Assembly (NCBI RefSeq): GCF_000255295.1 | Contig: NC_017030.1 | Coordinates: 2,108,001-2,172,000, forward strand | Source of the DNA: Corallococcus coralloides DSM 2259 | GTDB taxonomy: Bacteria; Myxococcota; Myxococcia; Myxococcales; Myxococcaceae | Length of the DNA: 64,000 nucleotides | Reading direction: 5' to 3' | Part shown: positions 1 to 64,000 of the stretch, in pieces | How the letters are laid out: every line of letters begins with the position of its first letter | How positions within the stretch are numbered: the stretch's first letter is position 1 | The notes under the pieces: generated by a model | Told to the model about the DNA's origin: nothing | What the model saw: the letters and a program-made list of their open reading frames with translations, nothing else | Databases searched by the model: none | Made by a program: the position numbers and the translations under genes

Positions 1-30
1 TGCGTCAAACCCAGACCCGGAGAAAACACC

Positions 31-942
31 ATGCGGATGCCATGGATTGCGCTGGTTGTTGTGTTGGGGGCCATCGCCTGCGGCGGGAGTTTCGAGCCGG
101 GAGAGGCGGAGACATGGGGAACGCACGAAGCGGGGCTCACCATCACGACGGAGGACCAGGTCGTGGCCCGGCTGCCCGCGAGCACGGGGGCGGGCTATGG
201 CTACGGTGAATACCTGCCTCCGGGGTACCTGACGTCCACCACGTCCTATCCGGTCATCATCCACCTGAACGGTGCTGGCGAGTTCGGCACGTCTCCGACG
301 GAGGCGGACCTGTTGGGCTACGTGACGCGCCATGGGGCGCTGAAGAACATCCACAAGACGGCCCAGGGCAAGGCGTACTTCGGGCAGCACCAGGTGATGG
401 TCTTCACGCCGCGCGCGCATGCGAACTGGCAGCCGGCGGCGATTGACGCGTTCATCAGCTTCATCGTGGCGAACTACCGCGTGGACACGACGCGCATCTA
501 CCTGACGGGCATCAGCTTCGGTGGCTATGGCGCCTGGCAGTACGCGTACACGTATGGGAGCCGTCTGGCGGCGCTGGCGCCCATGGCCACCAACATCGGC
601 GCGCCGGGGCCCACCATCACCCAGCTGAAGAACGTGCCGGTGTGGGCGGTGCACTCGTTCGCGGACGGCAGCTCCCTTTCCGCGGAGACGTCCTGGCTGA
701 CGGGCGTGACGAAGAACTACGGCCTGTTCCAGCCGGTCCAGGTGACCGCGCCGACCCAGAAGGTGACGTACCTGTTCCCGGGCGCCAGCAGCCCCGTGTG
801 GTCGTCACCCCAGCCCGGCGCGGTGGCCACCGGGAGTGACATCGCGCGCCTCACCGTGCTGCCCGGCGGCGTGCACGACTGCTGGACGCAGCAGTACGAC
901 AACTATGCGTTCTGGGATTGGCTCCTCGCCCAGCACCGCTAG
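31..942 (+). CDS. secreted lipoprotein esterase, alpha/beta hydrolase fold
   Basis: A 303-residue protein with a short signal peptide ending in a lipobox-like GAIACGG, so it is probably a lipoprotein. The nucleophile elbow G-I-S-F-G-G matches the G-x-S-x-G motif of PHB-depolymerase and feruloyl-esterase type alpha/beta hydrolases, and a late D-C-W preceded by GGVH could supply the catalytic His. Family knowledge suggests ester hydrolysis outside the cytoplasm; the substrate cannot be told. The ATG at 31 follows a GGAG-like site at about 19-22. Its stop codon abuts the stop of the convergent serine hydrolase with no base between them, so no separate terminator fits there. Confidence 0.8.
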   Translation: MRMPWIALVVVLGAIACGGSFEPGEAETWGTHEAGLTITTEDQVVARLPASTGAGYGYGEYLPPGYLTSTTSYPVIIHLNGAGEFGTSPTEADLLGYVTRHGALKNIHKTAQGKAYFGQHQVMVFTPRAHANWQPAAIDAFISFIVANYRVDTTRIYLTGISFGGYGAWQYAYTYGSRLAALAPMATNIGAPGPTITQLKNVPVWAVHSFADGSSLSAETSWLTGVTKNYGLFQPVQVTAPTQKVTYLFPGASSPVWSSPQPGAVATGSDIARLTVLPGGVHDCWTQQYDNYAFWDWLLAQHR

Positions 943-2697
943 TCATTTCCAGCTCGCGGCCGCGAGGATGTATCGGGGCAGCAATTCCTCGCGGACCCGC
1001 TTCCACAGCGCGAACTGGCCGTAGTTGGCGCCGGTGAAGGCCACGGCCAGGTCCAACTCGGGGACGACCATGACGTACTGCCCGCCGTTGCCACCCGCTT
1101 CGTACTCCGCGTAGACGCGGTCTCCGACCTTCAGCTCGTGCCGCCACCACGCGTAGCCGTAGGTCCTGCCAGGGCTCATCTCCGCGTGGCGGGCCGTGGA
1201 GCGCTCCACCCAGCGCCGGCTGATGACCCGCCGTCCGTTCCAGACACCGCCGGACAGATACAGCTGCCCGAGCTTCAGCGCGTCGCGGGGGCGCAGGTAG
1301 AGCCCGCCACCCAGGTACGCGTCGCCGTCGGGCGAGAGGTTGATGTGGCGGCGCCGCATCTGGAGCGGGGTGGCGACAGTGCGCTCGAAGAGCTCCGGCA
1401 GCCAGGTGCCCGTGGCCTCATGCAGGACGGCGCCCAGCAGGTGGATGCCCGCGGAGCAATACACGGCGGTGTCTTCGCCGGGCTCGCGGGCCATAGGAAG
1501 GTTCAGCGTGTACGTGTACCAACCGGAGGGTTGGTCCTGGACGGTGTTTTCGTTGCCGGGGGAGCTGTCGTCGTTGTCGTCGCACGCGAGCCCCGACGTC
1601 ATGGTCATCAGGTGCTCCACCGTGATGCGCGCCTTGCGCGGGTCCTGCGCGGCGAGGTCGGTGCCACCGGGGAGCAGCGGGTACACGGGTGATTCCGGCC
1701 GCAGCTTCGCGCCCTGGTCGATGGCGGCGCCCACCAGCAGGGGAGCGAAGGTCTTCGACGCGGAGCGCAGGTCGTGCGGGCGCTCCGAGTCCTGGCCATG
1801 GAAGTACTCCTCGACGACGAGCTTGCCGTGGCGCGCGATGAGCAGGCCTTCGATGAGCGGCGTGGGCGTGGGGCCCGGTGTCGTGTCGAGGATGCCCTGC
1901 ACCAGCGCGCGGATGGGGGCCTCGTCCATGCCGACGTCCGCGAGGGACGCCGTCGCCCAGCCGTCGCCGTCCGCGATGGGCTTGCGGTAGGTGTAGACGG
2001 GGGAGGCGGGCGTGCGGGGATCGAGGCCCACCGCCTGGTCGCGCTCGCGACGGGTGAGGTCGAGCGTGCCCAGGAAGAGGACGTTCAACGACAGCTTCCC
2101 TGCGTCGGCGTCATACGTGCCATTGAAACGCATTCCGCCGGGACGGGTCTCCACGAGAGAGACGGCGTTGTCCTTCAGGGAGACGCGGAAGGTGCCCTGT
2201 CGTCCAAGGTTCTTCTCCGGGTTGCGGATGAAGGCGTGGATGGCGCCGTCCGGCATCTCCTGGATGACGAAGTAGATCGTGAACGTGTCGTCCAGGGGCG
2301 CGACGCTGCCGCGCCACACGTCCTTCTGGAGGAGGCGCAGCTCCACGGGCGTGGCGTAGCGGACGCCGCCCACAAGGATGCGCGGTTGGATCCAATGCCC
2401 GAGGATGCGCTTCCCATCCGCGGACAGCGACCCGCGGAAGTCTCCCTTGCCTCCAGGGAGCGTGAACGTCAGGGTCTGCTTGTCCAGGACGCCGGAGGCG
2501 GTGAAGCCTCCAATGGAGGCATGCCAGCCGCCCGGGTCGCGGAAGAGGGTGAGCTCGCCCTGGACCTCGGGACCGTAGGTGCGCTCTCCTCCCCAGGTGC
2601 CGACCAACGTCTTCGCGGGATCCGCGCCCTGGGCCAGGGCCCCTCCCTGGGAGAGGACGGCCAGGAGGAGTGACAGCCTCAGGAGGGAAGGGCGCAT
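943..2697 (-). CDS. secreted serine hydrolase of the class C beta-lactamase family
   Basis: A 584-residue protein starting with a signal peptide that ends in AxA-like GGALA-Q. The first roughly 250 residues form a separate beta-rich domain of unknown role. The C-terminal half is a beta-lactamase/transpeptidase-like domain: the SxxK nucleophile motif is S312-A-S-K315 and the YxN-like second motif reads Y-C-S-A-G. Family members include penicillin-binding esterases and D-aminopeptidases as well as beta-lactamases, so real beta-lactam hydrolysis should not be assumed. The frame extends 22 codons further upstream, but the ATG at 2697 directly precedes the signal peptide and is preferred. It is convergent with the esterase gene at its 3' end. 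Confidence 0.82.
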   Translation of the reverse strand: MRPSLLRLSLLLAVLSQGGALAQGADPAKTLVGTWGGERTYGPEVQGELTLFRDPGGWHASIGGFTASGVLDKQTLTFTLPGGKGDFRGSLSADGKRILGHWIQPRILVGGVRYATPVELRLLQKDVWRGSVAPLDDTFTIYFVIQEMPDGAIHAFIRNPEKNLGRQGTFRVSLKDNAVSLVETRPGGMRFNGTYDADAGKLSLNVLFLGTLDLTRRERDQAVGLDPRTPASPVYTYRKPIADGDGWATASLADVGMDEAPIRALVQGILDTTPGPTPTPLIEGLLIARHGKLVVEEYFHGQDSERPHDLRSASKTFAPLLVGAAIDQGAKLRPESPVYPLLPGGTDLAAQDPRKARITVEHLMTMTSGLACDDNDDSSPGNENTVQDQPSGWYTYTLNLPMAREPGEDTAVYCSAGIHLLGAVLHEATGTWLPELFERTVATPLQMRRRHINLSPDGDAYLGGGLYLRPRDALKLGQLYLSGGVWNGRRVISRRWVERSTARHAEMSPGRTYGYAWWRHELKVGDRVYAEYEAGGNGGQYVMVVPELDLAVAFTGANYGQFALWKRVREELLPRYILAAASWK

Positions 2698-2779
2698 GCG
2701 GAGGGCTCGCGGTGTCAGGGCGGGGTGCACTTCCCGTACGGGTGGACGCGCACCCGATTGCAAGGGCTTCGACTTCGCC

Positions 2780-5700
2780 CTACGCGACCGCCGCCGCGAA
2801 GGATGCGAAAAGGTCGCCTGGCAGCGCGTGTTCGAGCCGCCAGGTGACCGCCATGGGCAGCTCGCCTTCGTGCTTCATGTAGGTTGCAGGGCCGAGGAAG
2901 TAAAAGGCACGGTCATCACTGCGCTGCCGCGCGAAGAGCATGACGCTTGAGCCTTGCTGGACATGGTGTTGGTACCGCTGCCCCGTTTCGCTAGCAGCCC
3001 GCGTGACTGACTGGCTCTCCCAGTGGATGAGGTCTCGGCTGATGGCGTAGTCGCGATAGCGCGTCGTTGGGGAGAAGTGCCCACTCGTTTTGTCGAGCGT
3101 GAACGCGAGTAGGTCCGTCTTGGACTCTCTGGCCCAGTAAACGCCTGTTTGCCAGGGAGCGACTTTGGCCCCGTCGCCCACGCCGAACGCTGCCAAAATC
3201 TCAATGCGAGTGTAGCGAGCGTGCACGGTCAGCGGCACGTCCGGGTGACTCACCAGGCGCGAAGGCAGGTGGGAAATGCGTCCACTGAGTGTGTTGAGGA
3301 GTGCAAGGACCTCCTGACGAACCTGGGGGTGGCCCCACAGGATTGCGCATCCCTCTTCAAGAGCGGATGTCTTGGTCACTGCCTTGTCGACGAGCGACGC
3401 GACCAGCATCCGAAGCATGCGCCGGTCCACGAGCGAGAGTGCCTCGGCTTTTGGGACTGCTTCTGAACCCAGGAGCCGACGGTAGGTGTCAATCCGCGCA
3501 GAGTCATCAAGATGCAAGAGTCGACCACAGGCCCGGCGCAAGGACGGCTCGTAGGGACCTGCTGGAAGCACGGCGAGCCCTGCGTCCTGGCACAAGTCCG
3601 ACCAGTTCTTGTCCGCTGAATAGATGTCTTCAAGCTCCAACCCAGTCTCGGCGAGGAATCCGGTGAGAGACACGGCCGCGGCGCCCTTGGCATACCTCCG
3701 CAGTTCGTCCACTTTCTCGCTCCAGCGCGATGGGACGGAGTTGCGGATGCTTGCCAGGACAATCTCACTCGCCACGCGATCAAACTCCATGTGGCAGCCC
3801 GCCGGGAGAAAGGGGAAACCCTTCTCGAATTGCCTAATCACCTCGGCGCGGGTTCCACCTAGGAGCGCGCGGAGACGATGGTCGAACCGGAATTCAGAAT
3901 GATGATGGCCCACGAAGTCGAGGACGGTGCACACCGACTTAGAAGGATGCCGACGAAGGCCGCGGCCCAGTTGCTGAAGGAAGAGCGTAGGACTGTCCGT
4001 GGGCCGCAGCATCAGGAGGGTATCAACGGCTGGCACGTCAACGCCCTCGTTGAACAGGTCGATGGAGAACACGACGTTCACGCGCCGTTGCGCCAGGTCT
4101 CGAAGTGCCTGGCGGCGTTCGTCATCGGGCGTGTCGGACCAGATCGCGACGGCACGAATGCCAGCCGCGCTGAAGGCCCGCGCCATAAAGCGAGCGTGTT
4201 CGACGCTGACGCAGAATCCGAGGGCCCGCATTTGAGAGAGGTCCTCTGAGCGGCGTGCGACCTCTTTCAAGACGAGCCGTACCCAGGCGTCATTATGGGT
4301 GAACAGGTTCGAGAGGCTTTCGACATCGTACCCTCGTCCTCGGCGCCATGGGATCTCGCGCAGGTCCAGTCCATCGTGGATGGCGTAGTACGCGAAGGGA
4401 ACGAGTCGGTGTTGATCGATGGCGTCCCAGAGCCTCAATTCCGCGGCAATCCGGCCTTCAAACCAGTCGAGCACGGGCATTCCGTCGCTTCGCTCAGGTG
4501 TGGCCGTCAGTCCGAGCAGTTCAGCTGGGCGGAGGTGCTCCAGGAGATTTTGGTAAGTCGGCGCGGCAGCGTGGTGGAACTCGTCGACAATCACCACGTC
4601 GAAGTGGGCTGCATCTAGATGCTCGAGGCCTGAGGCATTCAGGCTCTGGACGGAGGCGAAGACATGCTCGAAGTAACTGGGGCGGTCACCGCCAACCCAC
4701 AGTTCGCCAAAGGAATGGTCGCGGAGCGCATGGCGGAAGGTCGCGCGCGTTTGCGTGAGGATCTCTTCTCGATGAGCAACAAAGAGGAGCCGTGCGCGCG
4801 GGAGTTCCTCGCTTAGACGCGCGTAGTCGAGCGCTGCCATGACCGTCTTGCCCGTACCCGTGGCGGAGACGAGCAGGTTCCGGTGATGCCCGAGCTTTCG
4901 CGACAGGGCGATCTGTTCGAGCAATCGCTCCTGAAATGGCTCAGGCCGAAGCTCAATAGGGCTCAATTCGATTTGAGAGCCATGATCGTCAGCGCTTGCC
5001 GTACGCGCCAGGAACTGCTCCCGGTCATAGGGAACGAAGTCGCCACTGTTCCAGTAGCTCTCAAAGACCGCGGCGACCTTGTCGACCACGCTCTCATTGC
5101 GTGCGCGCGATGCTCGAACGTTCCATTCAAGACCGCTGACCTGGGCAGAGTGGGTCAAGTTGGATGACCCGATATAGGCAGTGGAGAAGCCGGACTGCCG
5201 GTGGAAGAGCCAGGCCTTCGCATGAAGGCGGGTGCTGGTCTGATCGTAAGACACTCGGATGTCCGCTCCCAACTCCCGGAGCGCATCGAGTGCCCGGGCC
5301 TCTGTTGATCCCGTGTAGGTCGTCGTCAGCACACGGAGGCGTCGACCTGCCTGACAATGGGCGCGGAGAGCTCCCATCATGGGCGCGATGCCGCTGCGCC
5401 GGATGAACGCCATGACGACATCAATATGGTCCGCTGAGTGAATCTCCGCGAGAACCTGACTGCCAATGCGAGGCTCGCCGGGGGCATTCGTGAGCAGGGT
5501 CGTGTCGAGGAGTGGAATGAGTGGCTCGGAGAGCGTCTCGGTGCTGCCATCCGGGAGCTTCCCGAGGATGCTGCGAAGCATGCTGCCGGGCTCCACTGGC
5601 CGTTCACTCAGGAGGGTGCTTGCTTCTGTCGCATCAACAACAAGCTCAACGACCTTGCGCGCCAGGGCCGTGCCGATAGCAACACGCTCTTTTCGGTCGA

Positions 5701-5875
5701 GCGAGGCGAGTGCTCGTTCAACCACGCGAGCCAGGTGAAGGCCGATGCGGTCCGCCGCCTCTGCTTCATGCAGCGCCGATCGATTGGCCTCCAGTCGATG
5801 GTCCAAAGCGCCGAGAGGACCTTCGAGTGCTTCGGTGATCAGGGTCTCGTAGAGACCGCGTTCGTTCTGCGACAT
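2780..5875 (-). CDS. PLD-nuclease / SF2 helicase / DUF3427 protein, candidate defence gene
   Basis: A 1031-residue three-part protein. Residues about 135-285 form a phospholipase-D-like nuclease domain with the HxK motif (H218, K220) and G-S-S-N at 236-239. Residues about 310-680 are a superfamily 2 helicase: Walker A A-T-G-T-G-K-T at 338-344, DEFH box at 431-434, T-A-T at 457-459 and a late Q-L-G-R-G-L-R-R motif VI. The remaining third fits DUF3427. Family knowledge places this architecture among DNA-processing helicases often carried in variable genome regions; phage defence is inference. The DNA is visibly poorer in G+C than its neighbours (34 of 60 bases at 4381-4440), which suggests transfer. 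No partner methylase or other defence gene lies beside it. Confidence 0.85.
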   Translation of the reverse strand: MSQNERGLYETLITEALEGPLGALDHRLEANRSALHEAEAADRIGLHLARVVERALASLDRKERVAIGTALARKVVELVVDATEASTLLSERPVEPGSMLRSILGKLPDGSTETLSEPLIPLLDTTLLTNAPGEPRIGSQVLAEIHSADHIDVVMAFIRRSGIAPMMGALRAHCQAGRRLRVLTTTYTGSTEARALDALRELGADIRVSYDQTSTRLHAKAWLFHRQSGFSTAYIGSSNLTHSAQVSGLEWNVRASRARNESVVDKVAAVFESYWNSGDFVPYDREQFLARTASADDHGSQIELSPIELRPEPFQERLLEQIALSRKLGHHRNLLVSATGTGKTVMAALDYARLSEELPRARLLFVAHREEILTQTRATFRHALRDHSFGELWVGGDRPSYFEHVFASVQSLNASGLEHLDAAHFDVVIVDEFHHAAAPTYQNLLEHLRPAELLGLTATPERSDGMPVLDWFEGRIAAELRLWDAIDQHRLVPFAYYAIHDGLDLREIPWRRGRGYDVESLSNLFTHNDAWVRLVLKEVARRSEDLSQMRALGFCVSVEHARFMARAFSAAGIRAVAIWSDTPDDERRQALRDLAQRRVNVVFSIDLFNEGVDVPAVDTLLMLRPTDSPTLFLQQLGRGLRRHPSKSVCTVLDFVGHHHSEFRFDHRLRALLGGTRAEVIRQFEKGFPFLPAGCHMEFDRVASEIVLASIRNSVPSRWSEKVDELRRYAKGAAAVSLTGFLAETGLELEDIYSADKNWSDLCQDAGLAVLPAGPYEPSLRRACGRLLHLDDSARIDTYRRLLGSEAVPKAEALSLVDRRMLRMLVASLVDKAVTKTSALEEGCAILWGHPQVRQEVLALLNTLSGRISHLPSRLVSHPDVPLTVHARYTRIEILAAFGVGDGAKVAPWQTGVYWARESKTDLLAFTLDKTSGHFSPTTRYRDYAISRDLIHWESQSVTRAASETGQRYQHHVQQGSSVMLFARQRSDDRAFYFLGPATYMKHEGELPMAVTWRLEHALPGDLFASFAAAVA

Positions 5876-6189
5876 CCTTGGATTCTACCGCACATGCGCG
5901 CCCTGGCTGGACGGGACCTTCGACTGACCTCAGTCCCACGCAATCTGGGCGAAGAGCGCGCGCAGCCTGGCTCCTCGGCCGGGGTGGAGGTGCATCACCC
6001 AGGCAATGTCGGTCTCGCGTAGGGAAGTGTTCCGTATGAAGAAGCCAGGGGGTGCCTCGGAGAGGCAGGGGCCCGTGTCTCCATGGACCGTCTACCCGCT
6101 GGATTTCCAGACCGCCGCATGACGCGAGGAACCGCACATGGCACCTGCACCCGGGCCGAGCCGGGAGGCATTCATCGCTCCTTGTCCGC
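5876..6189. other. 314-bp gap with no recognised gene
   Basis: This stretch lies between the start of the helicase gene and the stop of the SDR gene and should hold the helicase promoter. A 38-codon open frame begins with ATG at 6006 on the plus strand and ends at 6122, but it resembles nothing I recognise and lacks a clear ribosome site. It may be the edge of the acquired low-GC segment. No hairpin terminator or attachment-site repeat was seen. Confidence 0.4.
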
Positions 6190-6927
6190 TCAGTCCTGCG
6201 CCGTGGGACGGACAATCACCTCGCCCACGTCCACGTCGGCGGGCTGCTCGATGGCGTAGGCCATGGCGCGGGCAATCGCATCCGGCGAAATCGCGAGCTT
6301 GTCCCGGACCTCCTCGAACCGGGCCCGGAGCTCTGGATTCTTCACGTGCTCGAGGAAGTTCGTCCGGGTCATCCCTGGCGAGATGACCGTCACCCGCAGC
6401 CTGGGGCCCGCCTCCTGGCGCAGGCCTTCGGAGATGGCTCGCACTGCGAACTTCGTCCCGGCGTAGACCGCCTGGCCGGGCACGATCCGGTGCGCCGAGG
6501 TCGACGCGGTGTTGATGAAGTGCCCGAAGCCCTGCTGGCGGAAGACCGGCAGCGCCGCGGCGATGCCGTACAGCACGCCCTTGATGTTGGTGTCGACCAG
6601 TTCCTCCCAGTCGTCGACGCGCAGGTCATCCAGCGGAGAGGTCGCCAGGCTGCCTGCGTTGTTGATGAGCACGTCCAGCCTGCCAAACCGCTCACAGGCC
6701 AGGTGGACGAGCCCGGCGACGTCCTCGCGCCGTCTCACGTCGGTCCGTGCGGAGAGGGCTTCCCCTCCCGCCTGGGTGATTCGCTCCACCACCGGTCCCA
6801 GCCGCTCCAGCCGACGCGCGCCAAGGACGACCTTCGCTCCCCGCCCGGCGAGCAGCAGCGCCGCCGCTTCGCCAATGCCGCTGCTGGCTCCGGTGATGGC
6901 AATGACCTTGTCCTGGATGCCTGACAT
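6190..6927 (-). CDS. short-chain dehydrogenase/reductase (classical SDR)
   Basis: A 245-residue NAD(P)-dependent oxidoreductase. The cofactor motif T-G-A-S-S-G-I-G is at the N-terminus, N-N-A-G is in the middle, and the active-site Y-A-G-T-K fits the YxxxK signature, with S-T-S-A upstream supplying serine. Length and motif spacing match classical SDRs that act on small alcohols or ketones; the substrate is unknown. An upstream in-frame ATG exists at 6972, but the ATG at 6927 places the Rossmann motif at the usual distance from the N-terminus. It is divergent from the AraC regulator at 7080 across a 152-bp region with inverted repeats, so that regulator is its likely controller. Confidence 0.88.
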   Translation of the reverse strand: MSGIQDKVIAITGASSGIGEAAALLLAGRGAKVVLGARRLERLGPVVERITQAGGEALSARTDVRRREDVAGLVHLACERFGRLDVLINNAGSLATSPLDDLRVDDWEELVDTNIKGVLYGIAAALPVFRQQGFGHFINTASTSAHRIVPGQAVYAGTKFAVRAISEGLRQEAGPRLRVTVISPGMTRTNFLEHVKNPELRARFEEVRDKLAISPDAIARAMAYAIEQPADVDVGEVIVRPTAQD

Positions 6928-7002
6928 GACGCCTTCCTGCCCGGCCAGGTGAGGGGAGGGCCGGGCCTTCAATGCGAGACGTAGCCATGCCGGGGCACGC
7001 CG

Positions 7003-7049
7003 GGCTTGGGCGTTGTTGGCATGGCGCGCAGGTCAACTTCGCCCAAGCC
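7003..7049. promoter_or_regulatory. inverted repeats in the SDR/AraC divergent promoter region
   Basis: Two interleaved perfect inverted repeats lie between the divergent SDR and AraC genes. One has 10-bp arms, GGCTTGGGCG at 7003-7012 and CGCCCAAGCC at 7040-7049. The other has 8-bp arms, GCCATGCC at 6984-6991 and GGCATGGC at 7018-7025. Seen directly; a role as binding sites for the adjacent AraC-type protein is inference. Confidence 0.5.
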
Positions 7050-7079
7050 AGGGGGAAGGCTCGTTCCTAGAATCCAACC

Positions 7080-7922
7080 GTGCCCGCGCTCCATCACGCC
7101 GTCGTGGATGGCCCCCTGTCCATCCAGACCTTCCTGTTCCCGGAACTGCCGGGCTTGCGACTGGTGCGCTACCGGACCGACGGGCGGCTGCTGCGCTCCG
7201 TGAAGGAACGCTTCTCCGTGATGGTGACGCAGCGGGGGCACTCGGAGTGGTGGGGGCGGGGCAGGGTCCATTCCTCCTCGCCCCGAACGGTCGACCTCAA
7301 GCAGATGGGCGAGGTGCACCGGGACCTGCGCCGTGACGGACCTGCCCGGTTCCAGGTCATCGCCTTCGACGAGTCCCTCGTCGCCGAGGCCCGCGAGGCG
7401 CTGGGCGCGCCGGCCTCCGCCCGGCTTCGCCAGCTCCAACTCGAAACGTCGCAGCCCTCAGCCGCCGACTTCGTGCGCCTCCACGCCGTGCTGGATGCGG
7501 GCCTGGCGGGACGCTCCAGCGCCCTCGCGCTCCAGACGGCCCTGACGGAAGCCCTCTCCTCGCTGGTCGGATGTCTGGAGCATCCAGGCTCGGTGGAGCA
7601 GCGATACCGCTGGCCCATCCGGCGCGTGGTGGAGGCCCTGCACGAAGCCATTCCGGAGGGCATCACCCTGGAGTCGCTGGCCCGGCAGGTGGGCTGGAAC
7701 CGGTTCCACCTGTGCCGCGCCTTCCGTGAGGAGCTGGGCATGCCTCCGCACGCATACCTCACCCACCTGCGCGTCTCGCGAGCCCAGCGGCTGCTGTCAC
7801 AGGGCCTGGCACCCGCGGAGGTCGCGCTCCAGGTCGGGCTCTGTGACCAGAGTCAGCTCAACCGGCACTTCAAGCGCATCGTCGGCATCACTCCGGGACA
7901 GTTCGCGCGCGCCGTGCAGTAA
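7080..7922 (+). CDS. AraC-family transcriptional regulator
   Basis: A 280-residue regulator. The last roughly 100 residues carry the two helix-turn-helix motifs of the AraC/XylS domain, including W-N-R-F-H-L-C-R-A-F in the first and the typical R-H-F-K-R-I-V-G-I-T-P-G-Q-F ending of the second. The N-terminal part has no recognised ligand domain. The start is a GTG at 7080. It is transcribed away from the SDR gene and converges on the VOC gene with 28 bp between stops. By position it most likely regulates the SDR and itself. Confidence 0.88.
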   Translation: MPALHHAVVDGPLSIQTFLFPELPGLRLVRYRTDGRLLRSVKERFSVMVTQRGHSEWWGRGRVHSSSPRTVDLKQMGEVHRDLRRDGPARFQVIAFDESLVAEAREALGAPASARLRQLQLETSQPSAADFVRLHAVLDAGLAGRSSALALQTALTEALSSLVGCLEHPGSVEQRYRWPIRRVVEALHEAIPEGITLESLARQVGWNRFHLCRAFREELGMPPHAYLTHLRVSRAQRLLSQGLAPAEVALQVGLCDQSQLNRHFKRIVGITPGQFARAVQ

Positions 7923-7950
7923 GGCCGCCGTCACAAGACCTGGGGTGGCT

Positions 7951-8340
7951 CTAGCGAGAAGGCTCCCGGAAGACCGCTTCGATGTTGTTGCCGTCCGGGT
8001 CCAGCACGAAGGCGGCGTAGTAACCGGCGGGATAGCCCGTCTCGACGCCGCGCAGCCCGGGCGGCCCGTTGTCGGTTCCGCCCGCCGCCACCGCGGCCGC
8101 GTGGAAGGCGTCGACCTGGGCGCGGCTCGTGGCGGCGAAGGCCGTGTGTTGCTTCACGCCGTGGGGATGGAAGCGGTCGATCCAGAAGATGGGGAAGTCC
8201 CGGCCATAGCCGATGCCATCCGCCCCGGTGTCCGTTGGAAGCTGGATGGCTCGGCGGAGGCCGAGCGCGCCCAACGCCGCGTCGTAGAAGGCCGCCGAGC
8301 GGGCGACGTCCGAGACCCCGATGCCGGTGTGATCGATCAT
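7951..8340 (-). CDS. VOC-superfamily (glyoxalase/dioxygenase-like) protein
   Basis: A 129-residue single-domain protein. It opens with M-I-D-H-T-G-I-G-V and ends with D-P-D-G-N-N-I-E-A-V, both typical of the vicinal oxygen chelate fold, in which His and Glu from these elements often bind a metal. The family includes glyoxalase I, dioxygenases and antibiotic-sequestering proteins; this member cannot be assigned further. It starts 5 bp after the stop of the M3 peptidase gene on the same strand, so the two are probably co-transcribed, although no functional link is obvious. Confidence 0.82.
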   Translation of the reverse strand: MIDHTGIGVSDVARSAAFYDAALGALGLRRAIQLPTDTGADGIGYGRDFPIFWIDRFHPHGVKQHTAFAATSRAQVDAFHAAAVAAGGTDNGPPGLRGVETGYPAGYYAAFVLDPDGNNIEAVFREPSR

Positions 8341-8345
8341 GGTCC

Positions 8346-10460
8346 TCAGTGTATGGGCGCGAAGCCTCGCTCGCGCATCAGGGCGTCGAGGCTCGCGTCC
8401 TTCCCACGAAACTTCCGGTAGCCCTCGAAGGGGTCGATGGTGTTGCCCACTGAAAGCACGTGCTCGCGCAGCCGTGCGGCCACCTTTGCGTCGTAGGCAC
8501 CTCCGGCTTCCTGGAAGGCCTCGAAGGCGTCCGAAGCGAGCATGTCCGCCCAGAGATAGCGGTAGTAGCCCGCCGCATAGGCGTTGCTGGCGAAGACGTG
8601 CCCGAAATGGGGCATGCGGAAGCGCATGCCGACCTCCGCGGGCGCGCCCATCTGTCGAAGCATGTCGCGCTCGAAGGCGTCGGGGTCGATTCGCTTCGCT
8701 CCCGCCAGATGCATCTTCATCTCCACCAGCGCGGAGGTGAGGAAGTCCACGGTGTAGAAGCCCTGGTTGAACGTCGCCGCCTTCTGGATGCGGGCCACGA
8801 GCGCCTGGGGCATGGGCTGTCCCGTCGTGTGGTGCACCGCGAAGCGGCTCAGCACCTCCGGCGTGGCGAGCCAGTGCTCGAACAGCTTGGAGGGGAACTC
8901 CGCGTAGTCGCTCACCACGCGGCCACCACCGAGCGACGGATACGTCACGTCCCCGCTCAGCGTGTGCAGCGCGTGGCCGAACTCGTGGAACAGCGTCTGC
9001 GCGTCGCGCCAGCCGAGCAGCGCGGGGCTTCCCGCTCCCGGCTTCACGAACGGCATGCTGATGGCCACCAGGGCCGGCACCTCGCCACGGAAGCGCTCCT
9101 GGACGCGGTACGTCTCCGTCTGCCCGCCGTTGTACTTGCCCTCGCGCGCGTAGGGGTCGAAGTAGAGGAGCCCGCGCTCCCGGCCGCTCTCCCGGTCCTT
9201 CACCGCGAAGACGCGCACGTCCGGGTGATAGACGGGCACGTCCGGCGCGGGCGTGAAGGTGTAGCCGAGGAGCTGGCCCGCCACCCAGAACATGCCCTCG
9301 CGCAGGGTCTCCAGCTGGAGGTAGGGCTTCACCTCGCTGTCGTCGAAGTCATACGCCTGCTTGCGCACCTTCTCCGCGTAGTAGCGGTAGTCCCACGGGG
9401 CGATGGGCTCCTGCTGGCCCTGGCTCCGGGCAATGGCGGTCATCGCGGTGACCTCTTCGCGCACGCGCGCGACAGCGGGCGTCCACATCGTCTCCAGCAG
9501 CTTCATCGCGCGCTCGGGCGTCTTCACCATCGCGCGCTGGAGCTGCCGGTGCGCGTGGGTGGGGAAGCCCATGAGCTTCGCCTGCTCCGCGCGCGCCGCG
9601 AGGATCTGCGTGATGATGGCATTGTTGTCATGCGCGTCGCCGTGGTCGCCGCGGCTGTCGTAGTTGCGCCAGACCTTCTCGCGCAGCTCCCGTCGCTCCG
9701 AATACGTGAGGAAGTCCGCCACCACCGAGCGGGTGTTCGCCACGGCCCACTTCCCCGGCTGCCCGCGCGCCGTGGCCTCCGCGGCCACGGCCTTGCGCAG
9801 CGGCTCCGGCAGGCCCGCCAGGTCCGCCTCGTTCTCCAGGAGGGTGTAGCGCTTCTCGTCGGCGAGCACGTTCTGGTTGAACGTCGTGTAGAGCGTGGCG
9901 AGCCGTTGGTTGAGCGCGGCCATTCGCTTCGCCCCCGCCGCGTCCAGGAGGGCGCCCGAGCGCACGAAGTCGTCGTAGTAGTACGCCACCAGGCGCTGCT
10001 GCTCCGGCGTCAGCTTCGCCTTCGCGGCCGAGTCCCGGACCGCCTTGATGCGGCGGAAGAGCTTCCGGTTCTGGGGCTCCTCATCCCAGAACGCAGACAG
10101 CCGGGGCGCCAGCTCGCGCTCCACGGCCTGGTACTCCGGTGAGCTCACGAACGAGGACCACGCGTTGTAGACCTCGTAGACGCGGTTGAAGGCCCGGCCC
10201 GAGTCCTGGTACGCGGCGACGGTGTTCTCGAAGGTGGGAGGCTCCTTCGAGTCCGCGATGGCGGCGACTTCGTTCCTCGCCTGCGCCATGGCGGCTTCGA
10301 GTGCCGGCGCGAAATCCTCCACCCGCGCGCGGTCGAACGGCGGGACGCCCCCATGTGGCCCCGACCAGGGCGCGAGCAGGACATCCGGCGACGAAGCGGG
10401 GGCCGCGAAGGCCGTGCCCGCCAGGAGGACGAGGCATGCTGCGATTCTGTGTCGTGGCAT
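8346..10460 (-). CDS. secreted M3-family zinc metallopeptidase (oligopeptidase/Dcp-like)
   Basis: A 704-residue peptidase with an N-terminal signal peptide (hydrophobic core followed by T-A-F-A-A). The gluzincin motif H-E-F-G-H occupies residues 492-496, inside L-F-H-E-F-G-H-A-L-H typical of family M3 (thimet oligopeptidase, dipeptidyl carboxypeptidase). Length agrees with the family plus a signal peptide, so it should trim short peptides outside the inner membrane. A longer frame reaches 10673, but those codons overlap the divergent Lrp gene and the ATG at 10460 starts the signal peptide. It is followed by the VOC gene after 5 bp. Confidence 0.9.
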   Translation of the reverse strand: MPRHRIAACLVLLAGTAFAAPASSPDVLLAPWSGPHGGVPPFDRARVEDFAPALEAAMAQARNEVAAIADSKEPPTFENTVAAYQDSGRAFNRVYEVYNAWSSFVSSPEYQAVERELAPRLSAFWDEEPQNRKLFRRIKAVRDSAAKAKLTPEQQRLVAYYYDDFVRSGALLDAAGAKRMAALNQRLATLYTTFNQNVLADEKRYTLLENEADLAGLPEPLRKAVAAEATARGQPGKWAVANTRSVVADFLTYSERRELREKVWRNYDSRGDHGDAHDNNAIITQILAARAEQAKLMGFPTHAHRQLQRAMVKTPERAMKLLETMWTPAVARVREEVTAMTAIARSQGQQEPIAPWDYRYYAEKVRKQAYDFDDSEVKPYLQLETLREGMFWVAGQLLGYTFTPAPDVPVYHPDVRVFAVKDRESGRERGLLYFDPYAREGKYNGGQTETYRVQERFRGEVPALVAISMPFVKPGAGSPALLGWRDAQTLFHEFGHALHTLSGDVTYPSLGGGRVVSDYAEFPSKLFEHWLATPEVLSRFAVHHTTGQPMPQALVARIQKAATFNQGFYTVDFLTSALVEMKMHLAGAKRIDPDAFERDMLRQMGAPAEVGMRFRMPHFGHVFASNAYAAGYYRYLWADMLASDAFEAFQEAGGAYDAKVAARLREHVLSVGNTIDPFEGYRKFRGKDASLDALMRERGFAPIH

Positions 10461-10524
10461 GCGGACAGAATACGAGCCAGGATTGTGCGGCATCCATCGA
10501 ATGAAATTCGCCCAGGAGCCTCGG

Positions 10525-10992
10525 ATGGCCGCACTCGACCGAATTGATCGCGTGATTCTGGAGGCCCTCCAGAACAATGCACGGCTGTCCAACAAGGAAT
10601 TGGCCGCGAAGGTGGGGCTGGCCCCGTCGTCGTGCCTCGCGCGGGTGAAGCGGCTGGAGACGGATGGGGTCATCCGCTCCTATCGGGCGGAGCTGGATCC
10701 GCGCCCGCTGGGGCTGGGGCTCCAGGCGCTCATCGGCGTGCAGCTCCGGCTCCACGTGGGAGAGCATTTCGGCAGCATCGGAGACCACCTGCGCTCGCTG
10801 CCGGAGACGGTGGCCGTCTATTGCCTGGGCGGCACGACGGACTTCCTGGTGCATGTCGTGTGTCGGGACACCGAACACCTGCGCGTGCTCACCATCCAGT
10901 CCTTCACCAGCCGCCCGGAGGTGAGCCGCATCGAGACGTCGCTGGTGTTCTCCTTCGCGCGTTCGGGGCTGCCGGTCGACCGGGGCGCCTGA
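10525..10992 (+). CDS. Lrp/AsnC-family transcriptional regulator
   Basis: A 155-residue regulator. The first 60 residues have the AsnC-type helix-turn-helix, with L-D-R-I-D-R-V-I-L-E-A-L then N-A-R-L-S-N-K-E-L-A and R-V-K-R-L-E. The rest is the RAM effector-binding domain. The ATG at 10525 is chosen over one at 10501 because AGGAG lies 6 bases before it. Lrp-type proteins bind amino acids and control their metabolism. The gene diverges from the M3 peptidase with only 64 bp between starts, so regulation of that peptidase and of itself is plausible. Confidence 0.88.
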   Translation: MAALDRIDRVILEALQNNARLSNKELAAKVGLAPSSCLARVKRLETDGVIRSYRAELDPRPLGLGLQALIGVQLRLHVGEHFGSIGDHLRSLPETVAVYCLGGTTDFLVHVVCRDTEHLRVLTIQSFTSRPEVSRIETSLVFSFARSGLPVDRGA

Positions 10993-11081
10993 TGAAGCCG
11001 GCGCTGTAACCTTTTTCCGTCCTCGTTCGTGGTGGCCGTTGGATGCCCGGAATGCGCCGGGCGCCGGGACGGAGGACGGAC

Positions 11082-12386
11082 ATGCAGGCGACGAAGGTGG
11101 CCGTGGTGGGCGGGGGACTGGGCGGGCTCACGGCGGCGGCGCTGCTCGCGCGCGGCGGCTGCGAGGTGACGGTGTACGAGCGCTCCAAGCACCTGGGAGG
11201 GCGGGCGAGGACGACGGAGGTGGAGGGCTTCCGCTTCAACCTGGGCCCGCATGCCCTGTACCGGGCGGGCGCGGCGTTCCGGGTGCTGGAGCGCCTGGGC
11301 GTGAAGCCCACGGGAGGCATTCCGAATCAGACGGGTTCCCATGCGCTGGTCGGCGGCCGGCTGCACACGCTGCCTCGGGGCGCCGTGACGCTGATGACGA
11401 CGGATGTGCTGTCGCTCGCCTCGAAGCTGGAGGTGGCGAAGCTGTTGGCGGGACTGGCCCGCATCGACACGCAGCCATTGGGGGCCATGTCGATGCGCGA
11501 GTGGCTGGAGACGCACCTGACGCGCAAGGACAGCCAGGCGCTCATCGGAGCGCTGATTCGCGTGTCCTCATACTGCGCGGACTTCGAAGCGCTCAGCGCG
11601 GAGGCGGGGCTGAAGCAGCTCCAGTGCGCGACCGCCGCGAACGTGCTGTACGTGGACGGAGGCTGGAGCACCCTGGTGGACGCGGTGGAGCGGCTGGGAC
11701 GTGAGGCTGGCGCCCGGCTGGAGCTGTCCGCGCGAGTGGATGCCGTCGTCCTCCAGGAAGGGGGCAAGTGGGTTGAAGGCGTGCGGCTCGCGGATGGCAC
11801 GGTGCACCGCGCGGACGCGGTGGTGATGGCGGGGAGCCCCGCGGACGTGGCGGCGCTCATGCCGGGAGACGCGGTGCTCGCGCGGGAGGCGCGGGAGGCG
11901 GTGCCCATCCAGGCGGCGACGTTGGAGCTGGGACTGTCGGCCCTGCCGAGACCGGATGCGCTGTTCGCGCTGGGACTGGATGGGCCCTGGTACGCGTCGG
12001 TGCATTCGGCCTCCGCGAAGCTGGCCCCGGAAGGGGGCGCGATGGTGCACGTGGCGAAGTACCTGGGCGGCGCGGACACGGAGGCGAGCGAAGCGGCGCT
12101 GGAGGCCGTGATGGACGCGCTTCAGCCGGGATGGCGCGCGAAGGTGGTGGCGCGGCGCTACCGGCCCTCGCTCACCGTCAGTGCCGGGTTGCCCCGTGCC
12201 GTGAACGGCGGACTGACCGGGCGTCCCTCCGTGGAGGTGCCGCACGTGGGCGGACTGTTCCGCGTGGGCGACTGGGTGGGCTCGGAGGGCATGCTCGCGG
12301 ACGCATCCCTGGCGAGCGCCGAGGCCGTGGAGCAAGCCCTGGTGCGACGCACCGCGACGTCCCAGCGCCGCGCGGCGGGAACTTGA
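11082..12386 (+). CDS. FAD-dependent oxidoreductase, phytoene-desaturase/amine-oxidase type
   Basis: A 434-residue flavoprotein. The N-terminal dinucleotide-binding motif V-V-G-G-G-L-G-G-L with a following Y-E-R and L-G-G-R-A-R-T is the classic GxGxxG plus FAD signature of the NAD(P)-binding amine oxidase/carotenoid desaturase superfamily. A late G-L-F-R-V-G-D-W motif closes the FAD site. The substrate is unknown; terpenoid or carotenoid dehydrogenation is a guess from the fold. A GGAGG site lies just before the ATG at 11082. The 3' end runs straight into the 69-bp repeat array, beyond which lies an ECF41 sigma factor. Redox enzymes are the usual partners of that sigma group. Confidence 0.82.
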   Translation: MQATKVAVVGGGLGGLTAAALLARGGCEVTVYERSKHLGGRARTTEVEGFRFNLGPHALYRAGAAFRVLERLGVKPTGGIPNQTGSHALVGGRLHTLPRGAVTLMTTDVLSLASKLEVAKLLAGLARIDTQPLGAMSMREWLETHLTRKDSQALIGALIRVSSYCADFEALSAEAGLKQLQCATAANVLYVDGGWSTLVDAVERLGREAGARLELSARVDAVVLQEGGKWVEGVRLADGTVHRADAVVMAGSPADVAALMPGDAVLAREAREAVPIQAATLELGLSALPRPDALFALGLDGPWYASVHSASAKLAPEGGAMVHVAKYLGGADTEASEAALEAVMDALQPGWRAKVVARRYRPSLTVSAGLPRAVNGGLTGRPSVEVPHVGGLFRVGDWVGSEGMLADASLASAEAVEQALVRRTATSQRRAAGT

Positions 12387-12438
12387 GGTGGATGGGCGCA
12401 CAGGCCAGGAGCCCCTCCCCGGCGGCGCAGAGCAAAAA

Positions 12439-13354
12439 CCTGTCGGACAGTCGGACAGGTTGTGCGGACCGTGCCCGGGTCCTCTCGCGGACTCCTGGAC
12501 GAGGAAACCTGTCGGACAGTCGGACAAGTTGGAAGGACCGTGGCAGGCCCCCCAGGCTGCCCGGGCAGCAGGAAAACCTGTCGGACAGTCGGACAGGTTG
12601 GGCGGCCCTCAGCCGGAAGCTCCTGTTCCATCCCGACGGCGAAAACCTGTCGGACAGTCGGACAGGTTGGGGGCCTTGGTCCGGCTCCCAGGGGCCGGAT
12701 CCAGGAAGCAAAACCTGTCGGACAGCCGGACATGCTGGGGGATCCTGGCGGGGCTCCCAGGCGCCGACTCCAGGCCGCGGGAACCTGTCGGACAGTCGGA
12801 CAAGTTGGGCGGACCGTGGCAGGTCCCCGCGCTGCCCCGGGCAGTTGGAAGACTTGTCGGACAGTCGGACAAGTTGGGCGGACCGTTACCGGGCCCTCGG
12901 CGCTGGTTCCTGGCCGCGGGAACCTGTCGGACAGTCGGACCGGTTTGGGGGACCAGGCAAGCCCTGGGGCGACCCCGAATGGCGGAAACCTGTCGGACAA
13001 TCGGACAGGTTGGGCGGACCGTGACCGGGCCTTCGGTGCTGGCTCCAGCCTGCGGAAACTTGTCCGACAGTCGGACCTGTCTTGCGGACCGTGGCTGGTG
13101 GGGGCTCCTCCCCGTCCGGGCAGTGGAAACCTGTCGGACAGTCGGACAGGTTTTGGAACACCGCCGCCGGGGGAGGTCTCTCCCAGCTCGGGCCGAGGAA
13201 ACCTGTCGGACAGTCGGACAGGTTGGGGACCTTGGCGGGGCTCGTGGGCTTTGGCTCCGGACCGGGGAAACTTGTCGGACAGGTTGGGGACCTTGGTCGG
13301 GCTCGTGGGCTTTGGCCGCGGACCTTGGAAACTTGTCCGACAGTCGGACAGGTT
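12439..13354. repeat. 14-copy 69-bp interspersed/tandem repeat array
   Basis: Fourteen copies of a 23-bp core, CCT(GTCGGACA)2GGTT, start at 12439, 12508, 12577, 12646, 12714, 12784, 12853, 12923, 12989, 13059, 13130, 13202, 13271 and 13332. Steps are 66-72 bp, except the last (61), because copy 13 lacks one 8-mer. With flanking bases most cores form an inverted repeat AACCTGTC / GACAGGTT around 9 nt. Copy 7 changes both arms together (CTTGTC with GACAAG), which keeps pairing. The roughly 46-bp stretches between cores are related to one another (GCGGACCGTGG... then ...CCGCGGGAA), so this is a degenerate minisatellite and not CRISPR. Steps that are not multiples of three argue against coding. 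Confidence 0.92.
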
Positions 13355-13468
13355 TGGCCCGGTCCGGCCCGGCGGGGCTTGGCTTGGAGGTTCGGGGACT
13401 TGGGGGCCCCGGCACTGTGGTGCTCCAGTGATGCTCTTGGATTGTTGGAACGTGGGGGCTTGAACGGG

Positions 13469-14428
13469 ATGGATTCACAGGCGCGAGGAGCACTGGGGCA
13501 GGCCGCACGCGAGCACGAGCGCTTCCTCTGGGGGCTCTGCTACCGGATGACCGGCGTGGCGGCGGACGCGGATGACCTGGTGCAGGACGTCTATGCGCGC
13601 GCGCTCGCGACACCTCCGGAACGTCTGGACACCCTGCGCCCCTGGTTGACCCGCGTGGCGGTGAACCTGGCGCGAGACCACCTGCGCCGCCGCCGCCGCG
13701 AGGGCTACGTCGGTCCCTGGTTGCCCTCGCCGGTGGAGACCGGCGACGAGGAGGTCCTACCCGCCGTGGAGGCACGGCTTCCGGGCGGCGGCTCGACGGA
13801 GGGGCGTTACGAACTGCTGGAGAGCGTCTCCTTCGCCTTCCTGTTGGCGCTGGAGGCCCTGTCGCCCAAGCAGCGGGCAGTGCTGCTGCTGCGCGATGTC
13901 TTTGATTACTCGGTGCTGGAAGTGGCCGAGGCGCTGCGCATGAGCGAAGCGAACGTGAAGGTGGTGCACCACCGCGCGCGCTCGGCCATGGCCGCGTACG
14001 ACCAGTCACGTTGCGTGCCCACGCGCGACGTGCAGGAGCGCACGCGGGCTTCGCTGGAGGCCTTCCTGGGTGCCCTGGTGACGGGAGACGTGGCCGCCGC
14101 GGAGGCGCTGCTGGCCTCGGATGTGCGTGCGCTGTCGGATGGTGGCGGAAAGGTGCGCGCGGCCCTGGTTCCCATCGTGGGCCCTCAGCGCGTCGTCCTC
14201 TTCATGCGCCGGCTGCTGGAGATGCGAGGCCCGCCCGTGGCGTGGGAGGCGAGGATGCTCAATGGCCTGCCCGCCGTGGTGGCGGTGTTCCATCCGGGAG
14301 CGGATCCATTATTGGCCCTGAACACGGTGCTTCGCGTGGACGTGGACTCCAGCGGACGCATCCATGCGCTGCATTCCGTGTTGGTGGACCGGAAGCTCAT
14401 GGGGGTGCGCATGCCCGTGCCGGAATGA
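13469..14428 (+). CDS. ECF41-type RNA polymerase sigma factor with SnoaL-like C-terminal domain
   Basis: A 319-residue ECF sigma factor. Region sigma2 spans about residues 13-75 (D-A-D-D-L-V-Q-D) and sigma4 about 118-178 (L-S-P-K-Q-R-A-V then S-E-A-N-V-K-V). The linker has W-L-P-S-P at 84-88, close to the WLPEP motif of group ECF41, and the C-terminal extension has D-G-G-G-K at 224-228, the group's hallmark. In ECF41 proteins the extension both inhibits and supports activity in place of an anti-sigma factor. The frame stays open into the repeat array, so gene callers may overextend it; the ATG at 13469 begins right before sigma2. No carboxymuconolactone decarboxylase partner is adjacent, but an FAD oxidoreductase lies across the array. 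Confidence 0.92.
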   Translation: MDSQARGALGQAAREHERFLWGLCYRMTGVAADADDLVQDVYARALATPPERLDTLRPWLTRVAVNLARDHLRRRRREGYVGPWLPSPVETGDEEVLPAVEARLPGGGSTEGRYELLESVSFAFLLALEALSPKQRAVLLLRDVFDYSVLEVAEALRMSEANVKVVHHRARSAMAAYDQSRCVPTRDVQERTRASLEAFLGALVTGDVAAAEALLASDVRALSDGGGKVRAALVPIVGPQRVVLFMRRLLEMRGPPVAWEARMLNGLPAVVAVFHPGADPLLALNTVLRVDVDSSGRIHALHSVLVDRKLMGVRMPVPE

Positions 14429-14502
14429 CACGGACTTCGTGGAAAAAGGGTCCTGATAAAACTTTCACAGAGCGTATCCGTTTGAGCGCACTCCCCGGGA
14501 GA

Positions 14503-14519
14503 GGCGAGCAGGGCTCGCC
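14503..14519. promoter_or_regulatory. hairpin in the leader of the 14543 lipoprotein gene
   Basis: GGCGAGC at 14503-14509 and GCTCGCC at 14513-14519 form a perfect 7-bp stem with a 3-nt loop, 23 bp before the ATG at 14543. It could end sigma-factor transcription or shape the lipoprotein leader. There is no T-tract after it. Confidence 0.4.
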
Positions 14520-14542
14520 ACGTCCATCTGAGAGGAACTCGA

Positions 14543-15937
14543 ATGTCGATGCGGAAGATGTGGGTCCCCAGGATTCTGATGTTGGGTGGTCTGACGTTGC
14601 TCGCCGGTTGCGGCCGTGAGCCCCGCCCCGTGGAGGTCATCCAATCCCGAGGGGCTGAAGGCGTTGCGCTGCTCATCGAGCGGGAGGCCGGAACAGGGCC
14701 CTACGTCGAAAGCACGGCGGAGCGCTTCCGGGTCGTCGCCTCGGGCGAAGTCATCAAGTCCGTGCGCTGGAGCGCCAACGCGGGTGTCGTCGAGCCTTCC
14801 GATGAGCGGGTCACCTGGACGCTGCCCACGGCGGGGACGGCGTCCCTGTCCGTCACCGTCGAGACGGAGTCCGGCAAGACGGCGGAGGGCGCGTTCCAGT
14901 TCAGTGTGGTGGCCGCGCCGCTCGCCTCCCACTCCGCCATCGACACGAGGCCGGATGTCACCGGCAGCAGCTGCGACATCGCGTTCGACAGCACGGGCAA
15001 GGGGCACGTCATCTACACGAACGACACCCACAACAGCCTGTGGTACGCGAGCTGGGACGGCGCGTCCTGGACGACGGAGCAGATTGACGGTCCCGGCTTC
15101 AACAACGGGGGCGTCTTCGTCGTGAAGAGCCAGCTGGTCGTCGACCCTGTCACGGGCACGCCGCACGTCGCCTACTCCAAGGGAACCGGCAACATCACCA
15201 ACACGACGACGCGGGTGGGCTATGCCACGCGCGTCAATGGCGCCTGGGTTCGGGAGGAGGTCGACTCATCAGTGGTGATGCGCTTCAGCATCGCGCTCAA
15301 CCCGGCGCAGGCGCAGCAGCCGGTCATCGTCTTCACCTCCAACCCTTCGGCGGGCGTCAAGGTCGCGACCCGGACAGCGGCGAACACGTGGTCCACCGTG
15401 ACGCCCTCCACCAGCATCCATGCGCTCACGAGCGACGCCCTCTTCGACGCGACCGGAGCGCTGCACTTCATCACGCACCAGTCCGCGAGCGGCTACGTCA
15501 GCCAGTACCTTCAGGTCCTCCGGGGTTCGACCCTGGAGTCCTTCGCGCTGAAGACCAGCACCTCCGCGCCCTGGCTCGCGACGGCCTGGGGGCCGGACTC
15601 GCACCTGCTGGCGCTCTCCAACGGCATCTCCGAAGGCGAATGGAACGCCATCGAGGACATCACGGTCGGGACGCCTGCCGCGTCCAGCACCCGGAGGGTC
15701 TCGACGGTGGATTACAAGTACGCCTCGTCGGCCCTGGCCTACGGCGGAGGCAAGCCGGTCGTCGTCCTGCGCAATGGGACGGCGCTGACGCTCGGAACGA
15801 CGGACGCGCAGGGCTTCTGGACGTACACGCAGCTGGGAACGGTGGAGGACAACAGCCGTCCGAGCGTGGCGATCCGTCCCACGGATGGCGTGCCGCATGT
15901 CTGCTACCAACGGGACGGCAAGGTGACCTTCCAGTAG
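14543..15937 (+). CDS. lipoprotein with Ig-like and BNR/sialidase-like repeat regions
   Basis: A 464-residue protein whose signal peptide ends in L-L-A-G-C, a good lipobox. Residues about 50-130 read like a beta-sandwich (Ig-like) domain, and the rest has repeated segments of the form G-x-x-W followed by P-x-V-A-Y/C-Y, as in beta-propeller proteins of the BNR/sialidase type. No catalytic residues can be named. AGAGGAA precedes the ATG at 14543 at a good distance. It follows the ECF41 gene by 114 bp in the same direction, so it could be a target of that sigma factor, but no promoter motif proves this. Confidence 0.7.
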   Translation: MSMRKMWVPRILMLGGLTLLAGCGREPRPVEVIQSRGAEGVALLIEREAGTGPYVESTAERFRVVASGEVIKSVRWSANAGVVEPSDERVTWTLPTAGTASLSVTVETESGKTAEGAFQFSVVAAPLASHSAIDTRPDVTGSSCDIAFDSTGKGHVIYTNDTHNSLWYASWDGASWTTEQIDGPGFNNGGVFVVKSQLVVDPVTGTPHVAYSKGTGNITNTTTRVGYATRVNGAWVREEVDSSVVMRFSIALNPAQAQQPVIVFTSNPSAGVKVATRTAANTWSTVTPSTSIHALTSDALFDATGALHFITHQSASGYVSQYLQVLRGSTLESFALKTSTSAPWLATAWGPDSHLLALSNGISEGEWNAIEDITVGTPAASSTRRVSTVDYKYASSALAYGGGKPVVVLRNGTALTLGTTDAQGFWTYTQLGTVEDNSRPSVAIRPTDGVPHVCYQRDGKVTFQ

Positions 15938-15991
15938 GCCGGTCCACCTCCGGATTGCCCCAAGGGGTGAAGCCCCTGTCCAAGCGCTCCC

Positions 15992-16017
15992 TCCGTCACC
16001 AGTTCCCTGGTGACGGA
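15992..16017. terminator. perfect 11-bp inverted repeat before the MMPL gene
   Basis: TCCGTCACCAG at 15992-16002 and CTGGTGACGGA at 16007-16017 pair perfectly around a 4-nt loop. It lies 54 bp after the lipoprotein stop and 25 bp before the MMPL start. It can be read as a terminator without a T-tract or as an operator for the MMPL-glycosyltransferase operon. The sequence alone does not decide. Confidence 0.55.
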
Positions 16018-16042
16018 CGGGCGTGCGAACGGGGGGACGTGC

Positions 16043-18316
16043 ATGGCGGGACGGGGGGACGACTCACCGGTGGGGGGCGGACCGTCCCTGTTCGCCCGGC
16101 TGGCGGTGGGCGTGTTCCGGCACCGGGGGCGGGTGCTGGTGGGCACGCTGCTGCTCCTCGCCGCGGCGGTGTGGGCGCTGCTCCGGGGCGGGCACCTCAC
16201 CACCGGCACCATCGAAGGCATCGAATCCGCGAGGGCCGAAGCGCTCGCGCGCGGTGCCGCCGCCGGGTCGAACGACCAGACCCTGGCGGTCATCTTCCAC
16301 CATGACGAATGGACCACGGACGAGCCGCGCTTCGCCCAGGCGGTGACGTCCGTGCTGTCGCGCGTGGAGCGGCTGCCGGAGGTCGCGTCGGTGGTGTCAC
16401 CCATTGGTGCACCCGAGGCCTTCCGGGCCCGCTTCGTGGCGAGGACGGGCCACGACCTCCTGGCGTTGGTGCGGCTCAAGGGCGGCGAGCGCGAGGCCAC
16501 CGCCGCGTTCCCCGCCGTGCGCGCGGCGCTGGAGAACCCGGACCTCCGGACGACGCTCACCGGCAAGGTGGCCTTCCTGGCCGCGCTCAATGAATTGCTG
16601 GAGCACGACCTGCTGCGCGCGGAGCTGCTTTCCTTCCCGCTGGCGCTGGTGGTCCTGCTGTGGGTGTTCCGGACGGTGGTGGCGGCGATGCTGCCCCTGG
16701 TGGTGGGCGGGCTGGCGGTGCTCTGCGGCGTGGCGGGCGTGATGCTGCTGTCACACGCCACGAACATGGCCCAGTACACGCTCAACGTCGTGTCGCTCAT
16801 CGGATTGGGCGTGGCCATCGACTACTCGCTCTTCATCGTGAGCCGCTTCCGCTCCGAGCTCGCGCTGGGCCTCTCCACGGAGCACGCCCTGACGCGCACG
16901 CTGGACACCGCCGGGCGCGCGGTGGCGTTCTCGGGGCTGGCCGTCACGGTGGGGCTGGGAGGCCTGCTCTTCTTCCGCGGCTCGTACCTGAGCGCCATGG
17001 GGCTGGGAGGCGCCCTGGTGGTGGCCTTCGCGGTCCTCTTCGCGCTCACCGTGCTGCCCGCGCTCCTCGCCTGGCTGGGGCCCCGGGTGGACCGGGGACG
17101 GTTGCCCTTCGCTCGGAAGGAAGGGCGCGGCGGCGCCTGGCACGCGCTGGCCACCTGGGTGATGCGGCATCCCTGGTGGGTGCTGTTGCCCACGCTGACG
17201 CTCCTGCTCGCCATGGGGCTGCCGTTCCGCCGGCTGCAGCTGGCGGCCACGGACATCACCGCGCTGCCCGAGGGTACCGAGGCACGCCAGGGCGCGGAGA
17301 CCCTGGCCCGCCTGTTTCCCCGCGAGGCCGCCACGCGCGTCCTGGTGGCGGTGGAGTTCCCAGGAGGCAGTCCCCTCACGCCGGAGCGCGCGGGTGCCCT
17401 CTACGACGCCAGCCGCCGGGTGGCTTCGATGCCCGGCGTGGTCGGCGTGGAGAGCGCGGTGGACCTGGGCCCCGGCATGGACCGGGCGACCGTCCTGCGG
17501 ATGGCCGCGGCGCCACCCCAATTCCTCCCACCGGAGCTCCAGGCCGCGAGGGCCGCGTACGTCACCGGCAACGTGGCGGTGATGCAGGTGCTGACGTCGT
17601 CAGCGCCCAGCAGCCTGGAGGCGCGCAACCTGGTCCGCGCTCTGCGCGAGGACCGCACGGTGGGCGATGGACGGTGGCTGGTGGGCGGTCAGACCGCGAC
17701 GGACGTGGACGCGGCGGCCTTCGTGAGGCACCACACGCCCGCGGCGGTGGGGTTCGTGATGGGGATGACGTGCATCGTCCTCTTCGTGCTCCTGCGCTCC
17801 GTGGTGCTGCCCTTGAAGGCGCTCCTGATGAACCTGCTGTCGCTGGCCGGTTCGTTCGGCGCCCTGGTGTGGATCTTCCAGGAGGGACACCTGCACCGGC
17901 TGCTGCGCTTCGAACCCGGGCCCATTGAACCGTCGCTGCCCATCCTCTTGTTCTGCGCGCTGTTCGGCCTGTCCATGGACTACGAGGTGCTGCTGCTCAG
18001 CCGCATCCGCGAGGAGTACCTGCGCACCGGCGACAACACCCACGCGGTGGCCGAGGGTCTGGAAAAGACCGGCGGCCTCATCACCAGCGCGGCGGCCATC
18101 ATGGTGGCCGTGTTCGCCGCCTTCACGCTGGCGTCAGTGGTGGTGGTGAAGGCGATGGGATTGGGCATGGCCATCGCGGTCGCGCTGGATGCGACGCTGG
18201 TCCGGGTGCTCATCGTCCCCGCGATGATGCGCCTGATGGGGGACTTCAATTGGTGGGGGCCCGGCCACTGGAGGCGCTCGCATCCACGAGAGCAGGGGAC
18301 GGAGGTGCGGTCATGA
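16043..18316 (+). CDS. MMPL/RND-family lipid transporter (HpnN-like)
   Basis: A 757-residue inner-membrane transporter with two MMPL repeats, each opening with one membrane helix, a periplasmic loop and then about five helices. Charged membrane motifs A-I-D-Y-S near residue 262 and S-M-D-Y-E near residue 640 are typical of proton-coupled MMPL pumps. Relatives include mycobacterial MmpL proteins and HpnN, which moves hopanoids to the outer membrane. The ATG at 16043 has a G-rich ribosome site; an earlier GTG lies inside the upstream palindrome. Its stop overlaps the ATG of the glycosyltransferase by 4 bp (ATGA), so the two are coupled. Beside sterol genes it is a good candidate sterol-lipid exporter, by inference. 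Confidence 0.85.
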   Translation: MAGRGDDSPVGGGPSLFARLAVGVFRHRGRVLVGTLLLLAAAVWALLRGGHLTTGTIEGIESARAEALARGAAAGSNDQTLAVIFHHDEWTTDEPRFAQAVTSVLSRVERLPEVASVVSPIGAPEAFRARFVARTGHDLLALVRLKGGEREATAAFPAVRAALENPDLRTTLTGKVAFLAALNELLEHDLLRAELLSFPLALVVLLWVFRTVVAAMLPLVVGGLAVLCGVAGVMLLSHATNMAQYTLNVVSLIGLGVAIDYSLFIVSRFRSELALGLSTEHALTRTLDTAGRAVAFSGLAVTVGLGGLLFFRGSYLSAMGLGGALVVAFAVLFALTVLPALLAWLGPRVDRGRLPFARKEGRGGAWHALATWVMRHPWWVLLPTLTLLLAMGLPFRRLQLAATDITALPEGTEARQGAETLARLFPREAATRVLVAVEFPGGSPLTPERAGALYDASRRVASMPGVVGVESAVDLGPGMDRATVLRMAAAPPQFLPPELQAARAAYVTGNVAVMQVLTSSAPSSLEARNLVRALREDRTVGDGRWLVGGQTATDVDAAAFVRHHTPAAVGFVMGMTCIVLFVLLRSVVLPLKALLMNLLSLAGSFGALVWIFQEGHLHRLLRFEPGPIEPSLPILLFCALFGLSMDYEVLLLSRIREEYLRTGDNTHAVAEGLEKTGGLITSAAAIMVAVFAAFTLASVVVVKAMGLGMAIAVALDATLVRVLIVPAMMRLMGDFNWWGPGHWRRSHPREQGTEVRS

Positions 18317-19503
18317 GCGCGCGGAACCTCGCATGGACGGCGGCAGCGCTGGGCGTGCTCGTGCATGGACACCGGGAGCTGATGGCTGGCCTGCGGCGGC
18401 GCGCGGCTCCGCCCATGAAGCACTTCGAGCCACCGTCGGTGACGGTCATCCGGCCCATCCGGGGCCTGGACGTGGACGCGCGAGAGAACGTGCGCGCGCT
18501 GCTGGAGCTGGACTATCCCGGCGAGTGGGAGGTGCTCTTCGTCTTCGACAGCGAGGACGACCCGGCGTTCCTCCCCACCCGCGAGGAGGTGGCCGCCCGC
18601 CCGACGCGCGCGAAGCGGGTGGAGTTGATTGTCGCCGGCGAGCCACCCGCGGGGATGACGGGCAAGCTCAACGCGATGCAGGTGGGCGTGGCCTGCTCCC
18701 GGTGCCAGCTGCTGGCCTTCAGCGATTCGGACACGCGCCCCTCGCCTGGGGTGCTCACGGCGCTGGTGGGCGCGCTGCTGGAGGATCGCGAGACGGGCGC
18801 CACGTTCGCGCCCATCTACGCGGCGGCGGACGCGCCCCTCGCGGGCGACGTGGGCTACGGGCTGCTGGTGAACGCGTGGTACGGCGCGTCGGTCGCGTGC
18901 ACCGCGGAGCCGGATGGCTCGCTGCCCTTCATCATGGGGCAGCTGATGGTGTTCCGCCGCCAGGCGCTGGAGGCCATCGGAGGCGTGGGCTGCGCCGTTG
19001 GGCAGTTCGTGGATGACATGTACCTGGGACGCCGGCTGTACCTGGCCGGGTGGAAGAACCGCGTCGTCCATGCGCCCCTGCGCGTCGTCACGGGGCAGCT
19101 GGGGCTGGGCGCGTTCCTGCGCATCTTCCGGCGGTGGATCCTCTTCTCGGAGGCGGGCATCCCCGGGACCTTCGCGCGGCCCCACTGGGTGCGGGGCGCG
19201 GTGAGCTGGCTGTCGTGGGGCGCGCTGGTGACGGCGGCGGCGCGAAGGGCCTGGGGCCCGGCGCTCCTGTCGGCGGTGCCCATTGGCTTCTCCGTGTGGA
19301 GCCAGCTGCGGCTCCAGCGGGCCTGCCACGGGCCAGAGGTCGCGCCCCGGCACTACTGGGTGCCGGCGGTCCTTCCGCTGCTGGGTGCGGGCGTGGCCGT
19401 GTCCGCGCGGCTGTCTCGCGAGGTGGACTGGCGCGGCCGGGGCTACCGGTTGGATGCGAAGGCGCGCCTGGGTGAAGCCCAGCCCGCCCGGGCCAGCGTG
19501 TAG
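18313..19503 (+). CDS. family 2 glycosyltransferase, ceramide-glucosyltransferase/HpnI-like
   Basis: A 396-residue membrane-attached GT2 enzyme with an N-terminal anchor region, the catalytic domain and C-terminal hydrophobic segments. Acidic motifs are in place: F-D-S-E-D-D, then S-D-S-D-T-R-P, then F-V-D-D-M-Y-L-G, with R-R-W after them as in ceramide glucosyltransferases. The closest family idea is HpnI of hopanoid loci, which glycosylates a lipid head group. The start overlaps the MMPL stop by 4 bp. The last 61 bp overlap the convergent monooxygenase gene. It probably decorates a lipid made or moved by this locus; the acceptor is unknown. Confidence 0.82.
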   Translation: MSARNLAWTAAALGVLVHGHRELMAGLRRRAAPPMKHFEPPSVTVIRPIRGLDVDARENVRALLELDYPGEWEVLFVFDSEDDPAFLPTREEVAARPTRAKRVELIVAGEPPAGMTGKLNAMQVGVACSRCQLLAFSDSDTRPSPGVLTALVGALLEDRETGATFAPIYAAADAPLAGDVGYGLLVNAWYGASVACTAEPDGSLPFIMGQLMVFRRQALEAIGGVGCAVGQFVDDMYLGRRLYLAGWKNRVVHAPLRVVTGQLGLGAFLRIFRRWILFSEAGIPGTFARPHWVRGAVSWLSWGALVTAAARRAWGPALLSAVPIGFSVWSQLRLQRACHGPEVAPRHYWVPAVLPLLGAGVAVSARLSREVDWRGRGYRLDAKARLGEAQPARASV

Positions 19504-20852
19504 ACGGGACGGCGGACGCGACGATGCAGCCAGCTCCCCACCTGTTCCACCGCGCTCGCCACGGTGCCCCGCAAGGGCGGCCCGGCCGAGCGCAACAGCG
19601 GCGCGGCGGACCGCAGGCTGCCCCCCGTTCCGTTCGGGGAGAGCATCGCGGCGAAGGCATGGGCGACGACGCGCAGGTACTCGCGGGCCATCACCCGCAT
19701 GCGGGGCTCCTCGGAGGACAGCAGGGCCATGGAGGCGCGCGCGCCGCCGGGGCTGTGCTCCCAGTAGTGCAGCAGCCCCATGCGCAGCGCGTGCATGCCC
19801 TCGTCCTGCCGGGCGAAGGCGCTGTAGAGCGCGGAGGCGAGCGCGACGCGGGTGCGCTGCGCGGGCCTTCGCGCGTGCGCGTAGTGCTCCAGCGCGCGGG
19901 CGACGTGGCCCGGGTAGCGGTCCAGCGACTCCTGGAGGGCGCGGGCATCGTGGAAGCAGGACGCCATGCCGCTGGCCGTGAGCGGGTGGCAGCACGCGGC
20001 GGCGTCGCCCACGAGCACGGCGCTCCCCATCCAGACGGTCTCCGCCAGCCAGTCGTCGTTGGAGGCCATGCGCACCGCGGGCCGCTGCTCCAGCGCCTGC
20101 CGGACGGCCTCCCTCAGCCGCGAGGGCAGGGCGAGCAGCAGCTCCGGTTGTTCCTTCAGCGTCTGGGCCGTGCTGCCCAGGGGCAGGTCCACCATCACTC
20201 GCGCCACGCCGGGCTGGATGGTGTACGCCAGCGCGTGCACGGCGCCGCCCACGAACTGGTGGCCGTGTTCCGGGTGGGTGAGGCAGGCGCTGTCCACCGT
20301 CACGCCCAGCATGGTGGACAGGCGCTGGTGGTGCTCGGCGATGCCCAGCATCCGGCGCACGGGAGACGCGCGTCCGTCCGCGGCCACCAGCAGCCGGGCG
20401 TGCACGGTGTGCTCGGTGCCCTCGTGCGAATAGCGCAGGCGCACGCCGCGCTCGCAGTTGTGCTCCACGGCCGTCACGCGGGCCCGGGTGCATACGGTGA
20501 CGCCGCGCCGCCGCGACACCGACTCCAGCAGGGGCAGGGTGAGGGCGGCGTGTTCCAGCGACAGACCCGTCACCCCGCGACCGTAGGGCAGGACGAGCGT
20601 GCGGGCGGGGGCATGGAAGCGCACCGCGAAGCCCCTCACGGGATGGGCCGCCCAGCCATCCACGACGTCCCCGAAGCCCAGCGCGCGCAGGTCTCTCACC
20701 CCGGGCGGGTGGAGCAGCTCGCCCGCGAGCTGCTTGTGCCGGTCCACGCCCGCGTCCAGCAGCAGGACGGACCATCCCAGGTCGGAGAGCGCCGCCGCCA
20801 CCGCGCAGCCCGCGGGCCCGCCCCCGGCTATCACCACCTCGGTGTCCCCCAC
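19443..20852 (-). CDS. squalene-monooxygenase-like FAD enzyme
   Basis: A 469-residue flavoprotein monooxygenase. It has G-G-G-P-A-G at 10-15, G-E-L-L-H-P-P-G at 44-51 (close to the GELLQPGG of squalene epoxidases), the A-D-G motif at 158-160 and G-D-A-A-A-C-C-H-P-L-T-A-S-G-M at 282-296, which matches the GDA...HPLTGGGM pattern of that family. The likely reaction is squalene to 2,3-oxidosqualene with O2 and NAD(P)H, feeding the cyclase at 21985. The start is a GTG at 20852, right before the Rossmann motif. It diverges from squalene synthase across 86 bp. Geranylgeranyl-reductase-like enzymes share the fold, so identity rests on both motif and context. Confidence 0.82.
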   Translation of the reverse strand: MGDTEVVIAGGGPAGCAVAAALSDLGWSVLLLDAGVDRHKQLAGELLHPPGVRDLRALGFGDVVDGWAAHPVRGFAVRFHAPARTLVLPYGRGVTGLSLEHAALTLPLLESVSRRRGVTVCTRARVTAVEHNCERGVRLRYSHEGTEHTVHARLLVAADGRASPVRRMLGIAEHHQRLSTMLGVTVDSACLTHPEHGHQFVGGAVHALAYTIQPGVARVMVDLPLGSTAQTLKEQPELLLALPSRLREAVRQALEQRPAVRMASNDDWLAETVWMGSAVLVGDAAACCHPLTASGMASCFHDARALQESLDRYPGHVARALEHYAHARRPAQRTRVALASALYSAFARQDEGMHALRMGLLHYWEHSPGGARASMALLSSEEPRMRVMAREYLRVVAHAFAAMLSPNGTGGSLRSAAPLLRSAGPPLRGTVASAVEQVGSWLHRRVRRPVYTLARAGWASPRRAFASNR

Positions 20853-20938
20853 GTCGCCCCCGCTCGATTCGCAGACACCATGTCTGGCATTGACGACTTA
20901 TCCATTGATGCGCGGCGCCGCACGCGGAGGAGGCAGGC

Positions 20939-21985
20939 ATGAAAGTGCAGGTTGCATCATTCTGTCGCACACAATTGCCCCGGGTTTCCCGGACCTTCGC
21001 GCTCAACATCCCGCTGTTGCCCGAGCCCCTGGACCTGGCGGTGACGGTGGCCTACCTGCTGTGCCGCATCGCGGACACGCTGGAGGACGAGGCCCCGGGG
21101 GCACTTCACGGTGCATTGCTCGACGAACTGGGGGGGCTGGTGTCGCTGGAGCCGGGCTGGGAGGCCCGTGCCCGCTCCTTCGCGCGAAGGGCACGGCTCG
21201 CCCTGCGGGACGAGGCGCCACCCGCGGAGGCCGAGCTGGTTTCAGAGACACCGACCGTGCTCGAAACCCTGGCCTCGCTTCCCTCCTGGGTCCACCCGCC
21301 CATCGCGCGATGCGTGCGGACGATGGCCGGCGGCATGAATCAGATACAGCGGATGCATGGAGGAAGCGGGCAGGTCATGGGGCTGCCCGACCTCCAGGCG
21401 ACGTTCATGTATTGCTATTACGTGGCGGGCGTCGTCGGCGAGATGCTGACCGGCCTCTTCGTCGCCAGCTCACCCCGGGTTGCCTGGCGCGAAGAGCGGC
21501 TCATGTCGCGGGCGCCTGCCTTTGGCCGGGCATTGCAGCTCACCAACATCCTGAAGGACGTGCGTGAGGACCTGGACCGCGGCAGCTGCTGGCTGCCCAG
21601 GGACCGCATGGCCGCGCATGGCCTCACGCCCGCCACGCTGGCCCTGCCTTCGCTGCGTGCGAACGCCGTGGCGCTGCTGGATGAGCTGGTGGCGGTGGCG
21701 CGCCGGGAGCTGGACGTCGCGCTGGAGTACTCGCTGGCGCTGCCCGTGGAGGAGCCCGGCCTGCGGCTGTTCTGCCTCTACCCGCTCTTCTTCGCGGCCG
21801 CGACGCTCGACGTGGTGGAGGGCAACCCCGCGGTGTTCGAACCCGAGCCGGTGAAGATCCCCCGGGAGACGGTGGCGATGCTGATGCAACTCACCCAGGA
21901 GCGGGTGGGCTCGGATGAGGCGCTGCGGGCGCTCCATGCCAGCGTTTCGCGGGGGTCCCGGGACGGCGCGGAGGCCTGGAGCTGA
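20939..21985 (+). CDS. sqs: squalene synthase (eukaryote-like farnesyl-diphosphate farnesyltransferase)
   Basis: A 348-residue trans-prenyl synthase. Both Mg-diphosphate motifs are present, D46-T-L-E-D50 and D207-V-R-E-D211, in S-R-T-F-A-L-N-I-P and L-T-N-I-L-K-D-V contexts. Y-C-Y-Y-V-A-G-V-V-G near residue 158 is also typical of true squalene synthases and not of the bacterial HpnCDE route. It should join two farnesyl diphosphates to squalene using NADPH. GGAGGAGG lies before the ATG at 20939. The stop overlaps the start of the cyclase gene (TGATG), so the products are made in order. Confidence 0.92.
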   Translation: MKVQVASFCRTQLPRVSRTFALNIPLLPEPLDLAVTVAYLLCRIADTLEDEAPGALHGALLDELGGLVSLEPGWEARARSFARRARLALRDEAPPAEAELVSETPTVLETLASLPSWVHPPIARCVRTMAGGMNQIQRMHGGSGQVMGLPDLQATFMYCYYVAGVVGEMLTGLFVASSPRVAWREERLMSRAPAFGRALQLTNILKDVREDLDRGSCWLPRDRMAAHGLTPATLALPSLRANAVALLDELVAVARRELDVALEYSLALPVEEPGLRLFCLYPLFFAAATLDVVEGNPAVFEPEPVKIPRETVAMLMQLTQERVGSDEALRALHASVSRGSRDGAEAWS

Positions 21986-23946
21986 TGCGGCGGGCCCGCG
22001 ACATGCTGGCCGGGACGCAGGCGGCGGACGGGTCCTGGAAGGGCGACTACAGCGGTCCGCTGTTCCTGGGCCCGGTGTACGTGGCCGGGCTGTACGTGAT
22101 GGGGCGCACGCCGGAGGCATCCGTCCGCGACGGCATGGTCGCCCACATGCGTGCGCACCAGAATGCGGATGGAGGCTGGGGGCTGGACGTGGAGTCGCCC
22201 AGCCTCGTCTTCACCTCGGTGCTCAACTACGTCGCGCAGCGGCTGCTGGGCGTCGGCGCGGACGACCCGGGGCTGGTCCGCGCGAGGGCGTGGTTCCTTC
22301 CCCGAGGCGGCCCGCTGAGCAGCGCGTCCTGGGGGAAGTTCCTCCTCGCCCTGCTGGGACTCTACGAATACGAGGGCCTCGCGCCCGTGCCGCCCGAGCT
22401 CTGGCTGTTGCCGCGAGGGCTGCCGTTCCATCCCTCGCGGCTCTGGTGCCATTGCCGCATGGTGTACCTGCCCATGGGCTGGCTCTATGGCCGCCGGGCC
22501 CGCGCCCCGGAGACACCGCTGCTGGCCGAGCTGCGGCGCGAGTTGTATCCCCAACCCTACGCGGACGTGGACTGGAAGGCGGCGCGCGGACGCGTGGCCC
22601 GCACGGACGCCTACAGCCCCCACGGTCTGGGATTGCGCGCCGTGCACCGTGTGCTGGGTTGGTATGAGCGGTTCCATTCGAAGCGGCTGCGGGAGCGCGC
22701 GCTGGAGGAGTCCCTGGAGTTGATTCGCGGCGAGGACGAAGCGACGCACTTCGTCTGCATCGGGCCCATCAACAAGGTGCTCGACATGGTGGTGTGGCAC
22801 GTGGCGCGGCCGGACGGCCCGGAGGTGCGGGCCCACCTGGAGCGCCTGCCGGACTACCTCCAGCACACGCATGAGGGCGTCGCGGTCAACGGCTACAACT
22901 CCTCGCAGCTCTGGGACACCGCCTTCGCGGTGCAGGCGCTGGTGGCCGCCGGAGAGTCCGCCTGGGCGCGGGACACGCTGGAGCGCGCGGGCCGCTTCCT
23001 GGAGGCGCAGCAGGTGCTGGAGGATTCACCCGACGCCGCCAGACACCACCGGCATCCGAGCCGGGGAGGGTGGCCCTTCAGCACCCGCGCGCACGGCTGG
23101 CCCATCAGCGATTGCACGGCGGAGGCACTGAAGGCGTGTCTGTTGTTGGAGCCGCTCGGCCTCAACCGCGTGCCCCGCGAGCGGCTGGAGCAGGCGGTGG
23201 CCTTCATCCTGTCCTTGCAGAACCGGGACGGCGGCTGGGCCACCTACGAGCAGCAGCGGGGGCCGCGCTGGCTGGAGCGGTTCAATCCCTCGGATGTCTT
23301 CGCCGGCATCATGGTGGACCCCAGCTACGTGGAGTGCACGTCGGCCTGCATCCAGGCGCTGGCCGCGTGGCGCGGCGCATGGCCGCACGCACCGGTGGGC
23401 CAGTCCATCGCGCGGGGCGCGGACTTCCTGCGCCGCCAGCAGCGTCCGGATGGCAGCTGGGAGGGCGCCTGGGGCGTGTGCTTCAGCTATGGCACGTGGT
23501 TCGGCGTCACCGGCCTGGTGGCCTCGGGGGCGGGGACCGGAGACCCCGCCCTGCGCAAGGCCGTCACGTTCCTGAAGGCCCACCAGCGCGAGGACGGGGC
23601 CTGGAGCGAGACCATCCAGGCCTGCCGTGAGCGCCGCTGGGTGGAGGGGCGCACGGGCCACGCGGTGATGACGTCCTGGTCCGTGCTGTCCCTGGTGGCC
23701 GCGGGCGAAGCGAACGCGGAGGCCACGCGCCGGGGCGTGGCGTGGCTGCGCGAGAGGCAGGAGGCGGAGGGCCAGTGGCCGCGAGAGCCGCTGGCAGGCG
23801 TGTTCAGCCGCACCTGCGCCATCCACTACGACGCCTACCTGCGCATCTTCCCGCTATGGGCGCTGTCGCTCGCGGAGCGACAGGCCGGAGCCTTCAGGGC
23901 GCGCGAAGGCTCTGCGACCCCAGGTAGTCCGCCTTGCCCAGGTTGA
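21985..23946 (+). CDS. oxidosqualene cyclase, predicted cycloartenol synthase
   Basis: A 653-residue triterpene cyclase. The general acid sits in S-D376-C-T-A-E, the DCTAE motif of oxidosqualene cyclases, and not the DxDD of squalene-hopene cyclases. Other hallmarks are L-W-C-H-C-R-M-V-Y-L-P-M, Q-L-W-D-T-A-F-A and QW repeats such as Q-N-A-D-G-G-W-G and Q-N-R-D-G-G-W-A. The three residues that separate cycloartenol from lanosterol synthases (Tyr410, His477, Ile481 in Arabidopsis CAS1) correspond to Y304, H370 and I374, all of cycloartenol type. Stigmatella is known to make cycloartenol, which agrees. It is coupled to squalene synthase. The last 53 bp overlap the convergent DUF1993 gene. Confidence 0.93.
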   Translation: MRRARDMLAGTQAADGSWKGDYSGPLFLGPVYVAGLYVMGRTPEASVRDGMVAHMRAHQNADGGWGLDVESPSLVFTSVLNYVAQRLLGVGADDPGLVRARAWFLPRGGPLSSASWGKFLLALLGLYEYEGLAPVPPELWLLPRGLPFHPSRLWCHCRMVYLPMGWLYGRRARAPETPLLAELRRELYPQPYADVDWKAARGRVARTDAYSPHGLGLRAVHRVLGWYERFHSKRLRERALEESLELIRGEDEATHFVCIGPINKVLDMVVWHVARPDGPEVRAHLERLPDYLQHTHEGVAVNGYNSSQLWDTAFAVQALVAAGESAWARDTLERAGRFLEAQQVLEDSPDAARHHRHPSRGGWPFSTRAHGWPISDCTAEALKACLLLEPLGLNRVPRERLEQAVAFILSLQNRDGGWATYEQQRGPRWLERFNPSDVFAGIMVDPSYVECTSACIQALAAWRGAWPHAPVGQSIARGADFLRRQQRPDGSWEGAWGVCFSYGTWFGVTGLVASGAGTGDPALRKAVTFLKAHQREDGAWSETIQACRERRWVEGRTGHAVMTSWSVLSLVAAGEANAEATRRGVAWLRERQEAEGQWPREPLAGVFSRTCAIHYDAYLRIFPLWALSLAERQAGAFRAREGSATPGSPPCPG

Positions 23947-24400
23947 CGCCGTTGTGCCGCAGGAGCGCGTACGCGTGGGTGACGTGGAAGAAGAAGTTGG
24001 GGACCGCGTTCTCCAGGAAGTAGTCCGCGCCGCTCATCACCTGGCCCTCCCACCGGGGGTGGGTGACGATGCGTCCGGCGGCGCCCTCGAAGTCCTTCGC
24101 CGTGAACGTGTCCAGGTACGCGATGGTGGACCGGACGCGGGCGCTGAGCTCCTCCAGCGTCTGCTCCGTGTCCGGGTTTGACGGCGCGGCCTTGCCTGAC
24201 AATCGCGAGGCCGCGAGCTTCACGGCGTCACAGCCGATCTGCACCTGCCGCACGAACGGGAGCTGGTCCGGCGCCAGCCGGAAGTTCAGGTAGAGGTTCG
24301 GGTCGAAGGACTTCGCCTTGGCATGGGCCGCGGCCGTCTCCAGCCACTTGCTCAACTGCCCCAGCTGCTTCTTCATCTGCGAAAAGGTCTCGAAGTACAT
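23894..24400 (-). CDS. DUF1993 family protein
   Basis: A 168-residue soluble helical protein of the DUF1993 type (DinB-like four-helix bundles). It opens with M-Y-F-E-T-F-S-Q-M and later has F-F-F-H-V-T-H-A-Y-A-L-L-R-H-N-G-V, the conserved C-terminal segment of the family. Function is unknown. The frame runs further upstream, but the ATG at 24400 starts the domain. It converges on the cyclase gene and overlaps its 3' end by 53 bp. Confidence 0.8.
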   Translation of the reverse strand: MYFETFSQMKKQLGQLSKWLETAAAHAKAKSFDPNLYLNFRLAPDQLPFVRQVQIGCDAVKLAASRLSGKAAPSNPDTEQTLEELSARVRSTIAYLDTFTAKDFEGAAGRIVTHPRWEGQVMSGADYFLENAVPNFFFHVTHAYALLRHNGVNLGKADYLGSQSLRAP

Positions 24401-24444
24401 GGGCGCGCAAGCTAACGGGACAGCCATTGGCGCGCGAGCCAATC

Positions 24445-24481
24445 GCAGGGGCCTCTGGATCCACGAGTCCAGACGCCCTGC
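24445..24481 (-). terminator. hairpin downstream of rtcB
   Basis: GCAGGG (24445-24450) pairs with CCCTGC (24476-24481), and TCTGGA (24454-24459) pairs with TCCAGA (24468-24473), giving a two-part stem 20 bp beyond the rtcB stop. There is no T-tract, as is common in high-GC genomes. A further inverted repeat ATTGGC/GCCAAT lies at 24426-24443. Confidence 0.5.
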
Positions 24482-24501
24482 GTCACCCGCGCGCCTCCGG
24501 C

Positions 24502-25926
24502 TCACGCCTTGAACGTCATCAGCGGCCGCAGCCGGGCCACCTCCCGGACGATGTCGGCGTCCACCTGGGAGGCCACCACCGGACCAATGGGCTTGTAGGC
24601 GGCGGGGGCCTCCTCGATGCGGCGCTCGGCCCGCATCGCGATGCAGTCCACCCCCGTCAGCCCCAGGTCCTCCTCCCGGTGCTTCGCGCCGCCCCGTGAC
24701 ATGGAGAAGCGCGAGTGGGCCCGCCCCGCCCCATGCGAGGCCGACGCCAGGGCCTTCGCGTTGCCCAGGCCCCGCATCAGGTAGGACGTGGCGCCCATGG
24801 AGCCGGGGATGATGACCGGCTGGTCCTCCTCGGCCGGGCAGGCCCCCTTGCGCGCCAGCCAGCCGCCTTCCCACGGCAGGGTGATGTTGTGGGGCACGTC
24901 GTAGACGAGCGGCGCCTCCACGTCCCCGAACAGCTCCCGCAACGTCTGCCGCACCAGCTCCGCGAGCAGCAGCCGGTTGAGGAAGGCGTAGTTGGCGGCC
25001 GTGGCCTCCGCCTTCAGGTACTCACGCACCTTCGCCGGGTCCGCGAGCGGGAAGATGCCGCTCGCCGGGTGCGGAGCCCCCGAGGGCCACGCGGCGCGCG
25101 CCCGCTCCTGCCAGGTGCGCCCCACGTGCTTGCCCATGTCCCGCGAGCCGGAGTGCACCATGAACGCGAGCTGCCCCTCCCGCACGCCCCAGGCCCACGC
25201 CCGCGCCCGGTCCACCACGGCCTCCACCCGCTGCACCTCCACGAAGTGGTTGCCACCACCAATGGTGGCCAGTCCGGGGTCGCGCACCACGCCCTCCCGC
25301 CGCAGCCCGGTGGGCGCCCACGCCGGGTCCCCCTCCAGCGCCCCGCCCAGATGGACGCGGCCGGACTCGCGGTGAAGCTGGCCCAGGTCCACCCGGGCCG
25401 CCATGCCCAGGGGCTGGTCTTCCGTCTCCAGGAGCCAGCCGGGCAGGCCGTCCCGCAGCAGCGCCTCCAGGGCGCGCGAGCCCTGGGCCACGTCCCGCGT
25501 GCCGAAGAAGTAGTGCCCCTTCATCCGCTCGACGAAGGCGTCGCGGCGGGCGAGGAAGGCGTCCACGGGGATGTCCGCGACGTGCAGGCGCATGCCGCAG
25601 TTGATGTCCGTGCCCACGGCGCCGGGGACCACCAGGCCCTCCGTGTGGACCACCGACCCGATGGCCACCCCGGAGTCACCCGGGTGGAAGTCCGGCGTCG
25701 CGCGCACCTGCTTCACGCGGCCTCCGTCGGGGTGATGGAGCGCGGCGAGCGCCGCGAGCTGCTGGAGCGCCTTGCCCTCCACCGGCAGGTCCGGGGGAAG
25801 GAGGACTTCGGCGGGGGGCGCATGGGGATCCGCCTGGAGGCGGACCGTGTAGACACGACCGTCGTAGGCAACGTCGAGCCCCTCGCGGGCAAGTGCCCGC
25901 AGGAGCCGGTTCAGTTTCGGCTGCAT
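24502..25926 (-). CDS. rtcB: RtcB RNA-splicing ligase
   Basis: A 474-residue ligase that joins 2',3'-cyclic phosphate (3'-phosphate) and 5'-hydroxyl RNA ends with GTP and Mn2+. Signature elements are D-I-N-C-G-M-R (metal-binding Cys), G-G-G-N-H-F-V-E, H-S-G-S-R, G-S-M-G-A-T-S-Y and S-H398-G-A-G-R, where the His forms the guanylate intermediate. The frame is open 60 codons further upstream, but the ATG at 25926 fits the family start. No RtcA, archease or RtcR regulator is next to it. It diverges from the 26140 gene and is followed by a hairpin. Confidence 0.93.
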   Translation of the reverse strand: MQPKLNRLLRALAREGLDVAYDGRVYTVRLQADPHAPPAEVLLPPDLPVEGKALQQLAALAALHHPDGGRVKQVRATPDFHPGDSGVAIGSVVHTEGLVVPGAVGTDINCGMRLHVADIPVDAFLARRDAFVERMKGHYFFGTRDVAQGSRALEALLRDGLPGWLLETEDQPLGMAARVDLGQLHRESGRVHLGGALEGDPAWAPTGLRREGVVRDPGLATIGGGNHFVEVQRVEAVVDRARAWAWGVREGQLAFMVHSGSRDMGKHVGRTWQERARAAWPSGAPHPASGIFPLADPAKVREYLKAEATAANYAFLNRLLLAELVRQTLRELFGDVEAPLVYDVPHNITLPWEGGWLARKGACPAEEDQPVIIPGSMGATSYLMRGLGNAKALASASHGAGRAHSRFSMSRGGAKHREEDLGLTGVDCIAMRAERRIEEAPAAYKPIGPVVASQVDADIVREVARLRPLMTFKA

Positions 25927-26139
25927 GACCTTCTCGGAATCTGACCCGGGCGGATTCGAGGCCCGGGGGACGTGAGCGATGGATTCGAGACCTCGGGTCA
26001 GCAGCCGCGGTCGGGACGCCGGAGCGTCCGCGACCCCCTGGACGATCCAACACACCGCACCTGACGGACTCGCGAAAATGCCCGCTCCAGTCGAGGATGG
26101 GGCCATGGACGTGTCGAAGCAGGGGAACGGAGCGGTGTC

Positions 26140-26571
26140 ATGACGGTGGCGGTCCTACGGGCCCAGGCCCCGGAGTTCGATGTGGCGTCCGTCCTGGACC
26201 GCTTCCCGGAGTGCCACCCGGATGCCGTCTGGCTCCAGGGGGAGCAGCACCTGCGCCAGGGGAGGCACTCGACCTCTGGCTTCAACCTCACCCTGGTGGA
26301 GGACGGCGAGGGCACGCTGCACGGCCCCGTCGCCGCCGCCCGCCGGCAGCTGGAGGTGCTGGCCCCCCTGCTCGCGGAGCTGCGCCAGCAGGCCGTGCCC
26401 TGCATCGTGGACTTCGGGCTGTTCGTCGGCACCGCGCGGCACTTCACCAGCTCCATCCACTTCCCGCCGGACGACGTCCGGTGGTTCGCGGACCAGGGAA
26501 TCGCGCTGGCCGTCTCCGCCTACCCGACCGCCGAGGAGGAGTCGGAGGACTCCTCGGGCAACCTCCAATGA
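26140..26571 (+). CDS. small hypothetical protein, possibly DUF4279-like
   Basis: A 143-residue acidic cytoplasmic protein with no signal peptide. The order of elements (a line on resistance of the two halves, then F-G-L-F-V-G-T and S-S-I-H-F-P-P-D-D-V-R-W-F-A) recalls DUF4279 proteins, which are often seen as immunity-like or unknown proteins; this is a weak match. It is coupled to the MarR gene by an ATGA overlap at 26568-26571, so it belongs in that operon. Confidence 0.6.
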   Translation: MTVAVLRAQAPEFDVASVLDRFPECHPDAVWLQGEQHLRQGRHSTSGFNLTLVEDGEGTLHGPVAAARRQLEVLAPLLAELRQQAVPCIVDFGLFVGTARHFTSSIHFPPDDVRWFADQGIALAVSAYPTAEEESEDSSGNLQ

Positions 26572-27026
26572 GCGCGAAGTCCTCTCCCCGCTGGGACCCG
26601 GAAGCCGTACCGACCTTCTGGATCAACCATGCGTCCCGGCTGCTGATGCGCCACTTCGAGCAGCGGCTGCGGCCGCTCGAGTTCGGGATGGCCTACCTGC
26701 CGGTGGTCATCGCGCTGGAGGAGCATGGGCCCCTCCTCCAGAAGCAGCTCGCGGAGTACGCCCACGTCGAGCAGCCCACCATGGCCGCGCTCCTCACGCG
26801 CATGGAGCGCGACGGGCTCATCGCGCGTCATCCCCACCCGGACGACAAGCGCGCCAGTCAAATCTCGCTCTCGGCCAAGGCCCGGGAGCGCCTGCCGCGA
26901 GCGAAGGAACAGCTGGAGGACGTCGCGGAGCAGGCGACCGCGGGCTTCAGCGAAAAAGAGCGCGCCACGTTCATGTCGCTCCTGCGCCGCGTGGTGGCCA
27001 ACCTGGAGCCGGCGTCCGGGGATTGA
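26568..27026 (+). CDS. MarR-family transcriptional regulator
   Basis: A 152-residue winged-helix regulator. The DNA-binding part reads Q-L-A-E-Y-A-H-V-E-Q-P-T-M-A-A-L-L-T-R-M-E-R-D-G-L-I with the wing residues D-D-K-R-A in the expected place. MarR proteins usually repress efflux or detoxification genes and release DNA on binding small phenolic ligands. The start overlaps the stop of the preceding gene by 4 bp. Its target could be that operon or a distant locus. Confidence 0.9.
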   Translation: MSAKSSPRWDPEAVPTFWINHASRLLMRHFEQRLRPLEFGMAYLPVVIALEEHGPLLQKQLAEYAHVEQPTMAALLTRMERDGLIARHPHPDDKRASQISLSAKARERLPRAKEQLEDVAEQATAGFSEKERATFMSLLRRVVANLEPASGD

Positions 27027-27095
27027 GCCCTCCATTCGCGGAACGTCAGAGAGGTCTTGTAGTGTGCGCGACCCTCCGGAGGATTCCCTTCCGGC

Positions 27096-28970
27096 ATGAC
27101 ACAAGGTCGAGGCCTCTTGAACCGCTCCTCCTTCCTGATGCGCGCGCTGCGCACCGGCACTTTCTGTCTCGTGGGCGCCAGCTCGCTCATGACCGCCTGT
27201 GACTCCAACGATGATCCCCCCGTCGACCCGACTCCGGTGGACCGGTCGCCGCGAAAGCTGACCGTGCTGCAGACCAGCGACCTGCACACCAACATCTTCC
27301 CGTGGGACTACTTCACCGGGAAGGCGGACGCGAAGCGCGGCCTCTCCAAGGTGGCCACGCTCATCAAGCAGGAGCGCGCGAAGAACCCGGACTGCACGCT
27401 GCTCGTGGACACGGGTGACACCATCCAGGGCTCGCCGCTCGGCACCTACTACGCCCAGGTGGACAACGCGTCCAAGCACCCCATGGCCACCGCCATGAAC
27501 GAGCTGGGCTACGCCGCCATGGCCATGGGCAACCACGAGTTCAACTACGGCCAGGACGTCCTCAATAAGTTCAAGGGCGAGGCGAACTTCCCACTCCTGG
27601 GCGCCAACGTGCGCAAGAGCTCGGACGGCTCCGAGGCCTTCACCCCGTACGTGATGACCACGGTGTGCGACGTGAAGGTCGGCATCCTCGGGCTGGTGAC
27701 GCCGGGCGTGGCGACGTGGGAGCGCAAGGACAACATCACCGGGCTGCGCTTCGATGAACCGCTGGAGACCGCGAAGACGTACGTGCCGCTGATGAAGGCG
27801 GCTGGCGCGGACGTGGTGCTGGTGGCCATCCACGGCGGCCCGGACAAGCAGCCGACGGGCAGCGCGACCAGCCCCGAGTCGTGGCTCGCGGACTACGCGG
27901 ACGCCACGAAGTGGACCGACCGCGGCAACCTCACCGCTGAGAACCAGGCCGTGCAGATTGCCCAGCAGGTGGCGGACGTGGACGTGCTCCTCACCGGCCA
28001 CACCCACCAGCCCATCCCGAAGATGCTGCTGAAGCAGCAGGATGGCCGCGAGGTCCTCCTCACGCAGCCCAACCGTTGGGGCAGCCACCTGGCCCACGTG
28101 GAGCTCAACGTCACCTGGAACGGGGAGCGCTGGGGCGTGGACGCGCACGACTCGCAGCTCCACGCGGTGGACGAGACGGTGGATGAGGATGCCAACGTCA
28201 AGCAGCTCACCCAGGCCGCCCACGACACCACGGTGGACTACGTGAACCAGAAGATTGGCAGCACCACCGCGCCCTTCACGGGCGGCTTCCCCGGCCGCTA
28301 CGTGGACAGCGCGCTGTCGGACCTGCTCAACATCGTGCAGGAGGAGGCCGCGAAGGAGGCCGGCTTCCCCGTGGACCTGTCCGCGACCGCCCTGTTCTCC
28401 AATGACGTCGCGCTGCCGCAGGGGGACGTCACCCTGCGGGACGCCTACAGCGTCTACATCTACGACAACACGCTGTACGTGATGGAGATCAACGGCTCCA
28501 TCCTCCGGCGCGCGCTGGAGATGAACACGCTGTACTTCAAGCAGCTGGACGCGGCGAACCTGCCCGCGAAGCCCGCGGACGCGAAGGCCACCACGCCCGT
28601 CGTCGCGGACTACAACTGGGACCTCTACTCGCACATCGAATACGGCTACGACCTGACGAAGCCCGCGGGCTCGCGGCTCACGCACCTGCGCTTCAAGGGC
28701 GAGGACGTGAAGGACGAGCAGCTCTTCCGCATCGCCGTGAACAACTACCGCGGCGGTGGCGGAGGCGGGTACAGCATGTTCAAGGAAGGCCGGTTGCTGT
28801 GGTCCTCCGCGGACGGGGTGCGTGACTACGTCGCGCGCTACATGCAGGAGCACCAGAACCTGTCGCCGGACGCGGTGAACACCTGCAACTTCACGCTCGC
28901 GCCGGACCTCTACGCGCATTACTTCCAGGCCACGCTCGGCCCGGCGAAGTGCGCGCCCGTCGTGCAGTGA
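27096..28970 (+). CDS. 5'-nucleotidase/cyclic-nucleotide phosphodiesterase lipoprotein
   Basis: A 624-residue calcineurin-type metallophosphatase of the UshA/CpdB family. The signal peptide ends in S-L-M-T-A-C, a lipobox. Metal-site motifs occur in order: T-S-D-L-H, D-T-G-D-T-I-Q-G, G-N-H-E-F-N, A-I-H-G-G and G-H-T-H-Q-P. The C-terminal half is the 5'-nucleotidase substrate-binding domain. It should dephosphorylate nucleotides in the periplasm or on the surface. It has its own downstream hairpin terminator at 28990-29032. Confidence 0.88.
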   Translation: MTQGRGLLNRSSFLMRALRTGTFCLVGASSLMTACDSNDDPPVDPTPVDRSPRKLTVLQTSDLHTNIFPWDYFTGKADAKRGLSKVATLIKQERAKNPDCTLLVDTGDTIQGSPLGTYYAQVDNASKHPMATAMNELGYAAMAMGNHEFNYGQDVLNKFKGEANFPLLGANVRKSSDGSEAFTPYVMTTVCDVKVGILGLVTPGVATWERKDNITGLRFDEPLETAKTYVPLMKAAGADVVLVAIHGGPDKQPTGSATSPESWLADYADATKWTDRGNLTAENQAVQIAQQVADVDVLLTGHTHQPIPKMLLKQQDGREVLLTQPNRWGSHLAHVELNVTWNGERWGVDAHDSQLHAVDETVDEDANVKQLTQAAHDTTVDYVNQKIGSTTAPFTGGFPGRYVDSALSDLLNIVQEEAAKEAGFPVDLSATALFSNDVALPQGDVTLRDAYSVYIYDNTLYVMEINGSILRRALEMNTLYFKQLDAANLPAKPADAKATTPVVADYNWDLYSHIEYGYDLTKPAGSRLTHLRFKGEDVKDEQLFRIAVNNYRGGGGGGYSMFKEGRLLWSSADGVRDYVARYMQEHQNLSPDAVNTCNFTLAPDLYAHYFQATLGPAKCAPVVQ

Positions 28971-28989
28971 CGTAGGCGACCCAGGGACG

Positions 28990-29032
28990 CCCGGTGGACA
29001 GCCCTCTTCCCTGGAGGGCACGTCCCACCGGG
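28990..29032 (+). terminator. nested hairpin terminator after the nucleotidase gene
   Basis: Outer arms CCCGGTGG (28990-28997) and CCACCGGG (29025-29032) enclose inner arms GCCCTC (29001-29006) and GAGGGC (29014-29019). The structure lies 19 bp after the stop and before the aspartase gene. No T-tract follows. Confidence 0.65.
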
Positions 29033-29058
29033 CCTCCCGCGTCCCTACGTTGCCCGCG

Positions 29059-30546
29059 ATGGCCGACCCACGCGCGGAAGAGACGTTCCAGAAGAGCATC
29101 CACACGCTGACGCCGGACGGCGCATCGCCCCGGACGGAGACCGACGGCCTGGGCTCCCGGCAGCTCCCGGCGGGGGCCTACTGGGGCATCAACGTCAGCC
29201 GCGCGCTGGACAACTTCGCCATCAGCGGGCGCCCCATCTCCGTCTATCCCGACCTGCTCTTCGGCTACGCCTGCGTGAAGCAGGCCGCGGCCAGGGCGAA
29301 CGCGGAGCTGGGCGTGCTGGATGCGACGCGGGCCTCGCTCATCGACCGGGCCTGCGAGGACATCAAGGCCGGCAGGCTCCATGACCAGTTCGTCGTGGAC
29401 GTCATGCAGGGCGGGGCCGGCACCTCCACGAACATGAACTTCAACGAGGTCATCGCCAACCGGGGCCTGGAGCTGGCCGGCCACCCCAAGGGCCACTACC
29501 AGCACCTGGACCCCAATGACCACGTGAACCGGAGCCAGAGCACGAACGACACCTACCCGACGGCGCTCAAGGTCGGGTTGATGCTGTCCCTCGAGCGGCT
29601 GCTGACGGAGCTGCTGCTCCTGGAGCAGGCGTTCCGCGACAAGGGGCAGGAGTTCGCGGGCATCGTGAAGATTGGACGGACACAGCTTCAGGACGCCGTG
29701 CCCATGACGCTCCAGCAGGAGTTCGAAGGCTTCGCCGTCACGCTGTCCGAGGAGCACGCGAGCCTGAGGGACGTCGCACGCCACCTGGGGGAGATCAACC
29801 TGGGGGCGACGGCGATTGGAACGGGCATCGCCGCGGACCCGCGCTTCGCGGAGGCCGCGCGGGCGCACCTGGCGGACATCACCGGGCGCCCCATCGTCAC
29901 CGCGCCGGACCTGATTGAGGCGACCACCGACGTGGGCGTCTTCATGGAGGTGTCCGGCACCCTCAAGCGCACCGCGATGAAGCTGTCGAAGATCTGCAAC
30001 GACCTGCGGCTGCTCGGCTCCGGCCCGCAGGCGGGCTTCAACGAAATCAACCTCCCGCCCATGCAGGCGGGCTCCAGCATCATGCCGGGCAAGGTGAACC
30101 CGGTCATTCCGGAGGTCGTGAACGAAGTGGCGTTCGTGGTCGCCGGGGGAGACGTGACGCTCACCATGGCCGCCGAGGCGGGGCAGCTCCAGCTCAACGC
30201 CTTCGGGCCGGTCATGGCCCACGTGCTGTTCGAAAACCTCAAGTACATGACCGCCGCCATGGCGACCCTGCGCGTGAACTGCGTGCGGGGCATCACCGCC
30301 AACAAGGAGCGGCTCGCGCGCCAGGTCGAGTCCTTCGTGGGCGTCATCACCGCCCTCATGCCGCACATCGGCTACGCGCCCGCGGCACGGCTGGCGAGGG
30401 AGGCCCTGGCCACGAACGCCAGCATCGCGGACCTGGTGGTGTCCGCCGGGCTCCTGACGCGCGAGCAGCTGGACGAGCTGCTCTCTCCGGAGCGGTTGAC
30501 CCGGGGCCATGGGGTGGAGGCCGGGGACGAAGAGGGGATGCACTAG
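29059..30546 (+). CDS. aspA: aspartate ammonia-lyase
   Basis: A 495-residue enzyme of the aspartase/fumarase superfamily. The signature G-S-S-I-M-P-G-K-V-N-P is present, as are T-S-T-N-M-N and N-D-T-Y-P-T of the active site. It converts L-aspartate to fumarate and ammonia. A TTG at 29050 is possible, but the ATG at 29059 is preferred. A DUF2254 gene follows after 25 bp in the same direction. An asparaginase gene lies 4 kb away in a separate operon, so together they could feed asparagine carbon to the TCA cycle. Confidence 0.9.
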   Translation: MADPRAEETFQKSIHTLTPDGASPRTETDGLGSRQLPAGAYWGINVSRALDNFAISGRPISVYPDLLFGYACVKQAAARANAELGVLDATRASLIDRACEDIKAGRLHDQFVVDVMQGGAGTSTNMNFNEVIANRGLELAGHPKGHYQHLDPNDHVNRSQSTNDTYPTALKVGLMLSLERLLTELLLLEQAFRDKGQEFAGIVKIGRTQLQDAVPMTLQQEFEGFAVTLSEEHASLRDVARHLGEINLGATAIGTGIAADPRFAEAARAHLADITGRPIVTAPDLIEATTDVGVFMEVSGTLKRTAMKLSKICNDLRLLGSGPQAGFNEINLPPMQAGSSIMPGKVNPVIPEVVNEVAFVVAGGDVTLTMAAEAGQLQLNAFGPVMAHVLFENLKYMTAAMATLRVNCVRGITANKERLARQVESFVGVITALMPHIGYAPAARLAREALATNASIADLVVSAGLLTREQLDELLSPERLTRGHGVEAGDEEGMH

Positions 30547-30571
30547 GAGACCCCTTCCGCGCGAGGTCCGC

Positions 30572-31915
30572 ATGTTCATCCGCCGCCTGCGCAGGTTCCT
30601 CCGCGAGCCCTACTGGCTGGTCCTGGGCGGCATCATCGCCGTGGGCGTGGTGTCGGGCATCGCGCTCGCCCGCGTGGAGACGGACACCGCCTGGGGCGTG
30701 TTCGGGCATGCGTGGCCGGGCGACCTGGACGACACCCGGGGCGCGCTGGGGACGCTGCTCGGGTTCGAAATCACCGTGCTCACCATCGTGCTGTCCCTGA
30801 ACGCGCCGGTCATCCAATCCGCCGCGAATCAGTACTCACCCCGGCTGGTTCCCATCTACCTGAAGAACGCGCCGCTGCGCCGGGCCCTGCCGTTCTTCGC
30901 CCTCTCCAGCAGCTTCATCCTCGCGGCCATCCGGGAGCTGGGCATCATCGAGGACCACGGCGTCAGGCCCCGGCCCGTGCTGTCCGTGGCCATCTTCCTG
31001 GTGCTGGTGGCGCTCTGCCTGCTCATCCTCTTCCTGGTCCGCACCTTCCGCTTCCTGCGGGTGGAGCGCGTGCTCGGGCTGGTGCAGGACCTGATTGTTG
31101 CCGCCACGGAGCGGCGCATCCAGGCCCGACTGAAGCGGCTTCCGCTGGACCCCACGGTGGCCCTGCGGCTGCCGGCGGATGCCACCTCGCTCCTGGCGGC
31201 GACGTCGGGCTACCTCGCGGACGTCGACCTCCAGGACCTCACGCGGCTCGCCCGGCACTGGGGCGTGCGGGTCCGCGTCTGCATCACCGTGGGCGAATAC
31301 ATCGACCAGACGGACGTCATCGGCTGGGTGGTGGCGGACGGAGGGGGCGCCGTGGAGGCCCACGTGCTCCACGAGCTCGCCGCCACGTTGAGCATCCAGT
31401 CGGCGCGCGAGCCCGACTGCGACCCCGCGCTGGGGCTGCGCATCCTCGTCGACGTCGCGAACCGGGCCCTGTCCTCGTCCGCGAACGACCCGTACACGGC
31501 GCGGCAGGCGCTCCATCAGATCCGCTCCGTGATGCGCCGGCTGGCGGGCCTGCCCCTGGGGGACTGGAACGTCGTGGACCCGGATGGCCGGGCGCGCGTG
31601 TCACTGGTGGCCATGCGGCTGCGCGACTACCTCTTCCTCGCCGTGGATGGCCCGCTCCATTACGCGGGGGGCGACCCGGAGGTGCTGGAGGAGGTGCTCC
31701 AGATTGCCCTCACCGTGGGCCTGCTCGCGCGCGACGCGCAGGACCGCGCCGCGGCACACGCGCTGCTCGCACGCGTGCTCGCGGACGTCCAGGGCTCCAC
31801 GGAGAAGGACCGCTTCCACCGCCTGCTCGCCCAGGCGGAGCGCGTCCAGGCCTCCTTCCAGGGCGAGCGCCGGACCCGCGTCGAACGGGGACGCGCGGAC
31901 TGGCTGCCGGACTGA
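30572..31915 (+). CDS. DUF2254 predicted membrane protein
   Basis: A 447-residue protein with four or so membrane helices in the first 170 residues, including L-G-F-E-I-T-V-L-T-I-V-L-S, and a long soluble C-terminal half. The pattern A-N-Q-Y-S-P-R-L-V near residue 90 is typical of DUF2254. Function is unknown. A GAGG site lies before the ATG at 30572. It is convergent with the leucyl aminopeptidase gene, with only 12 bp between stops. Confidence 0.82.
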   Translation: MFIRRLRRFLREPYWLVLGGIIAVGVVSGIALARVETDTAWGVFGHAWPGDLDDTRGALGTLLGFEITVLTIVLSLNAPVIQSAANQYSPRLVPIYLKNAPLRRALPFFALSSSFILAAIRELGIIEDHGVRPRPVLSVAIFLVLVALCLLILFLVRTFRFLRVERVLGLVQDLIVAATERRIQARLKRLPLDPTVALRLPADATSLLAATSGYLADVDLQDLTRLARHWGVRVRVCITVGEYIDQTDVIGWVVADGGGAVEAHVLHELAATLSIQSAREPDCDPALGLRILVDVANRALSSSANDPYTARQALHQIRSVMRRLAGLPLGDWNVVDPDGRARVSLVAMRLRDYLFLAVDGPLHYAGGDPEVLEEVLQIALTVGLLARDAQDRAAAHALLARVLADVQGSTEKDRFHRLLAQAERVQASFQGERRTRVERGRADWLPD

Positions 31916-31927
31916 ATGCTCCGGCTT

Positions 31928-33484
31928 TCAGTGGCGGGTTTCGCGGGTGGGTTGGAAGCCCATGACGAAGTCGATGAGCAGGCGCGTGCCGTAGCCCGTC
32001 GCGCCCTTGCTGCGCCACGCGTTGTCGCGCTCGGCCCGCGCGGTGCCCGCCATGTCGATGTGCGCCCAGGGCAGCCCGGCCACGAACTCCTCCAGGAAGA
32101 GGCCCGCGGTGATGGCTCCGGCGTTGTCGCCGCCCACGTTCTTCATGTCCGCCACCTCCGACTCCAGCTCCTGCCGCAGGCGCCGGTCCAGCGGGAGCTG
32201 CCACACGGTGTCTCCGGTGCGCTCCCCCGACGCCTTCACCTGCTCCACCAGGGATTGGTCGTTGCCCATGACCCCCGCGCTCAGCACGCCCAGCGCGCGC
32301 TGACACGCCCCGGTGAGCGTGGCGATGTCCACGATGGCGTCGGGCTTCGGCGACTGCTCGGTGGCCAGGACGAGCGCGTCCGACATCACCAGGCGGCCCT
32401 CCGCGTCGGTGTTGATGACCTCCACCGTCTTGCCGCCGCGCACCGTCAGCACGTCTCCCAGCTTCATGGCGGTGCCGGAGGGCATGTTGTCGGTGCACAT
32501 CAGGTACGCCGTCACCTCCGTCCTGCAGCCCAGGGACTTCAGCGTCGTCATGGCCGCGAGGATGGCGCCCGCGCCGGACATGTCGCCCTTCATGGTGGCG
32601 TGGACCAGGTCGTTGGGCTTCAGGCCCAGGCCGCCCGAGTCGAACATGATGCCCTTGCCGACCAGCGAGATGCGGCCCAGGGGCTGGACGGCTTCGCCCC
32701 GGCTGCCCCGGGGCGTGTACGTCAGCTTGATCATCCGCGGCGGCTCCGCGCTGCCGGCGTTGACGCCCAGCAGGCCTCCACAGCCGAGCCGGGCCAGGGC
32801 CTCGCCGTCGAAGATCTCGACCTCCAGGCCGCAGCGTTTGGCCAGGGACTCGGCCACCTCCGCCAGCCGTGCGGCGGTCAGCAGGGTGGCGGGGGAGTTG
32901 GCGAGGTCGCGCGCGAACGCCGTGGCGCGGGAGTGGATGCCTCCGCGCACCATGCCCTGCTCAACCTCCTCGGTGTTCCCCGAACCCGGGACGAGCGTGA
33001 GGTTTTCGAGCGGCGGCTCCTGCTCCGAATGCCGCTTGTAGGGCCGGTAGCGGTAGCGGGCGAGCAGGACGCCTTCGGTCAGGGCCTGCGCGGCGAGGTC
33101 CACCGGGACGCTCCCGGTGTCCGGGACCTGGAGCGCCACGCGCTTCTGCTGGCCCACGGTCCGCGCGAACGCGGCGGCGGCATCGCGCAGCTTGCCTGCA
33201 TCCAGCTGTGCCCTAGCCCCCAGGCCGACGGCGACCAGCGGCGGGCCCTCCTTGCGGGGGATGAGGAGCGTCTGACCGGCCTTGCCCTCGAAGCCCGCCG
33301 CCTTCAGGACCGCGCGGTCGAGTCCGGGGGCCTTCACCTCTTCGTCCGCTCCCACGAACGTGCCGACGCAACCGACGTCGGTGGGGACGGTGGCCGCTAC
33401 GGCGAGCTTCGTCTCCTCCGGGGATTCGATGGAGGGAGCGGGGTGGAACTCGGCCTGCGCGCGTGAATGAAACGAGGTCAACAT
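31928..33484 (-). CDS. pepA: leucyl aminopeptidase (family M17)
   Basis: A 518-residue cytosolic aminopeptidase. The C-terminal catalytic domain has V-G-K-G-I-M-F-D-S-G-G with the catalytic Lys and metal Asp, M-K-G-D-M-S-G-A-G, and the M17 signature N-T-D-A-E-G-R-L. The N-terminal domain is typical for the family. It removes N-terminal residues from peptides using two zinc or manganese ions. AGGAGG precedes the ATG at 33484, ruling out an upstream start. It diverges from the basic protein gene at 33628. Confidence 0.95.
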   Translation of the reverse strand: MLTSFHSRAQAEFHPAPSIESPEETKLAVAATVPTDVGCVGTFVGADEEVKAPGLDRAVLKAAGFEGKAGQTLLIPRKEGPPLVAVGLGARAQLDAGKLRDAAAAFARTVGQQKRVALQVPDTGSVPVDLAAQALTEGVLLARYRYRPYKRHSEQEPPLENLTLVPGSGNTEEVEQGMVRGGIHSRATAFARDLANSPATLLTAARLAEVAESLAKRCGLEVEIFDGEALARLGCGGLLGVNAGSAEPPRMIKLTYTPRGSRGEAVQPLGRISLVGKGIMFDSGGLGLKPNDLVHATMKGDMSGAGAILAAMTTLKSLGCRTEVTAYLMCTDNMPSGTAMKLGDVLTVRGGKTVEVINTDAEGRLVMSDALVLATEQSPKPDAIVDIATLTGACQRALGVLSAGVMGNDQSLVEQVKASGERTGDTVWQLPLDRRLRQELESEVADMKNVGGDNAGAITAGLFLEEFVAGLPWAHIDMAGTARAERDNAWRSKGATGYGTRLLIDFVMGFQPTRETRH

Positions 33485-33627
33485 GGAAGCCTCCTGATGG
33501 AGGAACTGGGCACGGCGCCAGGAGGGTGCAACATCCAGAAGGTCACTCGCCCCTGCCTCCGGGAGCGGTTTGCCGGCGGATGGAAGGTGTGGATGTTCCG
33601 CCACGCAATCCCATGAGGGGGAAGTCC

Positions 33628-34191
33628 ATGCGCACACTGCCGTCGAAGCGGATGTCACTGCTCACCGAGCGCGAAGCCCAGCTCGTCCTGTCCAGCGCCC
33701 CACGCAACCTGACCGAGCTTTCGCCACGAGAGCTGCGCGGCCGCATCCTGCGAGCGCGCCGCCTGATGGAGAAGTACCAGGACGAAGCGCAGCGGCAGCG
33801 CAGGGAGGCGCTCCGCAAGGAGGTGCCGTCCCGCTCCCGCCGCGCCGAGGGCAACCGCAACACCCTCCGCAAGGCCGAGTACTTTGCCCTCACCCTGGAG
33901 CGCTTCGAGAGGCGGCTCGCCGTGCTCGAGCGCAAGGAGCAGATTCGCACCCGCGCCGCGAACCGTCCGAGCGGCACCCGGCGGACGACACGCGCGGCCA
34001 CGGGAGGACGCAAGCCCGCGCGCCGGACGCGCGCCGCCGGCCGCACCGCGAAGGCCCCTGAATCGAAGCAGGCGTCCCGCAAGAAGCGGGGCGGGGCCCT
34101 GAAGCAGGAGCGCTTTCCCGCCCTCAAGCGTCAGGCCCATGCCTCGACCCGGGGCCGCCGGACCCAGAGCCGGCGCGACTCGCGGCGCTGA
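33628..34191 (+). CDS. small basic histone-H1-like protein
   Basis: A 187-residue, very Arg/Lys-rich protein. The first roughly 120 residues are predicted helical with a coiled-coil feel (R-R-L-M-E-K-Y-Q-D-E-A-Q-R-Q-R-R). The last 65 or so are disordered and rich in R, K, A, T and P (K-P-A-R-R-T-R-A-A), like histone H1 tails. It probably binds DNA or RNA; this is inference from composition. Start choice: the ATG at 33628 follows GGGGGAAG; an ATG at 33613 is also possible. It meets the asparaginase gene with 12 bp between stops. Confidence 0.75.
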   Translation: MRTLPSKRMSLLTEREAQLVLSSAPRNLTELSPRELRGRILRARRLMEKYQDEAQRQRREALRKEVPSRSRRAEGNRNTLRKAEYFALTLERFERRLAVLERKEQIRTRAANRPSGTRRTTRAATGGRKPARRTRAAGRTAKAPESKQASRKKRGGALKQERFPALKRQAHASTRGRRTQSRRDSRR

Positions 34192-34203
34192 GCGTAGAGC
34201 CCC

Positions 34204-35190
34204 CTAGTGACGGTAGAACGCCTCCTGCACCGCGAGGCGCTCCATTCCCCGCGCCAGACAGAGCTGCAAGAGCACGCGGCTCTTCTGCGGGTTGAGCTGG
34301 TCCGCGGCGACGAAGCCCAGGGCGTCGTCGTCCATTTCGATGTTGCGGCCCACGTCGCCACTCACCACCCGCGTGCTGCGCACGATGATGACGCCCGCCT
34401 TCGCCGCTTCCGCGAGCGCGCCCGCGGCTTGCGTGGAGACGTTGCCGTTGCCCATCCCCGCCACGATGATGCCGCGCGCCCCGTTCATGACGCTGGCGCG
34501 CACCAGGTCCGGCGGCATGTGCGCATGGGCATAGAGGATGTCGACCCGGGGCAGGCGCTCGAGCCCGTCCACGGAGAACCCGGACGCGGCGGAGTGCCGG
34601 TGCGTGGGCTGGCGGAAGTAGCGGATGCGCCCGTACCGCGCGGTGCCCAGCAGGCCCGGTCCCGGTGAGATGAAGGTCTGCACGTCCGTGGTGCTCGACT
34701 TCGTCACGTCGCGCGCGCAGTGCAGGTCGTCGTTGAGGACCACGATGGCGCCCCGGCCGTGGGCCTCCGGGTCGGCGGCGACGGCGACCGCGTTGTAGAG
34801 GTTCAGCGGCCCGTCCGGGCTCAGCGACGTGGCGGGCCGCATGGCGCCGGTGAGGACCACCGGCCGCGCGCTTTGAACCACCAGGTGGAGGAAGTAGCCG
34901 GTCTCCTCCACCGTGTCCGTGCCGTGCGTGATGACGACGCCGTCCGCTTCGTCGCCAGCGAAGAGCGCGTTCACCCGGGCCGCCAGCCGCAGCCAGAGGC
35001 CGTCGTCCATGTCCTGGCTGCCCACCTGGGCCACCTGCTCGCCCTTGAGCGTGGCCAGGGCGCGCAGGCCGGGGACGGCGTCGATGAGCGACTCCACGGC
35101 GACCTCGCCCGCGCGGTAGCCCGGCTCCACGCCGGAGCCGGCCCTCCCCGCGATGGTGCCGCCCGTGGCCAGAAGGTGGACCCTCGACAT
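34204..35190 (-). CDS. L-asparaginase (type I/II family)
   Basis: A 328-residue enzyme. The nucleophile motif T-G-G-T-I-A-G starts at residue 9 and the second motif is T-H-G-T-D-T-V-E-E-T, giving both catalytic threonines. It hydrolyses asparagine to aspartate and ammonia. There is no signal peptide, so it probably acts in the cytoplasm. It follows the AbgT transporter gene by 20 bp on the same strand and is likely the last gene of a three-gene operon. Confidence 0.9.
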   Translation of the reverse strand: MSRVHLLATGGTIAGRAGSGVEPGYRAGEVAVESLIDAVPGLRALATLKGEQVAQVGSQDMDDGLWLRLAARVNALFAGDEADGVVITHGTDTVEETGYFLHLVVQSARPVVLTGAMRPATSLSPDGPLNLYNAVAVAADPEAHGRGAIVVLNDDLHCARDVTKSSTTDVQTFISPGPGLLGTARYGRIRYFRQPTHRHSAASGFSVDGLERLPRVDILYAHAHMPPDLVRASVMNGARGIIVAGMGNGNVSTQAAGALAEAAKAGVIIVRSTRVVSGDVGRNIEMDDDALGFVAADQLNPQKSRVLLQLCLARGMERLAVQEAFYRH

Positions 35191-35210
35191 GGTTGTGTCT
35201 CCCGAGCCGT

Positions 35211-36800
35211 CTACCCGAGCCCCCAGGGCAGCCCCAGCACCTGCCACGCTACCAGCATGGCGATCCACACGGCGAAGACCACGATGACGTACGGCAGCAT
35301 CAATGCCACCACGGTCCCCACGCCCGCGTCCTTCTGGTACTTCTGGGCGAAGGTGACGATGAGCGCGAAGTAGGCGTTCAGCGGTGAGATGGCATTGAAC
35401 GGACCGTCGCCCACGCGGTACGCGGCGAGCACGGCCTCCGGTTCCACGTTCAGCCGCATCAGGAGCGGCACGAACACCGGCGCGAAGATGGCCCACTTCG
35501 GAATGGCGCCCGTCATGATGAGGTCCAGGACGGCGACCACCAGCACGAAGCCGACGAGCAGCGGCAGCGCGCCCAGGCCCGCGTGCTCCAGGGCATCCCC
35601 CACCTTCACGGCCGCGATGGTCGCCATGTTCGTGTAGGTGAACAGGGCGATGAACTGGCTGATGATGAACAAGAGGAAGATGAGGCCGCCCAGCCCGGCG
35701 ACCGCCTTCTCCATGGCCTTGATGACGTCCACGCTGTTCTTCATCGTCCCCGCGCCAACGCCGTAGGCCGCCCCCGTCACCAGGAACAGCAAGGTGATGG
35801 CGACGATGAGGCCGTTCATGAACGGCGAGTCCCCGATGAGCGCGCCCGTCTCCGGATTGCGCAGCGGAGCCCCCGGGGGCAGCGCCAGCAGGCCGAAGAA
35901 CACCAGCACGCCCACGAGCCCCCAGAACGCGAACTTCAGCCCCCGCGACTCCTCCGGGGACAGCTTCGCGCCCGCCGTGGCCGGCTTCTCTCCTTTGTAC
36001 TCACCCAGCCGGGGTTCGATGAGCTTGTCGCTGATGAGCGACACGATGAGGGTCAGCATCACCACCGACGCGACGGAGAACCAGAAGTTCGCCGTCAGGT
36101 CGATGGAGCGGTCCGGCGCCATGATGTGGATGGCGTCGTTGGTGATCTCCGTCAGGATGCCGTCCAGCGGTTTGATCAGGATGTTGACGGTGAAGACCGC
36201 GGCGACACCGGCGAAGGACGCCGCCAGGCCCGCGAGCGGATGCCTGCCCACGGTGAGGTAGGCGGCCGCCGCCAGGGGAATCAGCACCAGGTAGCCGGCA
36301 TCCGCGGCGATGCTGGACAGGATGCCCACGAACACCAGGATGTACGTGAGGAGCCGGGCCGGAGCGACCGCCACCAGCTTGCGGATGAGCGCGCCCACCA
36401 GGCCCGCCGCGTCCGCGACGCCCACACCCAGCATGGCGACGATGATGACGCCCACCGCGTTGAAGTCCATGAAGTGCTGCACGACGCCCGCGAACATGAA
36501 GCGCAGGCCCTCGCCTGTCAGCAGGCTCTTCGCGGCGGTGGTTGTCTCCTCCAGTTGGTGCGTGTCCGGGTTGATGGTCTCGTAGGTGACGCTGGCACCC
36601 AGCCTGTAGAAGATGTGGGAGAGCACCATCACGATGGCGATCAGCGCGACGAAGATGACCGCAGGGTGGGGGACCTTGTTGCCCACCCGCTCGATGGCGT
36701 CGAGCACCCGCTCCATGCCCTTCTTCTTCGGCGGCGTGCGCTGTTTGTTCTTTGTCTCGCCTGGGACCTGGATGTCGTCGAAATGAGCCGCTTTGGCCAT
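35211..36800 (-). CDS. AbgT-family transporter
   Basis: A 529-residue inner-membrane protein with about nine to ten helices, including M-L-G-V-G-V-A-D-A-A-G-L and I-T-N-D-A-I typical of AbgT carriers. Members import p-aminobenzoyl-glutamate or export sulfonamides (MtrF/YdaH). AGGAG lies before the ATG at 36800, which is preferred over one 21 bp upstream. It sits 25 bp after the DUF481 gene and 20 bp before the asparaginase gene, so co-transcription is likely. The pairing with an asparaginase suggests handling of an amide or peptide substrate, but this is a guess. Confidence 0.88.
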   Translation of the reverse strand: MAKAAHFDDIQVPGETKNKQRTPPKKKGMERVLDAIERVGNKVPHPAVIFVALIAIVMVLSHIFYRLGASVTYETINPDTHQLEETTTAAKSLLTGEGLRFMFAGVVQHFMDFNAVGVIIVAMLGVGVADAAGLVGALIRKLVAVAPARLLTYILVFVGILSSIAADAGYLVLIPLAAAAYLTVGRHPLAGLAASFAGVAAVFTVNILIKPLDGILTEITNDAIHIMAPDRSIDLTANFWFSVASVVMLTLIVSLISDKLIEPRLGEYKGEKPATAGAKLSPEESRGLKFAFWGLVGVLVFFGLLALPPGAPLRNPETGALIGDSPFMNGLIVAITLLFLVTGAAYGVGAGTMKNSVDVIKAMEKAVAGLGGLIFLLFIISQFIALFTYTNMATIAAVKVGDALEHAGLGALPLLVGFVLVVAVLDLIMTGAIPKWAIFAPVFVPLLMRLNVEPEAVLAAYRVGDGPFNAISPLNAYFALIVTFAQKYQKDAGVGTVVALMLPYVIVVFAVWIAMLVAWQVLGLPWGLG

Positions 36801-36825
36801 GGGAGTGCTGCTCCTTTCCAATCCC

Positions 36826-37653
36826 TCAGATCTCCAGCTCGCCCCCCACCGAGAGCGAGGTATCCGTCTTGACCTTGCCCGCCGCGGGTGCGCTGTCGTG
36901 TTGCAGTTCGAAGTACGTGGTGAGCGCGAAGCGGTCCGTCAGGTGCACGGACAGCTTCGTGGTGGAGTCCAGGAGGACGCGCGTGTTGTCGAAGATGCCC
37001 GGAAGGACGATGGCGTCCTCGCGCAGGTGCACCCGCTCGTTGATGTCGTAGCGGAACGCCAGGCCCACCGCGGGCGACCACAGGGTCACGTTCGGCAGGT
37101 CCTCTCGCGTGGGGGTGTACTGGAACCGGCGGTCCTTGGCGTAGCTCGCGCCCAGGTACGTGCGCAGGAAGAGCTCCTTCTCCGTCTTCTTCTTCTTCCG
37201 CTCCAGGAACGTGAGGCCGACTCCCAGCTCCACCTCGGTGCGCAGCTCCAGGCTGGCGGGGTGGTCCGTCTCCAGGCCCAGGAAGCTGTAGGCGCTGAGC
37301 AGGCGCGTGAAGCGGTAGTCGCCGCGCGCCCAGCCGCCGAGCGTCAGGGCCGTGACCTCCCGCTCCTCCTCGTCCTCCGAGGCCGCGTTGCCGTAGGCGC
37401 CATCCGCCTCCAGGGTGAGCGCCCACACCGGGGACTCGTACTCCGCCATGGCATCGCCCGTGATGGTGAAGGCGCGGGCGTTGCCGGTGAACATGGAGGC
37501 GCCGAGCCCCGCCGAGCCCGTCCAGGGCCCTTCGTCCTCGTCCTCATCCTCGGTGGCTGACGCGACGGACGCCGGTGAGGAGGCATCCGCCGCTTCCGAA
37601 GGAGGCGTGGGTGTCTGGGCCATGGCCGCGAAGAGGATGAAGAGTGGACTCAT
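36826..37653 (-). CDS. DUF481 outer-membrane protein
   Basis: A 275-residue protein with a short signal sequence, an acidic linker (D-E-D-E-D-E near residue 37) and then beta-strands that alternate as in the DUF481 family (G-A-S-M-F-T-G-N-A-R, L-E-A-D-G-A-Y-G). It probably forms an outer-membrane barrel. The ATG at 37653 gives a signal peptide. It is the first gene of the DUF481-AbgT-asparaginase operon. Confidence 0.75.
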   Translation of the reverse strand: MSPLFILFAAMAQTPTPPSEAADASSPASVASATEDEDEDEGPWTGSAGLGASMFTGNARAFTITGDAMAEYESPVWALTLEADGAYGNAASEDEEEREVTALTLGGWARGDYRFTRLLSAYSFLGLETDHPASLELRTEVELGVGLTFLERKKKKTEKELFLRTYLGASYAKDRRFQYTPTREDLPNVTLWSPAVGLAFRYDINERVHLREDAIVLPGIFDNTRVLLDSTTKLSVHLTDRFALTTYFELQHDSAPAAGKVKTDTSLSVGGELEI

Positions 37654-37795
37654 ACGTGCCCTGGGGAAGGAGGAGCCTGCCTGTCCCGGTGCTGAGGGAG
37701 GGGCGACCTCGGTGGTGCTCGAAGGCCTTCTCGCGTTCCACGCAACCTTCGACACGCACCGCGCGTACGGCAATCACAGGCGGGCATGCCGGGGG

Positions 37796-37813
37796 AAGGC
37801 ACCCTCGTGCCTT
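37796..37813 (-). terminator. hairpin downstream of the CE2-like esterase gene
   Basis: AAGGCAC (37796-37802) and GTGCCTT (37807-37813) form a perfect 7-bp stem with a 4-nt loop in the 204-bp gap that follows the esterase gene (minus strand). The gap should also hold the promoter of the DUF481 operon. Confidence 0.45.
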
Positions 37814-37857
37814 TGCCCATCAGAACGTGATGAGGGATTTGTTTCGCGGGCCCCGGC

Positions 37858-39045
37858 TCAGGGGCGCACGACGTCCTGGATGAACCGGCTCAGCGACTCC
37901 GCCATCTTCTGGTGCGTGGCGGCGGAGGGATGCCAGTCCTCGCCGACGCCGTCAGCGAAGGGGTTCTGCATGGCCATCATGTGGCGGTAGACCCGGGCAT
38001 CGCCCAGGCGCTGGCGCTCCGCCACGAGCTGGGAAATCCAATCGCCGACGTGCACGGACGTCACCACGCCCTGCTGTTCCTTCCGCTTGAAGCCATCCGT
38101 CATGCTGCCCAGCGTGCAGACGATATGCGCGCGGGGATGCAGCGCGCGGAGCCGCTCGAGGAAGGTCCGGTAGGCGGCCTTGAAGGCCGCTTCGTCCGGA
38201 AGGAACGCGGCGGTGCCCGCGCCCGCGAACGTGTCATTGGTGCCGGCGTTGAGGACAATCACATCCGGCGAATCGTGGGAGAAGTCCCAGGCGGCGGGGT
38301 GGTCCGGAACGGCGCGCTCGTAGATGGCGGGAATCAACGCGGACGTGGACAGGTCCAGGTTGCGGTACACGCCGTGGCCCGAATAGCAGACGAACACGGC
38401 CTCCGCGCCCAGCCGCTGGGCCGTGAGCCAGCCATGGCCGCGTCTGGGATTCTGGTGCTTCGACGTGAAGGTGGGCACCTTCGAGGAGGACGTCTCCGGG
38501 ATGAAGGTGACGTCGGTGCCATAGCCGCAGGTGATGGAGTCGCCGATGAACTCCAGCTTGAGCCCCGTGTGCCGCGGGGGCGGCTCCCGGAGCTCGCCAT
38601 GGACCTCCAGCGCCAGGAGCGTGCTGGCGCCCACCAGGGACTCGGTGCGCTTGAAGAGCTCCACCGTGTGCAGGCCCACGGGAAGGTCGCTGGCGAGCAG
38701 GTAGCTGCCCTGGCCGGGCCGCACCGCGAGCAGCCTGGGCGCGGCCCCGTCCACCACCACGTCGAAGTGGTTGGTCCCCACGTCGCCGCCCAGGCCCGCG
38801 TCATCGAGCCGCATCCGCACGGCGTCTCCCCAGAAGCGCGCGCGCACCGTCACGCCCGGATGGGAGAAGACGACGCCTGTCCCGGAGCGATACGTCCGGC
38901 CCACGTACCGCACCCGCGCGTCGGTGGCGGGGATGCTCACCCAGGGCATGGAAGGGCCTTCCGGTGTGGGGGAGGGACGCCTGCACGCGGCCAGTGACAG
39001 GCCCAGGCCAAGGCAGACGCCAGCGATGAGGGAGCGCTCGGTCAC
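37858..39045 (-). CDS. SGNH-hydrolase lipoprotein, CE2-type carbohydrate esterase
   Basis: A 395-residue protein with a lipobox (S-L-A-A-C). Residues about 40-160 form a beta-sandwich domain, followed by an SGNH hydrolase core: I-G-D-S-I-T-C-G-Y-G holds the Ser, N-A-G-T-N-D-T the oxyanion Asn, and D-W-H-P-S the Asp/His. This two-domain order is that of CE2 acetyl-xylan/glucomannan esterases. It would deacetylate plant or microbial polysaccharide outside the cell. The start is a GTG at 39045. It diverges from the RCC1 lipoprotein gene. Confidence 0.85.
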   Translation of the reverse strand: MTERSLIAGVCLGLGLSLAACRRPSPTPEGPSMPWVSIPATDARVRYVGRTYRSGTGVVFSHPGVTVRARFWGDAVRMRLDDAGLGGDVGTNHFDVVVDGAAPRLLAVRPGQGSYLLASDLPVGLHTVELFKRTESLVGASTLLALEVHGELREPPPRHTGLKLEFIGDSITCGYGTDVTFIPETSSSKVPTFTSKHQNPRRGHGWLTAQRLGAEAVFVCYSGHGVYRNLDLSTSALIPAIYERAVPDHPAAWDFSHDSPDVIVLNAGTNDTFAGAGTAAFLPDEAAFKAAYRTFLERLRALHPRAHIVCTLGSMTDGFKRKEQQGVVTSVHVGDWISQLVAERQRLGDARVYRHMMAMQNPFADGVGEDWHPSAATHQKMAESLSRFIQDVVRP

Positions 39046-39151
39046 GCAGCGCCCAGCCTACACACAAGAGGGACGCGGGCCACCAGATGCCAGCCGTGAA
39101 CAGCCCATGCTAGATGAACCGCCTTTGCTGTCATCTCCACGCGGATTCACC

Positions 39152-41635
39152 ATGAACTCATTGATTGGCTTTCGCTTCCACCTGGCACTGCTGGCGGTGC
39201 TGACGCTCCTGGGCACCGGCTGTGATTCCGACCCGGAGCCGCCGCGGCCCCAGCCGAACTCCCCCACGCTCGTCGAGAGCACGCAGTCCGCCGTCAACCT
39301 GATGGCCAACGAGACGGTGACGTTCCACGTCGCCGCGAAGGACGGCGCGCAGCGGACCCTGGGCTTCAGCTGGGAGGCCAGCGCGGGTGTCCTGGAGCAG
39401 CAGCAGAGCACCGCGACGACCAGCGACGTGCGCTGGAAGGGCCCGGAATGCCTGCCCGCTGGAACGCGCGTCAAGGTGACGGTGACCATCACCAACGGCG
39501 TGGCGCCCGCCATCACGCATCGCTTCGGGCTCTCCGTCGTCGCGTGTCCCGGGGCACCGGCCGTCGCCGCAGGCCGCTACCACTCGCTGATGGTCCGCCC
39601 TGACGGCACGGTCCTGGAGTGGGGCCTCTCCTATCTCCGCTTCGACGGCGGCGTCCGCCCGGTGCCCGGACTGACCGACGTCCGGGCGGTGTCGGCGGGG
39701 AACGAGCACGCCCTGGCCTTGCGCACGGACGGCACCGTCTGGGCATGGGGGAGCAACTTCGCTGGACAGCTTGGGGACGGAACGAAGACGTCCCGCTCCA
39801 CGCCGGTGCAGGTGGTGGGGCTGACGGAGGTCATCGCCGTCTCCGCGGCGGGCTACTCCTCGTTGGCCCTGCGCAAGGACGGCACCGTCTGGGCGTGGGG
39901 GGACAACGAATCCGGCCAGCTTGGCGACGGGACGATGGAGGGACGTCTCACGCCCGTGCAGGTGCTGGACCTGGTCCGGGTCACCGGCCTTGCCGCGGGC
40001 CGGGGGCACTCGCTGGCCGTGCTCGCGGATGGGACGGTCCGGGCGTGGGGAGCCAACATCTACGGTCAGCTTGGCGATGGAGGATTCAGCTTGGAGGGGA
40101 ACCCCCGCCCGGTCGCGGTGTCCAAGCTGACGGACGTGGTCTCCGTCGCCGCGAGCACCTCGCTCTCGTTCGCGGTGCACTCGGACGGCACCGTGTCGTC
40201 GTGGGGCTCCAACGTGGATGGGGCCCTGGGCGTGGAGCAACGGTCCAACAGCAGGGTTCCGAGCAAGGTGTTCGGATTGACCGACGTGGCCACCGTCTCC
40301 GTGGGCGGCTACTACGCGGTGGCCCTGATGGGGGATGGCACCGTCCGGAGCTGGGGAAACAACGACTCCGGCCAGCTCGGGGATGGCACGTACATCCGCC
40401 ATACTCCAACGCCGGTGCCGGGACTGACGGGCGTCACGGCCGTGTCGGCGGGGGAAGACCATGTCGTGGCCGTGCTCTCCGACGGGAGCCCGCGGGTCTG
40501 GGGCGACAACCAGTTCATGCAGCTGGGGCGCCCCCCTGAGTCCGTGAACCGCGGCGGACCCGTGCAGGTGCCGGGGCTGACGGAGGCGAGCCTCGTGGCC
40601 GCGGGTAAAACCCATTCCCTGGCCCTGCTCGCGGATGGCACGGTCTGGGCCTGGGGCGACAACAGCTTCAGCGCCCTGGGCCTTGGCGACGAGCCCGGCG
40701 CCAGCCCGACGCCCGTCCAGGTGCCGAAGCTCGCCGGAGTCAGGAGCCTCGCCGCGGGGGAGAACTCCTCGCTGGCGGTGCTCGCCAATGGCACCGTCAT
40801 GGCGTGGGGCTACGGCCTCTTCGGGCAGCTGGGGTCGGAGTCCGCGTCCATCTTCCAGATCCCTGAACCCATCTTTGGGCTGAGCGGCATCACGGCCGTG
40901 GCCATGGGCCATTGGTATTCGCTGGCCCTGCGCGAGGACGGCACCGTCTGGTCCTGGGGGTACAACGCCAGTGGCCAGCTTGGCGATGGGACCACCGACG
41001 AACGTCCCAGGCCGGGGCAGGTGGCGGGGCTGACGCAGGTCACCGCCATCGCCGCGGGGGCAAGCCATGCGCTGGCCCTGCGTGCGGATGGCACCGTCTG
41101 GGCGTGGGGTAGCAACGCCTTGGGGACCCTGGGGGATGGAACGCAGACGTCCCGCTCCACGCCGGTGCAGGTGCAGGGCCTGACGGGCGTCATCGCCGTG
41201 GCGGCGGGGGAATACCACTCCCTGGCCCTGCGCGAGGACGGCACCGTCTGGTCCTGGGGGAACAACAACGAGGGCCAGCTCGGCGACGTGACGGCGAGCA
41301 GCCGCCAGTCCCCCGGGCAGGTGCCCGGCCTGGCGGGAGTCCAGCGCATCGCCGCGGGCGAAAAGCATGCGCTGGCCGCGGTCGAAGGAGGCCCCCTCGT
41401 CGCCTTTGGGAAGAACACCTCCGGCCAGCTGGGGCTGGGCGAGCGAAAAGAGAACCAGTCGCGCGGAGAGATCGCCTCGCTTCGTAATCCCCGCGGCATC
41501 GCGGCGGGCATTGCCCACACCCTGGCCGTGGCGGCGGACGGGACCGTCTGGGCCTGGGGCGCCAATGCCACGGGTCAGCTCGGCAATGGCGAGGCGGCGA
41601 ACAGCCCCCAACCCATCACCGTGAAGCTGCCGTAG
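39152..41635 (+). CDS. RCC1-repeat lipoprotein A (two seven-blade propellers predicted)
   Basis: An 827-residue lipoprotein (lipobox L-L-G-T-G-C). A beta-sandwich domain spans about residues 40-130. It is followed by 14 RCC1-type repeats of about 50 residues, each with H-S-L-A-L-R-x-D-G-T-V-W-A-W-G and G-Q-L-G-D-G-T. Fourteen is twice seven, so two seven-bladed propellers are likely. RCC1/BLIP-II-type propellers bind proteins; the partner is unknown. The DNA of the repeats is also repetitive and may recombine. A related 14-repeat protein is encoded at 55811-58057. An ATG at 39107 is possible but would spoil the signal peptide. Confidence 0.88.
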   Translation: MNSLIGFRFHLALLAVLTLLGTGCDSDPEPPRPQPNSPTLVESTQSAVNLMANETVTFHVAAKDGAQRTLGFSWEASAGVLEQQQSTATTSDVRWKGPECLPAGTRVKVTVTITNGVAPAITHRFGLSVVACPGAPAVAAGRYHSLMVRPDGTVLEWGLSYLRFDGGVRPVPGLTDVRAVSAGNEHALALRTDGTVWAWGSNFAGQLGDGTKTSRSTPVQVVGLTEVIAVSAAGYSSLALRKDGTVWAWGDNESGQLGDGTMEGRLTPVQVLDLVRVTGLAAGRGHSLAVLADGTVRAWGANIYGQLGDGGFSLEGNPRPVAVSKLTDVVSVAASTSLSFAVHSDGTVSSWGSNVDGALGVEQRSNSRVPSKVFGLTDVATVSVGGYYAVALMGDGTVRSWGNNDSGQLGDGTYIRHTPTPVPGLTGVTAVSAGEDHVVAVLSDGSPRVWGDNQFMQLGRPPESVNRGGPVQVPGLTEASLVAAGKTHSLALLADGTVWAWGDNSFSALGLGDEPGASPTPVQVPKLAGVRSLAAGENSSLAVLANGTVMAWGYGLFGQLGSESASIFQIPEPIFGLSGITAVAMGHWYSLALREDGTVWSWGYNASGQLGDGTTDERPRPGQVAGLTQVTAIAAGASHALALRADGTVWAWGSNALGTLGDGTQTSRSTPVQVQGLTGVIAVAAGEYHSLALREDGTVWSWGNNNEGQLGDVTASSRQSPGQVPGLAGVQRIAAGEKHALAAVEGGPLVAFGKNTSGQLGLGERKENQSRGEIASLRNPRGIAAGIAHTLAVAADGTVWAWGANATGQLGNGEAANSPQPITVKLP

Positions 41636-41639
41636 GGGC

Positions 41640-41668
41640 TTGCGCTGACTGGATGACCGGATTATAAA
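41640..41668 (+). promoter_or_regulatory. tetR promoter, predicted leaderless
   Basis: TTGCGC (41640-41645), a 17-bp spacer and TATAAA (41663-41668) form a good sigma-70-like promoter. Transcription would begin at about 41675, so the mRNA would start at or next to the ATG at 41676 with no leader. Confidence 0.6.
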
Positions 41669-41676
41669 TCCGGTCA
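41654..41676. promoter_or_regulatory. TetR operator O1
   Basis: Perfect inverted repeat TGACCGGATT-N3-AATCCGGTCA, 23 bp. It covers the -10 element and the first base of the tetR start codon, so bound repressor would block its own transcription. A related 23-bp site stands before the efflux operon at 42322. Confidence 0.8.
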
Positions 41677-42260
41677 TGAGTTCCGACCCACGCACCGCCA
41701 TCATGGGCGCCGCTGGCGAAGTCTTCGCCCGCTTTGGCTTCAAGAAGGCCTCGGTGGAGGACATCGCCCGGCGCGCGGGCGTGGGCAAGGGCAGCATCTA
41801 CCTGCACTTCGAGAGCAAGGAGGCGCTCTTCGAAGCCTGCGTGGAGCGGGCGCACGATGAGAGCCTGGCCGAGCTCAATGCGCGGGTGAGGCGGGCGAAG
41901 ACGCCCGAGGCCCAGGTCCGGGCCTACATCCAATGCAAGCAGGAGCAACACACCCGCGAACCCGCGGGTCATCGCCTCGAGCTGAGCACCATCTTCGAGC
42001 TGGGGCTCCAGGCGGCGCACCTCCTGCCCAAGATGCTGGAGAACGACGCGGCGGTCCTGGCGCGCATCCTGGAGGAAGGCGTGGAGCAGGGGGTCTTCAC
42101 CGTGGCCGAGCCCCGATCCGTGGCCCGGGGCTTCGTGTCGCTGCTCTCCCAGCTCACCATCAAGTTCATGCCGGACGGAACCGGGGCCGCGCTGATGGAG
42201 TCCGTGGACCGCTGCTTCGACATCTTCATCCGGGGCCTGCTGAAGCAGCCTCCCCACTGA
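41676..42260 (+). CDS. TetR-family repressor of the RND efflux operon
   Basis: A 194-residue regulator. The N-terminal helix-turn-helix reads A-S-V-E-D-I-A-R-R-A-G-V-G-K-G-S-I-Y-L-H-F, matching the TetR signature. The rest should bind a ligand and dimerise. It sits directly before the RND operon in the same direction, separated by a strong terminator and a second operator. Self-repression and repression of the pump are inferred from two matching 23-bp sites (41654 and 42322). Confidence 0.92.
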   Translation: MSSDPRTAIMGAAGEVFARFGFKKASVEDIARRAGVGKGSIYLHFESKEALFEACVERAHDESLAELNARVRRAKTPEAQVRAYIQCKQEQHTREPAGHRLELSTIFELGLQAAHLLPKMLENDAAVLARILEEGVEQGVFTVAEPRSVARGFVSLLSQLTIKFMPDGTGAALMESVDRCFDIFIRGLLKQPPH

Positions 42261-42274
42261 CCCTCCTTGACCTG

Positions 42275-42311
42275 GCCCCACTTCGCGCCCGGGCGCGGTG
42301 GGGCTTTCGTT
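42275..42311 (+). terminator. rho-independent terminator after tetR
   Basis: GCCCCAC (42275-42281) pairs with GTGGGGC (42298-42304), with an inner GCGCCC/GGGCGC pair at 42285-42296. It is followed by TTTCGTTT, a T-rich tract that is rare in this window. It separates tetR from the pump operon. Confidence 0.8.
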
Positions 42312-42321
42312 TGGCCGGGAC

Positions 42322-42344
42322 TGACCAGAAAACCGATTCGGTCA
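42322..42344. promoter_or_regulatory. TetR operator O2 before the RND operon
   Basis: A 23-bp site of the form TGACC-N-GA...AT-N-CGGTCA, the same length and same end bases as O1 (14 of 23 positions identical, including all of TGACC and CGGTCA). It is 43 bp before the adaptor start codon. Seen directly; control by the adjacent TetR is inference. Confidence 0.68.
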
Positions 42345-42387
42345 TTTGGTGCCGGACTCGCCGGCCTACAGCACGAGGAACGAAGCG

Positions 42388-43506
42388 ATGAAGACCTTCA
42401 TGAAGGCGGCAGTGGTGGCGGTGGCGGTGGTGGCGACGGGGTGCGGTGGCAACGACAAGGCCGTCGTCCCGCAGGCCTCCGCCGCGCAGCAGGTCGTGCA
42501 GAAGCCGGTGGGCGTGCGCGCCGTCACGCCCGCCACGCAGCTGGAGGCGAGCGTCCTCAAGGCCACCGGCAGCGTGCGCTCCAAGCAGTCCGCGACGTTG
42601 AGCGCGCAGGCGTCCGGCACGCTCACGCGCGTCAGCGTGGACGTGGGCGACACGGTGAAGCGCGGCCAGGTGCTGGCGCAGCTGGACACCTCCAACGCGC
42701 GCATCGCCGTCAACCAGGCGCGCGCCTCCAAGTCGGCGGCGGACGCGGCGCTGGATGGCGCGACGGCGGAGGTGGAGCGGGCCCGCGTGCTGGCGCAATC
42801 GGGCAGCCTCCCGCGCGCCTCGCTCGACAAGGCGGAGGTGGGCTTCCGCCAGGCGCAGGCCCAGGCGCAGCAGGCCGCCGCGGCTTTGGACAGCGCGCAG
42901 GAATCCGTGCGCGACGCCGCGCTCACGGCGCCGTTCGATGGCGTCATCACCAGCCGGAGCCGCAACCAGGGCGACTACGTGTCGCCGGGCACGGCCATCT
43001 TCGGCCTGGTCAACACGCAGGCGCTGGAGGTGCGCGCCCCGGTGCCCGAATCACTCGTGGACCGGGTGTCGGTGGGCGCCGTCGTGAAGGGCACGCTCAA
43101 TCCCTCCGGCGCGCCCTTCGAGGCGAAGGTGAAGAGCCTGGGCGCCACCATCGATGAGCAGACGCGCACCGTGGAGGTGCTCGCGGAGGTGCTGCCCGCG
43201 AAGGACGCCGGGGCGCGGCTGCGCGCGGGTGCCCTGGTGGAGCTGGACTTCTCCAGCGCGGCGGCCTCCGACATCCCGCCGGAGCAGGCGGGCCTCTTCC
43301 TGCCCACGCAGGCCGTCAACGCTCGGGGCCAGCAGGGCTTCGTCTGGGTGGTGCAGGACGGCAAGGCGCAGCGCCGCGACGTCAAGGTGGAGCGCGTGCT
43401 GCCCGGCTTCGTGCGCGTGGTGCAGGGGCTGGGCCCCGCCGAGCGCGTCGTGGCCGACGCCAGCCTGCCGCTCCAGGACGGCACCGCGCTCCAGGTCGTC
43501 CAGTAG
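42388..43506 (+). CDS. RND efflux periplasmic adaptor lipoprotein (MFP)
   Basis: A 372-residue membrane fusion protein. The signal peptide ends in V-A-T-G-C, a lipobox. Next come a lipoyl half-motif (G-T-L-T-R-V-S-V-D-V-G-D-T-V-K-R-G-Q-V-L), a helical hairpin of about 80 residues and a beta-barrel with L-T-A-P-F-D-G-V-I. It would bridge the pump encoded at 43552 and TolC encoded at 46684. A GAGGAA site precedes the ATG at 42388. Confidence 0.92.
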   Translation: MKTFMKAAVVAVAVVATGCGGNDKAVVPQASAAQQVVQKPVGVRAVTPATQLEASVLKATGSVRSKQSATLSAQASGTLTRVSVDVGDTVKRGQVLAQLDTSNARIAVNQARASKSAADAALDGATAEVERARVLAQSGSLPRASLDKAEVGFRQAQAQAQQAAAALDSAQESVRDAALTAPFDGVITSRSRNQGDYVSPGTAIFGLVNTQALEVRAPVPESLVDRVSVGAVVKGTLNPSGAPFEAKVKSLGATIDEQTRTVEVLAEVLPAKDAGARLRAGALVELDFSSAAASDIPPEQAGLFLPTQAVNARGQQGFVWVVQDGKAQRRDVKVERVLPGFVRVVQGLGPAERVVADASLPLQDGTALQVVQ

Positions 43507-43551
43507 CCCGGCGCCTTCCTTTCCATCCCTTTCTTCCGTCACGCCATCCCC

Positions 43552-46644
<3,093 letters not shown>

Positions 46645-46683
46645 GCGCGGCCATCCCCAAACCCTTTCAGCTCGACCCTCAAC

Positions 46684-48051
46684 ATGATCATCCCTGTTCT
46701 TCTCTCCAGCATTCTGCTGACGCAGGCCCCCGGTGTGTCCGACCGGCCCGTTCAGACCTCCATCCCCGCGCCGAAGGTGGCTCCGGCTGGCGCGTTCCCG
46801 CTGCTCTCCCTCGAGGAGGCCATCGCCCTCGCGGAGAAGCAGAACCCCAGCCTCGATGCCGCCCGCGCGCGGCTCCAGCAGTCCCGGGAGCTGGGCAACA
46901 AGGCCTGGTCGGGTTACCTGCCCAACATCACCGCGAGCGGTTCGTACACCCGCTACCCCAGGGACGTGTCGTTCGAGTTCCCCGGAGCGACGGACCCCAT
47001 CACCTTGCAGCAGAAGGATCAGCTGGGCGGACAGCTCACCGCGCGGCAGGCGTTGATCGTCCCCACGCTGTGGCCCGCCATCAAGAACGCCTACCTGGGC
47101 GAGAAGGCGGCGGCGCTGACGGCGGAGAACACCCGGCGGGAGATCCTCTACGCGGTGGCCCAGTCCTACCTCGGCGCCGCGAGCCTGCGGGAGGCCCTGG
47201 CGGTGAATGAGCAGCTCCTCGATGTCCGCCGGGGCTTCGAGCGCGATGCCGAGGCGCGCTTCCAGGCCGGAGACGCGGAGAAGCTGGCCGTCCTGCGCGC
47301 GACGCTGGACCGCAAGGAGGCGGAGCAGGCGGTGGTGCGAAGCCGCAACGCCTACGCCATCGCGAGGAGCGCCCTGGCCGCCCTGCTCGCGCGGCCGGTG
47401 GACTTCGACGTGGCACCGCCGCAAGGCAACGCGGTCGCGCTCCCCACCGAGGCCGGTGACGCGGAGGGCGCGGAGAAGACCGCGCTGGACCGGCGGCCGG
47501 ACGCGGCGGCGGCGCGCATCAACGTGGACGTCGCGCGCGGCGGCCGGAAGCAGATCCTCTTCGAGTACCTGCCCAACCTGTACGCCACCGGCAACTACTC
47601 GGCGGCGAACACCGCCGGGCTCACCGGGCAGAGCACCAACTGGACGGCGGGGCTGACCCTGTCGTGGACCCTCTTCGACGGCGGCCTGCGCGAGGCCAAC
47701 CTGCGCGAGTCCTCCGGGAAGATCGCCGAGGCGAACGCCAACCTGCGCGGCCTGGAAGAGAAGATTCGCGACGAGGTGCGCAAGGCCCGCAGCGAGCTGG
47801 AGAGCGCGGAGGTCAACCTCAGCACGGCCGAGGAGCGGGTGAAGCTGGCCTGGGAGAGCGCGCGGCTGGCGAAGCAGAACTTCGACGCGGGAGCCACGAC
47901 GTACCTCCAGGTGACGGACGTCAACGCGGCCCTCGCGAACGCCCAGCTGTCCGCCGTGGCCGAGTCGCTCAACGTGCGGCTGTCCCGCCTGACGCTGATG
48001 CGGGCCATGGGCCTCTTCGACCCCACGGGCCACACCCTGGTGCAGCCGTAG
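46684..48051 (+). CDS. TolC-family outer-membrane efflux channel
   Basis: A 455-residue protein with a signal peptide, two long helical hairpin repeats typical of TolC (S-L-E-E-A-I-A-L-A-E-K-Q-N-P at the start of the first) and barrel strands such as L-S-W-T-L-F-D-G-G. It forms the exit duct for the RND pump. It is 39 bp after the permease stop and 2 bp before the Omp85-like gene. Confidence 0.92.
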   Translation: MIIPVLLSSILLTQAPGVSDRPVQTSIPAPKVAPAGAFPLLSLEEAIALAEKQNPSLDAARARLQQSRELGNKAWSGYLPNITASGSYTRYPRDVSFEFPGATDPITLQQKDQLGGQLTARQALIVPTLWPAIKNAYLGEKAAALTAENTRREILYAVAQSYLGAASLREALAVNEQLLDVRRGFERDAEARFQAGDAEKLAVLRATLDRKEAEQAVVRSRNAYAIARSALAALLARPVDFDVAPPQGNAVALPTEAGDAEGAEKTALDRRPDAAAARINVDVARGGRKQILFEYLPNLYATGNYSAANTAGLTGQSTNWTAGLTLSWTLFDGGLREANLRESSGKIAEANANLRGLEEKIRDEVRKARSELESAEVNLSTAEERVKLAWESARLAKQNFDAGATTYLQVTDVNAALANAQLSAVAESLNVRLSRLTLMRAMGLFDPTGHTLVQP

Positions 48052-48053
48052 CC

Positions 48054-49340
48054 ATGCCCCACGAAACCCTCCTGCTGGCCATGCTGCACGTCGTGGGGCT
48101 TCCGGGCCTGGCCCTGGCCCAGGCGTCACCCATGGAGCTGAAGGCCGAAGCCGCCCCGCCGGAGCCCGAGGTGCTGACGGGGCGCATCGAGCGCATCGAG
48201 ATTGAGGGCAACACCCGCACCCAGGAGTCCGTCATCGTCCGGGCGCTGCGCATGGCCCCGGGCGACCCTCTGTCCGCCGGGGACGTGGGCGAGCTGAAGC
48301 GCAGGCTGATGAACCTCAGGCTCTTCACGAGCGTGGACGTGACGACGCACGCCGAGGGCCCGGGCCGCGTCGCGCTTCATGTCCAGGTGGAGGAGCGCTG
48401 GACGCTGCTGCCCATCCCCGTCTTCTCCTCCAGCGACGGCCAATGGCAGGCGGGAATCTTCGCCGTGGAGAGCAACCTGTTCGGGCTCAACAAGATGCTG
48501 GTGTTCGGCGGCCTGGGCGGCAACCGCGGCGGCACGCTGTTCACGATGTTCAAGGACCCGGGCATCGCGGGCAGCCGCTGGACGGGGCTCGTCACGCTCA
48601 ATGCCTCCAGGACGGACCGCGAGCGGCGCGTCAACGACGTCATCACGGATGGGTACACCGACCGCCGCTTCGACCTCGCGGGGACGCTCGGCTACCAGCT
48701 GACGCCGGAGCTGAATGTCGGCGCGGGCCTGTTCTCGCTCACCAACAAGCCGCTGGCTTCGGGCCTGGGCGGAGCCGTGCCGGAGCGTGGGTCGGTCCAC
48801 GGCGTCACGCTCATGGCGGAGTACCTGGGCCAGGACTTCCACTTCTATTTCAACGAAGGGCTGGTGGCCCGGGCCACCTACCGCGAGGGCGTCAGGGCCC
48901 TGGGGTCCGCGCGGGACCTGCAGCAGCTCTCCGTCTCCGCCAGCTACACGCTGCCAGTCCTGGGCACCCACGCGCTGACGCTGACCGCCATGTACTCCCG
49001 GACGCGGGGCGATCCGTTCCTGGACGCGCAGCTGCTGGGCGCGCTCCCAGGCAGCCGCGGCTTCACCGCCGCGACCCTCTGGGCGGAGACTGCCAGCACC
49101 GCGACGCTGGAGTATCAGGTGCCGCTCTGGAGTCCCCGCCTGGCGACGGTGACCGCGCATGTCTTCGTGGACGTGGGCCGGGTGAAGTGGAGGGACACGC
49201 TGACGCGGTACGCCACTCCGGGCGTGGGTGTCCGCGTCTACTTGCGCGACGTGGCCGTTCCGGCCGTGGGTCTGGAGGCGGTGCGCGATCCGGAGTCAGG
49301 GGACATCCTGCCCGTCGTCACGGTGGGGTTCGGTTTCTAG
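48054..49340 (+). CDS. Omp85/TamA-like outer-membrane protein with one POTRA domain
   Basis: A 428-residue protein. After a signal peptide there is one POTRA domain of about 75 residues (I-E-G-N-T-R-T-Q-E-S-V-I-V-R-A-L, then F-T-S-V-D-V). The rest has amphipathic strands of a beta-barrel, ending in a Phe (G-F-G-F) as outer-membrane proteins do. BamA has five POTRAs and TamA three, so a single one is unusual. It starts 2 bp after tolC and is clearly part of the efflux operon. A role in inserting TolC or moving a substrate is a guess. The ATG at 48054 gives the signal peptide. Confidence 0.78.
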   Translation: MPHETLLLAMLHVVGLPGLALAQASPMELKAEAAPPEPEVLTGRIERIEIEGNTRTQESVIVRALRMAPGDPLSAGDVGELKRRLMNLRLFTSVDVTTHAEGPGRVALHVQVEERWTLLPIPVFSSSDGQWQAGIFAVESNLFGLNKMLVFGGLGGNRGGTLFTMFKDPGIAGSRWTGLVTLNASRTDRERRVNDVITDGYTDRRFDLAGTLGYQLTPELNVGAGLFSLTNKPLASGLGGAVPERGSVHGVTLMAEYLGQDFHFYFNEGLVARATYREGVRALGSARDLQQLSVSASYTLPVLGTHALTLTAMYSRTRGDPFLDAQLLGALPGSRGFTAATLWAETASTATLEYQVPLWSPRLATVTAHVFVDVGRVKWRDTLTRYATPGVGVRVYLRDVAVPAVGLEAVRDPESGDILPVVTVGFGF

Positions 49341-49367
49341 CCGCCCTTCGGGGCACGGGCTCTCAAG

Positions 49368-49916
49368 ATGACTGTCTTGTCACTCATCCCCAGGCAGCGC
49401 GCGGCCGTCCTCGAGGCCGCGCGCGAAATCTTCGCACGCAGGGGCTTCCTGGAGGCTTCATGGGGAGACATCGCCTACCGGGCGAGGCTGTCGCCGCTCC
49501 GGATGTCCGAGTTCTTCAAGGGCAAGAAGGAGCTCTTCGACGCGGTGGTGGACGACGTCTGTGATGAGGCCTGCGCGAAGCTGGAGGCGGCCGTGGGCGC
49601 GGCGTGGACGCCCGCGGAGAAGATGCGGACCTTCATCGAGGTGCGCCAGGGAATGGCGGAGCGGATGGTCCAGCAGCTGCGCGTCACGCCCCGGGCGCTG
49701 CGGGAGCTCATGCCGCTCGTGGAGCCGCGGCTCGCCCGTCCCCGGGCCCGCGAGGTCGCGCTGCTGACGGCCATCTTCGAGGCGGGGAAGGAGCAGGGCA
49801 CCTTCGAGGTCCGCAACACCCGGGCCGCCGCGCGGGCGCTGGCGCTGGGGTTCCAGCACGTCGAGTGCACGCTGCTGCGCGCCGGCCTGGCACCAGGAGC
49901 GCTCATCCGCCCCTGA
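49368..49916 (+). CDS. second TetR-family regulator of the efflux locus
   Basis: A 182-residue regulator. The N-terminal part reads A-A-R-E-I-F-A-R-R-G-F-L-E-A-S-W-G-D-I-A-Y-R-A-R-L-S, a TetR-type helix-turn-helix with a less usual second helix (S-P-L-R-M-S-E-F-F). It follows the Omp85-like gene by 27 bp and probably belongs to the same transcript. Having regulators at both ends of a pump operon is uncommon and suggests two inputs. Confidence 0.85.
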   Translation: MTVLSLIPRQRAAVLEAAREIFARRGFLEASWGDIAYRARLSPLRMSEFFKGKKELFDAVVDDVCDEACAKLEAAVGAAWTPAEKMRTFIEVRQGMAERMVQQLRVTPRALRELMPLVEPRLARPRAREVALLTAIFEAGKEQGTFEVRNTRAAARALALGFQHVECTLLRAGLAPGALIRP

Positions 49917-49939
49917 GCGGCTGCGGTATCGTCGGTCCA

Positions 49940-51589
49940 ATGCCAGGACCCTTCGCGAACTTCTCTCAGGTGACGGGCTGCTCCGACGCGGAGCTCGAAG
50001 CATTGGCGGAACATGCTGACTTCAGCGGCTTCGTACCCGGCCGGGACCTTGCGCCGCTGCGGGAACGGCTCCTCCGGCTGGAACGCGAGCGCGGCATCAC
50101 GGAGGTCCACCGGCGCTTCTCCGACAAGGTGCTGGCCGCGGGAGCACGGCTCTTGGAGACGCCACGCTACATGGGCATGCGGCGCTCCTTCGCGCTCAGT
50201 CCGGAGGGACGCCATCTCGCCATCGCAAGCAACCGCCTCGGCGGTTCGCAAGGGGGAGACTTGCGCATCTGGGAGCTGGCGACGGGGCGCGTGGTCGACG
50301 CCGTCGGATTCGAGACGACGGGGGTCGGGTCGGTGTGGGATCCCTCCTGTCTCCAATGGTCGACGTCGGGGGAATGGCTCGGCGTCATCCTGGACGACGT
50401 CATCGTCGGCGTGCTGCGAGCCTTCGCCGGAACCCCGCCTTGCTTCACCGCCGACGTCACCCGGCGCTGGGGCTCACCGCCCGCGTGGGCTGTGATCAAT
50501 CCCGAACACTCCAAGGACCAGGGGCACCTGCCCGCGTGGTGCTGGTCTCCGGATGAAAGCCGGCTGTTCATCTCCACCCCCGGGCCGGACGGCGCGCTGG
50601 GCTGCATCGTCCCAATCAGGGAAGGGGCCCGGATCAACGAAGACAGTGAAGGCCTTCGCTGGTGCCCGGCCCGCTTGGACGGAAAGCCTTCGAAATCGCA
50701 GCCGCATACCTGGGTGCGGTGGAGCCCGGATGGCTCATGCATCCATGGCTATTGCAAAGACGAGTTCGTGTCTGACCCGAACGTTGACCTGGAGCACGAG
50801 CCCACCCGTTCCTCCGCCTCGGTCATCGACGTGCGGAGCGGCGACCTCCTGTACCGTCTCGACCTCCCGCTCCGTCCCGATGTCGTGAAGCTGCTGGTGG
50901 CGTTCTCTCCGGACGGTACCCACCTGGCCTACGGTGAGGATCCGCCCCGGCTCGCCAACGGACACACGGGCCGGACGATGGCCAACCTGGCCAGGCGCGC
51001 CCGTGTGCGCATCCACTCGGTCGCTGAATGCGTCTGGTCCCGCGATGGCCGACGACTGGCCGTCCTCATCAACGAGTACGACCACCCCAAGGCCCTCATC
51101 TTCGAGGAGGGCACGCTCCTGTGCGTGGTGGACCTGAAGGGCCGTCGTCTCGGGCTGTCCTCCAGGAGCCATGACCTGCTCCGCTGGGCCTGGTCTCCGG
51201 ATGGCTCCATGGGCGCATGCCTGACCTTGGAGAACAGCGGGTTCCAGGAGGAGATCAAAGGGGGGATCGAAGTGTGGAAGGTGGGGCCCTCGCCCGGGTT
51301 CCTCCGGAGGTTCGAGTACGCCAGCCGCATCGACGGACTGGCCTGGGGCGCGGACGACACGCTCGTGGGGACGGGGCACCACGACATGGCCTTCTGGGAC
51401 GTGAACACCGGACAGCCGCGCTTCCAGGCTTCGTTCGGGCTGGAGCCGGACGGCACCGTGGTGGGGCCCCCGGGCTCGCGGGAGGAATCCGCGACCCGGC
51501 GGATGTTCTCCGTGGAGGGGCGCCATGCCTGGCCCTGGCGCTGGGCCGAGGGGCTGCCGAGGATGCAGTATCGTGGGTCGGAGGAGTGA
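49940..51589 (+). CDS. beta-propeller-like protein, tandem copy 1 (C-terminally short)
   Basis: A 549-residue cytoplasmic protein of unknown function. A conserved N-terminal helical segment (P-G-P-F-A-N, then C-S-D-A-E-L-E-A-L) is followed by WD40-like blades with F-A-L-S-P-E-G-R-H-L-A-I-A and R-I-W-E-L-A-T-G-R-V-V-D. It is a paralogue of the next gene (51594). It lacks that copy's C-terminal segment of roughly 150 residues and an internal piece of about 35 residues near the end. It ends 4 bp before copy 2, so an unequal duplication is likely. Start: the ATG at 49940 matches the start of copy 2. Confidence 0.72.
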   Translation: MPGPFANFSQVTGCSDAELEALAEHADFSGFVPGRDLAPLRERLLRLERERGITEVHRRFSDKVLAAGARLLETPRYMGMRRSFALSPEGRHLAIASNRLGGSQGGDLRIWELATGRVVDAVGFETTGVGSVWDPSCLQWSTSGEWLGVILDDVIVGVLRAFAGTPPCFTADVTRRWGSPPAWAVINPEHSKDQGHLPAWCWSPDESRLFISTPGPDGALGCIVPIREGARINEDSEGLRWCPARLDGKPSKSQPHTWVRWSPDGSCIHGYCKDEFVSDPNVDLEHEPTRSSASVIDVRSGDLLYRLDLPLRPDVVKLLVAFSPDGTHLAYGEDPPRLANGHTGRTMANLARRARVRIHSVAECVWSRDGRRLAVLINEYDHPKALIFEEGTLLCVVDLKGRRLGLSSRSHDLLRWAWSPDGSMGACLTLENSGFQEEIKGGIEVWKVGPSPGFLRRFEYASRIDGLAWGADDTLVGTGHHDMAFWDVNTGQPRFQASFGLEPDGTVVGPPGSREESATRRMFSVEGRHAWPWRWAEGLPRMQYRGSEE

Positions 51590-51593
51590 CTCC

Positions 51594-53714
51594 ATGCCGA
51601 TGCCAGGACCCTTCGCGAACCTCACCCAGCTGGCCCAATGCTCCGACGCGGAGCTCGAAGCGCTGTTGGAACAGGCCGACTTCGAAAACTTCGAGCCCGG
51701 CCGGGACCTTCCGCCGCTGCGTGAACGGTTGCTCCGGCTTGAACGCGAGCGCGGCCTCACGGAGGTCCACCGGCGCTTCTCCGACAAGGTGCTGGCCGCG
51801 GGAGCACGGCTCGTGGAGACCCCGCGCTACATCGGCATGCAGCGCTGCTTCGCGCTCAGCCCGGATGGCCGCCATCTCGCCATCGCGAGCAACCGCCTCG
51901 ACGAATCGCACGGGGGAGACGTGCGCATCTGGGAACTGGCGACGGGGCGCGTGGTCGACACCGTCGGGTTCGAGACGACGCTGGTCGGCTCGACGCGGGA
52001 GCCCTCCTGCCTCCAGTGGTCGCCGTCGGGGGCGTGGCTCGGCGTCATCCTGGACCAGGTCGTCATCGGCGTGATGCGGGCCTTCGCCGGAGCGCTGCCT
52101 TCCTTCACCGCCGACGTCACCCGGCGCTGGGGCTCGCCGCCCGCGTGGTCCGTGATCAATCCCGCGCACGTGGCGAACAAGGGGCACCTGCCCGCGTGGT
52201 GCTGGTCTCCGGATGAAACCCGGCTGTTCGTCTCCACTCCCGGGCCGGACGGCGCGCTGGGCTGCATCGTCCCGTTCCAGGAAGGGGCCCGGGTCAACGA
52301 GGACAGTGAAGGGCTTCGCTGGTGCCCGGCCCGGCTGGACGGACAGCCTTCGAAGTCGCGCCCGCATACCTGGGTGCGGTGGAGCCCGGATGGCTCACGC
52401 ATCCAGGGCTATTGCAAAGACGAGTTCGTGCTCGAACCGAACGCCAGCGCGGCGCAGGAACCCCATCCGTCCGCCTCCTCCATCGACGTGCGGAGCGGCG
52501 ACCTCGAGTACCGCTTCGATGCGCTGACGCTGCCGGGGGCATTCTCGCCGGACGGTGCGCGCCTGGCCTACGGGGAGGAGCTGCCCCGGCTCGCCAACGG
52601 ACACACCGGCCTCGGGGTGTCCGACCTGAGCAGGGACGCCGAGCTGCGCGTTCACGCGATCGAGGAATATGTCTGGTCCCGCGACGGCCGGCGTCTGGCG
52701 GTGCTCATCAACAACTACGAGTTCCCCCAGGTCCTCATCTTCGAGGGCGGCAAGCGCCTGTGTCAGGTGAACCTGAAGCGCCGTTCGCTCGGGCCGGCTT
52801 CCAGGAGCGGCGACCTGGGCCGCTGGGCCTGGTCTCCGGATGGCTCCATGGGCGCATGCCTGCTGCGTGATGAGGGCGGAACGGTCGAGCTGTGGAAGGT
52901 GGGGTCCTCGGCCAAGCTGCTCCGGCGGCTCGAGGGCGCCAGCGGCATCGACGGACTGGCCTGGGGCGCGGACGACACGCTCGTCGGAACGGGGCACCAT
53001 GACATCGCCTTCTGGGACGTGAACACCGGACAGCTGCGCTCCCGCTCCTCGTTGGAGTTGGAGCCGGGCCGCGTGCCACCCCCGAGCGACTGGAACCCCT
53101 GGCCGGACGAAGTCGCACGCTTCATCCCGACCGAGCGCGGCTGGGACTTCACGCGAGCGCAGCCGGACGGCACCGTGGTGTGTCCCCCGGGCTCGCGGGA
53201 GAAGCTCGAGCCCCGGCTGATGTTCTCCGTGGGGGGCCGCCACGCCTGGCCCTGGCGCTGGGCCGAGGGGACCCGGCATGCGCGGTGGGAGGAAGAGGCC
53301 CCCTGGCCCGTCGAGCCCCTGGCGGAGGCCGCGTTCGAGGAGCGGCACGTCCCCGTGCCCGAAGGCGAGACGCTGGCGGCGCGGGACGCCCGGCACGGGA
53401 AGTGGGGATTCCTGAAGCAATACCAGGCCCCCACGCGGCCCCTGAATCATTACAAGGCCGAGCCTGTGTTCACGCACGGCCCCGCCATCAACCGCGCCAA
53501 CCTCACGCCGTATCTCGGCAAGGGGGTGCTGCTGCGCCAGACGCAATACGGGACGTGGTACGCCCTCGGGGCCCTGCTCGAGGTCTCCGACGAGGGAATC
53601 CTCCTCCACCCGCGCGCACCCATCGGCTCGTACCGCGAGCGGCTCCTGTCCTTCCGGGACATCCTCTGGATTGGACCGGCGGTGCCGCTCGAACCGGATC
53701 CCATCAATGATTAG
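51594..53714 (+). CDS. beta-propeller-like protein, tandem copy 2 (full length)
   Basis: A 706-residue paralogue of the preceding gene, with the same N-terminus and blades. It adds a C-terminal domain of unknown type (R-A-N-L-T-P-Y-L-G-K-G-V-L-L-R-Q-T-Q-Y-G-T-W-Y-A-L). That part contains G-K-G-V-L-L-R-Q, R-E-R-L-L-S-F-R-D-I-L-W-I, and may act as a partner or DNA/RNA-binding unit. There is no signal peptide. Function is unknown. An in-frame ATG 6 bp later is also possible. Confidence 0.75.
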   Translation: MPMPGPFANLTQLAQCSDAELEALLEQADFENFEPGRDLPPLRERLLRLERERGLTEVHRRFSDKVLAAGARLVETPRYIGMQRCFALSPDGRHLAIASNRLDESHGGDVRIWELATGRVVDTVGFETTLVGSTREPSCLQWSPSGAWLGVILDQVVIGVMRAFAGALPSFTADVTRRWGSPPAWSVINPAHVANKGHLPAWCWSPDETRLFVSTPGPDGALGCIVPFQEGARVNEDSEGLRWCPARLDGQPSKSRPHTWVRWSPDGSRIQGYCKDEFVLEPNASAAQEPHPSASSIDVRSGDLEYRFDALTLPGAFSPDGARLAYGEELPRLANGHTGLGVSDLSRDAELRVHAIEEYVWSRDGRRLAVLINNYEFPQVLIFEGGKRLCQVNLKRRSLGPASRSGDLGRWAWSPDGSMGACLLRDEGGTVELWKVGSSAKLLRRLEGASGIDGLAWGADDTLVGTGHHDIAFWDVNTGQLRSRSSLELEPGRVPPPSDWNPWPDEVARFIPTERGWDFTRAQPDGTVVCPPGSREKLEPRLMFSVGGRHAWPWRWAEGTRHARWEEEAPWPVEPLAEAAFEERHVPVPEGETLAARDARHGKWGFLKQYQAPTRPLNHYKAEPVFTHGPAINRANLTPYLGKGVLLRQTQYGTWYALGALLEVSDEGILLHPRAPIGSYRERLLSFRDILWIGPAVPLEPDPIND

Positions 53715-53807
53715 GTTTGGTTTGTCTGTCGGGGATTCCCGCTATTCATTGTCTTGATGGGTTGATGGTATTGCATCCTTGAAGCTCGATTCTGAAAGGG
53801 TGCACAC
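53715..53807 (+). promoter_or_regulatory. AT-rich promoter region of the first vWA/dockerin gene
   Basis: This gap is markedly AT-rich for this genome (27 of 60 G/C at 53701-53760) and lies before the vWA gene at 53808, which fits a strong or regulated promoter. No convincing -35/-10 pair was found. GAAAGGG serves as a ribosome site. Confidence 0.45.
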
Positions 53808-54812
53808 ATGACAACGTGTCAAGGATGGGTCCGGCTGATGGCGGCGTTGGGGCTGCTCGTGTTGGCCTTCCCCGAGGTGGCGAATGCCCAGCCTTCGTTC
53901 AAGGAGGAGCACGTCATCATCCTCCTCGACCGCAGCGGGTCCATGACCTCGACCCGCACCGACGGGAGTACGCGCTTCCAGGCGGGCATCGTCATGGCGC
54001 GGGACACCGTGGAGTTCACCAGTCCCGACAACCTCCCCAGGTACTTCGCGATCTGGTCCTTCGAGGGGAGCACCTACGCCAAGCACCTCGACTTCACGCA
54101 GGACATCCAGACGGTGCTGAACACGCTCAATGCCATCCAGGTGGGGCAGGGCGTCACGCCGCTGGCCTATGCCGCGTGCGCCGCCGTGGACGAACTGCGT
54201 TTGTTCCGGCCGCAGATCCTGGCGCGCAAGCGAATCCAGCTCAGCTCGGATGGCGAGGAGAACAGCTCCCCCGTGGGCACGCAGTGCCAGGGCGCCGACA
54301 GTCCCGTGATGGCTTCCCAGTCCTGGCAGTGGAAGGTCCGCAACAAGCTGCGGACCGGTAACGCCCAGAACGAGAACGCGGTTCCGTATGCGATTGTCTC
54401 GGACATCGTCTTCTTCGGCAGCTTCCTCAGGTTCCAGCCCGGCTTCGTGGCGCAGCCCACCCTCCAGGAGATCCTCGGGAACGGGCAGCGCCCTGTCCCG
54501 GCGGGGTATGCACTCCCCGTGGAAGGCCCCTTCGTCACCTACCTGCGCATGCTGGCCACGGAGTCAGGCGGGAAGATGCGCGTGGTGGACGACGCCGCGC
54601 CCCGCCCCGTGTACGGCGACGTCAACGGGGATGGGTGTGTCGACATGGGGGACTACGACACGGTCATCCAGAACTTCGGCCTGACGGTGCCCCCGGGAGA
54701 TGTGCGGGCCGACGTGAACGAGGACCGGACCGTGGACTACGGCGACTACTCCGTCGTCATGGCCAACTGGGGCATGGGCGGAAGGTGCGCCCTGCCACTT
54801 CGGGGCGAATAG
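53808..54812 (+). CDS. secreted von Willebrand A / dockerin protein 1
   Basis: A 334-residue secreted protein. After a signal peptide (ends in A-N-A-Q) comes a vWA domain with the MIDAS motif D-R-S-G-S-M and later S-D-G-E-E-N. The C-terminus is a type I dockerin with two calcium loops, D-V-N-G-D-G-C-V-D-M-G-D-Y and D-V-N-E-D-R-T-V-D-Y-G-D-Y. Dockerins usually bind cohesins in multi-enzyme complexes; outside cellulosomes their partner is open. It is a paralogue of the convergent gene at 54871-55794. Confidence 0.85.
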   Translation: MTTCQGWVRLMAALGLLVLAFPEVANAQPSFKEEHVIILLDRSGSMTSTRTDGSTRFQAGIVMARDTVEFTSPDNLPRYFAIWSFEGSTYAKHLDFTQDIQTVLNTLNAIQVGQGVTPLAYAACAAVDELRLFRPQILARKRIQLSSDGEENSSPVGTQCQGADSPVMASQSWQWKVRNKLRTGNAQNENAVPYAIVSDIVFFGSFLRFQPGFVAQPTLQEILGNGQRPVPAGYALPVEGPFVTYLRMLATESGGKMRVVDDAAPRPVYGDVNGDGCVDMGDYDTVIQNFGLTVPPGDVRADVNEDRTVDYGDYSVVMANWGMGGRCALPLRGE

Positions 54813-54831
54813 GCGCTTCGTCGCGGCTTCC

Positions 54832-54859
54832 GGCCCGGCGCGAATCCCCGCGCCGGGCC
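54832..54859. terminator. bidirectional terminator between the vWA/dockerin genes
   Basis: GGCCCGGCGCG (54832-54842) and CGCGCCGGGCC (54849-54859) form a perfect 11-bp stem with a 6-nt loop. It sits in the 58-bp gap between the two convergent stop codons and can end transcription from both sides. Confidence 0.8.
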
Positions 54860-54870
54860 CGGGGCGTCCC

Positions 54871-55794
54871 TCACTTCCGGACGCTGGCGGCGCATCCGGT
54901 GCCCATGTTGTTCAGCACGATGTTGTAGTCCGTGAGGTCCACCACGCCGTCCTGGTTGATGTCCGCCCGCGGAGGCGCGGGAGGGACGCTCAGGCCGTAG
55001 TGCTCCAGCACGAAGTAGAAGTCGGTCATGTCCACGCAGCCGCTCTGGTCGGCGTCGCCCGGGTAGGGCAGGGGACGGGCGTCGCTGATGTCGGTGTAGA
55101 CGCCCCCCGACTCCCGGGCGAGCCCCTCCAGCAGTGCGAGGAAGGGCGGGAGGGCCTGAGCGGCCTGGGGCGCCAGCGTCAGGTAGTTGTGGAAGACATT
55201 CGCGTCCAGCACGAGCGCATAGGAGGTCTCGCTGTCGCGCAGCGGGTCGCCTGTCTTGAGCATGTTCCGGACCTTCCACTGCCACGAATCCTGTTCGAGG
55301 GCGGGGTAGCGCGTCGTGCTGGGCGGCCCGTAGCAGGGAGCGCTCACGGGCGAGTTGTTCTCCTCCCCGTCCGAGATGAGATGGACCCGCTTGCGGGCGT
55401 CGACGCCGGGCTCGAACCAGAGGAGCTCGTCGGCGGCATCGCAGACGGCGTGGGCCAGCGGGGTCGTGCCCAGGCCCACGGTCAACCGGTTCAAGGTCTG
55501 CAGTGTCGTGGCCTCGTCCGAGAACCCCTGCTCCTTGATGTAGCCGGTGCCCTCGAAGGTCCAGACGGCGAACTTGCGCGGAAGGTCGTTGGCCAGGCCC
55601 ACGTAGTTGCGGGCCAGGGACAGCGCCTCCTCGAAGCGCGTCAGCCCCGAGCCCCGCGTCGTCAGCATGGAGCCGCTGCGGTCGATGAGCACGATGACGT
55701 GCTCTTCCGTGTAGGCCTGCGCCGCGCCGCCGGTCAGCAGCGTCATCACGAGACCGGCGCGCCGGGCCAGCCTGGAGGCAATGCGTGGCAACAT
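54871..55794 (-). CDS. secreted von Willebrand A / dockerin protein 2
   Basis: A 307-residue secreted protein with a signal peptide, a vWA domain with MIDAS motif D-R-S-G-S-M and I-S-D-G-E-E-N, and a C-terminal dockerin (D-A-D-Q-S-G-C-V-D-M-T-D-F, D-I-N-Q-D-G-V-V-D-L-T-D-Y). It is homologous throughout to protein 1 (53808-54812) but is encoded on the other strand. It follows the RCC1 gene at 55811 by 16 bp and is probably in its operon. Confidence 0.85.
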   Translation of the reverse strand: MLPRIASRLARRAGLVMTLLTGGAAQAYTEEHVIVLIDRSGSMLTTRGSGLTRFEEALSLARNYVGLANDLPRKFAVWTFEGTGYIKEQGFSDEATTLQTLNRLTVGLGTTPLAHAVCDAADELLWFEPGVDARKRVHLISDGEENNSPVSAPCYGPPSTTRYPALEQDSWQWKVRNMLKTGDPLRDSETSYALVLDANVFHNYLTLAPQAAQALPPFLALLEGLARESGGVYTDISDARPLPYPGDADQSGCVDMTDFYFVLEHYGLSVPPAPPRADINQDGVVDLTDYNIVLNNMGTGCAASVRK

Positions 55795-55810
55795 GGTGTC
55801 TCTCTCCTTG

Positions 55811-58057
55811 TCAGTGGATGCCCTGGACCTGGACCGGGAACCAGGCCTCGGTGGTGTCGCCCGTGCCCAGCTGGCCCTTGATGTTGAGCCCCCAGGCCCA
55901 GACGGTGCCGTCCGCCTTCATGGCGAGCGAGTGCTGGTCGCCCGCGATGATGGCCACCGCGTTGGACATGCCCGCCACCAGGCCCGGGGAGAGGCGGGGC
56001 GTGCTGGTGCCGTTGCCCAGCTGGCCCTCGAAGTTGAAGCCCCACGCCCAGACCCAGCCGTCCGAGCGCAGCGCCAGCGAGTGGTAGCTGCCGGCGGCGA
56101 TGGAGGTGATGCCGCTCAGTCCCGGCACCTGGAGGGGCTGAGCGCTGCCCTGGGTCGTGCCCACGCCCAACTGTCCGCTTGCGTTGTAGCCCCAGGCCCA
56201 GACGGTGCCATCCGCGCGCAGCGCCAGCGAATACAGGCTGCCGGCGGCCAGCGACACCACGCTCGACAGGCCCACGGCCTGGACCGGCACGAGCGTCCAG
56301 GTCCGCGTTCCGTTCCCCAGCTGGCCATCGAAGTTGTAGCCGAAGGCCCACACCGTCCCGTCCGAGCGCAGCGCCAGCGAGTGGCTTCCCCCCGCGGCGA
56401 TGGCCACGATGTTGGAGAGCCCCGACGCCTGGACGGGCTGGCGCCGGTCCACCGCCGTCCCATCCCCCAGCTGGCCATAGCGGTTGAAGCCCCAGGCCCA
56501 CACGGTGCCATTCGAGCGCAGCGCGAGCGAGTGGTTGTCCCCCGTCGCGATGGCGGTGACGCCGCCGAGGCCCACGACCTGGACGGGCGTGGGCCGGTCC
56601 GTGACGGTGCCCTCGCCCAGCTGGCCGAAGCGGTTCATCCCCCACGTCCACACCGTGCCGTCCGAGCGCAGCGCCGCGGTGTGCCGGTACCCCGAGGCGA
56701 CGGAGATGACGTCCGTCAGGTTCACCGGAAGCGGCAGGGAGCTGTCCTGTTGGGTGCCGTTGCCCAGCTGGCCCTGCTGGTTGTCCCCCCACGCCCACAG
56801 CCGCCCGTTCGCGCCCAGCATGACGGTGTGGAGCTGGCCGGAGGTCGCGTCCGCGCGGCCCAGGGCGAGCCCCGACACCTGGACGGGGGCCATGCGGGGC
56901 TCGAACGTGGTGTCCCCCAGCTGGCCGAAGACGTTGTCGCCCCAGGACCAGGCCGTGCCGTCCGCGCCCAGCGCCACCGAGTGCCTGTAGCCGGCCACCA
57001 GCGTGACTCCGCCCGTCATGCCCGCCTGGAGCGGAAGCGGGCTGCTGGTGAGGTTGCCCGTGCCGAGCTGCCGGTAGCGGTTGTCCCCCCAGGCCCACAC
57101 CGCGCCGTCGGTGCGCACGGCCAGCGAATGGTAGTTCCCCGCCACCAGGGTGCGGACGTCCGTCAGGCTGACGGAGACGGGCTGCGTCCGCTGGGTGTTC
57201 GTTCCATCCCCCAGCTGCCCGTACGCGTTGTGGCCCCAGGCCCAGACGGTGCCGTCCGCGCGCAGCGCCAGGGCGTGGTACGCGCCGACGGAGACGCTGA
57301 CGACCGAGTCCAGGCTCGCCACCTGGACCGGGGTGATCCGCCGCACGGTGGTGCCATCCCCCAGCTGTCCGTAACGGTTGTCCCCCCAGGCCCACAGCGT
57401 GCCGTCGGCGCGAAGCGCCAGGGACGACGAGCCTCCAGCGACGACGGCCACGACGCCACTGAGTCCGGGGACCTGGAGGGGGACGCTGCTGCGCGTGAGC
57501 GTCCCGTCGCCGAGCTGGTTGTTGCGGTTGTCCCCCCAGGCCCAGACCGTGCCGTCCGCGCGCAGCGCGAGCACGTGGGCGAAGCCCGAGGCCAGGGACA
57601 CCACGTTGGACAGCGCGCTCACGCGCTGGGGCAGCAGCCGGGACGTGAGTGTTCCATCGCCCAGCTGGCCGCTGGCGTTGTCCCCCCAGGCCCAGACCGC
57701 TCCATCCGCGTCGAGCGCCAGGGAGTACTGATCCCCGGCCGCCACGGAGGTCACCTGCGTCAACCCGGCCACCTGGACGGGGGAGGCCTTGTCGCGGCTG
57801 GTGCCGTCGCCCAGCTGGCCCAGGCGGTTGAAGCCCCACGCGAAGACCGTTCCATCCGAGTGCACGGCCAGGGAGTGGTACTGCCCGAGCGCCAGCCGGA
57901 CCGGAGGCAGGCGTTCCCCGGCCCGCTGGCGGACGGTCGCCTCGCGGGGAGCGGCGGCGCCGGGGAGGTCCGCGCCACACGCGGCACAGAGGACCCCCAG
58001 GGCCAGCAGGCCGGCCCGCCAGGACCCTCTCGTCACGCCGTCGTTCCTCGGGCCCAT
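55811..58057 (-). CDS. RCC1-repeat lipoprotein B (two seven-blade propellers predicted)
   Basis: A 748-residue lipoprotein (lipobox L-C-A-A-C). It has 14 RCC1 repeats of about 50 residues, each with the pattern H-S-L-A-L-R-x-D-G-T-V-W-A-W-G and G-Q-L-G-D-G-T. Like protein A (39152), it should fold into two seven-bladed propellers on the cell surface. It has no N-terminal Ig-like domain. It precedes the vWA/dockerin gene on the same strand by 16 bp and follows the cytochrome gene by 25 bp. Confidence 0.88.
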   Translation of the reverse strand: MGPRNDGVTRGSWRAGLLALGVLCAACGADLPGAAAPREATVRQRAGERLPPVRLALGQYHSLAVHSDGTVFAWGFNRLGQLGDGTSRDKASPVQVAGLTQVTSVAAGDQYSLALDADGAVWAWGDNASGQLGDGTLTSRLLPQRVSALSNVVSLASGFAHVLALRADGTVWAWGDNRNNQLGDGTLTRSSVPLQVPGLSGVVAVVAGGSSSLALRADGTLWAWGDNRYGQLGDGTTVRRITPVQVASLDSVVSVSVGAYHALALRADGTVWAWGHNAYGQLGDGTNTQRTQPVSVSLTDVRTLVAGNYHSLAVRTDGAVWAWGDNRYRQLGTGNLTSSPLPLQAGMTGGVTLVAGYRHSVALGADGTAWSWGDNVFGQLGDTTFEPRMAPVQVSGLALGRADATSGQLHTVMLGANGRLWAWGDNQQGQLGNGTQQDSSLPLPVNLTDVISVASGYRHTAALRSDGTVWTWGMNRFGQLGEGTVTDRPTPVQVVGLGGVTAIATGDNHSLALRSNGTVWAWGFNRYGQLGDGTAVDRRQPVQASGLSNIVAIAAGGSHSLALRSDGTVWAFGYNFDGQLGNGTRTWTLVPVQAVGLSSVVSLAAGSLYSLALRADGTVWAWGYNASGQLGVGTTQGSAQPLQVPGLSGITSIAAGSYHSLALRSDGWVWAWGFNFEGQLGNGTSTPRLSPGLVAGMSNAVAIIAGDQHSLAMKADGTVWAWGLNIKGQLGTGDTTEAWFPVQVQGIH

Positions 58058-58082
58058 GTGAAGCTCCTTTTCGAAGGGATGG

Positions 58083-59237
58083 CTACGGCCGGCACCACGT
58101 CTGGCCTTGGGGATCCGGACAGCCCTCCAGGGCCCACCGCGCGATGAGCCCCAGGGTCTCCTGGGGAATCGGCGCGCCCGCCATGGGCATCCCCGGGCGT
58201 GCCGCGACCAGTCCGTGGCGCTCCTCCACGTGGCGTGTCGCGAGCCGCAGCCAGAACTCCCGCCCGGAGTGGCCGCGCAGGTAGTCCTTCAGGCCCGCCT
58301 CGGTGGCGGTGAAGGCCCGCGCCGCCCGCGGGCTGGTGGCATGGCAGTGCACGCAGGTGGCGGTCCGGAAGAAGGGCCCCCAGAGAAAGGGGAGGAAGCC
58401 GGGGGGGAGCTGGGCTGGCATTGGCCCCGTTTCCAGCTTCAGCTCCGCGACGCGCGCATCCAGCTCCTGCTCCGCCTGGGTCCGCATCTCGCCGAACAGG
58501 CGGTGCAGCAGCCGGGCCTCCTCGAGGCTCAGCGGCACCTCGGGCATGGTGCGCTCTTGCGGAAGGGGGGCGGAGACCGTGTTGCTCGCGTAGGCATGGA
58601 GCCACTCGGCGGTGTAGAGCCCGAGCGTCACGGCGCTCCGTCCGGCGAGCCGCTGAGCACCGTCATGGCAGGCCCGGCAGCGCGTGGCCCACAGCGACTC
58701 CGCCTGCTGCCGCTCCGTGCCACTCAAGGGGAGGGGCTTCGCGCGGGCCCGCGGTGTCTTCACGCCCAGCATGCGGGCGATCTCCGCGAGCTCCCGGGGC
58801 TGGAGGTCCGGATAGGCCATCATCCGGGGGACCCGGCTGCCCTCGGTGACGGAGAGGCTGCTGGGGCGCCGCAGGAAGTCGCCGAGCCGCTCCAGGGCGA
58901 TGCGCGACACCGGCCCGCCGGGCTCCACGCGCTCCGGCGCGTTCATGTACGACAGGGGCGACGTCGTGGCCATGCTCCGCAGCCGTTCCTCGCGCACCGG
59001 AACGGCGACGTAGCGCGGGTCGCGGATGCGTTGCTGGCGCTTCACCGCCACGTCGTTCAGCTCCGCGTGACAGCCGTAGCATTGGGCATCGGTCCAGCGG
59101 CCCAGCCCGTTGCCGAAGCGCTGCTGGGCGACCCCTCGCTTCTCGGTGTGGCAGCCCGTGCACTCCGCCGCCTTCTCCCCCTGGGCCCGCGCCGCGAGTC
59201 CCACCAGGAGCAGCAGTGTCAGCACGGCCCGCCTCAA
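58083..59237 (-). CDS. secreted tetraheme c-type cytochrome
   Basis: A 384-residue exported protein with a signal peptide (ends in A-R-A-Q). Four CxxCH heme motifs are present: C-T-G-C-H, C-Y-G-C-H, C-R-A-C-H and C-V-H-C-H. It would carry electrons in the periplasm or outside the cell. Spread-out hemes suggest two diheme parts. The start codon is TTG at 59237, which overlaps the stop of the small lipoprotein gene (TTGA), so translation is coupled. Confidence 0.85.
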   Translation of the reverse strand: MRRAVLTLLLLVGLAARAQGEKAAECTGCHTEKRGVAQQRFGNGLGRWTDAQCYGCHAELNDVAVKRQQRIRDPRYVAVPVREERLRSMATTSPLSYMNAPERVEPGGPVSRIALERLGDFLRRPSSLSVTEGSRVPRMMAYPDLQPRELAEIARMLGVKTPRARAKPLPLSGTERQQAESLWATRCRACHDGAQRLAGRSAVTLGLYTAEWLHAYASNTVSAPLPQERTMPEVPLSLEEARLLHRLFGEMRTQAEQELDARVAELKLETGPMPAQLPPGFLPFLWGPFFRTATCVHCHATSPRAARAFTATEAGLKDYLRGHSGREFWLRLATRHVEERHGLVAARPGMPMAGAPIPQETLGLIARWALEGCPDPQGQTWCRP

Positions 59238-59563
59238 GGCGCGCCTCCGGGAGGCTCCGCGGTGATGCGGACGCGCGAGGGGTCCTCGGTCAGGGGCCGG
59301 GCCAGGTCGCGGCCCAGCGCCCGGAAGTCATCCGTGCCGCTGGCCGCGCCCGACGCCTGCTGGCAGCGCTGGTACGCCTCCACGAAGACATACGCGGACA
59401 CCGTCCAGTCCCCCCCCGCTTGCTCCGGGGGCGGCAGGTCCGCGAGGACGCAGGCCCGCAGCTTCTGCATCCGCGTGTCGTCAGGGGCCGGGGCCGGGGT
59501 GTCCTGGCAGCCGCCCATTCCGAGCGCCATGACGAGGGCCCATCCTCGCGTGAAGAGACTCAT
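59234..59563 (-). CDS. small lipoprotein upstream of the cytochrome
   Basis: A 109-residue protein with a lipobox (G-M-G-G-C). The mature part is short, with two further Cys residues, and resembles no family I know. Its stop overlaps the start of the cytochrome gene by 4 bp, and it follows the 291-residue gene by 16 bp, so it may be a partner or anchor of the cytochrome. Confidence 0.7.
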   Translation of the reverse strand: MSLFTRGWALVMALGMGGCQDTPAPAPDDTRMQKLRACVLADLPPPEQAGGDWTVSAYVFVEAYQRCQQASGAASGTDDFRALGRDLARPLTEDPSRVRITAEPPGGAP

Positions 59564-59579
59564 CCGGTGCCGCCCCCGC

Positions 59580-60455
59580 TCAAGGTTCCGCGACCTGCCC
59601 GAACCGGATGTGCAGGGGTCTGGGGATGCACATGAAGATGCGTTGCTGGGCGTTGGCGGCGCTCATCGTCGCCGTCTCCGCGGCCGGGTCCAGCTGGAAG
59701 AGCTGGACATAGGCCCGCCAGCCCTCCTGGGGGTCCTGGGTCGCGAAGAGCTGCGGGGAGGTCTGCGTGAGCCGGACGGACTCGAAGATGACGTCCCATT
59801 GGTTCCCGGTCCACACGCCCGCACCGGAGACCTGGAGCACCCCGGCTGTCTGGAGCGCCAGGTTGATGGCATTCACATCCATCCGCAGGCTGGTGGGCTC
59901 GCACAGCGGCACCGTGGCGTCCAGGGTGAGGACCGGCTGCGCGGCGATGAAGTCCTTCACCGTCTGCTCATACACGGAAGGGAAGTAGAGGCTCACGGCA
60001 CAGACGACCGGATGGCTGCTCGCGACGAGCGCCGGCCGGTAGCCCACCGGCATGAAGGACAGGAAGTCCTTGACGGCCTGCGTGGGCTGACAGTCGCCAT
60101 ACGCGGGGATGGGGCTGATGTTGGCGTCGAGGATGCCGTATTGATTCACGAAGGGCAGGTAGAGCCCCTGGACCTGGGCCGTGGGCCGCAGGTTCACGAT
60201 GATGCGCCGGAAGTCCCCCACGCTGGCGGTGCCGGTCGGGACCTGGGTGTATTGCGTGTAATAGAGCGGCCCGCGGTTCTGCTCTTCATAGGGCACGAAG
60301 ACCATGCCTGACTGTTCGAGCGTGCGCGCGTAGTCCAGCGTGAACCCGGGGGCCGCGGCGGAGGCCGGGAGCCGGGGGGAGGACGGCGGTGCGGCGAGCG
60401 CCACGGCGGAGCTGAGCCACACCGCGGCCGAGGCGAGGATCCGATAGGCAGACAT
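59580..60455 (-). CDS. secreted protein of unknown function, 291 residues
   Basis: The signal peptide ends in A-L-A-A. The rest is a soluble beta-rich protein with several Cys residues (Y-G-D-C-Q-P, V-V-C-A-V, P-L-C-E-P, F-M-C-I-P) that could form disulfides. It shows loose likeness to the preceding 421-residue protein in its Y-F-V-P-like N-terminal part. No enzyme motif is visible. It heads a run of genes (lipoprotein, cytochrome, RCC1, vWA) on the minus strand with short gaps. Confidence 0.7.
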   Translation of the reverse strand: MSAYRILASAAVWLSSAVALAAPPSSPRLPASAAAPGFTLDYARTLEQSGMVFVPYEEQNRGPLYYTQYTQVPTGTASVGDFRRIIVNLRPTAQVQGLYLPFVNQYGILDANISPIPAYGDCQPTQAVKDFLSFMPVGYRPALVASSHPVVCAVSLYFPSVYEQTVKDFIAAQPVLTLDATVPLCEPTSLRMDVNAINLALQTAGVLQVSGAGVWTGNQWDVIFESVRLTQTSPQLFATQDPQEGWRAYVQLFQLDPAAETATMSAANAQQRIFMCIPRPLHIRFGQVAEP

Positions 60456-60497
60456 GGGATGGGAAGACCCGTGGGCGGAAGGGGAACGGCGGAAAGT

Positions 60498-60526
60498 GAG
60501 GAGGCACCCGGGATGGGTGCCTCCTC
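60498..60526 (-). terminator. 12-bp-stem hairpin terminator
   Basis: GAGGAGGCACCC (60498-60509) and GGGTGCCTCCTC (60515-60526) pair perfectly around a 5-nt loop, 29 bp after the stop of the 421-residue gene. On the minus strand ACTTTCC follows. It splits the minus-strand block into two transcripts or weakens readthrough. Confidence 0.78.
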
Positions 60527-60555
60527 CCTACGGGAAGACGCAGGCGCTCAGGGCG

Positions 60556-61821
60556 TCACTGGCCCACGCGCGCGCGGCAGGCCGGCTTGTCCATGTCGTA
60601 GACGACGGGGTAGCCGAAGCCGCCCACGACACAATCGATGTTCAGCGTGGTGTTGGCGTTGAACGGGGCGGGGCCCTGGTTGTAGGCGATGCTCATGACC
60701 TCGTTGCGCGTGGTCACGATCTTCTCGTAGTTGGCGCGCAGGGTGAAGATGGCGGCCGGCTCGGTGGAGACAGGGCCATTGACCGCCTCGACCTTCGTGA
60801 AGAGCTCCTTCTCCAGCGACTGCCGGAGCGCCTCCACGATGGCGATGAAGTTCGCGTCCTCGGGAGCGTCATCGGACCAGGTGCCATCGGTCTGCCGGTA
60901 CTCGATGTAGACGCCGCAGGGCTGCGTCCCGCCCTCGCACGTGGCGAGCCGCTCGAAGAAGGCGCTGATCTCGATCTCGACACAGGAGTTGAGGTGGAAC
61001 GCGGTGTAGGCGCTCGCCTGCTCGAAGAGGGACTGCCAGTTGATGGTCAGGCGCGCCTGGCGGGTCAGCGTGTTGGCGGAGATCTGCCACTCGGTGGTGG
61101 CGGACAGCGACGCGTCGAACGGGTCGCCGAACAGCATGGTGTCCTTGAGTGACTGCGTCCACGCCGGCAGCAGCATGGCCTGGAAGGAGATGTTCTGGTT
61201 GGCGGTGCTGTTCGCTGGCGCGGGATTGCTGGTGAACTTGTAGACGACGTTCGAGTCGACGTAGGTGCCGTCCAGGCCGAGGACCTTGCACTTGGGGACC
61301 CGCTGCTTGAGCTGGGTCCCGTTGGGCAGGATGATGATGTATTCCTCCATGATGCACTGGGTATCAACGCGTCCGGTCAGCCCCTGCTGCGCGAAGAGGT
61401 TGAACGTGGTGCGGGCGCTCCTCACGGGCGCTGGGGCGATCTGGATGCCCTGCGAGGCGGCCTCCGTCTGGAGCCGCTGGAGGGCGGCGATGTCCGCTGT
61501 CGGCGAGAGCGTCCCACCCATGAGCGTCAGCTCCTCGCCCATGAGGACGCCGTTCGGTGGGAAGTAGGAGTTGATCTGGAAGCGCGGAATGGGGCTCGGG
61601 CTCTGCGGAGACTGCACCGCCAGGTTGCCGAGCTTGGGCACGAAGTAGACGAGGTTGGGCTGGTCCGAGTCCGCCAGCAGCTCGAACTCGCTCAACACCA
61701 GAGCGGAGTAGAAGCCGGGCGGGGGACGCGCCGTCGGGTGCATGGGCGCGGCGGCCGCCTCGTTCACGGCACCTGTGATCAGCGCGAGCGCAGCCAAGGT
61801 CGATACCTTCGAGTTCCGCAT
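60556..61821 (-). CDS. secreted protein of unknown function, 421 residues
   Basis: The signal peptide ends in E-A-A-A-A-P. The rest has a beta-rich first half and a helical part later (A-I-V-E-A-L-R-Q-S-L-E-K-E-L), with paired Cys residues (D-T-Q-C-I, V-P-K-C-K, N-S-C-V, A-T-C-E, Q-P-C-G). No known domain is recognised. AAGGAAGG lies before the ATG at 61821; an earlier ATG would lengthen the N-terminus before the signal peptide. It follows the 157-residue gene by 56 bp. Confidence 0.75.
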   Translation of the reverse strand: MRNSKVSTLAALALITGAVNEAAAAPMHPTARPPPGFYSALVLSEFELLADSDQPNLVYFVPKLGNLAVQSPQSPSPIPRFQINSYFPPNGVLMGEELTLMGGTLSPTADIAALQRLQTEAASQGIQIAPAPVRSARTTFNLFAQQGLTGRVDTQCIMEEYIIILPNGTQLKQRVPKCKVLGLDGTYVDSNVVYKFTSNPAPANSTANQNISFQAMLLPAWTQSLKDTMLFGDPFDASLSATTEWQISANTLTRQARLTINWQSLFEQASAYTAFHLNSCVEIEISAFFERLATCEGGTQPCGVYIEYRQTDGTWSDDAPEDANFIAIVEALRQSLEKELFTKVEAVNGPVSTEPAAIFTLRANYEKIVTTRNEVMSIAYNQGPAPFNANTTLNIDCVVGGFGYPVVYDMDKPACRARVGQ

Positions 61822-61877
61822 GAGCTTGCCTTCCTTCTCCAGCCAGTGTGAGTGCTTGGACTGCGACGCGACAGCAG

Positions 61878-62351
61878 CTACGGATTCCAGCAATTGGCGG
61901 GTTGGTCCCAGATGTAGACCCAGAAGCGCGTGTCAGTGCGGACGTTGCCGTAAGCGTTGAAACCCCATCCCCCGGCGTCATGGAATGACGCCATCCTCCA
62001 GCCCGGGCCAAAGAACTGCACACACGTCTCATTGGCGTGGGCCAGGCTCATCAGGAAGTTTCCGGCCACGGGGAGCGTGGTGGCGATGTTTCCCCCCGCC
62101 CAGCCGGCGTAATAAGGGCCAGGCAGGCTCGCGGGACGCGGCGAGCCATCCTGCTTGATGCACAGCACGGGCAGCCGCGCGGTGCACGCCGTGTCTCCGA
62201 AGTAGGCGTCGCAGTCCAGGCAGCCCACTTCATCGACGCCGGAGGCGTGATTGGACTTACGCCACGTCATCCCCATGCCACCGGAAGCGTCGGCCGCTGG
62301 CGCGAACGCAAGCGTGACGGTGGCAATCAATGCCTTGAAGTAGTTTTTCAT
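61878..62351 (-). CDS. small secreted Cys-rich protein, 157 residues
   Basis: A signal peptide (ends in A-D-A-S) is followed by a short domain with C-L-D-C-D-A-Y-F-G-D-T-A-C, then C-I-K-Q-D-G and E-T-C-V-Q-F-F-G-P-G-W-R-M-A-S-F-H-D. The last part (R-F-W-V-Y-I-W-D-Q-P-A-N-C-W) looks conserved in delta-proteobacterial secreted proteins I have seen, but no function is known. It has a good promoter at 62398-62427 and leads the block of secreted-protein genes. Confidence 0.72.
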   Translation of the reverse strand: MKNYFKALIATVTLAFAPAADASGGMGMTWRKSNHASGVDEVGCLDCDAYFGDTACTARLPVLCIKQDGSPRPASLPGPYYAGWAGGNIATTLPVAGNFLMSLAHANETCVQFFGPGWRMASFHDAGGWGFNAYGNVRTDTRFWVYIWDQPANCWNP

Positions 62352-62397
62352 GGTTTTTGCCAAAATCGGGTATTTGGCGGTGTTCGTATGGGCTCGC

Positions 62398-62427
62398 ATT
62401 AGGCATTTGCTGTTGATTGATTGTCAA
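62398..62427 (-). promoter_or_regulatory. sigma-70-like promoter of the 157-residue secreted protein
   Basis: On the minus strand, TTGACA (62427-62422), an 18-bp spacer and CCTAAT (62403-62398) fit a housekeeping promoter. The -35 box is perfect. The start site would be near 62391, about 40 bp before the ATG at 62351. The area is AT-rich for this genome. Confidence 0.55.
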
Positions 62428-62475
62428 GCCTTGGGGGTGTTGCGCGTTTTCGCGGAAAGGTTCATCGCGAATGGA

Positions 62476-62547
62476 GACGTCACGTCATGGCGTAAGGGAT
62501 TGCCACGAGGACGTCACGAAATGACTGACGTAAGGGGTTGCCACGAG
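62476..62547. repeat. imperfect direct repeat between the secreted and barrel genes
   Basis: GACGTCACG occurs at 62476 and 62510, and CGTAAGGG[A/G]TTGCCACGAG occurs at 62491 and 62529 (18 of 19 bases identical). The offsets are 34 and 38 bp, so a unit of about 36 bp has been duplicated. It lies just after the stop of the barrel gene and upstream of the promoter at 62427, so it may be a regulator site. Confidence 0.65.
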
Positions 62548-62572
62548 AGCGCCGCGGAAGACGCGGGCGCGG

Positions 62573-63817
62573 CTAGTGCCAGGTGCCCACGCCGAAGCCC
62601 CAGCCGAAGTAGAGGCGGGACACATCGGCGAAGCCGCTGACGCGCCACGAGGTGTCGGGCGAGAACAAGCCGAAGACGGACCATTGGAACAGCCGCAGCT
62701 CCGCGCTGGCGGTGCCATGCAGGCGCGGCCCGACGGTGTCGAAGCGGCTGGGCTCCAGGTAGCTGCCCGCGCGCAGCTGCAGCCGGTTCTCGATGGGCTC
62801 CAGCTCCGCGCCGATTCGCGGTGAAATCGAGAGGCTCCGCCCCGAGCGCTCCAGCTGCTGCGACAGGAAGGAGTCGAAGCCGATGGCATTCGGCACCGCG
62901 CCGCTGATGAGCACGGAGCCGGTCAGCAGCAGCTTCGACCGAGGCAGGGCCCTGTAGCGCTCCGCGCGGTCCGGGCCCCACGGCAGCTGGAGCGGGCGGT
63001 CGCCGAACTGCCAGGCGATGCCTGCTTCGATTTCCCAGGGGAGCCTGACGGAGGTGGGCAGGTAGAGGCCGGCGACCTTCACGTTGCCGGCCTCGTCCGC
63101 GGTGGTCGGGCCGCCTGGGGTGAGCCCTCCCTGGACGGGGGCCCGGAGCGTCAGCGCGGCGCGCAGCGGCAGGCCCATGGGCGTCCAGAGGGCGCCAGCC
63201 TCCACGTTGCCGCCGAACATGCTGGCGAACTTGTTGTTCGGGTCCTCGGCGGTGTTGATCTCCAGGACGACCGCGCGCAGCCCCACGCCCACCGTCAGCT
63301 CGCCATCGAGGAAGCCGCGAGCGAGCTGGAACTGGAAGCGGGTCATGCTCAGGTTGAGGAGCTGTCCATTCGCGTCCTGGCCCAGGGCATAGTTCTGCAT
63401 CGACGCGGCGCCGCCCAGCCCCCAGGGGCCCCACTGAATCAGCCCGCCAAGCTGGGTGAAGATGAAGTCGTCGTTGGCGAAGCCCACCGCGCCGTTGTTG
63501 TCGAAGTCGGTGTCGCGCAGCGAGCTGGGAAAGGTGAAGGCCAGCGACAGGTCGTAGTCCACGTGCTTGGACGAATAGAGCGAGCGCACGGCCGGAGCGG
63601 CCGTGTTGACGCTGATGCCCTCGACGCCCTCCGCGATGGGCGCGTACGCGCCGGCCAGCCCCGACACCCGCACCGGCGCCAGCACCGGGCCCTGGTACAC
63701 GTCGATGGCGTAGTTCGAGCTGGTGAGCGGCGGGTTGTCCGCGAGCGCCCCACCGCTGGAGACCATCACGGCCAGGGCCGCGAACCGGGCGAGGGAGGAG
63801 GGACGGGGAGAGGCCAT
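62573..63817 (-). CDS. outer-membrane beta-barrel protein of unknown function
   Basis: A 414-residue protein with a signal peptide (ends in A-L-A-D). The mature part begins G-P-V-L-A-P-V-R-V-S-G-L-A-G-A-Y-A-P-I-A-E-G-V-E-G-I, like the FadL/OMPP1-type opening of outer-membrane transporters, and contains many alternating strands with aromatic girdle residues. It may form a barrel for a hydrophobic substrate; this is inference. The ATG at 63817 starts the signal peptide. It is divergent from a possible gene at 63948. Confidence 0.68.
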   Translation of the reverse strand: MASPRPSSLARFAALAVMVSSGGALADNPPLTSSNYAIDVYQGPVLAPVRVSGLAGAYAPIAEGVEGISVNTAAPAVRSLYSSKHVDYDLSLAFTFPSSLRDTDFDNNGAVGFANDDFIFTQLGGLIQWGPWGLGGAASMQNYALGQDANGQLLNLSMTRFQFQLARGFLDGELTVGVGLRAVVLEINTAEDPNNKFASMFGGNVEAGALWTPMGLPLRAALTLRAPVQGGLTPGGPTTADEAGNVKVAGLYLPTSVRLPWEIEAGIAWQFGDRPLQLPWGPDRAERYRALPRSKLLLTGSVLISGAVPNAIGFDSFLSQQLERSGRSLSISPRIGAELEPIENRLQLRAGSYLEPSRFDTVGPRLHGTASAELRLFQWSVFGLFSPDTSWRVSGFADVSRLYFGWGFGVGTWH

Positions 63818-63947
63818 GGCGGAAGCGAGGTCCCGCGAGGATACATGCCCCCTGGCGGGGCGCCGTCGTCCCGTTCGCTGCAACCCGGAGCCCTTTGGCT
63901 GCACCCGTCCGGAAGTGGACCCGGTTCGCGCGTAGACTCCACGGGCC

Positions 63948-64000
63948 GTGGAATCCACCTCTCCCTCCGCGTCCGCGCCGTCCGTGCTGCTGCCGCTGCT
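63948..64000 (+). CDS. possible partial gene at the right edge
   Basis: A GTG at 63948 opens a frame that is still open at the window edge, translating to a short Ser/Pro-rich N-terminus followed by the start of a hydrophobic run (V-L-L-P-L). It is divergent from the barrel gene, with 130 bp between. Too short to name; it might be a signal or start of an enzyme. Confidence 0.35.
   Translation, partial: MESTSPSASAPSVLLPL

Follow-up and report, generated by a model that had tools for sequence, protein, structure and literature searches.

This locus raises the question of why some fourteen copies of a short inverted repeat stand in a row between two genes, and what, if anything, recognizes them. 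The window, by which we mean the whole stretch of 64,000 nucleotides analysed, is C1:2108001-2172000 of G000, a single-contig Corallococcus genome of 10,080,619 bp from a predatory soil bacterium. The array (12435..13357, without an assigned strand, as are its palindromes) lies between a FAD/amine oxidoreductase gene upstream (11043..12386, plus strand; PF01593) and a gene for a sigma-70-family (ECF-like) sigma factor downstream (13469..14428, plus strand; PF04542 and PF08281). The fourteen-copy array of the original prediction, with its unit of about 69 bp, proved real: TRF reported tandem repeats with a period of 69 at 12436-13152 and of 61 at 13213-13343, and together with a core search it resolved 13 double-box palindromes and one half-size, single-box copy. 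The CTGTC starts of the double-core palindromes are 12440, 12509, 12578, 12647, 12715, 12785 and 12854 for the first seven and 12924, 12990, 13060, 13131, 13203 and 13333 for the remainder. Their spacing is 66-72 bp, and the last gap, across the single-core copy, is 130 bp. Palindrome 1 (12436..12461) reads AAACCTGTCGGACAGTCGGACAGGTT and holds two TGTCGGACA-type boxes with a central A common to both; the central base is A in all 13 double-core palindromes of 12435-13357. The single-box copy, fourteenth by count (13269..13285), has one core only, AACTTGTCGGACAGGTT. Individual variants had also been described correctly. Palindrome 7 (12850..12875) is altered in both arms (ACTTG...CAAGT, at 12854), and the 17-bp form TGTCCGAC-A-GTCGGAC claimed for copies 10 and 14 was found at 13060 and 13333, that is, as the core GTCCGAC-A-GTCGGAC of palindrome 10 (13056..13081, with the right arm CCTGT) and of the last palindrome (13329..13354).

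Within the array, pairwise identity was 90% for the palindromes and 57% for the linkers, compared with 48% for shuffled linkers; therefore the palindrome has been held while the linker drifts. The linkers are not unrelated to one another, unlike CRISPR spacers. A/T runs adjoin the palindromes, in keeping with the earlier remark that several hairpins are followed by TTTT as in terminators, but a simple pattern scan of 12300-13500 found no terminator-like site (shuffles gave a mean of 1.1). An Rfam search of 11000-15000 returned nothing over threshold, the only hit being MIR439 with 24.5 bits against 90. Elsewhere in the window, 150-bp tandem repeats were seen at 39714-39998, 40922-41377 and 56007-56675, which by eye we take to resemble RCC1-type repeats.

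The motif is not unique to this locus but occurs in all 16 Corallococcus genomes searched. At up to two mismatches the core was found 232 times on the plus and 210 times on the minus strand of G000, totals that overlap because palindromic sites score on both strands, and the pattern read backwards was not found at all; the array motif is therefore far above chance. For a closer view, 117 blocks covering 1.91 Mb of G000 were examined, some evenly spaced and some picked around listed sites. With a 21-base motif at a score of at least 16, these blocks yielded 93 clusters that comprise 291 sites in total; 46 of the clusters are single sites. The lowest score, 16, was reached by 19 sites compared with 31 in the backwards sequence, and scores of at least 17 by 272 compared with 4; lone sites at a score of 16 may be due to chance. 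Clusters with a score of at least 19 were intergenic in 68 cases and within genes in 7, according to our own simple gene caller.

The pattern of variation among these sites bears on whether the palindrome is read as DNA or as RNA. Across 264 sites with a score of at least 18, the 15-bp core varies at three positions only, 6 (78%), 10 (52%) and 14 (84%), the remaining core positions standing at 97-100% and the outer arms at 83-96%; the site motif permitted C/G and A/T at these three centres, which favours variation there. They lie, in this order, at the middle of the left box, of the palindrome as a whole and of the right box. Variation confined to dyad centres fits two boxes better than a hairpin, since a symmetric protein cannot distinguish either letter at such a centre, which is then free to vary. 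Among 246 sites with a score of at least 19, the pair 6:14 was C-G in 157, G/G in 44, C/C in 39, T/G in 5 and C/A in 1, so that it is unpaired in 84 even if T-G is counted as paired. The compensating change claimed for the arms is present in copy 7 alone; copies 2 and 6 are changed in one arm only, and the 246 sites showed no base-pair covariation, Watson-Crick counts being at or below those expected from independence at all 10 of 10 pairs, in a set picked by a motif that disfavours sites with both arms changed. RNA readings of the palindrome, among them the hairpin array suggested earlier, are thus weak, because the arms show no covariation in G000 and the simple terminator scan was empty. 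Arm symmetry is what a dimeric protein requires. A symmetric foldback element with two long arms was also considered and dropped, as the two flanks of one cluster are scarcely more complementary (mean 13.3) than flanks taken from different clusters (13.1). An outer arm resembling ATGAGAAGGTGAGAACC is common to 16 of the 93 clusters, for example those at 960424 and 992531; it stands on only one side, 47-55 bp away from the first palindrome, and could be where a mobile unit ends.

Several of the sites flank genes that begin with a GntR winged helix. One copy of the encoded protein was scanned in detail: its N-terminal GntR winged helix matched PF00392 (E 6.5e-12, 45.4 bits against a cut-off of 27), and the same copy gave no FCD or FadR C-terminal Pfam match at E 0.1. 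PADLOC, run on one copy, gave no hit. A model of the regulator (mean pLDDT 83) nevertheless resembled FadR (1e2x), with a Foldseek TM of 0.70 by target length and a VIA-align Z of 18.0 at an rmsd of 3.6 over 215 residues. It does not score as FadR proper, reaching 23 bits for NCBIfam TIGR02812 against a cut-off of 249.2 and falling far short of the NCBIfam FadR models. G000 carries 12 copies of the family, and each of the 15 other Corallococcus genomes gave between 0 and 15 matches at E 1e-3, fragments and weak matches included; across the 16 genomes the number of matches follows the palindrome count (Spearman 0.75, p 7e-4). A scan of named genomes gave 60 regulator loci, mostly in Corallococcus, the others being in Archangium sp. 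SZUA-606 and Archangium violaceum together with two distant matches. Among Corallococcus-group loci with 200 bp or more of upstream DNA, a palindrome with at least 10 of 12 symmetric pairs was present upstream in 41 of 41 (39 from Corallococcus and 2 from a Myxococcaceae MAG), 120-250 bp ahead of the first helix codons. The Archangium violaceum regulator, 48% identical in protein sequence, has GCAACTGGTCCGACTGTTGGACCAGTTGG at -231, and two Archangium sp. SZUA-606 loci have no upstream palindrome. A block, CATGTCAGACCC, with a further GT-CAG-AC box is conserved before the start codon of all 12 G000 copies; it also occurs at L217 and L219, even in SZUA-606 copies that have no palindrome.

By flanking DNA, 48 of 56 regulator loci (44 of the 60 named ones plus the 12 of G000) have a counterpart in one or more other species. 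Yet identity among the regulator copies of a single genome averages 0.84-0.95, and syntenic orthologs exceed the remaining pairs between their two species by no more than 0.02; G000 and C. interemptor, for example, gave 0.818 (n=7) for syntenic orthologs and 0.810 (n=113) for the others. All ten copies from C. interemptor fall together in the regulator tree, and the copies of G000 and AS-1-6 cluster mostly, although not wholly, by species. On these comparisons the family is under concerted evolution and homogenised within each genome. Pairwise homology of G000 copies often starts at a palindrome edge or spans further palindrome repeats. In regulator copies such as those at 401326-402015 and 6833718-6834407 of G000 the C-terminal tail is hypervariable and of low complexity, and in most copies (10 of the 12 in G000) it contains an in-frame degenerate palindrome that encodes a GNLSDCRTG-like peptide.

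One residue of the protein varies together with the palindrome. Residue 27 of the regulator aligns with FadR Arg35 (1hw1; query residues 5-76 to chain residues 13-84), and its invariant Arg37 occupies the position of FadR Arg45. We tabulated 80 distinct regulator copies, 61 of which have a usable gene-proximal palindrome; by hand sorting, the other 19 comprise 12 at contig edges, 5 distant GntR proteins and 2 SZUA-606 copies. The arms are CTGG/CCAG in 9 of 9 copies with Arg27 and in none of the 52 with another residue, namely Ala, Gln, Glu, Lys, His, Val or Tyr (hypergeometric p 6e-11, to be read with the fact that the 61 copies are related and represent fewer independent events). T replaces the outer G in both arms of 50 of these 52, and the other two, L140 and L142, show G in a single arm. 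The choice of palindrome required a GTCSGAC-like core, so that a different operator would be missed. The rule also held within genomes: the single Arg27 copy of G000 is paired with its single CTGG palindrome, and in C. exercitus it held for L190 and L193, which have Arg, and for L192, L198, L202, L204, L207 and L220, which do not. Sister copies in C. carmarthensis follow it as well (L199 Arg, L211 Lys). Copies examined later agreed, with Arg and CTGG in G060 and G011, Gln and TTGT in G059, and Glu27 with CCTG, in a poor palindrome, in G108; single copies of G018, G029, G074 and G076 had no such upstream palindrome.

The inner half-sites did not change with residue 27. The boxes are of the form GT-CSG-AC, with the FadR-subfamily spacing of 3, and their outer half is TGGT with Arg27 and mostly CTGT or TTGT otherwise. 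FadR Arg35 and Arg45 touch two consecutive guanines, according to PMC4333415. PMC4494728 gives the FadR-subfamily consensus as TKGT/ACMA with a GT-AC spacing of 3, and correlates the Arg35 position with a TKGT site across the subfamily. Since residue 27 and the outer base agree in a way that is consistent with the FadR contacts, the palindrome is very probably the operator of the FadR-like regulator.

Gene and palindrome were then compared across 96 genomes of the family. The palindrome was scored at up to one mismatch, for which the backwards control gave one plus-strand and one minus-strand hit, in a single genome (G070); the gene was scored at E 1e-20 among at most 30 candidates per genome, and gene absences refer to these candidates. 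Both were present in 23 genomes, the palindrome only in 3, the gene only in 5 and neither in 65 (Fisher p 2.4e-14). The association held outside Corallococcus, where the corresponding numbers were 8, 2, 5 and 65 (p 1.8e-6). In genus g41 the gene occurs in 1 of 27 genomes and that genome alone has palindromes (10), and six genomes of g8, probably the genus of Archangium violaceum, have 9 to 61 sites. The sites listed for G022, G059, G060, G061 and G062 are mostly of the CTGG type, with a few CTTG and CGGG arms. There were misfits. G014, G061 and G063 have the palindrome without the gene among the scored candidates, and the gene without the palindrome was found in G074 (31 copies), G076 (16), G077 (6), G033 (1) and G027 (1). 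G059 has 30 palindromes, those listed being of the CTGG type, yet the only gene detected has Gln27. G074, G076 and G077 belong to genus g16; one copy each from G074 and G076 was inspected and no clear palindrome was seen upstream.

The array in the window shows turnover in copy number. At its orthologous place there are 13 copies plus a single-box one in G000, 16 in G013, 10 in G011, 7 in G006, 4 in G001, 2 in each of G003 and G008 and at least 3 in G010, where a contig edge intervenes. The place is empty in G004, G005, G014, G015, G002, G009, G012 and G007, and in 6 of these 8 genomes the neighbouring genes are about 12 bp apart. The description of the array as a minisatellite was in this sense apt, with 0 to 16 copies at one place in 16 species. 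A second place behaved similarly, with 7 copies in G001, 4 in G006 and 1 each in G000, G008, G010, G011 and G003; it is empty in G004, G009, G007, G002 and G015, differs in G013, and gave no usable match in three of the 16 genomes. Away from regulator genes, 53 intergenic orphan clusters lie in 33 tandem, 15 convergent and 5 divergent gaps. Divergent gaps are avoided (5/53, where about 30% would be expected; p 5e-4), and convergent gaps are over-represented (15/53 compared with 13% by length, p 3e-3). This placement speaks for elements that are tolerated away from promoters. A conserved local regulatory role of the array is unlikely, because there are 0 to 16 copies per species and divergent pairs are avoided. 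Orphan arrays may instead lack a local target and act as operator satellites of a selfish or titrating kind, growing through slippage or conversion, a view we take tentatively and at somewhat less than even odds; the titrating (sink) role we infer from location only.

The central base of the palindrome varies with the replichore. Judged by GC skew, G000 has its origin close to 0 and its terminus somewhere from 5.2 to 5.4 Mb. With the terminus at 5.33 Mb, 28 of 32 arrays with at least three copies had A as the central base if they lay on the left replichore and T if they lay on the right, one further array being tied; in G006 the central base agreed in 32 to 37 of 44 clusters, depending on the placement of origin and terminus. 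At distances of at least 2.5 Mb from the origin the effect weakens (19/31), and single sites in G000 showed no such preference (17/29). The intergenic background has an AT skew of opposite sign, the linkers have no consistent skew, and genes were not co-oriented (771/1516). A polarity of whole arrays was rejected: exact cores had hinted at it (a terminus at 5.2 Mb gave agreement in 20 of 22 clusters, and one at 5.33 Mb in 17 of 22), but the orientation of G000 arrays by their linkers matched the replichore in 15 of 33 only. Site lists at one mismatch, which seemed incomplete by strand, did not enter the polarity counts.

These observations also weigh on other explanations of the array. If the palindromes with their flanking A/T runs were bidirectional intrinsic terminators, forming a hairpin on either strand after genes, the symmetric AAAACC...GGTTTT ends of many copies and the excess of orphan clusters in convergent gaps and their shortage in divergent ones would be accounted for. 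That reading is very improbable, however, given the empty scan of 12300-13500, the broken 6:14 pairs and arms without covariation, copies that lie upstream of regulator genes and track a protein residue, and the lack of any need for thirteen terminators in a row. A plain minisatellite or mobile repeat, spread by slippage, conversion or an unseen transposase and bound by no protein, would explain the variable copy number at both places, the gaps of about 12 bp in most empty genomes and the outer arm common to 16 of 93 clusters. It would leave the residue covariation and the genome co-occurrence unexplained, and the greater conservation of palindromes than linkers within one array argues against it; we consider it unlikely on its own. 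Such spread is compatible with the operator reading, as the way in which operators spread.

It is doubtful that each dispersed site, this array included, is a regulon operator for the gene beside it, which in this case would be the sigma-factor gene. The array does end about 110 bp before the start codon of that gene, and the palindrome lies upstream of regulator genes, but divergent gaps are avoided (5/53) and the array is absent from the orthologous place in 8 of 16 species. The replichore bias of the central base, in turn, would suit chromosome-organising sites read relative to the replication fork. Neither linker orientation nor single sites share this bias, it fades away from the origin, and 6 of the 16 Corallococcus genomes have no more than 20 sites, all of which make that role highly improbable.

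We propose that the array consists of tandem operators for a family of FadR-like GntR regulators encoded in trans, a prediction from sequence to which we assign a probability of roughly 0.8. Each full unit would comprise two GTCSGAC boxes (GT-3-AC) 8 bp apart, flanking one central base, and would be read by one dimer or by two side by side. Arg37, the counterpart of FadR Arg45, would read the inner G, and residue 27, the counterpart of FadR Arg35, would read the outer position, which is G when the residue is Arg. Autoregulation is probable for the regulator genes of Corallococcus and Archangium violaceum, because the same palindrome lies about 120-290 bp upstream of them. The linkage of gene and palindrome, the agreement of residue and base in 61 copies, the co-occurrence across genomes, the FadR-like predicted fold and the turnover in copy number were all computed here; the first three support, by inference, the bound protein that had been offered as one option for this locus. 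More tentatively still than for the orphan arrays, the two may form a satellite-like pair in which operator arrays multiply genome-wide, regulators multiply and are homogenised, the recognition residue coevolves and turnover is tied to the direction of replication.

Short palindromes that are dispersed between genes and sometimes clustered are known as REP/BIME repeats, which go with RAYT transposases. The Corallococcus palindrome is linked to a DNA-binding regulator instead, and G000 gave no match to Y1_Tnp (PF01797), the transposase expected of a REP/RAYT system. DNA uptake sequences acting as paired terminators consist of a short word present twice, in inverted orientation, close to the ends of genes, and differ in that the terminator scan was empty here. 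E. coli FadR resembles the regulator in its predicted fold and in a winged helix with Arg at the Arg45 place, and the FadR operator resembles the palindrome in its GT-3-AC boxes and the rule that joins Arg35 to the outer G. The regulator is only about 15% identical to FadR, however, and has no FCD/FadR C-terminal Pfam match, and its box is doubled, its gene multi-copy and its sites number in the hundreds. The direct repeats of E. coli NanR, named in PMC4494728, likewise pair a GntR protein with adjacent repeated boxes; in Corallococcus a pair of boxes makes up each 25-bp palindrome, and the palindromes occur in arrays of as many as 16 and are scattered through the genome. We found no description of this regulator-palindrome system in the open-licence full-text literature, and nothing relevant on repeats in myxobacteria there, one paper having only a CRISPR mention.

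To our knowledge, dispersed palindromic repeats of bacteria have rarely been assigned a partner protein. Here such a partner is predicted, together with a specificity rule that depends on one residue. The hundreds of sites scattered over the chromosome, alongside a dozen regulator copies, suggest that protein and site have multiplied jointly and, if this is true, the pair would provide a natural system for the coevolution and proliferation of a regulator and its binding sites.
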